Positions 1 through 64,000 of a stretch of 64,000 nucleotides of DNA are shown here, piece after piece. A program made the position numbers and the translations under genes. Each line of letters starts with the position of its first letter. The stretch's first letter is position 1. The stretch covers positions 11,453,957 through 11,517,956 of the forward strand of contig CM050450.1 of the NCBI GenBank assembly GCA_027563935.2, written 5' to 3'. Under the pieces are notes generated by a model that did no database searches, was not told the DNA's origin, and worked only from the letters and a program-made list of their open reading frames with translations. This DNA is from Costus lasius (Eukaryota; Streptophyta; Magnoliopsida; Zingiberales; Costaceae).

Positions 1-23
1 TGAGGTGGCTGCCTAGTCTCCAA

Positions 24-469
24 TGTTAGATTTATCTGAATATCTTGCTCTAGATTTAATAAAAAAATACTGTAATAAAAGACATATCAGATTTTATGAT
101 ACTGTGAATTTAACCGGAGTAATCTTCTGACTGATTGTGTTGTTCGTCAAGAGAAGCGGGGCGGCTGATGAGAACCAAACTGAAAATCTCTTGACAAGAA
201 CCTTACACCTCAATCAGAGACCACACCTATATATAGGAAAAACCTAATGGGCATAATTACTTATCAGCCCATCAGAGATAAGACAATTATGCCCCCTAGG
301 GATTCTACACAATAAAATAGCTTCTTTCCATACTCTAATTAATAGATGACATTAAATAAATACGAGATTAAATTATATACGATTAAATACTGCAGTGCAT
401 ATACGTCTACATGCCCAAATGCAATTTATTATGCATGTACATGGTGCACAGTCCACATAGATCCTAACA
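24..469 (-). repeat. copia 3' LTR (left copy)
   Basis: The sequence runs from TGTTAGAT to CCTAACA, 446 bp, matching 6232-6677 over its full length. It is the 3' LTR because the element reads on the minus strand and the polypurine tract abuts its inner edge. Most differences from the other LTR are transitions, as expected for methylated repeats. Confidence 0.93.
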
Positions 470-480
470 ATCTCCCACTT
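470..480 (-). other. Polypurine tract of the copia element
   Basis: On the minus strand this reads AAGTGGGAGATT directly before the 3' LTR, a typical copia polypurine tract that primes plus-strand DNA synthesis. Confidence 0.8.
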
Positions 481-879
481 GGACAAGGCAACCATGTATT
501 TACACAATAAAACTTTAAATCGTATATATAAATCTCTAACACAATCTTTATGCGCATAAAGCTTAAGATGTCATCTAAAACAATCTCGTCCATTAGTCTT
601 ATCAACACAAGGACTAAAGGGGCGGTCATTGTCATATTATCGCAATTAGACCCACAGTAATCACATGTATTAACTCAACCAAATGACATAGATCTAGTAT
701 GGATGTGTAGCATGAAAATAACATAATGTGATAGCTTCACCATTTTATTTCCAATTGGTCCAACTTTAACCAAATGAGATCAAAGAGCAGAGCAAATAAT
801 GAAAACTGAAAATTTTCATTAATGTCATGACAATAAATACAGTAATAACCAAATGGAACAAAAAAGCACTCTCACTAAA

Positions 880-3800
880 TCAAATGGCATCAAAAACTGT
901 AATGCCCATGTTTTCAAGATGTTCATGAAAAACTTTAGGGGCCAATGCCTTAGTGAATGGATCTGCAATGATAAAATTTGTTTCTAACAGCTCAATAGAA
1001 ATCAAGCCACTCTGAACTCTTTCTTTTACAACAAGGAACTTGATGTCTATATGCTTTGGTTTAGAAGAGCTTCTATTGTTGTTTGAATATAAGACTGCTA
1101 TTTTATTGTCACAAAATAACTTGAGTAGTCTTTTAATACCATTGACAATTTACAGTCTTGAAATGAAGTTACGCAGCCATATAGCATGATTGGATGCCTC
1201 ATAACATGCAACAAAATCTGCTTCCATAGTAGAAGATGCAACAAGTGTCTGCTTAGTACTTTTCCAAGATATTGCATCTCCAACTAATAGAAACACATAC
1301 CCTAATGTCAATTTACAACTGTCTTGGCATCCAGCAAAGTCAGAATCAGAATACCCAATGATCTCAAGACTGTTTGACTTTCTGTAAGTGAGCATATAAT
1401 CTTTTGTGTTTTGCAAATATCTGAATACCCTTTTGGCTGCAACCTAATGTTCTCTTTCTGAATTACTTTAATATCTGCCAAGCATTCCAATAATGTATGC
1501 AAGGTCAGGACAATGCAGACATGTGCATATATCAAACTCCCTACTGCCGAAGCATAAGGGATGTTAAATTTAGTATCAAATTCACCTTTTGGACACTGTT
1601 TTAAACTGAATTTATCTCCTTTAGCCATAGGGGTTTCAAGTGGTCTACAATTTTGCATGCCAAATCGTTACAATACTTTTTCAATATAACTCTTTTGTGA
1701 TAATCCTAATATTCCTCGTGAATGATCACGATGAATCTGGATCGCTAATACAAAAGATGCTTCACCAAGATCTTTCATTTCAAATTGCTTTGAAAGAAAT
1801 TTCTTAGTATCCTGAAGTAATTGCATATCACTACTAGCAAGCAAAATGTCATCCACATAAAGAACTAAAAATATAAATTTACTCCCACTAAACTTATGGT
1901 ATACATAATCTTCAACAGTATTCGCCTCAAAACCAAATGAGAGAATTACCCGATGAAACTTTTGGTATCATTGACGAGAAGCTTGCTTGAGCCCATAAAT
2001 GGATTTCTTCAATTTACAAACCAATTGAGTAGATCCGTCTGAATCTAATCTATCTAGTTGCAACATATAAATTGTTTCCTCAATGTCACCATTGAGAAAA
2101 GTTGTCTTAACATTCATTTGATGAAGCTCAAGGTCAAAATATGCTACCAGTGCCATAATAACTCTAAAAGAGTCTTTCGATGAAATCGGAGAGAAAGTCT
2201 CTTTATAATCAATGTCTTCCCTTTGGGTGAATCCCTTAGCGACAAGATGCGCTTTAAAGCTTTCCACATTACCTTGTGAATCCCTTTTGGTTTTAAAAAT
2301 TCATTTGAAATCAATAGGTCTCACTCCTTTTGGCAATGGTACAAGATCCCAAACGTCATTGTCTTTCATAGATTGAATATCTTCACTCATGGCATCAATC
2401 CACTTTTGAGCATTAGAACAACTAATTGCTTCATGGAAGGTGAATGGATCATCTCCCACTGAATCAATAGTATCCTGATGTTCTTGGAGAAATACAACAT
2501 AATCACTAGAAATTGCACTTCTCCTATCTCTCGTGGATCTCCTTAAAGGCACTGGTTCATTTTGAGATTGAGGTTGTTGAGTTTGATCCTGATGCTCCTC
2601 ATTAATACTGGATTGAGGAACTGTTGGATATTCTTGATGGATAGGAAGCTCAACATTGTCTTCTAAATGTTGTTGTTGAATAACATTTGGAATGAAAACT
2701 TGATCATGGTCAACAACAGCTACAGGAGGAATATCAACTGATTCCTCCTCTAAGACAAAGTCATTAGCCTTATCTTCCCCCCCCCCCCCCAAACTCAACA
2801 TCCTCAAAAAATCTAGCATTTCCCGTCTCAAAAAAAGTTCTAGTTTTAGGATCATAGAATTTGTAACCCCTGGACTTCTCAGGGTATCCTACAAAATAGC
2901 TACTAACTGTTCTTGCATCCAGTTTCTTTTCATATGGCCTAAAAGGCCTAGCCTCAGCTGGACATCCCCAAACACGAAAATGCCTTATGACAGGTTTCTT
3001 ACTCGTCCATAATTCATAAGGGGTTTTGTTTATAGCTTTTGTAGAAACTCTATTGAGAATATAGACTGCAGTTCTTAATGCATCTCCCCATAGTGAATGT
3101 GGCAAAGTGGTACGGCAAATCATACTCCGTACCATATCCTTAAGAGTTCTATTCCTCCTTTCTGAAACACCATTCATGTTCGGAGAACCAGACATGGTGT
3201 ACTGAGGAACAATCTCACACTCACCAAGAAATCTAGCAAATGGACCCGGACGTTGTTCACCTGATCCGTCATACCTGCCGTAGTATTCACCACCACGATC
3301 GGATCGAATGGCCTTAATTGATTTTCAACTTCGGCCTTAAACAACTTAAACATGTCCAATGCTTATGATTTCTCATGCATTAAGTATTGAGAGCCATAAC
3401 GAGAATAATCATCTATGAATGTGATAAAATACTGTTGACCATTCCAAGAAGCCGTAGGGAAAGGTCCACAAATATCTGTATGTATCAATTCTAAGACATC
3501 CTTAGTTCTCTCGGCTATAAATTTTCTCTTGTTAGTGATTTTTCCCTTAATGCACTCAACACAAAGACCATTACTTGAATCCTCAAGTTTTTCTATAATT
3601 CCTTCTGACATAAGCCTATCAATTCTCTTTTTAGAGATATGACTCAAACGCTTATGCCATAAAGAGAAGGAATTTTCTGTTGATAATTTGCACTTAGTGC
3701 CTCTAGTTTCAGCATTATGGGACTCATCACCTAAATTTACTATATCAAGTAAATAAAGGTTATCAATGTTAGATAAATAACTGGTTCCAACAAGTACAGA

Positions 3801-4232
3801 ATTGAGATAAACACTACATTTTCTGTTACCAAATGAATAAACAAAATCTTCTTTGTCCAATACAGAAACTGAAACCAAATTCCGTCTAAAAGACGGTACA
3901 ATAAATGTGTTTTTCAATTCTATAAAGGAACCAGTATTTAACAACAACCTAAAAGTCCCTATGCCTAAAACTTCCACTGGATTTGCATCCCCCATATAGA
4001 TGAATTTTTGTTCATCACTAGGCTTTCTAAAGTTTAGGCAACCTTGCATATAAACACTTATGTGGGTTGTAGCACCAGAATCCAACCACCAAGTGTTTCT
4101 AGGAACTGAAACTAAATTAACTTCAAAACTAACAAGACAAAAATGTGAATTATTTATAAATGAAATGTTATTTAAGTTGGCAGTGACAGCGGAAGCATTA
4201 ATCATATTAACTGCAAAGAGAACCAAGTACAA
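880..4232 (-). pseudogene. Copia pol relic: protease, integrase, RT, RNase H
   Basis: Reading on the minus strand, the open stretch 4232-3363 holds the retropepsin motif DSGATTHIS, the GAG-pre-integrase zinc finger (LWHKRLSHI ... CVECIKGK) and the integrase start (HTDICGP, FIDDYSRY). Integrase continues in other frames through 3359-2770, including GVSERRNRT with the catalytic glutamate. Reverse transcriptase covers about 2470-1660 with FLNGDIEE and YVDDILLAS. RNase H lies at 1416-880 (IGYSDSDFAG, STMEADF) and ends at a TGA at 880-882. Damage includes a frameshift near 3300, a run of 14 C at 2777-2790 across which the frame changes, and at least two tryptophan-to-stop changes near 2300 and 1967. 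It is not translatable as one protein. Confidence 0.93.
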
Positions 4233-6216
4233 AATACAATAAGCTCATGGAAGCATGTGATAATAACAAGTAGTGAATAATCATAACTTTAATAAAATCA
4301 CATCTCAAGATAACCAGAGTAACATCAAGTCTAGTCTTTGGACAGAGAGTTGATTTACCATTTGGTTATCTTGCGTAGTAATCGAGCATTGATGATAAAA
4401 TCCTCTTGTAGAGTACTTAGTCTTCCTTTGGGCCGACTAAACATCCACAATGGACACCTAATAACCATCACACACTCATTACCACATGTGTATGTAATCC
4501 TTTGGCCAAACAACACTCGTCCTTTGGGTCGATATGTTGCCCGCATAAAGAAAAACACACACTCTGTCTTAATAATTCACAGTTCAAAAGATTTTACAGC
4601 AGAGGTCTCTTTGGTGACTATACTGAGAAATCAATTAAAATGAAAAATTAAGTAAACCTTGACTTAATTTTTTTTATTATCAATGAGCTTTAACAGTAGA
4701 GGTCACTTTGGTGACTATACTATTAAAACAAATTGAAATAAAAATTAAGTTTAGTTATAATTAATTACTACTCATAAGCAGAATAAATCATAGATGTGTA
4801 TGAATTGAGCATAATTGATCAAATGAATAAAAGCATAGTAAACAGGATTATGTATTTATTTCTAACTCAATATGCTCAAAAATATGAAATGTTCTAATAA
4901 TATGCATGAACATTAAAATATATTTAACCATATACAAAAATTCTACTAGCATAAATGAATAATGAGAATTTTACTAACATGGATAAACAACAACACAAAA
5001 TTTATCAATGTTTAGCAAAATTTAATAATGTTGCACAATAGAATTTATAACCATTTAGACATGATTAAACCAAATGAATAAACACAACACAAGATTTATT
5101 CCAAAAATAATATGTATAGCCTAACCCATCGAAACCAAATGGTGAGCTAGCAGATTAGGTTCATTAGAAAACCAAAGATCCAAGTGGATTTGATTTAGAC
5201 CCGACCCGAAATCAGAAATTAAACCCAAAATTAGTAATTTGGATTTGATTCGAAAAACTTAAGATTGAATCCGAAATGTATTCCTAATTGGATCCGAAAT
5301 TTCGGATCCGGAAAAGGAAATAGAAACTGCAATCTGGATCCGTCCAAATTAGCAAGCCCTAATTGACTTCGAGCGCCGCACGCGCCTTCGCTGGAGCCGC
5401 ACGCGAATGCCCGACGCAGCGCTCATCAGCCCTAATGCCATTTCGTGCGCCGCACGCGTGGAGCCGCCACACGCGAACACCGCCTGACGCGAGGGCTCAT
5501 CTGCCCTAATGCCGCTCGACTTCGTCTCGCCGACATTACGCCGCACGCGAAGCTCGTCGCCAGCGCCGGACGGCAAGAGCTCGCGATTGAGCGCGAGTGC
5601 AGGACGCCACCGCTTGCGGAAACACGCTCGCCGCCTACAGCCCGTACCGAATGGCTGCCGCCGATAACACGCCGCACGCGACGTCGCCTTGCTTCGCCAC
5701 TCGTCTCACCAGGACCGAACAGCGAGAGTCGTGGCGGCGGCAATTCCAGCGCCAAAAATTAGATCCAGATACAGCATCCCTCCTTCTGCACGTCGTCGCT
5801 TTACCCGCCAGCACCGAACGGCGGATGCTCGATGATGACCATCTATACCATCCCTGCTCGCTTGTCAGAACCGAAGGATGAGGACTTCGACGATGGTTAG
5901 CCGGCGGGACGACTACACGCACGCGTTAACCCTTTCTCCGTCGCTGGCCAAATCCGGAAAGGGCATCTGCCCTAATATTTGGTCGGCGGCAGAAGAAGGT
6001 AACAACGGCGTTTTATCATACCCGTTCGGGCGTTTCTCCTCTCTCAGCAGCATGTCGCATGATCTTGTCAAAACTGAACGACAAAAACGGCGACGAAAAC
6101 AATACCGCAAGACGACAAAATCAATCGTAAAAGATTAAAATTATCATCGATTTTGAATCAAACCATATAACACAGCCGAAAAAGTATTCCAAACAAACGA
6201 AAGCAAGATTAACCGT
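4233..6216 (-). other. Long copia leader region without gag
   Basis: Between the primer site and the protease there is no capsid or CCHC zinc-knuckle coding sequence. On the minus strand the part at about 4211-5340 is AT-rich and ends in a pyrimidine-rich stretch followed by GCAG just before the protease frame, like a 3' splice site. The part at about 5340-6140 is GC-rich with repeated CGCCGCACGCG-like words; its open frames are low-complexity and match no family I know. Gag has been lost or replaced. Whether the AT-rich part is a real intron is inference. Confidence 0.6.
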
Positions 6217-6229
6217 GGCTCTGATACCA
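6217..6229 (-). other. Primer binding site (tRNA-iMet type)
   Basis: On the minus strand this reads TGGTATCAGAGCC, two bases inside the 5' LTR. It is the standard plant copia primer site complementary to the 3' end of initiator methionine tRNA. Confidence 0.92.
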
Positions 6230-6231
6230 AT

Positions 6232-6677
6232 TGTTAGATCTATTTGAATATCTTGCTCTAGATTGAATGGAAAAATACTGTAATAAAAGACATACGGGAT
6301 TTCATGATACTGTGAATTTAACCGGAGTGATCTTCTGACTGATTGTGTTATTCGTCAAGAGAGGCGGGGCGGTCGATGGGAACCAAACTAAAAACCTCTC
6401 GACAAGAACCTTACACCTAATCCAGGGACCACACCTATATATAGAAAAAACCTAATGGGCATAATTACTTATCAGTCCATCAGAGATAAGACAATTATGC
6501 CCCCCAGGGATTCTACATAATAAAATAGTCTTTTTCCATACTCTAATTAATAGATGACAATAAATAAATACGAGATTAAATTATATACGATTAAATATTA
6601 CAGTGCATGTATATCTACATGCCCAAATACAATTTATTATGCATGTACATAATGCATAGTTCACATAGGTCCTAACA
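6232..6677 (-). repeat. copia 5' LTR (right copy)
   Basis: This 446-bp repeat pairs with 24-469 and borders the primer binding site, so it is the 5' LTR of the minus-strand element. Confidence 0.93.
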
Positions 6678-8089
6678 TCCACCCCAAGCAAGGGCATGTT
6701 TTGGGATGGAGGCCTCGTCATCTTCTTATCTGTGGCGGAAGAACCCTTCCTAGGGAGCCCATGTGAGAACAATTAAGATTTTGGATCCCGGCGATTTGTC
6801 CTTGAACATATTGGAATGAGATAAATTGAATGCTCATAAAATGTTGATACCTAAACAACATCATTGAAAGGGACCTGATGGTAACAGGTCCATATGGAAA
6901 TTAGTAGGTGACAGATCTATTAATTAGTATGCATTTCAACAACTCTTAGCTAGATTCTAATAGGGATTCTTAAGCTTGCTTGTGTACGAAAACTGCACAA
7001 AAGTCTCTTTCTACTTGAGATTGAGTAGGCTTTTTGCTATACTCCATGTAGTAAGAAATTTTCAACATATATTTTTTTGTTAATGTTGAAATTGCTTGCG
7101 ATCAATTATCCATATGTATTTGTTAAACAATAAAAATCTAGTATCACTTGATCGTGAGAATAATTTTTTTTAACTAGAAAAAAAAATCACCTAGAATTTT
7201 AGTAGAATTCTTCATGTTTGATTGTAGCTTGATCTAAGTAGAATTAAAAAGATAGGTGAATTAGTTATTCCCATAGTACAAGTTTGAGGAACCAATTCGG
7301 TATTGGCCGATTGGTACTAGCCCGGCGATCCGTCTGCTGCAATTGTAGAATGAAGTTATCGCTCTACTACTGTCCTCTGATTTGTTGGTATCATACTGGT
7401 CCAACGATTTACTGAACTAATTTTTTAAATCTTGAGTCATCGAATCGATTCCTTGAACCTTGATTTAATTTCCATGACAGTATTATAGTGGAGTTTGAGT
7501 CAAACTTGGGTGTCAATTTACCCCATTGCCAATCCTATTTAATATGCATATTTTTTTTGGTGCTCATGCTCCTAATCACGTGCATGTATATATCAATCCG
7601 ATAATTATAGTGCATTTATGCATTTAGAAAATAAAACGAGATTTGCCCACTGTCTTCCTTTCTGTTGGTTTTATCCTCTTTGCTCAAGTTTTGGAAGACT
7701 CGTTTTTTGTCTGTGTCCGTTACCTCCAGACGTGACAAGCCCGCACGTGGCCACGTCACTCTGCACATGGAACCACTCAACGGATTGGCTATTCCCGCGC
7801 CGCCGTGGCACTCAGCCATCGCCACGTCAGCCACCTCCCCTGATTTCAATTTATAAACTAGCTCCCAAAATTGGCAATTCAGATCAGTCCCTCATCTGCA
7901 ATTTATACATATATTCATATTCTTATTTATACATGTCTATATATTATTATATTATATTATAATTTATTTATTCACTGATTACCAAAAAAAAGTCTCATAA
8001 TATTTTTTAATTAAAAGTTTGAGAATATGGATTTATTTTTGTTCATTTTTTGGTGAGCATAACAAATTGGGTTATTGTACGAGGCGAGA
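6678..8089. other. Intergenic, AT-rich, no gene seen
   Basis: No coding sequence with family signatures is visible. About 7295-7450 has degenerate words such as GGTATTGG and GGTACTAG that may be the remains of a MITE. The last few hundred bases are the 5' flank of the NDUFA5 gene. Confidence 0.6.
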
Positions 8090-8118
8090 AGCCCACAAGC
8101 CGTTGGGCCGGGAGCCCA
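8090..8118 (+). promoter_or_regulatory. Cluster of three site II (TGGGCY) elements
   Basis: Three copies of TGGGCC/T lie within 29 bp: AGCCCA at 8090-8095, TGGGCC at 8104-8109 and AGCCCA at 8113-8118, about 90-120 bp before the NDUFA5 start codon. Site II elements are known in plants as TCP-bound motifs in promoters of respiratory-chain and ribosomal protein genes, which fits the gene. Function here is inferred from sequence and position only. Confidence 0.55.
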
Positions 8119-8208
8119 ACGAATTGATCACGTCAGTCACGTGCTTTCTGTCGATCGTTTCTTCCACTCTCTCCGTTGCGATCGATCGAGTCGCTGCAAA
8201 TCGCTACG

Positions 8209-11200
8209 ATGTTCCTGCGGCGGTTTGTGCTGAGGGGTGGGATGGGGGCGGCGTGGATGCAGGCGGCGGGGAAGGTGAAGGAGACGACGGGGATCGTGGG
8301 GCTGGACGTTGTGCCCAACGCGCGGGAGGTGCTCATTTCGCTGTACACCCGCACCCTCAAGGAGATCCAGGCCGTCCCCGAGGACGAGGGTTACCGCAAG
8401 GCGGTGGAGAGCTTCACCCGTCACCGCCTCCAGGTCTGCCAGGAGGAGGAGGACTGGGAGGCCATCGAGAATCGACTCGGATGCGGCCAGGTCGAGGAGC
8501 TCGTTGAGGAGGCCCAGGACGAACTCAAGCTCATCGCCAAGATGATCGGTCCGTCTCTTTCTCCCTTCCCACGCTCCCGTGTGGCGTTGATTTAATTTAG
8601 GCACGGATTATTAGGTCCTTGAAACTCATTACCTGTTATCAGTTACATTTTATCTTTGAAATTTGTCTTGTTTTATCCGCTAATTGCCTCTTTTCCAAAA
8701 GCTGGTGCTTTCTTTCTTGCTTTAATGTCCCTAGGATTCATCCCAATTGCTATACTTTGCTAGTCGTTTTGTTTGTTTTGATATTTTTGAGATTGTTCTT
8801 TCCGAGGAAACTGCGGTAATACCATCTGATGATGGATCATGATCGTTAGGACTCATTCATTTCGCAGAGGTAATCCATTAGATGATTGCCTCATTAAATG
8901 GAAACATATTGCTAACCAAGTTAGAATAGGATTAATAGTAACTATAATCGTTATCCAAAGCTGTTCTCAATCAGTACTGCCAAAAGATTAGAAAGTTCGC
9001 TCACCATTAACCAACAACTAGTTTATCTTGCAATTTTTACAGTTCACGTTAGATATGTCGCTACTATGACAGTCTTTTCAGGTTAGGACGTGTATGCTGG
9101 TATAACGTCCTCTTTTCTGAATTCCGCAAGTGATGGTGGGTTCTTTCGTTCCTGCTGTATTGGAATTCCCCATTCTTCATGAATAACTCAATGACATAGA
9201 TCTTCTTTTAATGAGCACATATGAGGGGCATAAATTATTTATTCTTTCCACTATCAAGTCATGCCTAATTGGGTTTCATATATCCTTCTCTATCTAGGGG
9301 GTTGTAATTGATTGGTAAAAAATGGAGAAGATATAGTTTGTGACTTTGTGGAATAAGAAAAATGATACTTTCTAAAGCTATCATTTTCTTAGAATCATAT
9401 ACTTTGGGCCCAATAAGAAATCATGGAAGTTAGCAATTACTTGCTGTAAAATTTTTCTCTGATTTTAGTGGAGATATAACGGTTGACATTGTCATCTGTT
9501 AAATTTGCAACATATCCGTGATTCTCAAAAATCAGAAAATTCCTAAGCCTACATATCTTTTCATCCATATGACTTTATCTGGAACAAAGATCTATTGTAC
9601 AAACAAAAAAGTAAAAGACAAACCTATATGTAATAACTCCAGTTATTACGAGCCAGCAAAATCTGATGTCAGTTAATTTTTTGTTTAATGTATTTAAGTA
9701 TGTCATGGTCAAAAATTTCTTACTATGAGTATGATGGATGACCATAAATTCTTTTATTTAAAATATTAACTTTCCTTCCAATTCAATTTCTATATTTGTC
9801 TGGCATTTTCCTCATTGTCAATTGGTATAAGTATTTTGAAGCTGATAACGTAGATATCAATTTGTGGCCTGGGCATGTGTAAATACCTTTTTGGTACGGT
9901 ACAATTTCATTGTACCAGTTGACATGACATAGTAACACATGTTACAAATTGGTTCAGTCATATGATGTCACATTGGCACAGGTTGTCTTGCAGCAGACTG
10001 ATCCTTCCATATAATATTTTATATTGGTGGATCCAAGACCCAACATATCTGAGGACAAAAGTATATTTTAAAGCTGTTTAGTAAGTTAGTGGGGGGCAAT
10101 AACACATTTTTTATCTAAATCTTTATAGTGCATATGTTATCAAGATAAATATACATCCTAATTTTCAGTGGAGGTAGTTGCCCACACAAGGCAATACATA
10201 GATCTGCCCAAGGTGAGCTACTAGAAAATGTGCTTTAAGGGGAAAGAAAACTTAACAAACCTGTTAAAAATATTCTGCCATTTTCACTTTCAACCCAATC
10301 AATCCACAAATTATGACAAAAACAGCAGTTTATCTACGAGAATTTTCATGGCCTGATCATATTCTAATTGTTAGATTTGTTGATAACCTACCTATAATTA
10401 GCCCTTGTATCTAGTAAATTGAAATAAGGGTCGGCTTATGTCATCTAGGTCATAAACTCTCTGGAAATATAAAGTTATAAGTTGCTGTTGGTTCTGATGG
10501 TTGCATAGCTGCTGTCTCTCAAATTCATATTGACTGTTGGTGAAAGCTAGAATCATGTTCAAAATCACGCCATATCCTTATCATCTGTTTCCCTTTCTTC
10601 ATGTGTTGCCATAGGTTGAAGATGTTGTCAGGCATGTTCCTTTAAAAATGTTCTTTTTCTCAATTTTGTTTTTATTCTGATGGAAATAATATGCGTCATT
10701 GTAGTCTCCTTCCTCGCTTGACTAAAGGTACTGACTGATACCCACAAACCTAGCTTTAAATGATTTTTATTGCACTTGAACTTTTGCTCGTCATTGGTGA
10801 AATTATTTGTGTCCAAATAGCTGGACTCTGATTGTGGTGAAATTTGATGTGTCAATACTTATTTAATTGTTCTAATTATTGCTAGTGTTTTAAAATACTG
10901 AACAATTAGCATATTGTAGTTGACTAGCTATGGATTTTATCTGCGCAAATTAAAGCAGGTTGAAAGTATTGACTTTCTCTATAATTTTTTTGGACTGAGG
11001 TATGGGCTGTTAGGACCTGCATGGTATATTTGAAAAAAAAGCCATCATGTTCCGCAAAAGGGTACTTGACTATCAAATTCCCATCTTGGAATCTTGATGC
11101 ATGTGGCCTTAGTCATTGTGCCATTTTCTTCAATTCTTTGGCCGAGAATTCTGAATAGCTTTAGTCCTAATGGCTATTGGCAATGATTTCTTGAATATCT

Positions 11201-13397
11201 TATATTAATATGTATTTTTAGCTAATGATAGTTTGCCTCCAGAAGTTTGGCTTTAGTGTCAATTTGCCCTTCTAAACTTTGGTTTCAGTTTATCCATCAA
11301 TAATCTCAATTTCTGTCAAATCTCCTTTGACTACCTGTACCTTGAAACATGTAAACTCAAAGTAAAACTTTCACCTGCTAAGAATTTGGGAAAAACAGCA
11401 AAAAGTGGTATTCTCATTTTCTGCTACGAAAAGAAAATGCATTATGAATTAACATCAATCAAAACATTTTCATAAATTAAATTCTTAACTCAGTCAGTTT
11501 TTCAATGACATGCTTTGTTGGTAAAATTTATCTGATTTTAGATAGAGTTGCACTGATTCGGGTAGTCGGGGATTCTATAATACATTCAAAGTTCTATGGC
11601 GCAAATTGTCTTGGACTAGAGTTTGAGAAGCAATCTAACACCTACACCAAACTTTAATGGGAAAATTAATACAAATTAACGTTTGTCAGGGTAAGTTAAC
11701 ATCGAGGCTAAACTTTAGGAGGGAAAACTACCATTTTCCTTTTTACATTTTTATTTGCCTTTTTACTGGTATATAAAATTTGTACCAAGTTTCAAATTAC
11801 CGCACATTCTTTTTTCTTACGTCAAGTATGCCTACAATACCATACAAGTAAGATCTCTCTTAAACTATTTCTCCCTCTCCTACTTAGACAAGCACCAGCC
11901 CCCAGCTCTCTCGCTTAGGTAGGCATAAATCATCATTGCTCTTCTGTGTGTATGATAGAGTCAGTTTCAGTTTGGTTGGTACCATCCTCTCTCGCGCTCA
12001 TTGTTGTCTATACCTCATAATAAGGGCACTACGGAAGGAGATCACACAAGCTTTCCTTTGAATTTGATAAGCAGAGAATGTTTCTTATATGGATTCTAGA
12101 TGGTGAGTGACATGGCATTAAAGTTACCGCCTCTGCTAGCTAGTTAAAAATTTCTAGTTGATGGATGGATTTAATTGAAACTAATTTAAAATTTTATATA
12201 CTCAAACATACATTAGGTAATTGATGCAAAAGTGGACAAAACTTTTGATTTTCTTAACTAGCATATTTTTGTAGACGAGTTCCAATTTTGAAATTTTTTT
12301 CTTCATCGACTATGGGGTTTATGGAAGACTCTACTATTGTCGCTTTCCATTGATGTATTTAGAAGTAAATTGATTCTTCATACTAATTATGGGACCCACT
12401 TACTACATCTTACCTAATAAATTTTATGATACCATACCAACAACATGTCAGCTCAGCAGTAGCAGCCTGAGGTCTCAGAGTGATTGATGTCAAAATGGCT
12501 TGTGTTGAAACCATCGAGAGACACTTGTTGGGAGGGATTGGTCAAATAATGCCCCCATCTCAATAGGATTAGTCTCATGCCCAAAAAGTGTTGGGGAAAC
12601 CTAGGTTAAAAACTAAAAAATTGATGTTATCATATTGGTAGAATCTATTGAATCTTTAGATATAGATATGTTGGTAGCGCAAGTGAAGATAACACGGAAG
12701 CTGCCCATTTGTGCCACCAAATTCTGAACTTTTCTATGAGGAGCCTCGCAAAAATCAAACTGTAGATGACTAGTGAATCTGCTACTCATAAGATTAGGAT
12801 CTGAAAAAGAAAAAGAATTAAGAATGTGAAGATGGTTGAGAGTACAAGTAGCTGACTTGATTATGACGAAAGACCAAGTCGTTGGGTTAGAAGCACGACC
12901 TACTCGGAAAGTTGACATGTTGATTTGCTCAGCAAGGCTCGGTAAGAATATGTTATGAAGTTTCCTTTTCACTCTTGTGCCAAAAGATACAGATGTTCAC
13001 ACATTACATGCACTCCGTATTATATGTTTAAAATGGATTGTTTCTAGCATGTTTCAGCATGGAGTAGACATCAGAGTTGAAAAATCATTGAACCTTGGCC
13101 AGTGATGATGTTGGTTTTTTAAATGAATATGTATATTCTCCCCATGAAGTGATTAATTTCTTATTGTATCTTCTTCCCAGTTACTAATTTATTTTTCAAT
13201 ATTGGTCTGCAGAGTGGGAGCCATGGGGTGTTCCTGATGATTACGAATGTGAGGTGATTGAAGATGACACACCAATTCCTAAACATGTCCCTCAACACCG
13301 ACCTTGTACGCTCCCAGAGGAGTTCTTCAAGACAATGGAGGCCGTCACAGGGAAATCAGTTCCAGAAGGTGAATCGGCTCCTCAGCTGAAGACTTAA
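8209..13397 (+). CDS. NDUFA5: Complex I subunit NDUFA5 (NADH dehydrogenase 1 alpha subcomplex subunit 5), mitochondrial
   Basis: The gene has two exons, 8209-8548 and 13213-13397, encoding 174 residues. The junction is GATCG/GTCCGT ... CTGCAG/AGTGGG and restores the frame to KMIEWEPWG. The start is the ATG at 8209, giving an N-terminus rich in Arg and small residues (MFLRRFVLRG) as in mitochondrial targeting signals. The middle carries the NDUFA5/B13 family stretch, with GLDVVPNAREVL, LKEIQAVPEDEGYRKAVE and EDWEAIENRLGCGQVEELV; the C-terminal part has EWEPWGVPDDYECEVIED. The protein is an accessory subunit of the matrix arm of respiratory complex I. Length fits the plant family (about 170 residues). 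The single intron is 4.7 kb. Upstream site II elements fit a nuclear gene for respiration. Confidence 0.95.
8549..13212 (+). other. Intron of NDUFA5
   Basis: This 4,664-bp AT-rich intron starts GTCCGT and ends TTGGTCTGCAG. I see no recognisable gene in it. A 119-codon open frame on the opposite strand (12613-12972) matches no family I know and is probably chance or transposon residue. Confidence 0.8.
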
Positions 13398-13547
13398 AAC
13401 TCTTCCCATCAAGATTCATTACCTTCGAGACCTATTCCTGCTCGGATATGAATAATTATAGGAGACAACACAATTTTAACTTTATAATTGACGTTTATGT
13501 TATTGTTAGAGTTTAGCCTTTTGAATTCAGTGATCCCACCAGCGCAA

Positions 13548-13553
13548 AATAAA
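13548..13553 (+). terminator. Candidate polyadenylation signal of NDUFA5
   Basis: AATAAA lies about 150 bp after the stop codon, a plausible distance for a plant 3' UTR. No direct evidence of use. Confidence 0.4.
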
Positions 13554-14822
13554 CATGTGAACGTGTTGCTCTGAATCAAAATTGATCAGATATGTTGCTC
13601 GTTTCGACGCCTGTCAATGTGAGTTTTTTTTTCTTTTGATGAGCCTTATATTGTTGCCGCTTCAACTTATGTTATACCTCAACTAGCTATCAGCAACTAG
13701 TGGCCTACAGAATGAGGCCATAAATCAATTTGCTCATCTTGTGCTTAGGTTGTGGATTCAGAAAGCAACTTCTGAGTGGCTGTAGAATAAAAAAGTGCCG
13801 AGGAAGCAAGCTGTGGAGCAAAAATCTCAAGGTATCATATTTATTGACCTATATGCAGGATTTTTTTATCTATCAACCGATGGCAATTTTAGAGATTTCT
13901 TCGAATAAGATCCTGCGCGGGATACCTAATCTAACCTTTAACTTGTTTTGGGATTCGTGCGCATGAATCCTAAGGCTAAATCAGGTAACGCTTAATTAGA
14001 GTTTTTTTGGATTTCTTCCTTTCGACGTTGGCACAGGCATCGACCACACTTGCCTCGCATTAGTGCTATCGCATGGGCTTCTTCAATGGTTGTTTTCTAT
14101 GCTAGAGTCTGTCCAACTTTTGTGGAGCGGTTTATCATAGGAAGGATAACAAGGGCAGTGATTGGCACACAAAATTCTTGATGCGAACTTCTTGCCCCTC
14201 TTTCCTAGTGGGCAAGCCAACACTAATAGCCTTCATCCTACTTCTAAGTCATTGATAGTAACTTTAGAGGAAGAATGAATTTTTTAAATAAAATTAGATG
14301 AATTCAAATCACTCAAACTAGAACAGAAACACTTTTCTAATGAAGCTAGAATCTTGTCTTCTGTATGGGCACATAATGATTCTTTTCATACCCAAATCAT
14401 TATCAACATGAAGAAGAGGGCTCAGACATGGTCGTCTTTGGCTCTTATATTGTGTTGACATGAAATATCTCTCATACCCAAATCAATATCTCAAATGGAG
14501 ATGGAAGTTGGAAAATTTTTAAATTTTGGAATGATTGGTTCGGCTGTCACTTTAATCTTTGATAATGACTTCATTTACTACCTTACATAGTGCTTTTTGA
14601 ATTGAACGTAAATTCTATCAAGTCTCCCTTTCTTTTCTCTAACTACTACTAAACTTTCTTTCTGGGAAAGCAAATCTATCAGAAATGTGGAGTTAAAAGT
14701 AGAATCTTGATAGATATTTAAGATTTCCATGAATCACAATAGAGTTACTAAAGCCACTTTCTATAGTCTCGTGGGAAAGATCAATTCAAAGCTTCCAAGT
14801 CGGGTTACTTTGTGGAAAAACA
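13554..14822. other. Intergenic, no gene seen
   Basis: AT-rich sequence with only short open frames that show no family motif. Confidence 0.5.
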
Positions 14823-14956
14823 TTCTTAAGCGGCCCCGCTTGGAGCGGGTCCTATCCACCGTCCAAGTGCTTTGGAATTTGTGCATGCACAAATCCCAAT
14901 ATAGATATGGACGGTGGATGAAGACCCTCTAAGCGGGCCCACGTAAGAATTTTCTC
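14823..14956. repeat. Foldback (MITE-like) element
   Basis: The two halves are inverted copies of each other. CCTATCCACCGTCCA on the left faces TGGACGGTGGATGA on the right, with GC-rich outer arms (AAGCGGCCCCGC and GCGGGCCCACG) and ATTCTTA at both ends. The loop is about 30 bp. No target duplication could be fixed. It resembles the foldback at 29154-29394 in arm words. Confidence 0.6.
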
Positions 14957-15437
14957 CTTACCTCTTATCCTTTTTAGGTAACGTGAAACATACACTATGT
15001 TAAGAGCCATGCCTTTCCCGTGCAAGTTATATCTGCCTTCCTATCATGTGCATGTGTGGATATACAGACTTTGCAGGAAATTTAGTGAGCTAGAATATCA
15101 TTCATTACACTTCCAAGAAACATGGAACTGACTAGGAATTAGGAGACAAAATTTGTTTTGCTTGGTAAACTTGAATTACATCCTGTTACAAATCCTAATA
15201 GCTGTGTTAAATAAGAGTTGATGCCATATGTTTTCATTTATCATTTACAAGGCTGCTGGGTGCATAAATCATTTATCTCTCTCTTCAGGTTATCTGACCC
15301 AAAATTTATACTTTTTGAAAAAAAAAAAAAAACTAAAACTCATTTCAAGTTAGTCTTTCTTTAAAATCCTTTATTTTACAATTCTAATTGAATGGCATGT
15401 GATTCTCACGCACTCAATTTGATTCAATACTCTTTAA
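14957..15437. other. Intergenic, no gene seen
   Basis: AT-rich sequence with an A-rich tract near 15320; nothing else recognised. Confidence 0.5.
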
Positions 15438-16355
15438 CACTGTGTTTAGCAGGGCGAACGGAAAGCAATATCAGTGGAAAGTTAAATTTTTTTGTGTTTA
15501 ACAAGACGGACGGAAAGGACAGAAGGAAAATCTGAAAGAAAATTATCCCTTTTTCCTTCCAAAATAGATCCGTCCATATTTGGACGGATGAACACTCATG
15601 CGCTCGCGTGCCTCAAAAAGGCCGCCCTTCTTCGCTGCCACGACCCTCTCGCCTTCATCCTTCGAGCCGAAGCATCTCCACCAACATCCAGCACTGCTCC
15701 GTTAGACGAGGACGAGACGACTCTCGTCCAAATCTCTCTCGCGACTGAACCCTAGCCACTCGGCGAAAGAAGAAGCTTGCGGCTAAATCCAGTGCCGCTG
15801 ATGTCCCTGTTCGTCGAACACGACCAACGCTCGTAGATCCGGCATCCCTGATCTCGCTTATGCCGCTCAGATCCGGCGTCCGCCTGAAGCTTTCATCTGC
15901 TGAATTCCTGTGATAGCCACCAGACGACGTCCGCCGGCCTGACGCTGCTCATAGTCCCTGAGTCTCGCCGCCGCCGTTGTTACGCCAGACCAGCGCTGCT
16001 CGTAGCTCTGCGCAAGAACTTGCCGGCGAGCTGGAGACGTTCGTCCCCTTCGCCCGATTCATCTCGTCGTCCGCCCGCATCTGTCGCCAGCCGAAGACGA
16101 CGCGTCTGACGCAGCTCGTCTCGCTGCTGATGAAGATGACGCGGAAGGAGTAGCTCTCGTGCGCGTGGAGTAAGAGTCGGGCGCTGCTCCCTTTGACCAA
16201 GAATTTGGAGCCGAAGATCGGGCTCCGCCGCTGATTCCATCCCTCTTGTTAAACACAACGAAAGAAATATTTTTTATTTTTCCATCCTACTTCTTTTTCT
16301 TTCCTTCTTATTTTTCCATCCATTCTAGCTTTCATCCGTCTTGCTAAATACAGTG
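15438..16355. mobile_element. PIF/Harbinger-like non-autonomous element with GC-rich interior
   Basis: The ends are inverted repeats: CACTGTGTTTAGCAGG on the left, and CACTGTATTTAGCAAG when the right end is read in reverse. Both sides have TAA (15435-15437 and 16356-16358), the 3-bp target duplication typical of PIF/Harbinger and Tourist elements. Inside is a second, similar pair of ends, TGTGTTTAACAAG near 15492 and its inverse near 16246-16258, so one element appears nested in another. The core (15600-16240) is GC-rich, unlike its neighbours, and may be captured host sequence. No intact protein is recognised in it. Confidence 0.65.
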
Positions 16356-16439
16356 TAAGTGAGGGTGTTGCTTTTTACAATAAGCTACTTGTAGTGGGTT
16401 TCACACTAACGGAAATAGAGCTAAAAGAGCTATCATATC

Positions 16440-17150
16440 TTACTCCACATGCTTGTCTTGTCCAAATAATACCTGGTCCTGTTTGCATATCATCTGAGCT
16501 TGAAACACTTGACACAACAATATGCTAAACAGTTTGTGCTTGTCTTCTTGAATAGAAAGGCTGCTAGATTCACCAAATAGGTTCCGAAAGTCCATCAAAA
16601 GCCACCACTCTATGAATCCTTTTGACAAAAAGCAAGGTGCATAGTGAAGATCTGACCAAGTTCCTGGGCCAAGAGCAATTGGTAGAGCCTGGATCTTGGT
16701 GATTGGCAAATTAGCTTGATTCATCACATTGGAGACTCGGAGCATTTTTGCAAGCAAATATAGTTTGGAGCATAAAGATGGCCTAGAAATTGCTTGAAGC
16801 CCCGGAGCGACACCGTAGCAGATCATCCAGCTATGACGTAGTGGAAGAAAAGTCAACGGGTGCACAAGTCAAATCAATACATGAAACTTTCTCCGAGTCC
16901 TTGCGTTTGGGATTTCAAAAGCTTCAGTATCTAATTCTTAATTTTGTTAGGGTTTCCTGTGGGTACCGGAACAGAATATGAGATCAGGAGGCCGTAATCG
17001 AGCAGAAAGAAATGGACTTGTTTCAAGGTAGTGCCTGCACATATCATATCTCCAGTACATCCAAGATAGGAATTGGCAGAGGAAAGTGACTGCGGAAGCC
17101 AATCCAGTTCCAATTGCGAGCCACTCGATCGCAGTTTCTTGTGCAGTCAT
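16440..17150 (-). pseudogene. Unidentified open stretches on the minus strand
   Basis: Two frames on the minus strand have an ordinary amino-acid composition. The upstream one (17150-16947) starts with an ATG and encodes about 67 residues with a hydrophobic segment (WLAIGTGLASAVTFLC). The second (16865-16440) encodes 141 residues. A stop and about 80 bp of sequence rich in stops separate them, so they are not one intact frame unless spliced. I do not recognise a family. It could be a gene remnant or chance. Confidence 0.25.
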
Positions 17151-17320
17151 GGAGCATTACGGTTCCATAACTAGAAAGCCAACTTTTCTTTTGAAGGAAA
17201 AGGAGAGAGCAGTCACATAGAGCTGAGCTCGACCTGTGTGTTAATCAGGACATGTCAACTATCCACGTCCGGGAATGAGGTCTCCATCTGGTCCAGATGA
17301 ATTGCAATACAACTGGAGAA

Positions 17321-17368
17321 CAAGAACAAGATCAAGAACAAGATCAAGAACAAGATCAAGAACAAGAA
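17321..17368. repeat. 12-bp tandem repeat (CAAGAACAAGAT)
   Basis: Four consecutive copies of CAAGAACAAGAT, the last with one change. Confidence 0.9.
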
Positions 17369-18319
17369 AATATGCTGTGCTTAGATTCGCATATGAACAT
17401 CCAGCACCAATATCGAGAGCAGTGGTGGACCATGTTAAGGAGAGCTAATGCGTGCGTGTTCTTCAATTTTTCATTCTTTTAGAAGAGAAAAAATCAACTT
17501 TGGAAGAAGAAGAAGAAAACTTGATTGAGAGAAGAAAAAAAGTTGGTGTGGATAATTAACCAGTACCAAGTTGGCGTGAGAAAGGTCACTACTGTTGCGG
17601 AATCTAAAAAAGATCTGGGGATAGATCTTGTAGCGCTGAGGCCCATACTTCCACGCAAAGTTTTCCACTCTGACAGCAACGCCGCCATGAAAGAAACCAT
17701 GCACGAGAGCTACTAGCCTCCTTTATTCTTCCCCGTGTGATCGATCAACCCTAGTGCTCCGAGCCTCATCCCTTTCGCTGCGTGGATGTTCGTTTCTCTT
17801 ACTCTTGGAAGCTTGATTGGAGCCATCAAGGGAAATAGTCAACGCTTGAAAAAGATTAGCTTTGCTTGTCTTGCTTTCTCGGGGCATTCCATCCACCAAG
17901 TACTCATATAAGAAAGAAAAAGTACAACACATATATAAATTAGAACAAATTTCCTAACCCGGGCTTCTTTTAAGCTGGGTACTCTATTTTTTGGTTAATT
18001 TTTTTTTTAAGAAATAATATATACATTCTACGCTATTTAATTGTATCAATATTAGGTATTTTAGATCATATATACTCATTAAATACCCTAAACAAAATCA
18101 CATAAAAGATAAAATACTATTGGTATCATTGCATAGGTTAGGATGTATACATCATTTCTAAAAAAATTTTTGGTTGAAAAATAAGGTACCCAGGTTAGGA
18201 ATTTTGTTCTATAAATTAGGAGGAGAATTAATGTGAGGATTGCATCATCGACAAGAAAAATAAAAATAGAAAGAGAATTTGCTCTCCTCCGAGGAGGAGA
18301 TCATTCTGTAGTCCAAACT
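17369..18319. other. Intergenic, no gene seen
   Basis: AT-rich sequence with purine-rich GAAGAA tracts near 17500. No gene recognised. Confidence 0.5.
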
Positions 18320-18810
18320 CGTGAGCATTCGGTAAATATCGAAATTAAATATATTAAATATTATTTACTAAAATTTTTTTACTAAAATATTAAAAATTAA
18401 AATCGAACCTAATTTCTTAAAAACTAAAATTTTATTAAACCGAATTTATAGAAAAAATTATGATAAATTCAGTAAATTACAAAAAAATTAAATTATTAAG
18501 GATATAATTAATTAAATGATAGATAATTAAGTTATTAGGTATTGGGTAATAAGTTTTATATTTTTAATAATTAGTTATACTATAATAAGATTAGGATATA
18601 ATATAATATATTATATTTATATATATATATATATCGATAAATTTAATTTTTTATCGAACCGAACCTATAAAAATCAAAACCGAAATCAAAAATTAAATTT
18701 TATAAAATTTATTACTAAAATTGAAACGGAATACTTTTTACCAAACTGAATTTATCAAAAAAATTTATAATCAATAAAAACAAAAAAAAAATCAAACCAA
18801 ATGCTCACCC
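18320..18810. mobile_element. hAT-like MITE, degenerate
   Basis: The left end has GTGAGCATTCGGT and the right end ACCAAATGCTCACCC, which are inverted copies. The interior is a very AT-rich filler with (TA)n. GGGTGAGCA ends are common in non-autonomous plant hAT elements. No target duplication could be fixed. The RING-carrying element sits just beyond its right end. Confidence 0.45.
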
Positions 18811-19267
18811 TTCTTGGCTGCCACCATTAGAGGTGGCCAACGGGCCGGCCCGGCACGACACGGGCCGGGCCGTGCCCGGCCCGTTGACCAAGTCAACGGG
18901 CCGCGGGCGGCCCGTGGCCCGGCTCGGGCCGTGCTGGGCCGGAGGTTCGCGGCCCGCGGGCCGGGCCAGGCACGGCACGGACCCGGGCCAGGCACGGCAC
19001 GAACCCCGGGCCGGGCCAGGCACGGCACGCGGGCCGGGCCAGGCACGGCACGCGGGCCGGGCCAGGCACGGCACGAACCCCGGGCCGGGCCAGGCACGGC
19101 ACGGCACGACAATTCTTCTGCATTTTTACCTAAATGCCCTCATAATAGTTATAAAAATTTTAAAAGTTAGGGATATAATTGTCTTTATGGTATAAAATTA
19201 CCATTTTAGCCCCTTTTAATAATTAAAAATAGGGTATAAATATGTAATTATACACCTAATTCATCCC

Positions 19268-19273
19268 TATAAA
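19268..19273 (+). promoter_or_regulatory. TATA box inside the hAT element
   Basis: TATAAA followed by a pyrimidine-rich leader, about 320 bp before the RING frame and inside the element. It suggests that the cargo may have its own promoter. Confidence 0.45.
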
Positions 19274-19587
19274 TTGACCCCCCAACCCTCTCATTTCTTC
19301 ACACAAGTTTCCAACTATCTTTGGAATAATTTCTTATTCTCTCTTAATACCCTCTTAATCTCTTTTCTAAGTCTTGAGTTACAATTAGTTTCTTAATTGA
19401 ACTCAAACTTAAGCTTCTTTTCAGCCATCAAGAATTCAATGCTCTCTCGGTCTAGACTAGTCATTTTTTTCTATACCTCGTGCTCACCATGTGACTAGAC
19501 GTGGAGAAGATCAAGTAAGTATTAAATTAATTTACTTTTATAATATAATTATCACGTGGTGAGCACGAGCACGAGGCATAGAGAAAA

Positions 19588-20133
19588 ATGACAGATAATA
19601 GAAGAGTGAAGATAATTATCATTATGCCAAATTTTCAACATTCAATCTTCCTTACATCTACCTTAAATTTCTTCAATGCTGATCAATGGAGAATCACTAT
19701 TTTAAGTATTATCGAACGTGTTAGTCAAATTATACGAATTGATGTATTCAGGTTTGAAGAACACTTTATCCACTTATCTGATCATGCAAGACAAGAATTT
19801 TTGGCTTCTCCCTCTCCTTCTGGGGTTGAGATTGAGATAGAGGTTGCGGACTTTGAAATAAGTGATAGTGAGGAGGATAGTGATAATATCAACGATGAGC
19901 CGGAGCAATCTATCGAAACAAACCAAGCTGTCCAAGCACAAGAGTCACTTGAATTTTTTATTATTGAAGAAGGAGGTAGAGCTGAAAACATGGAGTGTGC
20001 AATATGCATAGAGAAGATGGAGCACGGAGCGCAAGTATGCTTAACACAATGCTCGCATATCTTCCATAGTAGCTGCTTGCGTAGTTGGCTACGAGTCAAT
20101 TGTGTATGCCCATTATGTCGACAATTGATTTAA
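19588..20133 (+). CDS. RING-H2 finger protein, probable E3 ubiquitin ligase, inside a hAT element
   Basis: The intact 181-codon frame ends with a complete RING-H2 domain. Zinc ligands are C137-x2-C140-x14-C155-x-H157-x2-H160-x2-C163-x10-C174-x2-C177, with the C-terminus four residues later. Upstream is an acidic region (residues about 80-120) rich in E, D and S. Such domains bind an E2 enzyme and promote ubiquitin transfer; no transmembrane segment is evident, so the protein may be soluble. An in-frame ATG at 19624 is a second possible start. The frame lies wholly between the ends of an 8-bp-TSD hAT element. A possible splice donor (AAG/TAAGT at about 19510) upstream suggests a 5' untranslated exon. 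Whether it is expressed is unknown. Confidence 0.75.
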   Translation: MTDNRRVKIIIIMPNFQHSIFLTSTLNFFNADQWRITILSIIERVSQIIRIDVFRFEEHFIHLSDHARQEFLASPSPSGVEIEIEVADFEISDSEEDSDNINDEPEQSIETNQAVQAQESLEFFIIEEGGRAENMECAICIEKMEHGAQVCLTQCSHIFHSSCLRSWLRVNCVCPLCRQLI

Positions 20134-20680
20134 GCTTAAATGTATAATTTATGAATATGAAATTTAATCGAGTTAATTTTAACTTTAGTCATGTGTTGTT
20201 AGTATTGTTAATAAATAAATAAATATTAATTTAATAAAATATATTAAAATTAAAATTATATATGTTTAAAATAAAATAATTAATAAAATAATAATTAAAT
20301 ATTTTTTAAAAAAATTATGCAAATATATAATTCACATTCGGGCCGTGCCAGGCACGGCCCGCTGGGCCGACTGTAGCCCGCGGGCCCGTTTCAGCCCGCG
20401 TGCCGCATCTGGCCCGCGTGCCGAATCTGGCTCACGTGCCGAAACTGGCTCACGTGCCGAAACTGGCCCGCGTGCCAGATGCGGCCCGCGTGCCGGATCC
20501 GTGCCCGGCCAAATTTTGAGTCGTGCCTGGGCCGGCACGGCTAAACGTGCCGCGGGCCGTGCCGGGCCCAGATAAAATTCGGTCGTGCCGTGCCCGGGCC
20601 CAGATAAAATTCTGGCGGGCCGAGGCGGGCCCGGGCCCGGGCCGGCCCGGGCACGGCCCATGGCCACCTCTAGCCACCAT

Positions 20681-22860
20681 CAGGCCATCTCTGCCTCTCC
20701 AGTTTTTCCTTGAAACCAGCCATGGCATTCAAACACTCAGCAATGAAAACAATTTTTAGGAGCTGGTCTCCAGAAGCGTTGGATCTACCGTGAGTAAATC
20801 TAGTTCGTCAACGGGTCAACGGCTCTGATGAATTGTGCAGGTGATCTGACAGGTTCATCAAGAATTCCTTAGTTTTTTTATAGAGAGCCCGTCTCCCTAT
20901 AATACTTGAGAAAAATGGGCGAAAGTAACTTCTTAGAACATGAACAATGTATATACCAACATTGATTATTTACAAATATGCAAGTCGTATAATCATTATG
21001 AACTTTGACTAAGGCGCCTAAATAAAAAAAAAATGTATATTTTTCCTTATAGATTCCATTTTATCTTGGCTCATAATTTGTAGTATAGACAATTGATAGG
21101 ATATTATTAGGTTCCATTTTATCTTATTAAACTTTATCCCTTAATTTTATTTAGAATATTAAGGTATTAGGTTCATTCTTTAAGATCTCATCACTTGGAT
21201 AGTAATCTATTTTCAAACCTTTGCACAAATTTAGTAGGTTAGAAATCCACTAGATACCAATGCTATGACCAAATCTCTTTGACTTTTTAGAGGCATTCAT
21301 CGTTTTTATCCAAAACAAATCTCAAAATGAAAGGATTTAAATCCTAATGTGCACTTTCTTTGCCATTTTACATAACTAAAGTAGTATGGTCTAATACTTA
21401 GTAGTCTCAATGAACTTCCGTGAAAGTAAGGGCTGACTAATACTATAGGAAGTTCAAATGACTTATATTTGACAACAAGCCTAAGAATTTCTCTAGAGAC
21501 TCAAGTCTTTCATAATAGTGAAGTGGTTTAGTCAATTCTTTGAAACTTTTTTTTTTTGAAATCACAATCCATAAAGAAAGGAAGCGTAGAATCACTTGTT
21601 TTCAATCCATTTAAGTCATAAAGAATCACTCACCTTATATGGAAATTTCCTTCCATATGAGAAACGATGTCCTATAATGACACCATAAGCCAACTCAACC
21701 AATAGTCCACAAAGTAGTCAACGCTACTACCAAAATAGTCAATATCCAATTTTTAGAATTATCTCTTAAAGGCAAGCTCAGTGAGGCTTTCTTCCAAGGG
21801 TTATCTCCCTTCCATATCTTTCATATCTTATTTATGTATAAGTTTTTGATATACGCATACATATATACATTCATTATATGACATAATAAAAAAAAATAAC
21901 CCACATGAGGGAAGTGAGAATGTTTTTTTTTATATATATGCAAGTTATTGATTAAGGCATAATTTGACTCTAAATCCTTATTATCAATAAAAAAGATCTT
22001 TACCGATTGAACTAACTAACACAAAAGGTTTAGGTACCATTGAACCAATTGAACTAACTAACACAAGAGGTTTAGGTTCCTCTTCAATGGTGCTCCTTCT
22101 TATGGTGACTCTTCACTCTCTATTTAGTAGTAATAGAGGAGGATGAGTCACTTCTTTTTAGTGATCTTAACATATTTATAATATAACTAATTTCGTGCAA
22201 CTCATATCTAATGAAGATATATTTTATATTTTTATTTTATTTTTATAGTGAACCCAAATAAAAATAGAAATGATAATTAAATTTGGGTTAAGTTGGTATA
22301 TAATTCAATCTAGTTACAGTGAGTTTAGACCATATTCAAGTCCAAGACATTTATAAGTAAATTGGATTCAGATAAAAAATTTGTACCCTATAGATACTAT
22401 TTAGCTTAATCATTTACTATAACTCTGAGCAGAGCTACATTACCCTAATGTAGGCCATTGTCCCTACTAAGTTTTACAAAATATATACATTATTTAAAGG
22501 GTACATAGTATATATATATACTATAAAATCTAATTAATAAATATATGTTTATATGTTGGAATTTTAAGAGAAAAAAATTTAAAAATCCACATATTTTTTG
22601 CTGGGCATTTAATTTATATTTTTATATTGTGATTATATTTATTTAATATTAATAATAGTCTAATTAAAATATTTTAAATATTTTATTATTTTTAATATAT
22701 TTTAATCAATTAATGTTATTTTATTGATTTGCTAAGTTAAGACGTACCTAAATTAGACAAACTTAATTTGGCAATCCTAGTCATTACAACTCTTCTATAA
22801 GAAGAGTTGTGGGAATGGCATACACACACTACTCGCTGTATTCTTTCCTACAATTTTTTA
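20681..22860. other. Intergenic, AT-rich, no gene seen
   Basis: No coding region or recognisable transposon ends were found over about 2.2 kb. Short direct repeats occur near 22010-22080 (GAACTAACTAACACAA twice). Confidence 0.5.
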
Positions 22861-23460
22861 GGGCCTATTTACTAGCAGTGTCAGGAAAATAGAAATGATA
22901 GGAAAAGATAAAAGAAAGAAAAAATAGAAGGACTGGAATCTGAGTCATGTGATTTTCACATGACCGAGATCTAGACAAGGTTGGCGAGGTCAGTGTACGT
23001 CCGTGAGCTGGGCGAGGCGAGGTCGGCATTCGTTCGTGAGTTGGCAAGGTCGGCGTCCATTCGTGAGCTGGTAAGGTCAGCGTCCACGAGCTGGGCGAGG
23101 CAAAGCCAGTGTCCGTCTGCAAGCTAACAAGAGGTCAACATCCGCGGGCAAGGTCGACGAGGCGAGTTGGTGAGAATAGCATCCATTTGCGAGAGAGGTG
23201 AGGTTGAGAGGTCGGCATCCATCCGCGAGCTGACGAGAGGTTGATGTATGTGGGCGAGGCCAGCGAGGTGAGTTGACGAGGGTGGCGTCCATCTGTGAGA
23301 GAGGCAAGATCGAGAGCGGCGTTGAAGAAGCGGACCGGATCCGTCGCTAGTAACTCACATGAACAAACATAGACCAGAAGGCTTGATCGAAATCGTTTAC
23401 TAACTCTACGAGTTCGACGCGGGAAATACTTCCGCACTACCCACGCCGAGCGGAGAAACA
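22861..23460. mobile_element. Partial element with GC-rich GGCGAGG repeats
   Basis: The left end GGGCCTATTTACTAG, followed by a purine-rich stretch, resembles the ends of the element at 27534-28252. Then come irregular repeats built of GCTGGCGAGG, GTCGGCGTCC and CGTGAGCTGG. A matching right end was not found, so it looks truncated. Open frames here are low-complexity and not believable as genes. Confidence 0.4.
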
Positions 23461-23802
23461 AACAAACTTTGCCAGCTCGGATCAGCCGCGTTGACCATCA
23501 GAGCCGCGGCACATGGTCGCAAATCCGAGTCGGCGAGTAATTGCGTAGCCGAGTGGCTTGCGGCGCCAGCCCCCAGCCGAGAGCTTGGCGGCGGCCTGCT
23601 CGGCTCGGGCCGGGCCCTCTTCCTCCACGTCCGCTTTCTCGGCTACCGAACTGGTCGCCCCCATCAACTCTGGCGCGAGTGGGTATCCTGCAGCGGGCCC
23701 CAAAGATTCTCGGCGAACTTCATGTGTCGGCGGAGGTGGGCCCTCCCTCGTCCTCCCTCTCCCCCCCGCTCTGTGATCGCCACACGTCGTCGCCTGCGCC
23801 AC

Positions 23803-23833
<31 letters not shown>

Positions 23834-23900
23834 TCGAGTGGTGTGCTCAGATTGGAGGAGAGCGAACGTGATCGCGTTCGACGCTGACACTGCTTGCGTA
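23461..23900. other. GC-rich segment of unknown origin with (CGT)n
   Basis: A sharp GC-rich island with several overlapping open frames on both strands, none with family motifs. It contains a trinucleotide repeat of CGT at about 23803-23827. It could be a gene fragment or transposon interior; no function is assigned. Confidence 0.4.
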
Positions 23901-25021
23901 AGCCGTGGCAAGATTTAGCTCCTTAGAGTTCCGAATGCGCAAGCAATGGCCGCCAACTTTAAAAAGCCTAGTGCTTTTCCTTCTTAACGACTACTCCCTT
24001 ATCCTTAAACATATAAACTAATGATGATCGGTGCCTCAAAAAGTCTAGGGCAACAACAATATTTTCTTAGATAGATAATTTTTTTTAAAAAAATAATTTT
24101 AGTAGCAAATACTTTTGTCAATAATTTTAGTAGCAAATCTAGCAATATCTAAAAGAATAACTTTATGTAAAGTCAACTCAAAGTCTTAAAAGATATAAGG
24201 TTGGAAGAAACTAGCGTCTCAAGAGAAGTATGCTCGTGTGCCTGATTACATATGTTCATCCATGGACGAGTATAATTACAATCTTTTGAAAGTGTAAGCC
24301 TAGGCTAGCTCATGAATGGTAAAAGAGGGAGAATTCTGAATTTGCCCTAGCAAGCAAGTTGCACACATGGAAGAATGCTTTTTTCAACTTCACATAGGTC
24401 ATATTTAGGTGGCCAGATACCAAGAGATGGAGACCTCCACTGGCCACTAGTGGATCATCCATGCTCCCTCTCTATAGCTAAATCCAACATTATTACTCTC
24501 AAACAAAATCCACTAACTCATAGTAAACATTATCATGGATTACTAATCTACTCTATGTCTCTCTCTATGTGTGTGATTCACTTGCATAATGACAAACTTT
24601 AGCTTCATCTCATTTGCTTCTTGATTCTAAAAGTTCATCATTAAGTACTATCTCCACTATTGTGTGAATTAATCGCATGATCTTATTGTGCTTAATTAGC
24701 AACTTGGCCCGCCCTATGTGCTATATATTATTCAGAGCACTTTTTGTGCTCTTGTAGTTCACCTTTTTGTTGCATGAAAAGGATTGTTTCTTTAAATTAA
24801 GATGTTTTAGGGGTCTTGAAGTGATTTTAAGAATTGTTGTTGGTGGACTTGGTGGCAAATAATTGGTGAGCAAGATAGGTAGTAGGGAAACTAGGATTTA
24901 ATGCATTTAATAATACTGTCTCTATGTGCTGAAGACACTGCAGCAAATCAGAGGTTGCCGACGCTTTGGGGCTTGCTTTTCCGACGTTTAAAAGTGGAAA
25001 AAAATTTCCGGCTGCTCAGGA
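23901..25021. other. Intergenic, no gene seen
   Basis: AT-rich sequence with short open frames only. Confidence 0.5.
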
Positions 25022-25179
25022 TTTTTTGGAGCACAGCCCCTGTCTCAGCGTTAAAAACGCTTTGAGATTCATACGTTGCATGATTTTTAATGCATAAATG
25101 ATAGGCACCAATTACAAAGTGATAAGCATGAATCTCAAAGCATTTTTAAAGCCTTAATAAGGGTTGTGCTCCAAAAAGC
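25022..25179. repeat. Foldback MITE with ends of about 55 bp
   Basis: The left arm TTTTTTGGAGCACAGCC and onward matches the inverse of the right arm ending GGTTGTGCTCCAAAAAG. The arms also share AAAAACGCTTTGAGATTCAT with few changes. Only a short AT-rich loop separates them. No target duplication fixed. Confidence 0.65.
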
Positions 25180-25426
25180 TATGGTTGTAGGAGTGAGTAG
25201 ATTGAGTGTTGTTAGTTTTCTTAATAGCACAAGAAAATTAATTTTTTATAGTCAAAATTTGATTTCAGATACAAGTTACATGTTAATATAATGTATCAAA
25301 ATTCTAGAATTAATTTGTATTTTTTTTCTTCTGGAAGAGGAAAAAAATAATTAAAGAAAGAGGAGAAGTGATTTTAAAAACTGATTATTTTTTTTTTTTT
25401 TTTTTATTCTCCTGCTCCTCTTTCTG

Positions 25427-26412
25427 CTAGAACTGTTGGTGCAGCGGCCATGGATCTTGCGCACTCCAGTGGTTCTCCGTCCACATGTTTTGGTCCAAAT
25501 CCAGGAACCCCAGGTCAGCATACCCGTCCAGGCTAGGGAAGGTCTCTTCCCACCAGAAATCCTCCAGCTCACTGAGTTGGGTTACGTCGCCTCGGCTATC
25601 CTCGCCTCCCGGTGCCGAGAACCCATCGGAGGCCGCCAGCGGCGGCGAGAACTGCATCCCCGCCGAGTCCCACGACGGCGAGTCGGTCGCGCTCGAGTTT
25701 TCGGAGCCCGGTTTCTCCTCCGGCGGTCCGCCGTGGCTCGCCGCCGGAGCGGAGGCGTCCAGGCCGCCGCCGCCGCCGCCGGCGGCGGCACGGATACGCT
25801 CCGCGAGGCGCGGCATCCACACGTAGCGCACGGCGTCCTTGAACCGCTTGCTGTTGACGTCGCACTTGAGCTGCTTCGCGTGCTTCTGCACGCGCGTCCG
25901 CCAGTAGTTCTTGATTTCGTTGTCGGTCCGCCCCGGCAGGTGCTGCGCGATCTTCGACCACCTGAACCGAAATCCCGATTGTCACGTACGCGCTCGACAA
26001 AAGCGGGGTTTTTTTTTTGATCAATTTGTGCGGCGATCGAGGGAACTTACCGGTTTCCCCAGCGGGAGTGGAGCTCGAGGATGAGGAGCTGCTCCTCCGG
26101 GGTGATATTGCCGCGCCGCACGTCGGGACGGAGGTAGTTGAGCCACCGGAGGCGGCAGCTCTTCCCGGTACGCCTCAGACCTGCTCGACGATTTGGCTCA
26201 GAGAGTCAGAATACGACGATAGCAAAAGCCAACAAGAACATAGCTTCAGACAATTACTGCAGACCTGCGAAGTGGGCGAGGGAGTTCCATCGGCCCTCGC
26301 CATGGGCGTTGACGTAGTTCATAAGAAGAAGGTCTTCTTCGACAGTCCACGGGCCTCGCTTAACGTCCATGGCCGTCTCCTCCTCGCTCTGTGCGGTGGC
26401 GGAGAACTCCAT
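25427..26412 (-). CDS. R2R3-MYB transcription factor, stress/hormone (subgroup 20-like) type
   Basis: Three exons read on the minus strand: 26412-26265, 26180-26051 and 25961-25427, encoding 270 residues; introns are 84 and 89 bp with GT-AG borders. R2 has tryptophans at W22, W42 and W62. R3 has I75 in place of the first tryptophan, then W94 and W113 ([15 protein letters not shown]). After the repeats comes [19 protein letters not shown] and a [11 protein letters not shown] block, as in the MYB2/MYB62/MYB78/MYB108/MYB112 group, whose known members act in ABA, jasmonate, phosphate or senescence responses. The C-terminal half is Gly/Ser/acidic with LEDFWWEE, a likely activation region. It is a nuclear DNA-binding protein; exact target genes cannot be told. 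The exon sequence is very GC-rich. Confidence 0.94.
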
Positions 26413-26503
26413 TGAGCTCGCTGATGTGGCGCGTGAGCAACAGGCTGAGGATTTGGAAGTGGGAAATGGATTGGATTGGGAGAGTTTGGTGGCGGGGAGG
26501 AGG

Positions 26504-26511
26504 CTTATATA
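26504..26511 (-). promoter_or_regulatory. TATA box of the MYB gene
   Basis: Minus-strand TATATAAG about 95 bp before the ATG, the only strong TATA sequence close upstream. Confidence 0.6.
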
Positions 26512-27533
26512 GAAGGTAAGAGAAGAAAACGCATGTGATTAGGGGGGGCGAGCCGCAACGCTGGTCAGCTCGTGCCTGACTTTTAGCTTTGGAAGTCTAA
26601 GTGGAGGGAGCCTTTTTTATTAAAAGACCAAAGAACGTTCATGGCCTCATGAGAGACCTTTGAAGTTTGACTTGAGTTTTCTCTCTTTCCTCTCTCTTTC
26701 TCTTCTTCCCCCCTGGCTCACTCGGCTTCTACTTTCATGTGATTTCGCGTCCTGGAAGTCATGAACAGGTTCGGCTGAAGCTGGAAATCTTCTCCTGTGC
26801 TTCCGGTGGAGGCGGCGGAGGCGACTGGCGCCGACAACGATGGCGTTAAGACTTGAAGCGCTGACAATTTACAGATGTCGAAGATTGTGCAGGATTTCTA
26901 TAGTTCACTTTGGTCGATTTCCACACTTGATTTTGAGAAAATGTGGCAGTATTACGGATTCATTCTGTACTCTATGAACAGCCAGAAGCTGGTTGGAATT
27001 GAGGAGTAAGCCTGGAAAATTCAATTCTTAGTTGAACAGCGTAAAAGGGCAGATGAAATTGAGATTTGTTCATACACTAGCTAGCGTTGGCCTTCCTACT
27101 CATCACCAATAATTTGATGAATGATAATGTTTGATTTGGGGTGTGCATATTCACATGATATGTAAGTAATCGAAAACTAGGTAGAGTAGAATTATGAATA
27201 CCTTCATATATTGATGGGGTAATTATATATTTTCTTGATTTCAAAAAAAAAAAAATCCAAGAATGTGTGTAAACCTAGGTTATAGTTTGGTGGCTTGGAT
27301 GAAACTTGTTTCGAAATGTTAATTGAATATATACGGTAGGTTATTTGGGTACATTTGTGGTTTCATTAGCAAGGAATTGAGTGAATTATGGTGTCACAAA
27401 AGTAAAATCATCTCATTCGACTCAATTTTAACTAGGTTATATCTAGTATAACAAAAAGTTGATTCTTTGAGCTATGTGAGGCTACTTTCTGAGTAGCCAA
27501 ATAATTTAACATTGATAATGTTGAGTCCTTTAC
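26512..27533. other. MYB 5' flank and intergenic DNA, no gene seen
   Basis: It has a CT-rich stretch near 26680-26710 (minus-strand GA repeats) and AT-rich sequence beyond. No other gene recognised. Confidence 0.5.
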
Positions 27534-28252
27534 GCCATGTTTATTAGAAGGAAAACAGGATGAAAAAGATGAAAAACAAGCTTTTCTCATATGTAGCAGG
27601 AAAGATGAAAAAGGACGAATAAAAAAGATAAAAGAAAATAATTTTATTTTTCTTCGTTTTTCAATTTATCCAAATCCAGCGAAAACTCATCTTCAACTCT
27701 CCGCGCTTGCTCACCTTGCCGACCTCACCTCGCCATGCCACACCGACGTCACCTTGTCGTGCCTTGTCGACCTCGCCTCGCCAAACTCGCCAGCATCCGC
27801 AAGTTGGCGAGAGCTCCTAGATGCTGCTCTCGCCAGCTCAAGGACGCCGCTCTTGCCAGCTCACCTCGCCGATTTCTCAATCTCGCGAATGTCAACCTCG
27901 CCTATATCCACGAGCTGGCGAGAGCTCACGGATGCCGACGTCGCCAACTCACGGACAGACGCCGACCTCTAGACCTCACCTCTCTCTCTAGCTTGTCGCT
28001 GACCTCTCGACCTTGCGGATGTTGACCTCGCCCACATCTGTGAGCTCTTGCCAACTCCCAGACGGATGCCGACCTTGCCTCGCCTAGCTCACAGACAAAT
28101 GCCAACCTCACCAGCTCAGTTTGAGTCGCCGACCTTATCTAAATTTCGTTTGGTCATATAAAAATCACATGACTCATATTTTCATCCTTTTTTTTTCCTC
28201 CTCTATTTGTTTTTCATCCTTCTACTTTCCGTCCTGCATAGTTAACAAGGCC
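27534..28252. mobile_element. PIF/Tourist-like element with CTCGCC-rich interior
   Basis: The left end GCCATGTTTATTAGAAGG and the inverse of the right end, GGCCTTGTTAACTATG, are related, each followed by purine-rich sequence (GGATGAAAAA). The interior (27700-28130) is built of irregular repeats of CACCTCGCC, GACCTCGCC and GAGCTGGCGAGAG. The same interior words occur in opposite orientation at 22950-23300. No exact target duplication was found. Confidence 0.45.
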
Positions 28253-28323
28253 TTGGTTCCATGCCACTTTTATTCATTCCAAGTAAGTTGAGTATAAGTG
28301 AGCCGGTAGAAGCCGGTAGAATT

Positions 28324-28507
28324 TAGTATTGGTTGAAAAATACTATTATCGACTAGATAATATTGGAAAACACCATTATCCAAGTAAATCTCCCTCAATT
28401 ATAAAACTACACAAGTATGTGTTCTTTTAGTATTGGTTGAAAAATACTATTATCTACTAGATAATATTGGAAAACACCATTATCCAAGTAAATCTCCCTC
28501 AATTACA
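28324..28507. repeat. Direct duplication, period 104 bp
   Basis: A segment of about 80-90 bp starting AGTATTGGTTGAAAAATACT at 28325 recurs at 28429 with very few changes (for example ATCGACTAG to ATCTACTAG). It is a local tandem duplication. Confidence 0.9.
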
Positions 28508-29153
28508 AAGCTTAAATAGAATTAAGAGATCAATTAATAATAATTTATCAAAAGATGATCATCTTCTAATTTGTGGCATAATAATTCAACATTTTTTTTG
28601 TCTCGAGAGCTTGGCTAAAAGCTCGAATTGCAAATCATTTAGACTAGTAATTTTTAATTACTATTTAAATCAACTTAAAAGAACACTAGTTTTTTTTTCT
28701 TAGATATCAAGTCTAGTTTATTAAATAAATATTGACTTTCTAGAATCTCAATTTAAGATAATTTTCTTCCTTTTTCAATAATTTAGACTCCTTTTGTCAA
28801 TAATTTACGCTGTGTTTTCTTAGACGAAATCCACGATAAAAAAAAAGAAAAATCTAAATTCGTTCTAACCCATATATTCTTTAATTTTTTTACCCCACCA
28901 TGGCATCATTCAATACGAAGAATCTTTGAATTTGATAGTGCACACTCTCCTTTAATTAGATTTCGAAAAGAAAATATGTATATATATCATATGCAATATA
29001 AGAAATTCAATTAGAGGTTATTTTGGCATGTTTTGCATCTTAAACTAGCATGACATGATACAAACGTGGAATGTTACTTAGACAATAAATAGTGATTTAG
29101 GTTAGGTTAGAATTTTAATCAAGATACAAGTGGACATGTATCTATTAGGCAGA
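28508..29153. other. Intergenic, AT-rich, no gene seen
   Basis: Only short open frames and T-rich tracts. Confidence 0.5.
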
Positions 29154-29394
29154 AAAATGTTAGAAGCGAGGCCACCATTCCCAGCGGTGGCCCTATCCAC
29201 CATTCAATGTTACTTAGAGAACGCACGGATCTCTAAGGCTATGTTCAGGTGGATGGATTCCACGATGAAAGATTTATTGCACTTTTCATCCTTTCCATCG
29301 TGGAATCTATCCAACTGAATATAGCCTAAGTGTTTTACATGCATTCAATGGTGGATGGAGCCACCGTTGGCCCCGCTTTCAACATTTTTCCCTA
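29154..29394. repeat. Foldback element interrupted by a MITE
   Basis: The outer arms are inverted: AAAAATGTTAGAAGCGAGGC at the left faces the inverse of GCCCCGCTTTCAACATTTTT at the right, continuing with GGTGGCCCTATCCACCATT and its partner AATGGTGGATGGAGCCACC. A 90-bp Tourist-like MITE lies inside. Confidence 0.7.
29237..29326. mobile_element. Tourist-like MITE, 90 bp
   Basis: It starts GGCTATGTTCAGGTGGAT and ends with the near-inverse ATCCAACTGAATATAGCC. Exact TAA flanks (29234-29236, 29327-29329) match the PIF/Harbinger target duplication. Almost the whole element can fold into one hairpin (GATTCCACGATGAAA against TTTCCATCGTGGAATC). Confidence 0.78.
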
Positions 29395-29679
29395 TGATAC
29401 CAACTACAAGTCAAAAAAATTGACATAATATTGTGCAAACCATAATACCACACAACTGTTTTATGAATTATCTGTAAATTATAATTTTTTTTCAACATAA
29501 CTTAAACATTTATCCTTATTTAAAAAAAAAGTCTCTTTTCAAGCCTGAAAAATTCTCTGACATTGATCTTTTATCCGATAGACATGAACTAAATCCGTTA
29601 AATCCACACTGCAAATATGCATTACTATATCAGCCGCCACTGGTTCCCCCTCCCCCCCTTGATCTGCTCTCCGAGGGCA
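29395..29679. other. Intergenic, no gene seen
   Basis: AT-rich; ends in a C-rich tract at 29648-29658. Confidence 0.4.
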
Positions 29680-29723
29680 GACATGGACCAGCCTAATGGG
29701 CTGTTATTAGGCTGGTCCATGTC
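29680..29723. repeat. Perfect 18-bp inverted repeat
   Basis: GACATGGACCAGCCTAAT (29680-29697) and its exact inverse (29706-29723) are separated by eight bases. Function unknown. Confidence 0.9.
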
Positions 29724-30235
29724 AACGCCGTACATGCGGTGCTGTACCAGATGGCCTGTGGGAAGCTCTTGCGAAGGTTCCCAGCTACAACTCTTCTCCA
29801 CGATCGTGCCAACCGTGTTCAATTCATCACGAGGCCAGAGTCAACGGAGGTGTTGTGAAGCCACAAAGTCAGCGAGGCCCGAGTGTGGCTGGCGTCCGCT
29901 TGAAAGTGATCCGAAAAGATATCAGTCGACTTTCTCCGGATTGTGTTCACTCCGCAGCACATCTGAAAAACTGGATCGTCAATCAGGTGCCAGAACTAGA
30001 CGTTTTGACAGATGCTAGTTCTACTGCGTGCCCTCAAAGTTTGAAAAATCTGAATATTTAATTGGGAGTGTGATCATTGAATCGTTTGAGCTTTTGGGCA
30101 GCAGGTTTACTGAGCCGCCATTGGCGGAGAAGCCCTTTAATCTAAAAATGTTCGGTGGAAAGCACTGCAGGAAGAAATTGGGGGCTGCATGCTTCATGAG
30201 GGTCGAAGTGTGTGAGGATGATGATGATGAATGAA
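29724..30235 (+). pseudogene. Unidentified coding-like fragment
   Basis: On the plus strand three short frames overlap in succession. They give basic and then acidic stretches, ending CEDDDDE before a TGA at about 30234. Composition is protein-like but stops interrupt each frame, and I recognise no family. A minus-strand frame of 171 codons (30142-30657) overlaps and is equally unidentified. It may be a gene fragment, a non-coding transcript or chance. Confidence 0.25.
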
Positions 30236-31274
30236 GAGATAAATGTCACCCCATTGACTCGAAACAGCGAAAGGTGATCCAAAAGTGGATTTGCTGCTGT
30301 AGTGGCGAGCTTGTCTGCGGTAGACGAGTAATGCTGCTGCTGGAAATTGAAGTTCCTCAAAGACGGCTGATTGACTTCAGATGTAGCTTTCATCGGATCA
30401 GAACTGTTCGAGGGATAGCTTGGAGGTGCAGAATTTGCTGCTTTAGCGCACAAGTCATGCGATTGATTACATTCAATTGGTAGATGGAACATGGAAGTGC
30501 TGAATTTGATCCACTGAATTTTGCTCCGTATATTGAACACAAACTGAACTTTGCTCTTCCTTTTTTGTTTTTTCTGGAAATGAAATAACTCTTTTTGCTC
30601 TGCATATTGAACACTAACAGAAGAGAAATCACAAGCAAGATTTGATCCAGTACTCAAATCATTTAATCAAAAAATTTTAAAATAGTTTTTAATATGTTTT
30701 AATCAAAAGGTGTTGAATTTTCACCTATTGATTATTGCATATAGACACAACGTATTTTATCAACAATGAAATAAAATAATAAAACACTTCGTGAAGGTAA
30801 CAAGTGCAAGAAACATGAACAATATTCAAATAATTTAGAAGATTGGAATCCAGTAAACTTCACCTACTGATGCACGAAAATAACATTGTCAGATTGGAAT
30901 CAAGTAAAGTTCACCTTCTAACTTGTGCAAAGTTGGTCTGATACAAGGTATTCAAATTTACAATGTATTTTACATCTTCTGAATCAGACTGCAACTATCA
31001 CCAATACAACAAAACAACCTCTTCAAACCAAAACTGACCAGGAAACAATCTGTATAAGCAAATTTGATCAGAATGGTTAAGCATGCACTGCTGAACATCA
31101 GGATTATGCCATTGAGAATTGAGTCGAACCTTGAAACAGCAGCCTTGCACAGAAATAAGCAGCATTTTGGTTGGAGAAGTAGCACTTGGTTCTTACCATG
31201 CAGATGAAAGAAACAAATTAGCTGACAAGGTAACCCAGTATTGCCTCAGATTTCAAAAATTCAGGTATTCAATC
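30236..31274. other. Intergenic, 3' flank of the AP-3 mu gene
   Basis: No gene recognised. A 3' UTR of the minus-strand AP-3 mu gene would lie in its right part. Confidence 0.5.
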
Positions 31275-34200
31275 TCAGGACCTCACTGCATATTCTCCAG
31301 ATCGAGTAAGGGCACGAAAACCTTTGTAAGGTGGACTCGGTGTATTTCTTATATCCAGTTTATGTATTTGCAAGCCTGACAGTGCAACTCCCATGATCTT
31401 GAATCCAACTTGGAAGACAGGGAACATATGCAATCTCTCCAAGCCTGTTTCAAGAACCAAATTGCCTGAAAGAGTTGGAGCTTTGTCTTTAGGGATTTGT
31501 CCAATTGACCAACAGCATGTCTGCAAAAAAGCAAAGGAAATTTAAAAAAAAAAACCCTAAGATAGAAACCTAAGGTAAAGGAACTAAGAAGCGCATCTCT
31601 ATTTTTTTTCCCTTAAAAAAAGGGTTAATCATTAGTATTTCAATTTAGTCAGTCAAATTAATTCGATGGCTTGCCATGAGGTAGATGAAAAGTAGAGGCG
31701 CAACGAAATTGGTCAAACAACAGCCACAACTTCCCACCCACTGACAATGAATTACTGTTATTTCAACTTCGAATTCCGCTGACAGATGATGTGACAGCAC
31801 TATCATTTTTTTTTTACAGCACTATCAAATTAATTTGACAGATTTACCAAATCAAAACACTCAAGCAAATTTGTGTATCAAATTAATATTTTTTTGAAGT
31901 TTATGAGCCAAAATGAGAATTTACTTACAAAATATAATATGAGATTTTAAAATGAAATTTATTTATCATGCAGTATGTCATCCTTGAAGAACGATGATAC
32001 ACTACCAAAATAAACCAGACTAGCAATGATCTTTCCAGTTGATCTCTGAGTATCACTTACTAACCTTGTCAGCCAGAATGTTCACTGTGCCATGATTTGA
32101 GTTTATATTTGCTGATGCAACACAAAGTGGCAGCTGAAATCGAATTGTTATAGAATCAATTGTTTTTCCGGGATCATTGCGTATTCCAACCAATACATTA
32201 ATACGACAGTTTCCAGCATCTGAAGTCAACTGTGGCTTCACATAGATTGGCGTGCTCTTTAATTTTTTAACTCTGGCAGATGACACCAAATTGAGCTATA
32301 TGAAAAGGTAACATACGGAGGGAAATGTATCATTAGTTAACCTCCAGGATATACCTGTAACTCATCAGCTTAAATTCTCCATCAGGAGGCACAAAAGAAA
32401 GGATTTGATCGGATTCCCAAGGCCGAAATCGAACACATGGATGAAATCTAACATCATTCAGGATTGATGGATTTGAAAATGACAAAGTCAAATCAGGAAG
32501 ACCGGGAAGATGAGCATTCACTTGAACTTCACCGTATATCTCACATTTCACCAAAATGCCATCTCTGAAGATGCAAATAAAACAATTGAAAGTGAATAAT
32601 TCAAACAACCCACAAAAAGTGTTATCCAGTCTTTAGCTGTGATTTATGAAACTGAATATCGACAACAAAGTTTCCCACATCACAATTACATGTAATAAGA
32701 GAAACCACAGAAAACCAGCTTGAATTTGTCGAGAAGCTGCATATACTGTATAGTTTGTGTAGCAATATCCTACGTCATAAATATATACACTTTATGAGCG
32801 GATATCAAGAACAGACAAAATTGTCTTGATAACCATAACACCACTCAAGTGCTCGCATTGTAAAATATGTCATATTAAACTTACAAAAAGTAACCTAAAA
32901 CAGGCAATGAAAGAAAAAAATATGGAACATGAACATATCACGGATATGACAAGAGAACTTTTAACTCGGATATAATATTCTCATATTCAACATACATATT
33001 CGCATGTACAAGATAAGACCTTTAATGGGCTACTTTTAATTGGAATAATTCAAGGCCTCTGAGTTTGAAGCCTTACGTTCATGTAAGAGCAGAAGATGAT
33101 CTTCTGAAAGAACTTACAACAGTTGTAAGTTCCCACTATTTTTGGCTAGCTGCATGGACTTCTAAGTTCCAACTAACTTTCTGCTTAGAGTGGCTTGAAG
33201 ATGTCCATGGTTTGCGGAATGCAAAAACCTCAGAGCTTTTTCAAACTTTCCAATGAAAACACCATAATATCCAGAAGCAGGCCAAGCATGACACTACACC
33301 GTGTTAGTGTTCACCTATGCAGTAATGAAGTATGAAAAAGGAGCAAGGAATTTGGTAAAGAATAAAAAACTCAGAGAGAAGCATACTTTTCTAAAAAAAC
33401 TTAAAACAATAAGTAATAAAATAAATGAATAATCATTACCGCCATAATGTACTCCATCCAACTAATAGGAAGAGCCAAGGCTGGGTTTAGAGGAGGTCGG
33501 TTAATCTAACTTACTGCACCCATCTTGAGTCTAAAACTTGAACTCGAGTGTCAATTAATTTAAAATTGAGCAAGATAAAACTTTATATCATTTAGGTTTA
33601 CAAGTTGAGCAGTCAGCTGAAAGGACATTTGTAAACTCATGAACCAGCCAATTTATACACACTTGTAAGCTTGTTCATGAATATATTATTAGTAGAGGTC
33701 TGTTTTAAGTCCCAAGACAGTAGTTACATGCATAAGAGTTGCCATTTGAAATTATTTATGTACTCATGAACAGGAGACCAACTAAATGGCAAGGAAAAAA
33801 TTTAGATTTTCATAATAATGCCAGAACCAATCAGTGTTTACAAAACCGGTCCGGTACCGACCGGTTTGACCGGTTTGTACCGGTCCGGTGGGAGGACGGT
33901 TCCGGACAAAGAAAATACCGTCAATATGTTAAAAAAATAATTTTTTATTTCGGTACCGGTATGGTACCGGTACATACCAACCAGTATGTACCGTTTATAT
34001 AGAAACCGGTTAGTTTTTACCGGTTTTATAGAGAAAATTTAAATTTTGAATCGGTATCGATACAGTATCGGTACGGTATCGTACGTACCGGTCAGTTCAA
34101 CCGGTTTTAATTATAATATTTAATTATTATATTTAAAAAATTTAAATTAATACCAGTTTACCGTCGGTACCAGTCGGCACGTACTGTTCCGGCGACCCGT

Positions 34201-37200
34201 CGGACCAGTACACCGAATCGGTTTTTCGATCCTTGGAACCAATATCAATTAAGTTAGCCATTTTCACGTAATCCTATAAACAGCTAAAACTTAAGGATCC
34301 AAACTTGTCCCATATCATAAACAAGCTTCATCTCAATCTCAAGGTCAACTCAAATGAAAAGTTCAATATGGCAATGATGAGTTGTGCATGCATAGAGCTC
34401 CTGCAGCCCTAGCATATGACAAGTTGGCATCAACAAAAGTATTAAGATAGATTCAAGTTTCTTCAACTTCAACAAACAGTAATTTATTTAAAGTTGCCTT
34501 GATGAAAGAGTTATGACATGCATGAGATAGTAGCTACTAATAACATGTGACCAGTCCACAATAATATAAGGATGATTGATACTTGAAAATGGACACTGGA
34601 TGAGAAACCTGTTGAAGACTGCATCCATCTCCTCAACAAGGTTGACGTAAACCTCATTGTTTGCATGTTTTGGGTTAGTTTTTCTCCATGGTATACAAGA
34701 TGATGTGGCATCAGGGAGCTTAGTACTGACATTTGAAGTTTTACCAGTCACCACACTCAACATTTTGCTAACAATATTTGGCGGGGCAATCATTTCCCTC
34801 AAGATATTTGGCTCTGTTGTTAGAGGAATGCCATTATCCATCATTTCATCCAAAATCTGCAATAAGCGTAAACACGACATGATTGCACAGCAGTAACAAT
34901 TCTATTGTTGATAAAGAAGAAACCAAACTGTTAAACATGCATGTTGCTCCAATTAAGGTAGTTGGCATCAAAAAATTTTATCAAACTAACAGCAACACAA
35001 AACGAGGTTGAATGCAATTCTTTAAGCAGTAAATATGGCTCAACTATCCATTTGGGAGTGTTCTTGAAGTCTACTTGTTAGTAGGTAGAAATACTACATT
35101 GTTAGCTCTTCATCGTGGCTAGTTACCTTAACGAAGGGCTCTTATATTATCATTAATGGTTTTCTTATTTGTATTATTGAGTGGTTACTTGTTCTTTATG
35201 AATACCTCCAGGATGAAATAATTTAGGTCTGTAAAATCTAATTGCTTTATTTCTCAACTTGGGCCAAAGGAGGTTCTTTCTACTTTAAGTGATCTCATGC
35301 CAACCCTATTGGCTGTGGTGCAGATGATGGTAGTTAAACAAAAAATTTCTTCAACCCTTCCCTAGTTCTTCCATTCGAAGCATAAAACAAAGTCAAACAT
35401 ATCACCATATGTGTGTCACTGTCTTCTGCTCATAGCTCCACCTTCATACTTGACTCCAAATCTACACACGGCTCCAAGACCTCATTAGCCTTTTAGTAGC
35501 TACATCAGACTCACCTTAGTTCTCTGCCTTAATTGCCATTTGCTTTTTCAATCACCAGGGGCTGCCCTCTGGCTCTCTGTTCTCTTTGTTGAATTCATCT
35601 TGCACCAATATTGCTGGCAAATAGCATCACCTTAGCCCTAACAATACCTCTCAGCTTCTCGTCAGTCTTCTCCTTTGTCAAAATACCACCACTAAGCCTT
35701 CTTTTTGTGCTTTGCTCAGACTGCATCTTATTTTCATCTCAACAATTGAGCATAATCTTGCTTACAACATCGATAGCTTCTTCATTCATGCTTCCAGCTT
35801 CTCTAATTCCAACACTACTCACTTTCCTCAGTGGCAAACTCATCTCGTCTCCTCAAGCAAACCCTAACTTCCATTAGGCAGCTCAGAGAGCACCTTCCTT
35901 CATCACATTGGCATCTTTTGTAGTGGACTATTTTAGTACTTCTCTGCTATGATAATCTCTCATTCTCTTTCAACAAGCATCCCTCTCATCAGCTTTCATC
36001 AATAAGATTGAACCCTTTCAATCAACCAGAGAATTTACGTAAATGAGCAGTGTGAATTATATTCTTTTCAAAGATTAGTTTACCAACATGTAATTTGAAG
36101 GGCAAACCATAACATAATCCAGTACAAATTTTAAGGATAAACACAAAAACCATATGCTATATTGCACATTGTTTAGAAAAATCCCATTTGTTCCATCATG
36201 TAGGTATATATCTCAAACTGAAGATGCTGCAAAAACATAAGAAACTAGAAAGCAATGCAATGTGTGTCAATTTCATTGCTTCTCAGTGCATTTTAAATAT
36301 TTAACACTAATCATGCATCACAAATCTACCGTTCTTTACAGAATGCATTAATGAGTACCACCAATCAAGCAAACACATGATTGTACATTGTTCAAAGAAC
36401 TACATGAAGCACAGAATCAAGTGACAGCCACAAACAACTTAACAAGCATACCTCATATACAATTACAAAGTTATCCTTAATCAAGTCTTCATTTAGTTCT
36501 CCTAGGTAATCAGTCAAAACATCTGCCACTCTGCAAAGGAACTGAAAAAATGAAAAAGAAAATAAATGGCCAATCACTGAAACAAGCAAAATCTGTTAGG
36601 AATTTGTGCCAAAAAAATAACAAAGATGATTGTGGTCTCAATCAAATATTACAAAAATAGAGAATCATAGATGCAGTGATATAGCTTGTGGGTGCAGCAA
36701 ATGTATCGCTTAAAAAGCCAGAAGAATGTGATTAAAACTTCTACACAATATGATTCAACCATGCAGAATAAGATTTCATTGAACAGCTAATTCCCATGGT
36801 GCATCAATGTCATATCGATCCACATTTCCGTTTTATATGTTGCTAAAGCCAGCATGGCATTCTATCAAGTGTAATGCCCACGCCATTCAACACTAACACA
36901 GTACAGGCAGCATTATCTATCCATGTGAGCCAATACCTTGGCATCATGTTTGTGTTTCGAAAATAAAATTCATCATTTTTTAACATATTTCTTTTTACAA
37001 ACATGAAGATTTAAAATTTATGTATAGCAATACATGTTCACTTTATTTCACAAATACAGCAAAGTGGCATACACTTAAGCAATATACCTACAAGTTACAT
37101 ATATAATAGCTCAGAAAACACACAACCCTCTGAGTCATAGCTAGTTCCAAGATCATGGCTTATGGACTGCAAATAAGTGATGCCAAATTCAGTCTTATCT

Positions 37201-38361
37201 GAAATGGAACGTTGCACTGAAGTAAACAATTTTCGATTAGAAAAGCAACATTAAAATGAATGAAAATTTCAGTCCCAATAAAAATTAGAAACAACATAGA
37301 GATAGTTTTTACAGTGACAGGGTAGGAAAAGCTAATAATACTTTAACAAAACAATCATATCAACTTGCGATCAAAGTAGCACCTCATGGGCTAACTTCAG
37401 TCTTTAATCCATACTACAGCTTCCAACTTTAAGGTATTGTAGAATAAAACCTACTTGAGCATTGCTGGTAAGCTCTATATAACCAATTCAATACCTTAAA
37501 CCATTGCTTGATTTTGACAATTATATCTTATGTAGCCAAGAAATCTCATAGAAGATTCCACAACAAAAGAAAAGAAACAACTTGCTTGCTTCACGAAGTA
37601 GCACAGTAAATCTAAAGTATTGCCTGTGCCTAAGGAAAACGCCACTTCTCAAATTTTGCAAGAATCTGACATGCAAACAACACAAACTTGCGATATTTTT
37701 TTCTAGTGGTCTAAAAAAAATTCTATAGATGAGTGGTCCATTTATTTAAAAGCGAAATCAAGAGCGCACCTCGATACCCATCAGTGGTGGCATTTCGACT
37801 TGAGTGCACGCCAAGAAGATAATCCCATGACGAAATATTTGAAAGATATAATGTGTTGGAGATGCTACCACCGGTAAAATCTAAGACAAAACCACACAAA
37901 AGGTTTATTAAAAGAAGCAACCAATCAGGGTAGAAAAAATATATGAATAATTTAACATAACGCTAAATCTTGTCATCAAAAGTATGAAAATCGTCCAAAG
38001 ACTAAGAACGAAGAAACAAGTTTTAGTTTTTGAACAACGAATCATGTAAAGATTGGATCTTTATAATGGCTCAAGTATGCTTTACTTTGGACGGATCACC
38101 GCCTTGCGAGAGGACGTAATTCCAAAACCAAGCGCAAATGGAGCGATCCACACGGTGACCAGTCATCTGCTTCTCCAGAATTACCTCCCTTAAAGAATCA
38201 AAAAGCAAAAGGTTAGCTGCGACTCCAAAACAAGAAGAAAATTGAGAGCAATTAACAGATAATCAATCGGCCAACAGATATAGGGGGCATTGACCAGCGA
38301 CCAGCTGAGATTGCGAAAGAGATTACCCCGAGTCCGAAAGGAAAAAGACACACTGAAGCAT
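31275..38361 (-). CDS. AP3M: AP-3 complex subunit mu
   Basis: Eight exons on the minus strand: 38361-38327, 38188-38086, 37880-37770, 36541-36452, 34856-34609, 32564-32355, 32272-32065 and 31520-31275. They join in frame to 416 residues, close to the known plant protein (about 415). The N-terminus MLQCVFFLSDSGEVILEKQ and GHRVDRSICAWFW form the longin-like domain. Next come FLCRVADVLTDYLGELNED and LLDEM-like ILDEMMDNGIPLTTEP. The C-terminal mu homology domain has VKCEIYGEVQVN, RFRPWESDQILSFVPPDGEF and WSIGQIPKDKAP. The subunit is part of the AP-3 adaptor that recognises cargo for transport to the vacuole. Introns are 82-2,044 bp; intron 5 has a hAT MITE. The final residues SGEYAVRS resemble the family end. 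Confidence 0.95.
33832..34235. mobile_element. hAT MITE in AP-3 mu intron 5
   Basis: A 404-bp element is flanked by exact 8-bp repeats GAACCAAT (33824-33831 and 34236-34243). Ends are CAGTGTTTACAAAACCGG and the inverse of CGGTTTTTCGATCCTTG. The interior is full of GGTACCGGT/ACCGGTT words, which are self-complementary. The target-site length fits hAT. Confidence 0.85.
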
Positions 38362-38454
38362 CTTCAATTTCTCGATTCAAATCTCCGGGCGAAATCGAGA
38401 AGCAGAAGCAGAAGTGTAACGTCGGCGGCAAGGTCTAACTAGGGTGAGGATACA

Positions 38455-38890
38455 CGCGATGCGATAGGATCGGACGGTGAAGATACATGGCGCTAACCGC
38501 CAAGAACGTTATCGGGTTGTTCACCTCGTGGAGGTAATAGAAGGGAATAGAAACCCGCCGAGTTGAGGCTCGTCAAACCCTCCTGCGAAGTACCGTCGAT
38601 TATTAAAATATTTGTTCTATTTATGGGACGGTCCAGATCTCTTGGTACGTTTTGACGTCGCGGAGCTGGGTGATTTCCGTTACGTTTGCCCCGGTCGAAT
38701 GCGGCTCAAAAGACTTGGTGGTGTCACATAGTCCGTTGGATCCAAATCGGACGGTTATCGTGAATGAGTCCCGACTTTGTCCGCGGACATGTGGCTTCGC
38801 ACGAGCGAGAGTGGGCCTCGTATGGGTTCAAGCTCGTAACTGACTTCAGGGCCCAGGTCCTGCCAACTAGCGATCGAGTAGGCTCCATGG
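38455..38890 (-). repeat. Promoter-proximal segment shared with the galactinol synthase promoter
   Basis: Read on the minus strand, this sequence matches 58385-58845 over about 440 bp with scattered changes. Shared words include TACTCGATCG, GTCCGATTTGGATCCAACGG, GTAACGGAAATCACCCAGCT, TACCAAGAGATCTGGACCGT and CTTCACCGTCCGATCC. It ends about 95 bp before the AP-3 mu start codon, so it would hold that gene's promoter. Confidence 0.88.
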
Positions 38891-38924
38891 ACTCTTGGGT
38901 CCTCTTCATTCATTTGTTGTAAGG

Positions 38925-39290
38925 GTGGGTGAGCATTCAATTTGGTATATTCGATTTGTATTGATTATCAAAAATTTTAATAAATTTAATTTAGTAATAA
39001 ATTATTTAAATTTCTATTTTTAATTTCTGTTTTGATTTTTTACTTTTTCACCCTAAAAATTAAATTATATATATATATATAATCCTAATCTTATTATAAT
39101 ATAATAAGTTACTAAAAATCTAAGACCCAATATCTAATAACTTAATTATCCATCACCCAATTAACTTTAATAGCCTAACTTTTCAGTAAATTTGATTTCA
39201 TAAGATTTTGGTTTGTATGAAGAGAGATATCGAATAATTTTTTAAAATAAATTCAATATCAGTAAATATTGAATACTCACTCTTAGTCTA
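38925..39290. mobile_element. hAT-like MITE, AT-rich
   Basis: The left end is GGGTGAGCATTCAATTTGG, and the right end has TTGAATACTCACTC, an imperfect inverse. The interior resembles that of the element at 18320-18810 (both have a (TA)n and TAATAACTTAATTA-like words). No target duplication fixed. Confidence 0.5.
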
Positions 39291-39809
39291 ACCATTAATA
39301 GGATATAAGAATAGAGATACCTGGTCATCAGGAGTAGGCCAAACTAAGCTTGGGCTAATTGCAGGTTGGCGCTCTAGTTTACTTGGATCCACAAATTGGT
39401 TCATATAATTTGAAAAATTACAAATTACCTCTCGTGGTTTCTCAATTTTTCATAAAATTTACAAAACCACCTAGGAAATAGACAATAAAAGAAAAACTAA
39501 ATGGTTAAATATGTAGTTTCTCAAACTATAATGACTAACATATAAAACTATGAGTATAGTTTATGCTGCTGTTTATTTTATACTTTTAAATCAGAGACAT
39601 AATTAACATTTCCAATTAAATATATAAATATTATATTATCTAAAATTAACTTATCTTTAGATGATTCTAAATTTTAACATTACTGCAACTTCATCCAAAA
39701 ATCATATGGATATATATAATTAAAACTTCAAGTTAAATTTTATGTATTTTCAATTTTTATATTATTATACTTAAAGATATATTTATTTATTTAAATATGT
39801 ACAAGAGAG
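39291..39809. other. Intergenic, no gene seen
   Basis: AT-rich sequence without recognisable features. Confidence 0.5.
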
Positions 39810-41060
39810 TATGTGTCAAGCCCGAGTCCGGGTCAAGGTCAACGAATGATAGCGCCCACAGATATAGTAGGCGTTTCCCGCAAATGCACGGGTCTATTAA
39901 AGTAATAAAATATCGATCACACAGGGACTAATGGGCAAATACCGACAGATCTCGAAATGGCTAGCTAGATGATGTTGAAATTGGTGAAGTTTAAGATAAT
40001 GAAATAATTAAAAGTGCAGGAATGTAAACAGAGAAAATCACATAAGAGGATTCTAATGAGAAGATGTATCAAGATATGGATTCACCACATTGATTCCTTA
40101 CAGTTGAATAGCCAAAATCTATTACCAATGTCCTATCAAGTTCAGGGGACTCAGCTTCCTTGTCACGTAGGTAGCTCCCCTCCAATAATCTTGTCTGCTT
40201 CCACGAACTAGATTACCAGTCCAATCCGTAGGGTTCTAACGTGCGGTCAGACGAGTGTCTTTCCACAATGTCTAAGATTCTTATAATCCTCGCAAATACG
40301 TACAGACCCGCAAGCGAGGTTTTACCCTCCTAAAGATGTTGAACCGTACTTGAGGTGATTAAAGACTCAAACGCCCATTTTCGGGTAGCGTAGGCATAGC
40401 GTACAGACGGAATGGATAAACTCTCAACCAAGTGGGTCTGACGCTCGGTCGGACAAGAGGCTCTCCGCAGCGTCTGAAGCTCCCTAAAATCTCGCGAGCG
40501 AGTACAGATCTACGAGCGAGTTTTTATCCCTAAGATCTGATTTACAAACCTCACCTTGGTGTTTTCCTAAGTGAGTACAGACCCACAGGCAAGTTTTCTC
40601 CTTTAGATCCGATTAATGAACCTCACCTTTGCGACTTAAGGCTCAAGCATACCTTTCCGGATAATGCTTTCCTTTAATCCTACAAGTAAGTACAACTATG
40701 CAAGCGAGAGTTTTTCCTAGAAAAGCTGAATAACAACCCTTACTCGAGGGGTTAAAGGTTCGAGCATATCTTTCAGGGTAATGCAGGCATTGCACGCACA
40801 CAAGGTCGAGCAAGGACTTTAGCAAATAAACCTAACTATCACAACTAATAAATCGTCAAGAGCTACCCCACATCCTGATTTAGTGTTTAGCCTAGTATTA
40901 TCATCATGAAAGTGCAAACAATAGTCTTTAACAATACACGCATAGGCAAGTTTGTGCAGGAATTACAAAGGAAAGGTAAGATCATATAATACTTTGCATG
41001 GATTATACAATAAACGCAGCAAATCGAATGTAACGCAAGAGATCTTTCCTTACAAAATCG
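39810..41060. repeat. Probable retrotransposon relic with degenerate internal repeats
   Basis: The segment begins with GTGTCAAGCCCGAGTCCGG and soon has GCACGGGTCTATTAAAGTAATAAAATA, words I associate with non-coding parts of plant LTR elements. From about 40240 to 40820 it has imperfect repeats of a unit with GAGTACAGATCCACGAGCGAG, CCTCACC and TCTGACGCTCGGTCGG. No coding domain was found. Confidence 0.4.
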
Positions 41061-41067
41061 GGCAACG

Positions 41068-44000
41068 TCCGCTCACTGAAATAACAGCTCCTTAGGTCCA
41101 GCTTTTGCAGCAGAGGGAATTCTCTTAAAAGCATCAGTAACCCAACATCAGAATGCCTAACATTGCCCATCAGTATTCAGTGCACATTGCGACTATACTC
41201 ACCAATATAGCCAAGACCTACATCAGAAAGCCCTCTAGGTCTCAGATACTGAGCAAATTTCCTCAACTTTGTGCAACCCTTCAACACAGCACAAACACCA
41301 TTGTCAAGTGGTAATTCTGTTATCCTCTCTTCTCCGTCAAGCTAAACGAGCAGAAAATCACATAGGTTTCTACTGAAATTCCCAAGGGATTCAAGTCCTG
41401 AATTTGCTATATTAGAGACATATACTGCCAAGTATTCTAATTCAGAACTAGGGTTGAACATACGGTACCGGTACAGAAATACCATATTGAAATTTTGCGG
41501 TAATCGGTATTTTGGTACCGGTACCGAAATTCGATTTCGGACTTTGGTACCGGTACCGTTACCTAAAACCTAATTCAGAAAAATCCTAAACTCCCAAACC
41601 TATATATATTATTTAATTAAAAGTATTAATTTTTTATTATTTTATTTACTTACTAATCCCATACGCCAAACCCTAATCGGCTAATCCCTAATTTGCTAAA
41701 TCCCTAAATTTTGGGAGTTTTTCGAAATAAATTTCGAGAGTTCGGCACCAATCTCGAACTCCAGAATTAGAATTCGGTACTAGTACTGGTACCTACAATT
41801 TAAATTTTGGGAGTTCGGGACCGGGACCCATTTGCTCACCCCTTGTAGTTGCCTCGGCCAACGCTCGCTCACTGATATAACAACTCCTGAGCACTAGCTT
41901 TTGGAATAGAGGGCATACTCTTGAAAACATCAGTAACCCAACATCAGAATCCCTAACATTTCCCATCGGTATCCAGCACACAATGTGACTATACTCACCA
42001 ATTAGGCAAGACCTACATCAGAAAGCCATCCAAGTCTCAGATACAGAGCAAATTTCCTCAGGTTTTTGCAACCCTGCAACAGAGCACAAACACCATTGTC
42101 AAGAGGTAATCCTGTTATCCTCTCTTCTCCGTCAAGTAAAACGAGCCAAAAATCACATAGGTTTCTACTGAAATTGCCAAGGGATTCAAGTCCTGAATTT
42201 GCTATATTAGAGACATATATTGCCAAGTATTGTAGTTCAGGACTAGGGCTGAGCATCCGGTACCGATTCTGAAATACTGTACCGGTACCGAAATTCTATT
42301 TGGGACTTCGATACCGGTACCGTTACCTAAAACCTAATTCGGGAAAATCCCTATCTCCCGAACTCCCGAACCTATATATATTATTTAAATAAAAATATAA
42401 TTTTTTTATTATTTTATTTACTTACTAATCCCTTATCCCTAACCTTAATGGGCTATTATTTTATTATTATTTTTAGGAGTTCGGTACCAGTCCCGAACTC
42501 CCGAATTAGAATTCAGTACTGGTAACTACAATTTAAACTTCAGGAGTTCGGGAATGGTACCGATCCCGAACTCTCTTTTGCTCACCCCTAGTAGTTGCCT
42601 CAGCCCACATCCGCTCACTGAAATAACAGCTCACTAAAATAACAGCAGAGGGCATCCTCTTGAAAACATCAGTAACCCAACATTTTAATCCCAAACATTT
42701 CCCATCAGTATCCAGCGCACATTGCGACTATACTCACCAACATAGCCAAGACCTACATAAGAAGGCCCTCTAGGACTCAGATACAGAGTAAATTTCCTCA
42801 GCTTTGTGCAACCCTACAACAGAGCACGAACACCATTGTCAAGTGGTAATTCTGTTATCCTCTCTTCTCCGTCAAGTAAAACGAGCCGAATATCACAGGC
42901 TTCTACTGAATTTGCCAAGGGATTCAAGTCCTGAATTTGCTATATCAGAGACATATACTGCCAAGTATTCTAGTTTAGAACTAGGGCTAAGCAAACGGTA
43001 TTGGTACCAAAATACCGTACTAATATTTTGCAGTATTCGGTATTTCGGTACTAATACTTCAGTACTTCGATACTTCGCTACCGGTACAGAAATTTTTTTT
43101 GGGACTACGGTACCGGTACCGTTACCTAAAACTTATTTCAAAAAAATCCTAAACTCCTGAACCTATATATATTATTTAATTAAAAATAATAATTATTTAT
43201 TATTTTATTTACTTACAAATCCCTTATCCCTAACCCTAATCGGCTAATCCGCTTATGGCTAATCTCTAATTTGCTAAATCCCTAAATTTTGAGAGTCTGG
43301 TACTAGTCCCAAACTCCCAAATTAGAATTACGTACTTGTACCGGTACCTATAATTTAAATTTCGGGAGTTCGGGACCGAGAGTTCAGTCCCGGTACCTGT
43401 TTGCTCACCCCTAGTAGTTGCCTCGGCCAACTCCTGCTCACTGAAATAACTCCTTAGCTCTAGCTTTTGCAGCAGAGGGCATACTCTTGAAAGAATCAGT
43501 AACCCAACATCAGAATCCCTAACATTTCCCATCAGTATCCAGTGCACATTGCGACTATACTCACCAATATAGCCACGACCTACATCAGAAAGCCCTCTAG
43601 GTCTCGGATACAGAGCAAATTTCCTCAGCTTTGTGCAACCCTACAACCGAGCATGAACACCAATGTCAAGAGGTAATTATGTTATCCTCTCTAATCCGTC
43701 AAGTAAAACGAGCCAAAAATCACATAGGTTTCTTTTGAAACTGCTCAAGTCCTGAACTTGCTATATCTGAGACATATACTGCGAAGTGTTCTAGTTCAGG
43801 ATTAGGGCAGAGCATATAGCACCGGCAACGAAATACCGTACTGAATTTTGTGGTATGCGGTATTTCGGTACCGATATTTCGATACCGATACCGATACCAA
43901 AAACCTAATTCGAGAAAATACCGAACTCCCGAACTCCCGAACCTATATATATTGTTTAATTAAATATATTAAATATTAATTATTTTATTTACTTAGTAAT

Positions 44001-44360
44001 CCCTTATCCATCCCTAAATTTTGGGAGTTCGGGATTTTTCCAAAATAAATTTTGGGAGTTCGGTACCAATCCCGAACTCCTGAATTAGAATTCGGTATCA
44101 ATACCGGTACCTATAATTTAAATTTCCAAAGTTCAGGACCGGAAGTTCGGAACCGGTACCAGTCCCAAACTCCCGTTTGCTCAACCTTAGTAATTGCATC
44201 GGCCAACGTCCGCTCACTGAAATAACAGCTCCTTAGCTCTAGCTTTTGCAGCAGAGGGCATCCTCTTGAAAGCATCAGTAACCCAACATCAGAATCCCTA
44301 ACATTTCCCATTAGTATCCAGCGCACATTACGACTATACTCACCAATATAGCCAAGACCT
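41068..44360 (-). pseudogene. Tandem array of COI1-like gene fragments with hAT-like spacers
   Basis: Five fragments (about 41068-41458, 41857-42248, 42606-42990, 43429-43808, 44200-44360) encode on the minus strand part of the leucine-rich repeats of the jasmonate receptor F-box protein COI1. The second fragment reads PELQYLAIYVSNIANSGLES, NLCDFWLVLLDGEERITG, LPLDNGVCALLQGC and then, in another frame, LRSCYISERALAEA. All copies have stops or frameshifts and cover about 130 of some 600 residues. Each is followed by a spacer of roughly 350-440 bp that starts near TAGGGCTGAGCA and ends near TGCTCACCCCTAG and is full of GGTACCGG. The last copy is cut at 44360. The whole unit (fragment plus spacer, about 745-825 bp) has been amplified together. 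Confidence 0.85.
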
Positions 44361-45537
44361 GTTGGTGTAATGAAGAAGGAAGACGGCGAGGAAGTGGATA
44401 CGACGGAGAACCCGGATCCGATCTTCTGTCGTCGTGCGCGCTGAGGCGGCCTTCTTCCTGACGAGCAGTGGCAAGGAGCCAGAGCCGCGTGCTTCTCCTG
44501 CTCCAGGGCTGCGGCGGCAGCGTTGTCGCCAGAAGGGTGGGAGACGGCGAGAGCGCCCCATCTTCCCCTTGAGCGGTGGACAGCGGAAGGCTAGTGAGCT
44601 CGTCTTCTTCCCTCGAGCCGAAAGCGAGAATGACGGCTGGCACTTCCCGTGGGCGAGACGAGCTGGAGGGATCGTCAATGGTAGAGACCACGAGTCAAGG
44701 ACGCAAAGGCGTCTTCCTCGCTAAACCACCAGCGGCGGCGACGTCTGCCGTAGATGGGACGCCGCCCATGCTGTCAGCTCTGTCGGGACACGAGCAGAGT
44801 ATTCGCTCCCATCACGTTGCCCGAATCCGCACCGGATCCTACTCCGAGGCCGTCCCCGCTGCTTGAGCCTCCACCCAAGTCCACATCGAACGGCCCGTTG
44901 GCCCAAGACCCGCCGGTCCTTGGGCGTAACAGTATGTCTGCACGTAAAATTAAATTACTAGAAGATATTAAGATAAAATTATAAGGGCAGCACACAAAAA
45001 ATTGAGACCAATAGATAAAAGGAAAACCGAAAAATTTTATATGGTAATCATTATCTTTAATCAGATGAACTAAGAGCATTTAGGTTAACACCAAGCAAGG
45101 TCAGGATGCAAAAAAACTTCAGAACTACAAAAATGCAAAACTACATCTAAAAATAAATCATAAAAGAAAAGACTCGATCATCCAATAAATTTAACTTGAC
45201 TTGGAACTCGGTTGAGTCATTAGCTTGTCGACTCAGCGGAGAGTAGTGTTGGGCTTAAAATGTTTTGCTGAGGAAAAAAAATGTTTTGCAGTGGCTAAGC
45301 TCATGATTAAGTGATAGCAATCTGGAAGACTCAGAGATCAGGATGATCTTCCCAATTCGAGTAGGGCAGCAGAAACAGGCAAAATTTCCTTTTTCTCATT
45401 TGAAGCCACTTATTGTGAGGCGTACAATCAATAATCTCCTTAAAAAGTATAATACAGTCGAAAACCTGAACAAGGTGTATCTGTAGGCTTCTACACGTAA
45501 AAGTGATGCACAGGACAAAATGCTTGTGCAATGTCGA
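44361..45537. other. GC-rich unidentified segment, then RPS1 3' flank
   Basis: 44361-44930 is GC-rich and abruptly replaces the fifth COI1-like copy. It begins (T)GTTGGTGTAATG and ends near GGGCGTAACA, which could be LTR-like ends, but the flanks do not form a target duplication. Its open frames match no family. 44931-45537 is AT-rich and would include the RPS1 3' UTR. Confidence 0.4.
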
Positions 45538-48500
45538 CTACACTTCTGCTGAAGGTATGTCACTAAGATTCAAACCCTCTGTGGGTAAATCTGGCGTCAG
45601 GGGCCCCAAACTACCTTCGGAGTTGAGAGTCAATGAACTCTGCCAAAAAGAAAGAAAATAGAAATAGTTAGATGCACTATATGAGACGCAAGAATGTATC
45701 CAATGTGAATTACAACCGTAGTGAATATGAAAGTTTAATAATTCTAGTACATACAAAAGCATGGTTGTTCAAAGACCAAAACGATTATTATATAATATGA
45801 GTTTTATATGAAGAAAGAAGTTATTCATTTCATAATTCCTTAAAAGAACCAAGCTACATCGGGATAATGTACTTGACAGACGGATATGAAGATTTATGCA
45901 AATTGTTTCTCCAGGTAAATAAGAAATGATGAAAAAAAACCTCAGGCTGGAACCTAAGCACGTCGGCACGAGCCATGGCCTCTGCTTGGGCTATCCTCTG
46001 CCGGAATGAGTGAGCCATCTCATCAGCCTGATGCATGGTACAACGAAGTCTCAGCATTTACCAATTTTTATAGAAGAATCCAAGCATCAGTTTTACCTTC
46101 TCGAATACAAGCTTTGGGTTGCGAATCATATCACCAGGGGTAGGTTCCAGTTTTTTAGTAGAAAGGCCTACTCGGCCTCTTTCACGATCATAACTTAGTA
46201 TCATTACCTTTGTTTTCAATAAAAGTTAAAGGGATGAGTTCCAGAGGCAAACTAACAAACAGACATGTGGAAACTAAAATAAATACCTTCAAGGTGTCAC
46301 CAGGTTGCAGGACCGTCGAGATGTCTGAGATACGATCATGGCTAATCTGGCTAACATGGAGTAAACCGCTAATCCCACCAATTTCAACAAAGGCACCGTA
46401 CGGTTTAAGGTTTTGAACAGTTCCCAAGACCACTGATCCAATGCCATGTTCAGCCTGACCATCAGTGATGGCCTTGCGGTTGCTGAGAATAAGCCTAGAT
46501 TGTTCCTCATCAACCTCAACAAATTTAAGTGGCAGCTTCTTATCGATGAGCTCTTCCGCTGTTGCTTTCTGATTTTATTTAAATACACATTGTATGATAA
46601 TCAAATATTTGCAGCATGATGACTTGAGAAATTCATTTGCAACCCATTAGACTATCTGATGTAGGGGGGCATATAGGAGGTGATATAAATTCTTACACTA
46701 GGTTATGCAATTGAACTTCATGACTAATTTCAGGCAATAACAGTAATTACGATGCAAACAACTAATAAATAATGCACACAAGTTAAGTGAAGTTCTATCA
46801 AACGTGCACATAAATATAGGGTAGATACGTCAATAATAACAAGTAAAATTGCCTACATTAGGGTGCAAGAAATAGGGATTTTTTAACTTTTTTTTAATGG
46901 GTCACTTTCAGATGGCAAGTTGGAACCAGAACCGAGTCAAGAATAGCAAAATTTGGGATTTCACCCAATCAATTGGAACGGCTTAGCTTCTCGTTCCTTC
47001 TTTAGCCCCTTCGCACATACATGAATAGAGAGAAAGCTAGCGTTAAATCAGCACAGGGCATTGGTGTTGAAGTAGGTTGCTGGCGTCGAAGGCGTTTGAT
47101 TTGTCTAGAGGTGACGCTGGCGACATCCAAGGATACTGGTGTCCAAGGCGTCTGATCTAACTGGAGGTGGCGCTGGCGACGTCCGAGGATACTGGCGTCG
47201 GAGACTAGGAGATAGGTGGCGGGTGTCGTCAGTGTGGAGCGAAGGCAGCGGCTAGATTGGCGGATAGCAAACGTCAGGCAGGAGGGAAGATAAGTGCTGA
47301 ATTTCAGAGGGAGCTGTGGTGGAGAGGCATTGTGGGAGTCGTCGCTGAGAGAGAGGATTTGAGGCTCAGCGAGGTTCGGTTGGTGAGCGGCGACTGTGGT
47401 CAAGTCAGAATTGAGGAGGGCAGAGGATGAAAAACGGGGGCGAGCGTGGATGATGGCAAGGTATGTGAAGATGGAGGTGGTGAGCGGATGTGGTGGCGGC
47501 ATGAACAATCTAGATGAGGATAGAAGGCGATCAGCTGGTTCAGCAGGGAAGAAGGTCAGGACGAAGGGAAACTCAGGACAAAAGGATCTTGGCGAAGGGA
47601 CGGTGAATCATAGGAGGGAGATGAAAATCCGGATGGCAGAAAACTCTAGCCCTCACGGCCAACACCCTCACGGTGCGAGAACGGCTTTGCGCCGACAAAA
47701 AGAAGCATAGAAATTTTATTAAAGCAATTCGATTTCTTTCTCTAGAATTACAAGTGCTTAAATAGACTACTATTCTAACTAAACTTAGACAAATGTGTCC
47801 TACTATGAATTGAATTACATACCAAAGATATAAAATTCCTTAATAACTAATAAAATAAAATCACTTAAAATATAATAACTTGATAAAAAAAAATAATTCA
47901 ACTGCTTGTCAAGTAGTGGGCATGCTTCCGATGGGCCATTTTGGATCTTCTAGGCCTGTCTTCTATATTCTCATCAATTCTCCCCCGGGCCGGGGGGGGG
48001 GGGGGGGAATTGTCGAAAGTATAGTCATCCAGCTTTCTCCGGTGCAATCTGTCGAAGTTCATCTTTAAGAATCCACGTGTTATCTGTGCCTTGGATAGTG
48101 CGTAATAGAATGATATATCTTCCACATTAAAAATAAAACTAATTCCTAAATTTTTAGACACATCCACAATATAGGCATTATCACTTATTTTATGTTTAAT
48201 CATAAATGGACATATACTTCTTGCATGCAACTTCTTGATAGAACCAAGTGGAAGTCTCACAGCTCTTAGTTTCACCATCACTCTATCTCTCTCACTGAAT
48301 TTTGTGGCCTATGATGTTTGTCTGCAAAGCTCTTGTCCTTATTATTGCTTTCTGAGATTTTATGCCTAATTTCAGTATGAAATTCATAGATATATTTAAC
48401 AAAGAAATCAGCATATTGTGATCGTCGGGTAGAAGCAGGTAGGGATAGTAGATCAATTGGTTTGTTAGGTTGCATACTAAGGACCACTTGAAATAGGCTA

Positions 48501-51500
48501 AGACCAGTTGTCATGTTCACCACACTATTAAATGCAAACTCAACTATTGGCAATATATCTTCTCAGTTGGTTACATGATCCCTAATAAGGCATCTTAATA
48601 AGTTACCTAAACTTCTATTAACGACTTCAGGCTGACCGTCTGTTTGAGGGTAGTTAGCAGAAAGAAATTTAAGCTTTGTGTCTAACAATGTCTACAAGTC
48701 TTCCAAAAGTAACTTACAAAATGGATGTCTCTCTCAGAAGTGATCGTGCAGGGTATACCATGCAATCGAACAATTTCCTTAAAATATATAGCAGCTATGT
48801 GAGAGACATCAGCAGTTTTCTGACATGGTATAAAGTGGGTCATCTTAAAAAATCGATCTACAACAACGAGGATGGAATCATGTCATGCTCGTGTGCGCAC
48901 AACCTTAGAACAAAATCTATACTAACATCTTGCCAAGTTGCGTGGGTACAAGTAAGGGTATATATAATCCTGTGTTTTTCTTTCTAGTTTTCATGTGTTG
49001 GCAAGTTTCACAATGTCTAACTATTCTTGCGACGTCAGTAGCTAACTTAAGCCAATAAAACTGATCGACAACTAGACTAGTGGTCCGGTCCCTACCATGA
49101 TGTCTAGTTACTCCCCTAGAATGTAATTCTCAAATAAAGAAGTCACGCATTGACATACGAGGAATGCAAATCCTATTACCGTGATATAGGTATCCATCTC
49201 GTAGGGCAAAATTAGAATCAACTGATCATTTGATAGCTTGGTGAAGGTTTTAGAAAAATCTGGGTAGTCAAAATAAGCCATCTTAATTTCATCAAAACCC
49301 ACAATCTCAACTCGCATAGTGTTGAGTAAAATATGAACCCTACTCAAAGCATCCGTGACTTTGTTTTCTTTATCGGATTTGTGTTTAATGACAAAAAAAA
49401 ATTGTCGCAGATATTCAAACCATTTTGCATTCCGTGGATTTAAACGCTTTTGAGTATTAAGATAGGTAGTCACTAAAAAGGACAAACTCCTAATGTAAAA
49501 GGCAATGACGCCAATGTCGTAAGGATTGCACAACTGCATAAAACTCCTTATCATACGTTGAATATTTCAATTTAGCATCAGCTAACTTTTCACTAAAAAA
49601 TACAACGGGCTGTCCTTCTTGACTTAACATGCCACCAATGCCTACACCTGAAGTGTCGCATGCAACCTCAAAACTTGTTTGAACCTGCGAGGAAGCCTAG
49701 TCTGTCATCTAATCTAGGGATCGAAAACTTATACTTCACAGTGATCTATTTATAGCCCGACAGTCAATACACATTCTCCAACTTTCATTCTTCTTAGGAG
49801 TGAGAGGGCAGGAACAGCACACGGGCTAAGACTCTCTTGGATAAAGCCTTTGCGAAGTAAATCATTGACTTGGCATTGTAATTCGGCATGCTTAGTTGGT
49901 GTCATCCCACATTATAGGAGATTAGGTAAGGATGAACCTAACACTAAGTCAATGGCATGTTGAATATCCCTAGTTGGGGGTAATTCATCAGGTATGATAT
50001 CAACAAATTGGTCTAGTGGTACCTGACCATCGAGATCTATTGGTTGACTAGTAAGGAGAGTGACTTTTTTTATCATCAAAGTAAACACTACTTTCGACTA
50101 AAGGATATCAGAAATAAAGGGTGTAGGTCAAATAATGTTCATGGGCTTATCATTCAATGAGCCATTTTTTATCACGCCCTTGGATATCGAATCCCTTAAT
50201 TCTTTTGGAGGAGATAGAGTTAGCCGAAGTTTTGTCCTTTGTATTCAAAAACATAGGTATTGTTAAATCCAAAGTGAGTAACATTAAGGTCATACAACCA
50301 AGGTCGACCTAAAAGAATATGGGCAACGTTCATGCTAAACACATCACACCACACCTGATCAGAATATATAGCAAAGTATATAGGCACCTTGCATCTGTGA
50401 GTGATAGGTATGTTTGACTTATCTATCCATGTGACCGAATATGGGAGGGGATGTACTTCTAGGCGAAGTCCAAATTTGGTGATAGCTGAGCGAGACACAA
50501 CATTAAGGCTGCTACCTCCATCGATCACAACATTTTATACTATGTCAGAAAACTGATGATGCCTCTCACGTAGCTACTATATATTTTAAGGAAATTGTTC
50601 CATGGTGTACCCCGCACGATCACTTCTGATAGAGACATCCATTTTGTAAGTAACTTTTGGAAGACTTTATAGACATTATTAGGCACAAAACTCAAATTTT
50701 CTTTTCCTTACTACCCTCAAACAGATGGTCAGACTGAAGTCGTTAGTAGAAGATTAGGTGACTTATTAAGATAAGTGTTGTTAAATAGCCACAATAGCGG
50801 CACTATAGCATTTTTCCATAACGGTTTTTGAGCAATCCGCTATGAAACGCTATAGCACCGCTATAGCGGATAGGACCACATTATTATGTTTGTAAGTTTG
50901 AGAAATTAAAATTATGGCTTAAATTGACTTAGTACTATGTTATCTTTCTTTATATAATTTATTTTATTTTTATATAGTTTAATTCATTAGATATATAACA
51001 TATATTTCAAACGTTATACTTAAATTTTTATGTATATAATATATATTTCAAACGCTATATGACTTCCACTATTTGCCCGCAACGCAATCCGCTATATCAT
51101 ATTGCGGATTTTTAGCTTTTTGCTATTTTCCGCGATCCGCCATTGATAACACTGATTAAGATGTCATATTAGGAATCATGTAACCAACTGGGAAGATATA
51201 TTGCCAACAGCTGGATTTGCATTCAATAGTGTGGTGAGCAGGACAACTCGTCTTAGCTCATTTCAAGTGTTCCTTAGTATTAGGGGTGTCCAAATGATTC
51301 AACCCAAACCGAACCGAACTGAATTCAAACCGAACCGAAAAACTAAAAAAAAATCCAAACCGAAACCGAACCGAACTTTCTAAAACCCGTACCGAAATTT
51401 CAGTTCGAGTTTGGTTCGGTTTGGGTTAAACCGACCGAATATATATATATATATATAAATAATTATACTATTATATTAATATCTTGTTTATACTATTATA

Positions 51501-54500
51501 TTATTAATTTTTAATAAAATAATAAAATAATATATTTTATATAAAAATATTAATATTATATTCAAATTTTGGTTTGTTCGATTCAACCCGAACTGAATTG
51601 CACCAAACAGAAAACCGAACCGAAATTTGTTTTACCCACCTTTAACTGAACCGAACCGAACCGAATTTGACTTGAACCGAATCAAACCAAAAATTTCAGT
51701 TCGGTTCATCGGGTTGAACCGTTTTTTGGACACCCCTACTTGGTATGCAACCAAACAAACCAATTGATTTACTACCCCTACCTACTTCTACCCAATGATC
51801 AAAATCGGTTGATTCCTTTGTTAAACAGATCAATGAACTTTATACTGAAATCAGGCATAAAATCTCATAAAGTAATAATAAGTACAAAAGCTTCGAATAC
51901 AAACATCGTAGGCTACAAAATTTTAGTGAGAGAGATAGAGTGATGGTGAGACTAAAGAGCTGAGAGACTTCCACCTTGTTCTATCAAGAAATTGCATGAA
52001 AGAAGTATAGGTCCATTTACGATTAAACATAAAATAAGTGATAATGCCTATGTTGTGGATGTGCCTAAAAATTTAGGAATTAGTCCTATTTTTAATGTGG
52101 AAGATATATCATTACATTATGCACCGGAGAAACCAAAATCAAATGAATCAACACCACAACATAGTACAAGTGAAGTAGAAGATGACATCGAAGCCATCGA
52201 TCAAATTATTCTTCATCCTGATCAAGAAGATCATCAATACCTAATAAAATAGAGAAATTGTCCACACACAAATAACACGTGGATTCTTGAAGATGCACTT
52301 CGACAGATTGCACCAGAGAAGCTAGATGACTATACTTTCGACAATTCACCGGAGCTGAATTTTTTGCCCCCGGGAGAATTAATGAGAATATAGAAGACAG
52401 GCCTAGAATATAGAAGACGTGCCTAGAATATCCAAAATGGCCCATCGGAAGCCTCCCCGCTACCGGACAAAGCAGCTGAATTTTTTATTTTTGTCAAGTT
52501 ATTATATTTTAAGTAATTTTCTTTTATTAGTTATTAGGGAATTTTATATTTTTGGCATATAATTCAATTCCTAGTAGGACATGTTTGTCTAAGTTTAGCT
52601 AGGATAGTAGTCTATTTAAGCACTTGTAATTCTAGAGAAAGAGATCGATTTACTTAATAAAATTTCTTTGCTTCTTATTGTCGGCGCAAAGCCTTTGCGT
52701 TGTCGCACCGTGAGGGTGTTGGCCATAAGGGCTAGAGTTTCTTGTCATCCAAATTTTCATCCCCACTCTTGCGATTCACCATCCCTTCGCCAAGATCCCT
52801 TTGTCTCGAGTTTCCCTTCGTCCCGACCTTCTTCCCTACCGAACCAGCTGATCGCCTTCCATCCTCATCCAAATTGTTCACGCCGCCACCACTTCCACTC
52901 ACCACCTCCATCTTCGCATATCTCGCCATCATCCACGCTCGACCCCAATTTTCATCTGCTGCTCTCCTCAATTCCATCCTGACCACAATCGCCGCCTCTC
53001 GCTCACCGACCAAACCTCATCAAGCCCCAAATCCACTCTCTCTTAGCAATGACTCCCACAACGCCTCTCCACCACAGCGCCCTCTGAAATCCGACACTGT
53101 TCTTCCCTCCCGCCAGACACCTGCTATTCGCCGATCTAGCCGCTACCTTCACTCCACGCCGACGACACCCGCCACCTATCTCCTAGTTGCCAACGCCAGT
53201 ATCCTCGGACGTCGCCAGCGCCACCTCTAGTCAGATCAGACGCCTTCGACGCCAGTATCCCCGAATGTCGCTAGCGTCACCTCCAACCAAATCAAATGCC
53301 TTCGACACCAGCAACATGCTTCAACGCCAACGCCCTTTGCTGACTCAACGCCAGCTTTCTCTTAATTCACGTTCGCGCGAAGGGGCTAAAGAAGGAACGA
53401 GAAGCTGAGCCATTCCAATTGATGGGGTGAAATCCCAAATTTTACTATTCTTGACTCGGTTCTAGTTCCAACGTGCCATCTGAAATTGACCTATTAAAAA
53501 AAAATAAAAATTCCCTATTTCTTATAGCCAAATTTAAGCAATTTTACAAGTGATTATTAACGTATCTACACTATATTTCTGTGCATGTTTGATAGAACCC
53601 CACTTAACTTGTGAGCATAATTTATTAGTTATTTGCATCGTAATTTACTGTTATTGCCCCATGAGATTTTTGCTATAGTGCCTGAAATTAGTCATGAACT
53701 TCAATTGCATACCCTAGTGTAAGAATTCATATCACCTCCTATATTTCCCCTACATCACTATCATATTCTCATATCAAAATTGCTGGAGTTGAAAATTTAC
53801 GCCACATTAGAAGAATAAAATGAACCTATATACCAGCTTAAGAAGGTGAAAATTTGATAGAAGTTGTAACTCTGACAAGGTCCGGAGTGACTAGTGTAAT
53901 TTATGTAATTGGCCCTAATGCATGGGTGCTTTGTCAAGATGATAACAAGTACTAGTTTGCATGCCACCCAAGTTAGGATTTTTAAGGGTGCATGATATAT
54001 GAAGAGCGGAATGTGCAAAATAAGTCCACCCAACTCTTATGAAGCATGTCTGGAAAGTATCTGAAGAATGGTGCATCGGTAAATAAAATCTTAGGGATAT
54101 CCAAGTCCAAAACTGAAGATTTAACACCATGTAACCCACTTCCGTCCTTGATCCTGCGTTGTACTTCTTATTTCTCTGATATAGTGAATATCACTTGTTC
54201 ACTGAGCCGAGTTGCAGGGTGTTGGGTTTGCACTATGTAGATGCACATTTTACTCATGGCCTTACAATTGTTTGAGTCTTTACACATTTCATAGTTTGAG
54301 CATTGTCCCGTCAAGAGCAAGATAATATACCACATGGAATTCTTAGGATTAAAGTTAGATCTGTGACACATTGCTGCAGTTGAGGAAGCTTTCATAAATC
54401 TCAATTGCAATTACGGACATGGATGTTTCACTGAATGCATCCACCCCATTATCACATTTTCATTTAGTATTTTGTTCGTAGAACGAGACGAAAACAAATT

Positions 54501-57500
54501 TTCTAACTTGTCTTACCATTCATATGTTTAATATCAAATGCTTACAGATCACAACCACATGTGCAGCTATCTTGCACACCGATATTAAGAATGTTTCTAG
54601 GCATCTAATTAGAGAGATCGTGCCAGTAACGGATAGGATACTAAAAAGCAATAAAAGATAATCGATTAAAATCAAGACTAAGAAGAAGGCACGAGTGATG
54701 TCTTGTATATCTCAACTGATGAACCAGAAAAACAGATTGCAGTTATAACTCACATTATAATCAAACTTCAGAGGCCGCACTCATTGCAATAACAGGTTTA
54801 AACATATAAACAGAAGAAGAGGAACTAACTATTGATACTTGCGAAAATGGAACAAATCCACGAAGTCCCTCCACAATGGCTATGATGCCTCCTTTGTTTC
54901 CACTGACAACCTGCAATCGTAAATAGTATTATCAGAATTGAAAACAAAGAGAAATGTAGCAAATATGAAATTAAATGAGTTTTGCCCAACAATATTTTTG
55001 GATGATATCATCTGCTGACAAGTTCAAATTCCTAGTCAACCCAAAATAAGGCATGAATAAACTAGATAAGATGGAGTGTATTATCTATTCCAACAAAAAA
55101 AAAGGGAAACTTGTGTGTGACACTAAGTACTTTGAATAGAATCTCTTTACAGAATAAATCTCTTCTTCTTCTTTATATAGAATACCTACAAGCTATAATA
55201 TACCTAATGTATCGTAGCTTAGTACTTAGTATTGACTACTAAGACAAACTATTATACTAATATAAATTACTATGTAGTATATTGTATATAATATACCAAT
55301 AATTTGTGTACTTTATATAGAATACCTACAAGCTACAATATACCTAATGTATTGTATACTATTATATGGTGTACCCATAGTACATTATAGTACATTATAG
55401 TATATATAGTATGCCTATATAGGATACCTAAGTGTACAATTTGTTAGGGCATTATGAGTAACCTAATATGTAGTGTCCAACCATGAAAGCAACCAAGTGT
55501 GAGGGGGACAACAACAAAGATACTCGTATAGAAAGACAAGAACCATAAAAGCATATAGTAAGTTGGAGACAATGAAGACATGTGATGAACTAAAGACAAA
55601 GTGGGACAAAGCCTCAGAGGGAAAACAACAATGAAGAAAGCATGCACAATGAAGGCGGAGAAAAAAATGATAAAGGCACTCAATTAAGATGACAAAGATG
55701 TCACTAATAAAACAAACAAAAACTACAAAGATGACAAACATGTATTATAAGGTTTGAAATACCGGTCCAAGCTAAGACTGCTGTTTTCGATGTAAGTTAG
55801 GACTAGTGTTCCCGTCTAAGCTCGAATTGAACAAAACCAAGTGCAGCTTCTTCTTCAGTTTGCCACGACTAGAATTTTTTTCCTTCATGGAAGCTTCTTC
55901 CTTCATTCACTGCTTCAACCACGCGCGAAAGCTTCTTCCTTTGTTTGCCGCTTTAGCCACAAACAACTCCTACCTTCATCCACTTCTATCGGTCATCAGC
56001 CGCCAACTGGCGTTCCCCAGGACTGTGTACCGGTCCATGTGCGGACCAATTGTACTAATATATATATATATATATACATACATATGTCAATACATATCAA
56101 ATAATACCAATCCAAGCAAATATCAATGCACCAATATGGGCAAAGATTGAAAAACTTTCAAACTATTGATGACCTTAAAGAGTCAAGCATATTATACTTG
56201 TCCATAAGAGTCAAGCGGTATCATCCAGTCCTACTAATCCTTCAACCTGAATCAACGATCCCACCTCATTTGTAATCATGTGATTATAGAATGGTTCACT
56301 TGATTCAGTTCTTTGTTTCTATTAACAAAACATCCCCTTTTTCTTCACTCTTCCAGAACCGGTACAGAAATTGGTGCTTTTTCTACTTTTTTGACCTTAG
56401 TGACTAGGGGGTTTGGGGGAAGTAGCCGATTGACCCAGATCGTGATTTTAACCATCATACCCCGAGAACAAAGGGTATGTTGCAACCTCCATCTATGCAA
56501 TCTTATAATGCTAAATAGAAGTACATGGTCACAAAATCAAACACATTAGAAAATACACAACAATACAAAGAATATTGATTGAGTGGCTAGGAAATTCTTA
56601 TTCAACTCTAGAAGAAGAAATATAAAGCCAAAGGCAAAAGAGAAAATGTATGGCAGTGTTATAGCCACACACTCCATAATCATTTATCCTCTTCAATTGA
56701 ACAACAAATTGAACACCTCACTGCAAGTCCAACATCTATTTGTTTGCTTCACACATTTGCCAACCATTTTTGCCACTAGCCAAGGATTCATTATAAAGAG
56801 TTCAAAGGGTTGGACAAGCCTCCCTTTGATAGGTTATTGTCAGACATGCCAACTATCATTAGAAGTTCAAGATTCCTATCAAGTAATTGGTTGCAATTAT
56901 TCCACATATGGACAAATAGGTCATGTATCAACCTCGTGGTGTTCTTGCATGGGCATGCCACTTGGATCCATGAACCCAATTAATCAATATCATATCTCCA
57001 AGTGCTAACCTGATGCTCATTATAAGCAAGAGTGACATAAGTCGTGCAGCTAGATTCATTAAATTGTCTTAATTTACATGTGCAAAACTTCTCGATTTGC
57101 CACTCAAAAAATTTATTATAACTAGTTATCCTCAACATTAGCCTATACATTTTAGTCAAATCATGGACAAGGTTATTAGAATCAAGTCCCTACCTAGAAG
57201 TGATGAAAGCTCCAAAAGATCAAACCATAAGATTGAACCATAGGATACAAAAGGTTCGACCAAATAGCATTCAGGAAAGAGCAAGTAACATCAGTGAAAC
57301 AGAATGGAAAAAATACAACAACTCTCTGAAAAAATAGCATTCCGCAATCCACTTACGCATAAGAATAAACGAGACTGAATCATCGTTAGCAAGATGGAGG
57401 ACTGACTTCTAACAACAGCAAGTAACAGCGCAGAGGACAAGAATCTCACCTTACCGTTGACGACGACGTCTTCAGCCTGGAGCTGCCTGCACCTTTCCCA

Positions 57501-58111
57501 TGCATGACCATATTCAATAGAGCGCAGGCTCAGCACCAAACTATCATCTGCACTATTCTCACCAACTATAACAAATTCTTCCACCAATCCTGGGCATATG
57601 CCTGCCTCTGAAACATGCTTGATTTTGTAAAAGCATGCTTCTTGAAGAGGTAGGTAGGCAGAAGATTTCGCGATGATATCAACCAGCGCGCCATTAGCGT
57701 CCGTCAAAAAGACAGTTCCTTTAACCTACAAACCGGGGAATTCAACATTTGCATGAGCCATTTCGACTCGGTTATTAGTGAAACATAAAGGGAGACCTTG
57801 GCGCCGATTTCGGAGTCGAAATCGTACTTGTCGAGTGAGGCGTGAAAATCCTCGACGGTGAAGACGACGCCCTCCATAGGGTTCGTGCGGCACCTCTCGG
57901 AGGCCTCCTCGAAGAGTTCACGCAGCTTCTCTCTCTCCTTCTGGGCTGGGGTGAGGGCATAGGTGCCAGCGATGACGGCCGCCGAGCAGTAGGAAGGCCG
58001 AACCGGCAGCTTCGAAGGGACTGCAGCGGATGAGGGCCGGGAGAGAGGAGAGATCGAAAGCGACGGGCATCGAAGCCCTTCAATGAAACGATGCGGCGCC
58101 AAGGCCGCCAT
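45538..58111 (-). CDS. RPS1: Plastid 30S ribosomal protein S1
   Basis: Seven exons on the minus strand: 58111-57797, 57725-57450, 54910-54830, 46568-46287, 46207-46097, 46027-45941 and 45639-45538. They encode 417 residues, close to known plant plastid S1 (about 416). Every exon is a whole number of codons. The first about 40 residues are Ser/Pro/Ala-rich, as in chloroplast transit peptides; [18 protein letters not shown] opens the mature part. Three S1 RNA-binding domains follow, with [37 protein letters not shown] and [18 protein letters not shown] (then [11 protein letters not shown]). The end is [11 protein letters not shown]. The protein helps mRNA bind the plastid small ribosomal subunit. 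A start 18 bases upstream (58129) is possible. Intron 3 is 8,261 bp and houses a gypsy-derived palindrome. Confidence 0.95.
46657..48833 (-). repeat. Left arm of the gypsy palindrome
   Basis: The sequence is the inverse of 50531-53757 once two hAT insertions in the right arm are removed. It contains the minus-oriented LTR (47976 down to 46657, 1,320 bp) and the 3' part of the integrase. A run of 16 G (47992-48007) lies next to its polypurine tract. Confidence 0.9.
47898..50528 (-). pseudogene. Gypsy pol relic (protease, partial RT, RNase H, integrase)
   Basis: On the minus strand, 50528-50220 encodes a retropepsin-like domain ([23 protein letters not shown]). About 49880-49710 has an RT start ([18 protein letters not shown]) that stops before the catalytic YxDD, then jumps to RNase H ([40 protein letters not shown]) ending near 49300. 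48840-48278 has integrase core remains, and 48281-47898 the integrase C-terminal region ([15 protein letters not shown]). The catalytic RT core is deleted and several frameshifts exist. Confidence 0.85.
50773..51154. mobile_element. hAT MITE in the right gypsy arm
   Basis: A 382-bp insertion is absent from the left arm and flanked by exact ATTAAGAT (50765-50772, 51155-51162). Ends are AAGTGTTGTTAAATAGCC and, inverted, CAGTGTTATCAATGGCGG. Interior words such as TATAGCGG and GCGGATTT recur. An 8-bp target site fits hAT. Confidence 0.88.
51281..51738. mobile_element. hAT MITE with GAACC repeats in the right gypsy arm
   Basis: A 458-bp insertion is absent from the left arm. Ends are TAGGGGTGTCCAAA and its inverse TTTGGACACCCCTA. 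The flanks CTTAGTAT (51273-51280) and CTTGGTAT (51739-51746) differ by one base. The interior has many AACCGAACCGAA words around a (TA)n core. Confidence 0.88.
55171..55350. repeat. Two 40-bp direct copies, 140 bp apart
   Basis: 55171-55210 and 55311-55350 agree at 39 of 40 positions (CTTTATATAGAATACCTACA and onward) in RPS1 intron 2. The region between is rich in TATA/TAGTAT words. Confidence 0.85.
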
Positions 58112-58367
58112 TTCCTTCCCTTTCCGCACCCGTACGTCGCCGTAGTCTCTATCTCACGGTTCGCGTCGCTACCGTCGCTGTAGCAATCGGCAAAACCCAA
58201 GAAAAAGTCGGAGATCTTTAGGTTTTTGGATGGAATTGTTCTTAATTTGTTCTCTAATCTCTAGAGTGATGTCATAAAGAAAATGAACTTTGATTAACCG
58301 ATAAATCCTTTTTCTTCGAACGTTGTTTGTCTTTACTCAGCCGAAAGGAGTGGGGACTTGGCTGGCC

Positions 58368-58373
58368 CACGTG
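58368..58373 (+). promoter_or_regulatory. G-box (CACGTG)
   Basis: Palindromic CACGTG in the 897-bp divergent promoter between RPS1 and galactinol synthase. G-boxes are known binding sites of bZIP and bHLH factors, including ABA-related bZIPs. Confidence 0.4.
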
Positions 58374-58384
58374 GCCAGTGGAAG

Positions 58385-58845
58385 TTACTCGATCGCCAGT
58401 TGGCAAGGCCTGGACCTCTGGTTCCGCCATACGGGCCGAATTCAGTTAGAATCGCGAACCCATACAAGGCCCATTCTCGCTCGTCCGGAGCCACGTGTCC
58501 GCGGACAAAGTGGGGACTCATTCGCCATAACTGTCCGATTTGGATCCAACGGATCATGAGACACCGCCAATTCTTTTGAGCAACATGCGACCGGGGTAAA
58601 TGTAACGGAAATCACCCAGCTCCTTGACAACAAAAATGTACCAAGAGATCTGGACCGTCCAATAAATAGAAAAAATTATTTTAATAATCGATGGTACTTC
58701 ATTCGGGCGGGGGAGTTTTACGAGCCTCTCCAAAGCTCGGGCGGGTTTCCAGTCCCTTCTATTATCTCCACGAAGTGACCCAACTCGAGAACGTTCTTAG
58801 CGGCTAGCACCCTGCCTCTTCACCGTCCGATCCGATCGCGAGACA
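58385..58845 (+). repeat. Promoter segment shared with the AP-3 mu promoter
   Basis: The segment matches the minus strand of 38455-38890 along nearly its full length. It ends about 165 bp before the galactinol synthase ATG. It has the same orientation relative to its gene as the other copy has to AP-3 mu. Confidence 0.88.
58492..58497 (+). promoter_or_regulatory. G-box inside the shared promoter segment
   Basis: CACGTG here; the matching place in the AP-3 mu copy (38788-38793) reads CACATG on the gene strand. Confidence 0.45.
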
Positions 58846-58849
58846 CGTG
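58844..58849 (+). promoter_or_regulatory. G-box / ABRE-like core (ACACGTGT)
   Basis: ACACGTGT about 160 bp before the galactinol synthase ATG, a form typical of ABA-responsive elements. A TATA-like TTATTTAA follows at about 58898-58905. Confidence 0.5.
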
Positions 58850-59008
58850 TACAGATGTGACGCCCGTGACCCTCCGCCTTCGCCACCATCCCGCGCTTAT
58901 TTAACTGCCCCCTCGCCCCTTCCGGCGAGACCATCTGGTGGTTGTTGTTGTTCTCCGATCTTGCTAGAAACGCTCTTCTCGATCCTTGTTGCCTCTCTAA
59001 TCGTGTCC

Positions 59009-60341
59009 ATGGCGCCGGAGGTGCTTGCGAGGGCTGCGGCGAAGGCCGCCGGGAAGGCAGTGAAGCCGTCTCGGGCGTACGTGACGTTCCTGGCGGGCGA
59101 TGGTGACTACGTGAAGGGCGTGGTGGGATTGGCCAAAGGTTTGAGGAAGGTTGGATCCGCCTACCCCTTGGTGGTGGCGGTCCTCCCCGACGTGCCCAAG
59201 AGCCACCGCCATCTTCTCGTGTCCCAGGGCTGCATCGTTCGTGAAATCGAGCCAGTCTACCCGCCAGAGAGCGAGACCCAGTTCGCCATGGCCTACTACG
59301 TCATCAATTACTCGAAACTGCGCATCTGGGAGGTATACAATCGCCATCAATGTCTCTAGCTCGATATCTATTTTTGCGGTTTTGTTTAAGATTGGGAACC
59401 GATCCACCTCAATGTCTCTGTCCCGCCTCTTTGTTTAATTTGGGGGATACTATTTTTGCAGTTTGTGGAGTACAAGAAGATGGTCTATTTGGACGCTGAT
59501 ATACAAGTGTATGAGAACATTGACCACCTGTTCGATCTGCCGGACGGTTACTTCTACGCGGTGATGGATTGCTTCTGCGAGAAGACGTGGAGCCATGCGC
59601 CGCAGTACAAGATCGGCTACTGCCAGCAGTGCCCGGACAAAGTCACCTGGCCTGCCGAGCTCGGCCCTCCCCCCGCGCTCTACTTCAACGCTGGTATGTT
59701 TGTCCATGAGCCAAGCCTTGCCACCTGCAAGTCCCTCCTTGCCACTCTCAAGATCACTCCGCCCACGCCCTTCGCCGAACAGGTCTGCGTCCTCACTCCC
59801 CCTTCTTCGTGTATTCCTGAGTCAGATTTCAATCTAGGCGTCTTGAAATTGCATACGGTGTGTCTGATTTTATTTCTTCTTCCTCCCAAATAGGATTTCT
59901 TAAACATGTTCTTCAAGGGCATATACAAGCCGATTCCCTTGATCTATAACTTGGTGTTGGCGATGTTATGGAGGCACCCCGAGAATGTGGAGTTGGAGAA
60001 GGTGAAAGTCGTGCACTACTGCGCGGCGGTACGAACACAACACTTTCTCTGCCGTTTGTTATGATTGTGTTATCGGGGATGATGATTATCTCAACACTGA
60101 TGTGCAGGGTTCGAAGCCGTGGAGGTACACGGGGAAAGAGGCGAACATGGACCGAGAAGACATCAAGACGTTGGTCAAGAAATGGTGGGACATTTACAAC
60201 GACGGCAGCTTGGACTACAAGGGCTTTGCGGTTAGGGAGGAGGTCGACATCCCAGCGGCGGAGGAGATGAACAAACCACTCATGGCGGCGTTGTCGAAAG
60301 CTGGGGCGGTGAAGTACGTGACCGCGCCATCAGCAGCGTGA
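59009..60341 (+). CDS. GOLS: Galactinol synthase (GT8 family)
   Basis: Four exons, 59009-59332, 59462-59782, 59894-60028 and 60108-60341, encode 337 residues; each exon is a whole number of codons. The enzyme joins UDP-galactose to myo-inositol to form galactinol, the first step of raffinose-family oligosaccharide synthesis, in the cytosol. Visible family marks are AYVTFLAGDGDYVKGV near the N-terminus, the metal-binding D119-A-D121 in MVYLDADIQVY, the HYCAAGSKPWRYTG block across exons 3 and 4, and the C-terminal pentapeptide APSAA. Length matches the family. G-boxes upstream fit the drought- and ABA-induced expression known for many members. It is transcribed away from RPS1, 897 bp apart. Confidence 0.97.
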
Positions 60342-61265
60342 CGTGGTGTCTCCGGTCATCGGATGCCCGTTGTTACATAGTATTAGTTTGGCCTTTTTTC
60401 TTTTTCTTTTTTAAGGGTTTTTCTTTCACACCGTAAAATTTCTGTACTTGAATAGAAATTATGTAAAAGAAGCACTAGCAGTAGCTGCATAGACGATACC
60501 TGAAGGATTGACCTTCGTGGCATTAGATCGTTCCGGCGATATGTAACGTTGTACAGAATGAATATATAATTTAGAAATTAATCCCAATAAAAAATCAAGT
60601 TTAAGAGATAACATAGTATAAAATAACAAATCTAGAAGTTGTTAATGCCAAATGTAATGAGAAATTACACTAAATATCTAAATCATGAGAAAATAATATA
60701 ATTCAATGCCAATATATTTAATTTATTTTATATTGTTTATTAATTAATAAAAATATACAAAGAAGGAAATTAGATATAACTAAAATTTAAATTTGTTTTT
60801 AAAGTATAATTATTATTTTTTTCATTCTATTTTGTTGCTTATTTGTAATTTTTTTATTTTTATTGTCTTTATACAAGATACAATAGTATTTTATAGGTAA
60901 AACTAAATGAAAAAATTTATATTTTTTTTCCTTTTACTGAGGAATGGAAATAAATAATGAAAATAAAGGCGTGTAAAACATTTTATACATTACATAGAAG
61001 TATATCCTAATATCTTAACTTCTTGTGGTTATCAACTACCAATATCCACATAAAACATATATCTTAAGACCTTTGATATTTTTCTCTAAAGTATAATTTT
61101 AAATCATTTTTAATTTTTGTATAATGATTTTTTTTCTTAGTGTAAAAATCTTAATTATGGACACGTAAAATTCGATGAACATTTATTGAGACTTCTTTCT
61201 GATCATAAATCTCTGAAAGTCAGTGTTTCATTAAGCAGCTTAAGTCAACTCAACCTCACCGCCTC
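60342..61265. other. Galactinol synthase 3' UTR and AT-rich intergenic DNA
   Basis: The first 200-250 bp are the likely 3' UTR. The rest is AT-rich without recognisable genes. Confidence 0.6.
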
Positions 61266-62501
61266 GGGCGCGTTTTCTACACGGAGGGGGTCGGCGAATT
61301 TCATCCGAACGGTAGAGAACGGTGAAAAGACGCGTGGCAAAAAAGGTATCCAACGGTGAAAAATTGTCACCCCTCCGTTTTCTATTTTCTCTAAACGCTT
61401 GCCTCGTCGCTTGCCCTCTTCTCTCTAACGCCTCTTGCCCTAAGTCGACGCCCGACGCCCGACCGCCCCTCGTCGACGCCCGACGCCAACGCCGGCGACA
61501 GCCCTCGCCCTCGCCAACCTCCGTTCTCGCTGACGCCAACTCTCGCCGAGCGCCAGTCGTCTCCTCGTCACCCCTTCGTTCTCGCCGAGCGCCAGCAGCT
61601 CGCCTACCGACGCCTCGCCGACGCCAGCCATCGCCTTGCCGACGACATCGCCTCGCCGACGCCAGCACTCGTCGAGGCCCTCACCAACGTTCTTGCCGAT
61701 GCCAACCCTCGCCGAGCACCTCGCCCAGCGGCTGATCCTCACCGGATTTGGCCAGAACGCGCATGCTTTTTGAAGATAACCAAGTGTTGTGTTAGTTGAA
61801 ATCTAAGCATCTCATTATATGTTGTTTATCTATGCAATTTCCGAAGATGAGCCAAGTGTGCTTTATCAGCATTTTGTTGGTATCTATTAAATGACATTCA
61901 GAATTCAGTCAACATTGTTTTGAAGGCTGATTTATTATGTACGTTTCATGGTTACTCTTGTAATATAGTGTATTAACAATTAATGCCCCAAGGCTGATTT
62001 GTCCTAAAATATCTGCAATTTTGGTGGAATGCTACACAATGAGAAGATCGAAAGCATGTAAATATATCGCTCAGTTTAACACAATGATATAATTCCATGA
62101 TAAACCTCAAGGAGACTAGTTGGCGTAACGCAGAGGGCGAGGCGAGGGTGGTCGTCGGCGAGAAGACGGCTGGCGAGCAGTCGGGCATCGACTTAGGGCA
62201 AGAGACGCTCGGCGAGAAGAGGGCTTTGACTTAGGCGTTGGGCGAGCGCTGGCGAGGGCGAGGCGAGGGTGGTCGTCGGCAAAGGCTGATGGCTGTCGTC
62301 AGCGAGGCGACGGCTGGTGAGCAGTCGAGCGTCGACTTAGAGCAAGAGACGCTCGGCGAGAAGATACTTAGGCGTTTAGAGGAAATGGGAAAGGAGAGAT
62401 AAAATAACGCTGTTGGATAATTTTTATTGCCACGTGTCATTCTTTGATTGACAACCGCTCGAATGAAATTCGCCGATCCCCTCCGCGTAGAAAACGCGCC
62501 C
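61266..62501. mobile_element. MULE-like element with long inverted ends
   Basis: Left end GGGCGCGTTTTCTACACGGA and about 135-190 bp onward match the inverse of the right end (GTAGAAAACGCGCC at 62487-62500). Shared words are GTCGGCGAATTTCAT, CGTGGCAA, TATCCAAC and CTCTAAACGC. Next to the right end is a run of 16 C (62499-62514), so the exact border and 9-bp target site cannot be fixed. The interior has GC-rich GACGCC/CGCCGA repeats on the left, an AT-rich middle (61760-62100), and two direct copies of a GGCGAGGCGAGGGTGGTCG unit near 62135 and 62256. No transposase found. Confidence 0.6.
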
Positions 62502-62547
62502 CCCCCCCCCCCCCTCAGCGCATTGTCCATGTACACCATCCGTCCAC

Positions 62548-62720
62548 AAGGGCGTCGGCAGCTCCTGTGAAGCCACGTGGCACGTGAGCGGGCTAAGTGT
62601 CAAGTCCAAAGAAACAAAGAAACAAGCACCCCCTACATGTGCGTGCCTCCTCCAACGACTGCGATTTCGCGTATCCCGTAGTTACCAGCTCTAATCCGCC
62701 GCCTTAATTAATAACGATCT
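62548..62720. repeat. First copy of a direct duplication with CACGTG
   Basis: GGCGTCGGCAGCTCC, GCCACGTGGCACGTG, TGTCAA and CAACGACTGCGATT recur in the same order at 63053-63175. Confidence 0.7.
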
Positions 62721-63052
62721 GAAGCAGGATCAGTCGGTGACTGTGATGTGACCATTATCTTAGAGGCCCCGCCACATCTAGCGAGCAGAGTGTCGGGGGA
62801 GCACCGACTGCGTGACCGACGGGTGTAGCGTGTAGGAGTGGCAGTGGCCAGCCGGCCAGCGAATGTGATGTGTGGAGAAAGCAGAGCGGCGGCGTGCGTA
62901 CGACGAGGCCTCTCAGTAAGCCTCACGTACCAAGAAAAAGATTCATACATAGATTTGTCAGCCAACTCCAGTCAACGGAAGCCTCCAGTCAACGCGACCG
63001 CCCTCACCGCCCGTTGGAACCCTCCGACTGTCCGGGAAAGCCGCATGCGACG

Positions 63053-63175
63053 CCGTCCTCAAGGACGTCGGCAGCTCCCGCGACGCCACGTGGTGCGCGA
63101 CACGCCTACGTGTCAAATCTAGACATGAAGAACCTCCCACGACTGCAATTGCGATCTTATTAAAGAAGATAACGA
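63053..63175. repeat. Second copy of the direct duplication
   Basis: GACGTCGGCAGCTCC, GCCACGTGGTGCGCG, TGTCAA and CACGACTGCAATT follow the order of the copy about 500 bp upstream. Both keep a CACGTGG core. Confidence 0.7.
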
Positions 63176-63946
63176 TTACGTAGACAAGGAAAATAAATAT
63201 AAATCCCCGTCTGGCACTTAACCGGGTCCAATCGGGCGCCGACCAAATCCAAAACTTAGATTAATGATGATGCTGCACCTTAAACGCTTGAAGATCGGAG
63301 TGGCCCATGGGCCCTGTCAGGCCGCCCACCATATTTCATTTCAAGTTTAAGTTTGCTCAGTACAGTACTACCTTATTTATAAAATATTTATTTTATTTAG
63401 AAGAATCTAACATATAATAAAGTTTGATCAAAATAATTTCTTTTCTTTTCTGACAAATTTATTTGTATAGAAAAGAAATTACAAAAAAAATATCTAACCG
63501 GCTGTGGAGGGGACTGAGATTCTCAGGAAGCTTCAAGTAAAAGGCGCAAGAACCAGCTAGAATGCTACTGGTCGACATACAAAATTTGATCTTCTCAGTT
63601 ATCGTATGCTGCGCGCTTCAAGTTTGACTAAAAGCTTGTGTCGTGAAATCTTAGATCTATATCTGACTTCGTGAGCTGTTCCGTTGACTTTGTTTGGTGC
63701 GGGATGATATCCTCGCAAAATCACTAATATTGTTTAATTCATGAGTACTTAAAAAAAAATTCTGTTTAGGAGGACCGATTAAATTAAACCATTCCCCTGG
63801 CATAAATTTTAAATCAGAACTTGGATCTTTATACTATAAGTCAAAATTGGATCCAGATCTAAAGCATAGGACGGCAAACAGGCACATTTTACGAGGACAA
63901 GAGATTGACGGAACGGAGCTAAGCAGAAGTTCATCCATGACTAAGC
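63176..63946. other. Intergenic, possible promoter of an edge gene
   Basis: No gene seen. A TATA-like CTTTATACTATAAG at about 63826-63839 lies some 110 bp before the ATG at 63947. Confidence 0.4.
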
Positions 63947-64000
63947 ATGGCTGGCTTCCTCCCCTTCAATCTGCTGTCATTGCTCTGCTGCTCTTCTCTT
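63947..64000 (+). CDS. Possible 5' end of a secreted or membrane protein gene (cut by window edge)
   Basis: An ATG opens 18 codons to the edge, reading MAGFLPFNLLSLLCCSSL, a short start plus hydrophobic run like a signal peptide. A TATA-like sequence lies about 110 bp upstream. The product cannot be named and the reading may be chance. Confidence 0.3.
   Translation, partial: MAGFLPFNLLSLLCCSSL

Follow-up and report, generated by a model that had tools for sequence, protein, structure and literature searches.

How could a retrotransposon insertion come to carry two LTRs in inverted orientation inside a single target-site duplication (TSD)? This question is raised by a 7,101-bp unit (46657–53757) of the Costus lasius genome, which was studied within a stretch of 64,000 nucleotides (assembly GCA_027563935.2, contig CM050450.1; hereafter the window). 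One LTR is located at each end of the unit, and the outer ends of both are 3′ (U5) ends. The original prediction for this locus held that an already palindromic cDNA, made by template switching or self-priming, had been integrated in one event.

The unit resides in intron 3 of RPS1 (bS1c), the gene for chloroplast ribosomal protein S1. This intron spans 46569–54829 on the minus strand, with exons counted by eye, and 83 bases separate its 3′ end from the start of the left TSD. The predicted host intron is borne out by its GT...AG ends and by the joined exons, which match three Musa proteins best, with 82%–84% identity.

Target site and ends of the unit

The sequence CTATC flanks the unit exactly, with the left TSD at 46652–46656 and the right TSD at 53758–53762. 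Among lengths of 3 to 8, the flanks are identical at 5 only, and the predicted exact bracket of 46652–53762 was thus recovered. By direct reading, the outer ends (TGATGTAGG and CCTACATCA) are mutual reverse complements across nine bases. Together with the alignment of the two arms, these ends confirm that one LTR is minus-oriented and the other plus-oriented, with their tail ends facing outward. Judging from the sequence, a single integration event for the unit is well supported because an exact 5-bp TSD adjoins two complete U5 ends.

A different history would involve two independent insertions of one family in opposite orientations, after which the DNA from within one element to within the other was deleted. 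In plants, elements that lie close together commonly recombine. For ∼7 Mb of Triticeae sequence, 20 recombinant complexes and 2 template-switching complexes are listed in the available part of the report by Sabot and Schulman (PMC1950507). However, this history requires that CTATC be present at both edges by chance. A random pair of 5-mers from the flanks matches with a probability of 0.0012 as calculated from base composition or 0.0013 as counted (∼1 in 748 to 811). The earlier argument against two independent insertions therefore stands as one of odds, which disfavor them, and we regard such a history as improbable. The weight of a 5-bp match that was picked in retrospect is modest, and the TSD argument is strong yet involves five bases only.

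Anatomy of the two arms

Inverted-repeat searches yielded 20 pairs between 46665 and 53750 with 81%–94% complementarity, two of which (I12 and I15) reflect off-register pairing of a short LTR repeat. When the arms were compared with the window by blastn (E 1e-3), each arm matched only itself, the opposite arm, and the short LTR repeat. This search gave no further LTR match that would indicate a third, internal LTR within the unit. No 5′ LTR was found in the left or right arm, and Rfam at gathering scores gave no matches in the window.

The limits of the LTRs were placed by eye from their TGATG...CATCA ends and the adjoining purine tract. The left LTR (46657–47976, minus strand) is 1,320 bp in length, and the right LTR (52380–53757, plus strand) is 1,378 bp and begins with TA rather than TG. 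Both have their U5/3′ ends outward. Adjoining the left LTR is a purine tract read from the sequence (47977–47986, minus strand), which is PPT-like and may have served as such.

On the minus strand, the order of features in the left arm is protease, RT remnant, RNase H, H2C2 domain, integrase core, SH3 domain, purine tract, and LTR. The protease fragment (50220–50530) extends as far as the inner junction and has 15 homologs (best E 3.6e-35), whereas its match to Pfam Asp_protease_2 (E 0.19) falls short of the family cut-off. The RT core upstream of RNase H is largely absent as judged by eye, and its remnant gives no profile match. These are followed by the RNase H domain (49490–49696; PF17919, E 4.3e-18) and the H2C2 zinc-binding domain of integrase, which is present in single copy (48917–49129; PF17921, E 6.8e-13). 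The region at 47987–48882 comprises a portion of the integrase core and the C-terminal SH3 domain (PF24626, E 3.8e-10). Within this region, the core piece at 48682–48882 matched no family in Pfam scans but matches Ty3 Gag-Pol in PDB 7q5b (E 3.5e-10).

The right arm (50531–52379, plus strand) aligns with the left arm and runs from the middle of the integrase core through the SH3 domain (PF24626, E 2.1e-11) to a PPT-like tract. Sequence from ∼48838 to 50530 is present in the left arm only and forms the loop of the inverted repeat, in which the protease, RNase H, and H2C2 regions are located. By its domain content, each arm corresponds to the 3′ portion of a Ty3/gypsy element. Because both arms stop at or short of the protease on their upstream side, the unit has no space that could hold a 5′ LTR or gag.

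Two MITEs are found in the right arm only. The first (50773–51154) is flanked by the exact 8-bp TSD ATTAAGAT at 50765–50772 and 51155–51162. The second (51281–51738) has a 14-bp TIR and an 8-bp TSD with one mismatch (CTTAGTAT/CTTGGTAT). We take both to be hAT-type on the basis of their 8-bp TSDs and termini. Both MITEs entered the right arm after insertion of the unit. Neither these MITEs nor the missing RT core of the left arm figured in the original prediction.

The inner junction

The inverted arms meet at 50530–50534, as placed by the arm alignment and by protein homologs. This agrees with the predicted meeting of protease and integrase sequence at about 50531–50548. Homology of the right arm begins at 50531, and homology of the left-arm protease extends to 50531 or possibly to 50534. 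The codon at the junction edge specifies lysine in the five homologs that clearly reach the edge (P0001, P0002, P0004, P0007, and P0010) and asparagine in the unit. The overlap at the junction may therefore be 1 nt, or 4 nt if the asparagine was mutated from lysine, as judged from the protein homologs alone. With an overlap of this size, the junction has no clear template-switching signature. An originally longer palindrome whose center was later trimmed or deleted could give the same junction and unequal arms.

An overlap of 1 or 4 nt also suits end joining, which figures in another explanation for the unit. A single integrase complex could have taken the U5 ends of two separate cDNAs and inserted them in concert, creating one TSD, after which the inner ends were trimmed and sealed by host end joining. 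Concerted integration accounts equally well for the anatomy, the TSD, and the unequal arms, and a template switch is not required. However, both inner ends lie in coding region and there is no 5′ LTR, such that both cDNAs must have been truncated or trimmed far inward. We view this explanation as somewhat unlikely. As for the palindromic cDNA first proposed, its single integration is upheld by the TSD at two U5 ends; prior template switching or self-priming is plausible, and concerted integration of two cDNAs fits equally well.

Divergence and decay of the arms

A gapped alignment of the arms, proposed as a check on the original prediction, has 2,172 shared columns with 273 differences (87.4% identity, K2P 0.139). 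The two LTRs are 87.6% identical to each other. Near-identical outer LTRs characterize template-switching complexes, and an old insertion would likewise give a value as low as this one. Divergence is nearly equal in LTR and internal sequence (K2P 0.138 versus 0.142), and the differences are evenly distributed across 21 windows of 100 columns (χ2 20.9, 20 df, p 0.40). Transitions outnumber transversions (184 versus 89), and C/G-to-T/A changes are symmetrical between the arms (90 versus 94).

This extent of divergence bears on whether the unit is an assembly artifact, created by a false inversion or misjoin. Inverted repeats are prone to misassembly. However, the 273 differences in 2,172 columns and the presence in the right arm of two MITEs with their own TSDs indicate that neither arm is a mirrored copy of the other. 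Furthermore, a TSD is not expected from a misjoin. An artifact is therefore very unlikely.

Among 242 shared integrase codons, the differences number 32, 28, and 23 at codon positions 1, 2, and 3, respectively. The integrase dN/dS is 0.80 (bootstrap 0.49–1.50) when three stop-holding codons are excluded. These values indicate that the protein was not under strong selection while most of the differences accumulated, and the divergence is roughly neutral.

The arms share an in-frame TAG within integrase, at 48694 on the left and 50670 on the right. Other lesions, identified by eye, are private: each arm has two frame changes of its own, along with one further stop in the left arm and two in the right. 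From the shared TAG, we conclude that the arms probably descend from a single template that carried a defective integrase, with the remaining decay occurring after insertion. A lesion shared family-wide or two parallel changes to TAG could also explain the common stop. It likewise suits two insertions of copies from one defective lineage, as in the history of independent insertions and deletion discussed above. In addition, had the source lineage been defective beforehand, part of the neutral difference may predate insertion, which makes the codon test less informative. We considered whether the arms could have been intact at insertion, with all integrase lesions private, but the TAG in both arms takes away the basis for this scenario.

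Even divergence and a common integrase stop also fit a single integration event. At plant substitution rates (per site and year) of 1.3e-8 to 2.6e-9, the insertion would be 5 to 27 My old, which would be an upper figure if the arms differed initially.

A possible route of formation

The reading that we prefer, and to which we assign about an even chance, is that an aberrant cDNA of mirror-image form was integrated in a single event, two truncated cDNAs having been joined beforehand to give a molecule with two U5 ends. In LTR elements, reverse transcription finishes the 3′ LTR at an early stage, when synthesis of the minus strand is still under way. In Ty3/gypsy elements, this early double-stranded 3′ LTR provides a U5 end that integrase can use, even as the minus strand is extended toward the 5′ part of the element. 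Incomplete reverse transcripts would therefore have their own integrase-ready end, lack a 5′ LTR and gag, and retain a variable part of pol, which matches the unit. Truncated reverse transcripts are also supported because no arm reaches upstream of the protease. The order of the steps of reverse transcription is given in the accessible portion of PMC12789967.

A single particle may have contained two of these incomplete cDNAs, or one that had folded back on itself, copied from one template or from closely similar ones. The two could have been joined through their growing minus-strand ends, one having stopped in the protease and the other in mid-integrase. Possible means of joining include a jump of reverse transcriptase to a second minus strand, fold-back priming, and host end joining after concerted capture of U5 ends. 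The product would have been a linear DNA with a U5 end on each side and without a 5′ LTR. Since the template probably carried the integrase stop, integrase would have been supplied in trans by another copy. This enzyme could then have handled both U5 ends as if they were a regular pair, making a single insertion into intron 3 of RPS1 and generating the 5-bp TSD. Thereafter the arms would have decayed and the right arm would have gained its two MITEs. We infer three of these points, namely that joining preceded integration, that it was made by reverse transcriptase, and that integrase acted in trans.

Inverted LTRs could also arise if a cDNA integrated into itself to form an inverted-LTR circle that was later linearized and reinserted. 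Inverted 2-LTR circles are known from Ty elements and retroviruses, according to the available text of PMC4751563. However, autointegration consumes the LTR ends inside the circle, yet both U5 ends of the unit abut the TSD exactly. Moreover, the pol part is present twice as an inverted repeat and not once. An origin from such a circle is extremely unlikely.

Two further candidates were rejected by reasoning. If a nested insertion had been followed by inversion through the LTRs, the outer left end would remain a 5′ LTR start. If a chromosome had folded back after a break, the mirror should take in host DNA.

Potential for a pre-mRNA hairpin

Both arms would be part of the RPS1 pre-mRNA, which could form a long hairpin. 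Today, there are 13 uninterrupted matched runs of at least 21 bases between the arms, the longest of which is 39 bases. When the unit was inserted, pairing within the stem would have been more nearly complete. A far-reaching speculation, which we consider a long shot, is that U5-ended palindromes of truncated gypsy cDNAs are a recurrent class of insertion, and that those landing in a transcribed gene, such as this one in intron 3 of RPS1, would give the pre-mRNA a hairpin of >2 kb that could seed siRNAs directed at the entire family, as a one-step retrotransposon counterpart of Mu killer.

The preferred origin would suggest that integrase in vivo can act on a pair of U5 ends from truncated reverse transcripts, such that an incomplete cDNA may in some cases still be inserted. 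It would also provide a direct route from a retrotransposon to an inverted repeat inside a gene, a layout tied to silencing in Mu killer. The signature of inverted LTRs, one TSD, and no 5′ LTR is easily screened, and programs that find direct LTRs would overlook such units.

Comparison with known systems

The left arm follows the Ty3/gypsy (Metaviridae) gene order of protease, RT, RNase H, and integrase, although its RT core is largely missing. The TG...CA LTRs and 5-bp TSD are also typical of Ty3/gypsy elements, except that the right LTR starts with TA. In contrast to the two direct LTRs that surround the core of these elements, the LTRs here are inverted. A PBS and gag would be absent as well, given that the arms do not reach upstream of the protease. 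These features indicate that the unit is derived from a Ty3/gypsy element and is not a canonical one.

Inverted terminal repeats are likewise found in DIRS-like elements, which use a tyrosine recombinase and have no TSD. In contrast, the unit has integrase domains and a 5-bp TSD, and no tyrosine recombinase was detected in Pfam scans of 11 arm ORFs.

Several aberrant composites are also similar in part, as described in the available sections of the reports cited. Template-switching complexes (PMC1950507) likewise are composites of two copies with one flanking TSD, for which abnormal template switching has been invoked. However, they have three direct LTRs and two full cores, whereas the unit has two inverted LTRs and its two cores are truncated. 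Inverted LTRs also arise by an aberrant cDNA step in the autointegration products of Ty1 and retroviruses (PMC4751563). Those products are circular and extrachromosomal with their LTR ends buried, whereas the unit is linear and integrated with its ends at the TSD.

Mu killer of maize (PMC3440606) likewise has both ends from the same parent end and two partial coding copies arranged as an inverted duplication. Its hairpin RNA has been proposed to result from read-through of a flanking gene (PMC3440606). The unit, which by its sequence context would lie in the RPS1 transcription unit within intron 3, shares this Mu killer-like placement. However, Mu killer derives from a DNA transposon and silencing of its parent is established (PMC3440606), whereas the unit derives from a retrotransposon and may or may not have silenced its parent.

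We recognized no integrated inverted-LTR element within one TSD among the papers listed by searches of an open-access library, which is weak evidence of novelty given that subscription journals were mostly outside this scope. In the accessible part of one report, an "inverted pair of LTRs" is called a classic structure of the locust Gypsy-25, perhaps through loose wording (PMC8786324). Truncated retrotransposon circles are discussed in passages of PMC11044480 that contain no mention of inverted LTRs. Compared with these systems, the unit is most likely a rare kind of faulty insertion, represented by a single case, and a variant of the known aberrant composites.

Integrase region of the two arms

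The integrase frame is interrupted by an identical TAG stop in both arms of the inverted Ty3/gypsy unit, at 48694 in the left (minus-strand) arm and at 50670 in the right (plus-strand) arm. This shared stop codon points to a common defective source that would have been mobilised in trans. In the arm-to-arm alignment, a stretch of 133 nt of the right arm (52127-52259), beyond the integrase SH3 domain, has no counterpart in the left arm, which has apparently lost it by deletion.

Stop-to-stop open frames lie within both LTRs, one of 201 amino acids in the left (47002-47607) and one of 164 amino acids in the right (52736-53230). These frames, in a GC-rich part of the LTR, perhaps occur by chance.

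Other repeats in the window

Downstream of RPS1, the host gene for chloroplast ribosomal protein S1, is a tandem array (41031-44347) of about four copies that are 61-90% identical, with a unit of 740-830 nt. The gene is also flanked by inverted repeat pieces (38461-38847 and 58438-58839) that are 85-90% complementary and ∼20 kb apart; they may be copies of one dispersed repeat. A 300-nt direct repeat near the window start (24-323 and 6232-6531; 91% identical, spacing 6.2 kb), both copies of which begin near TGTTAGAT, is possibly the LTR pair of another element. Overlapping repeat copies resembling GGGCCGGGCCAGGCACGGCACG form a GC-rich array at 18896-19103, where they are spaced 22-37 nt apart.
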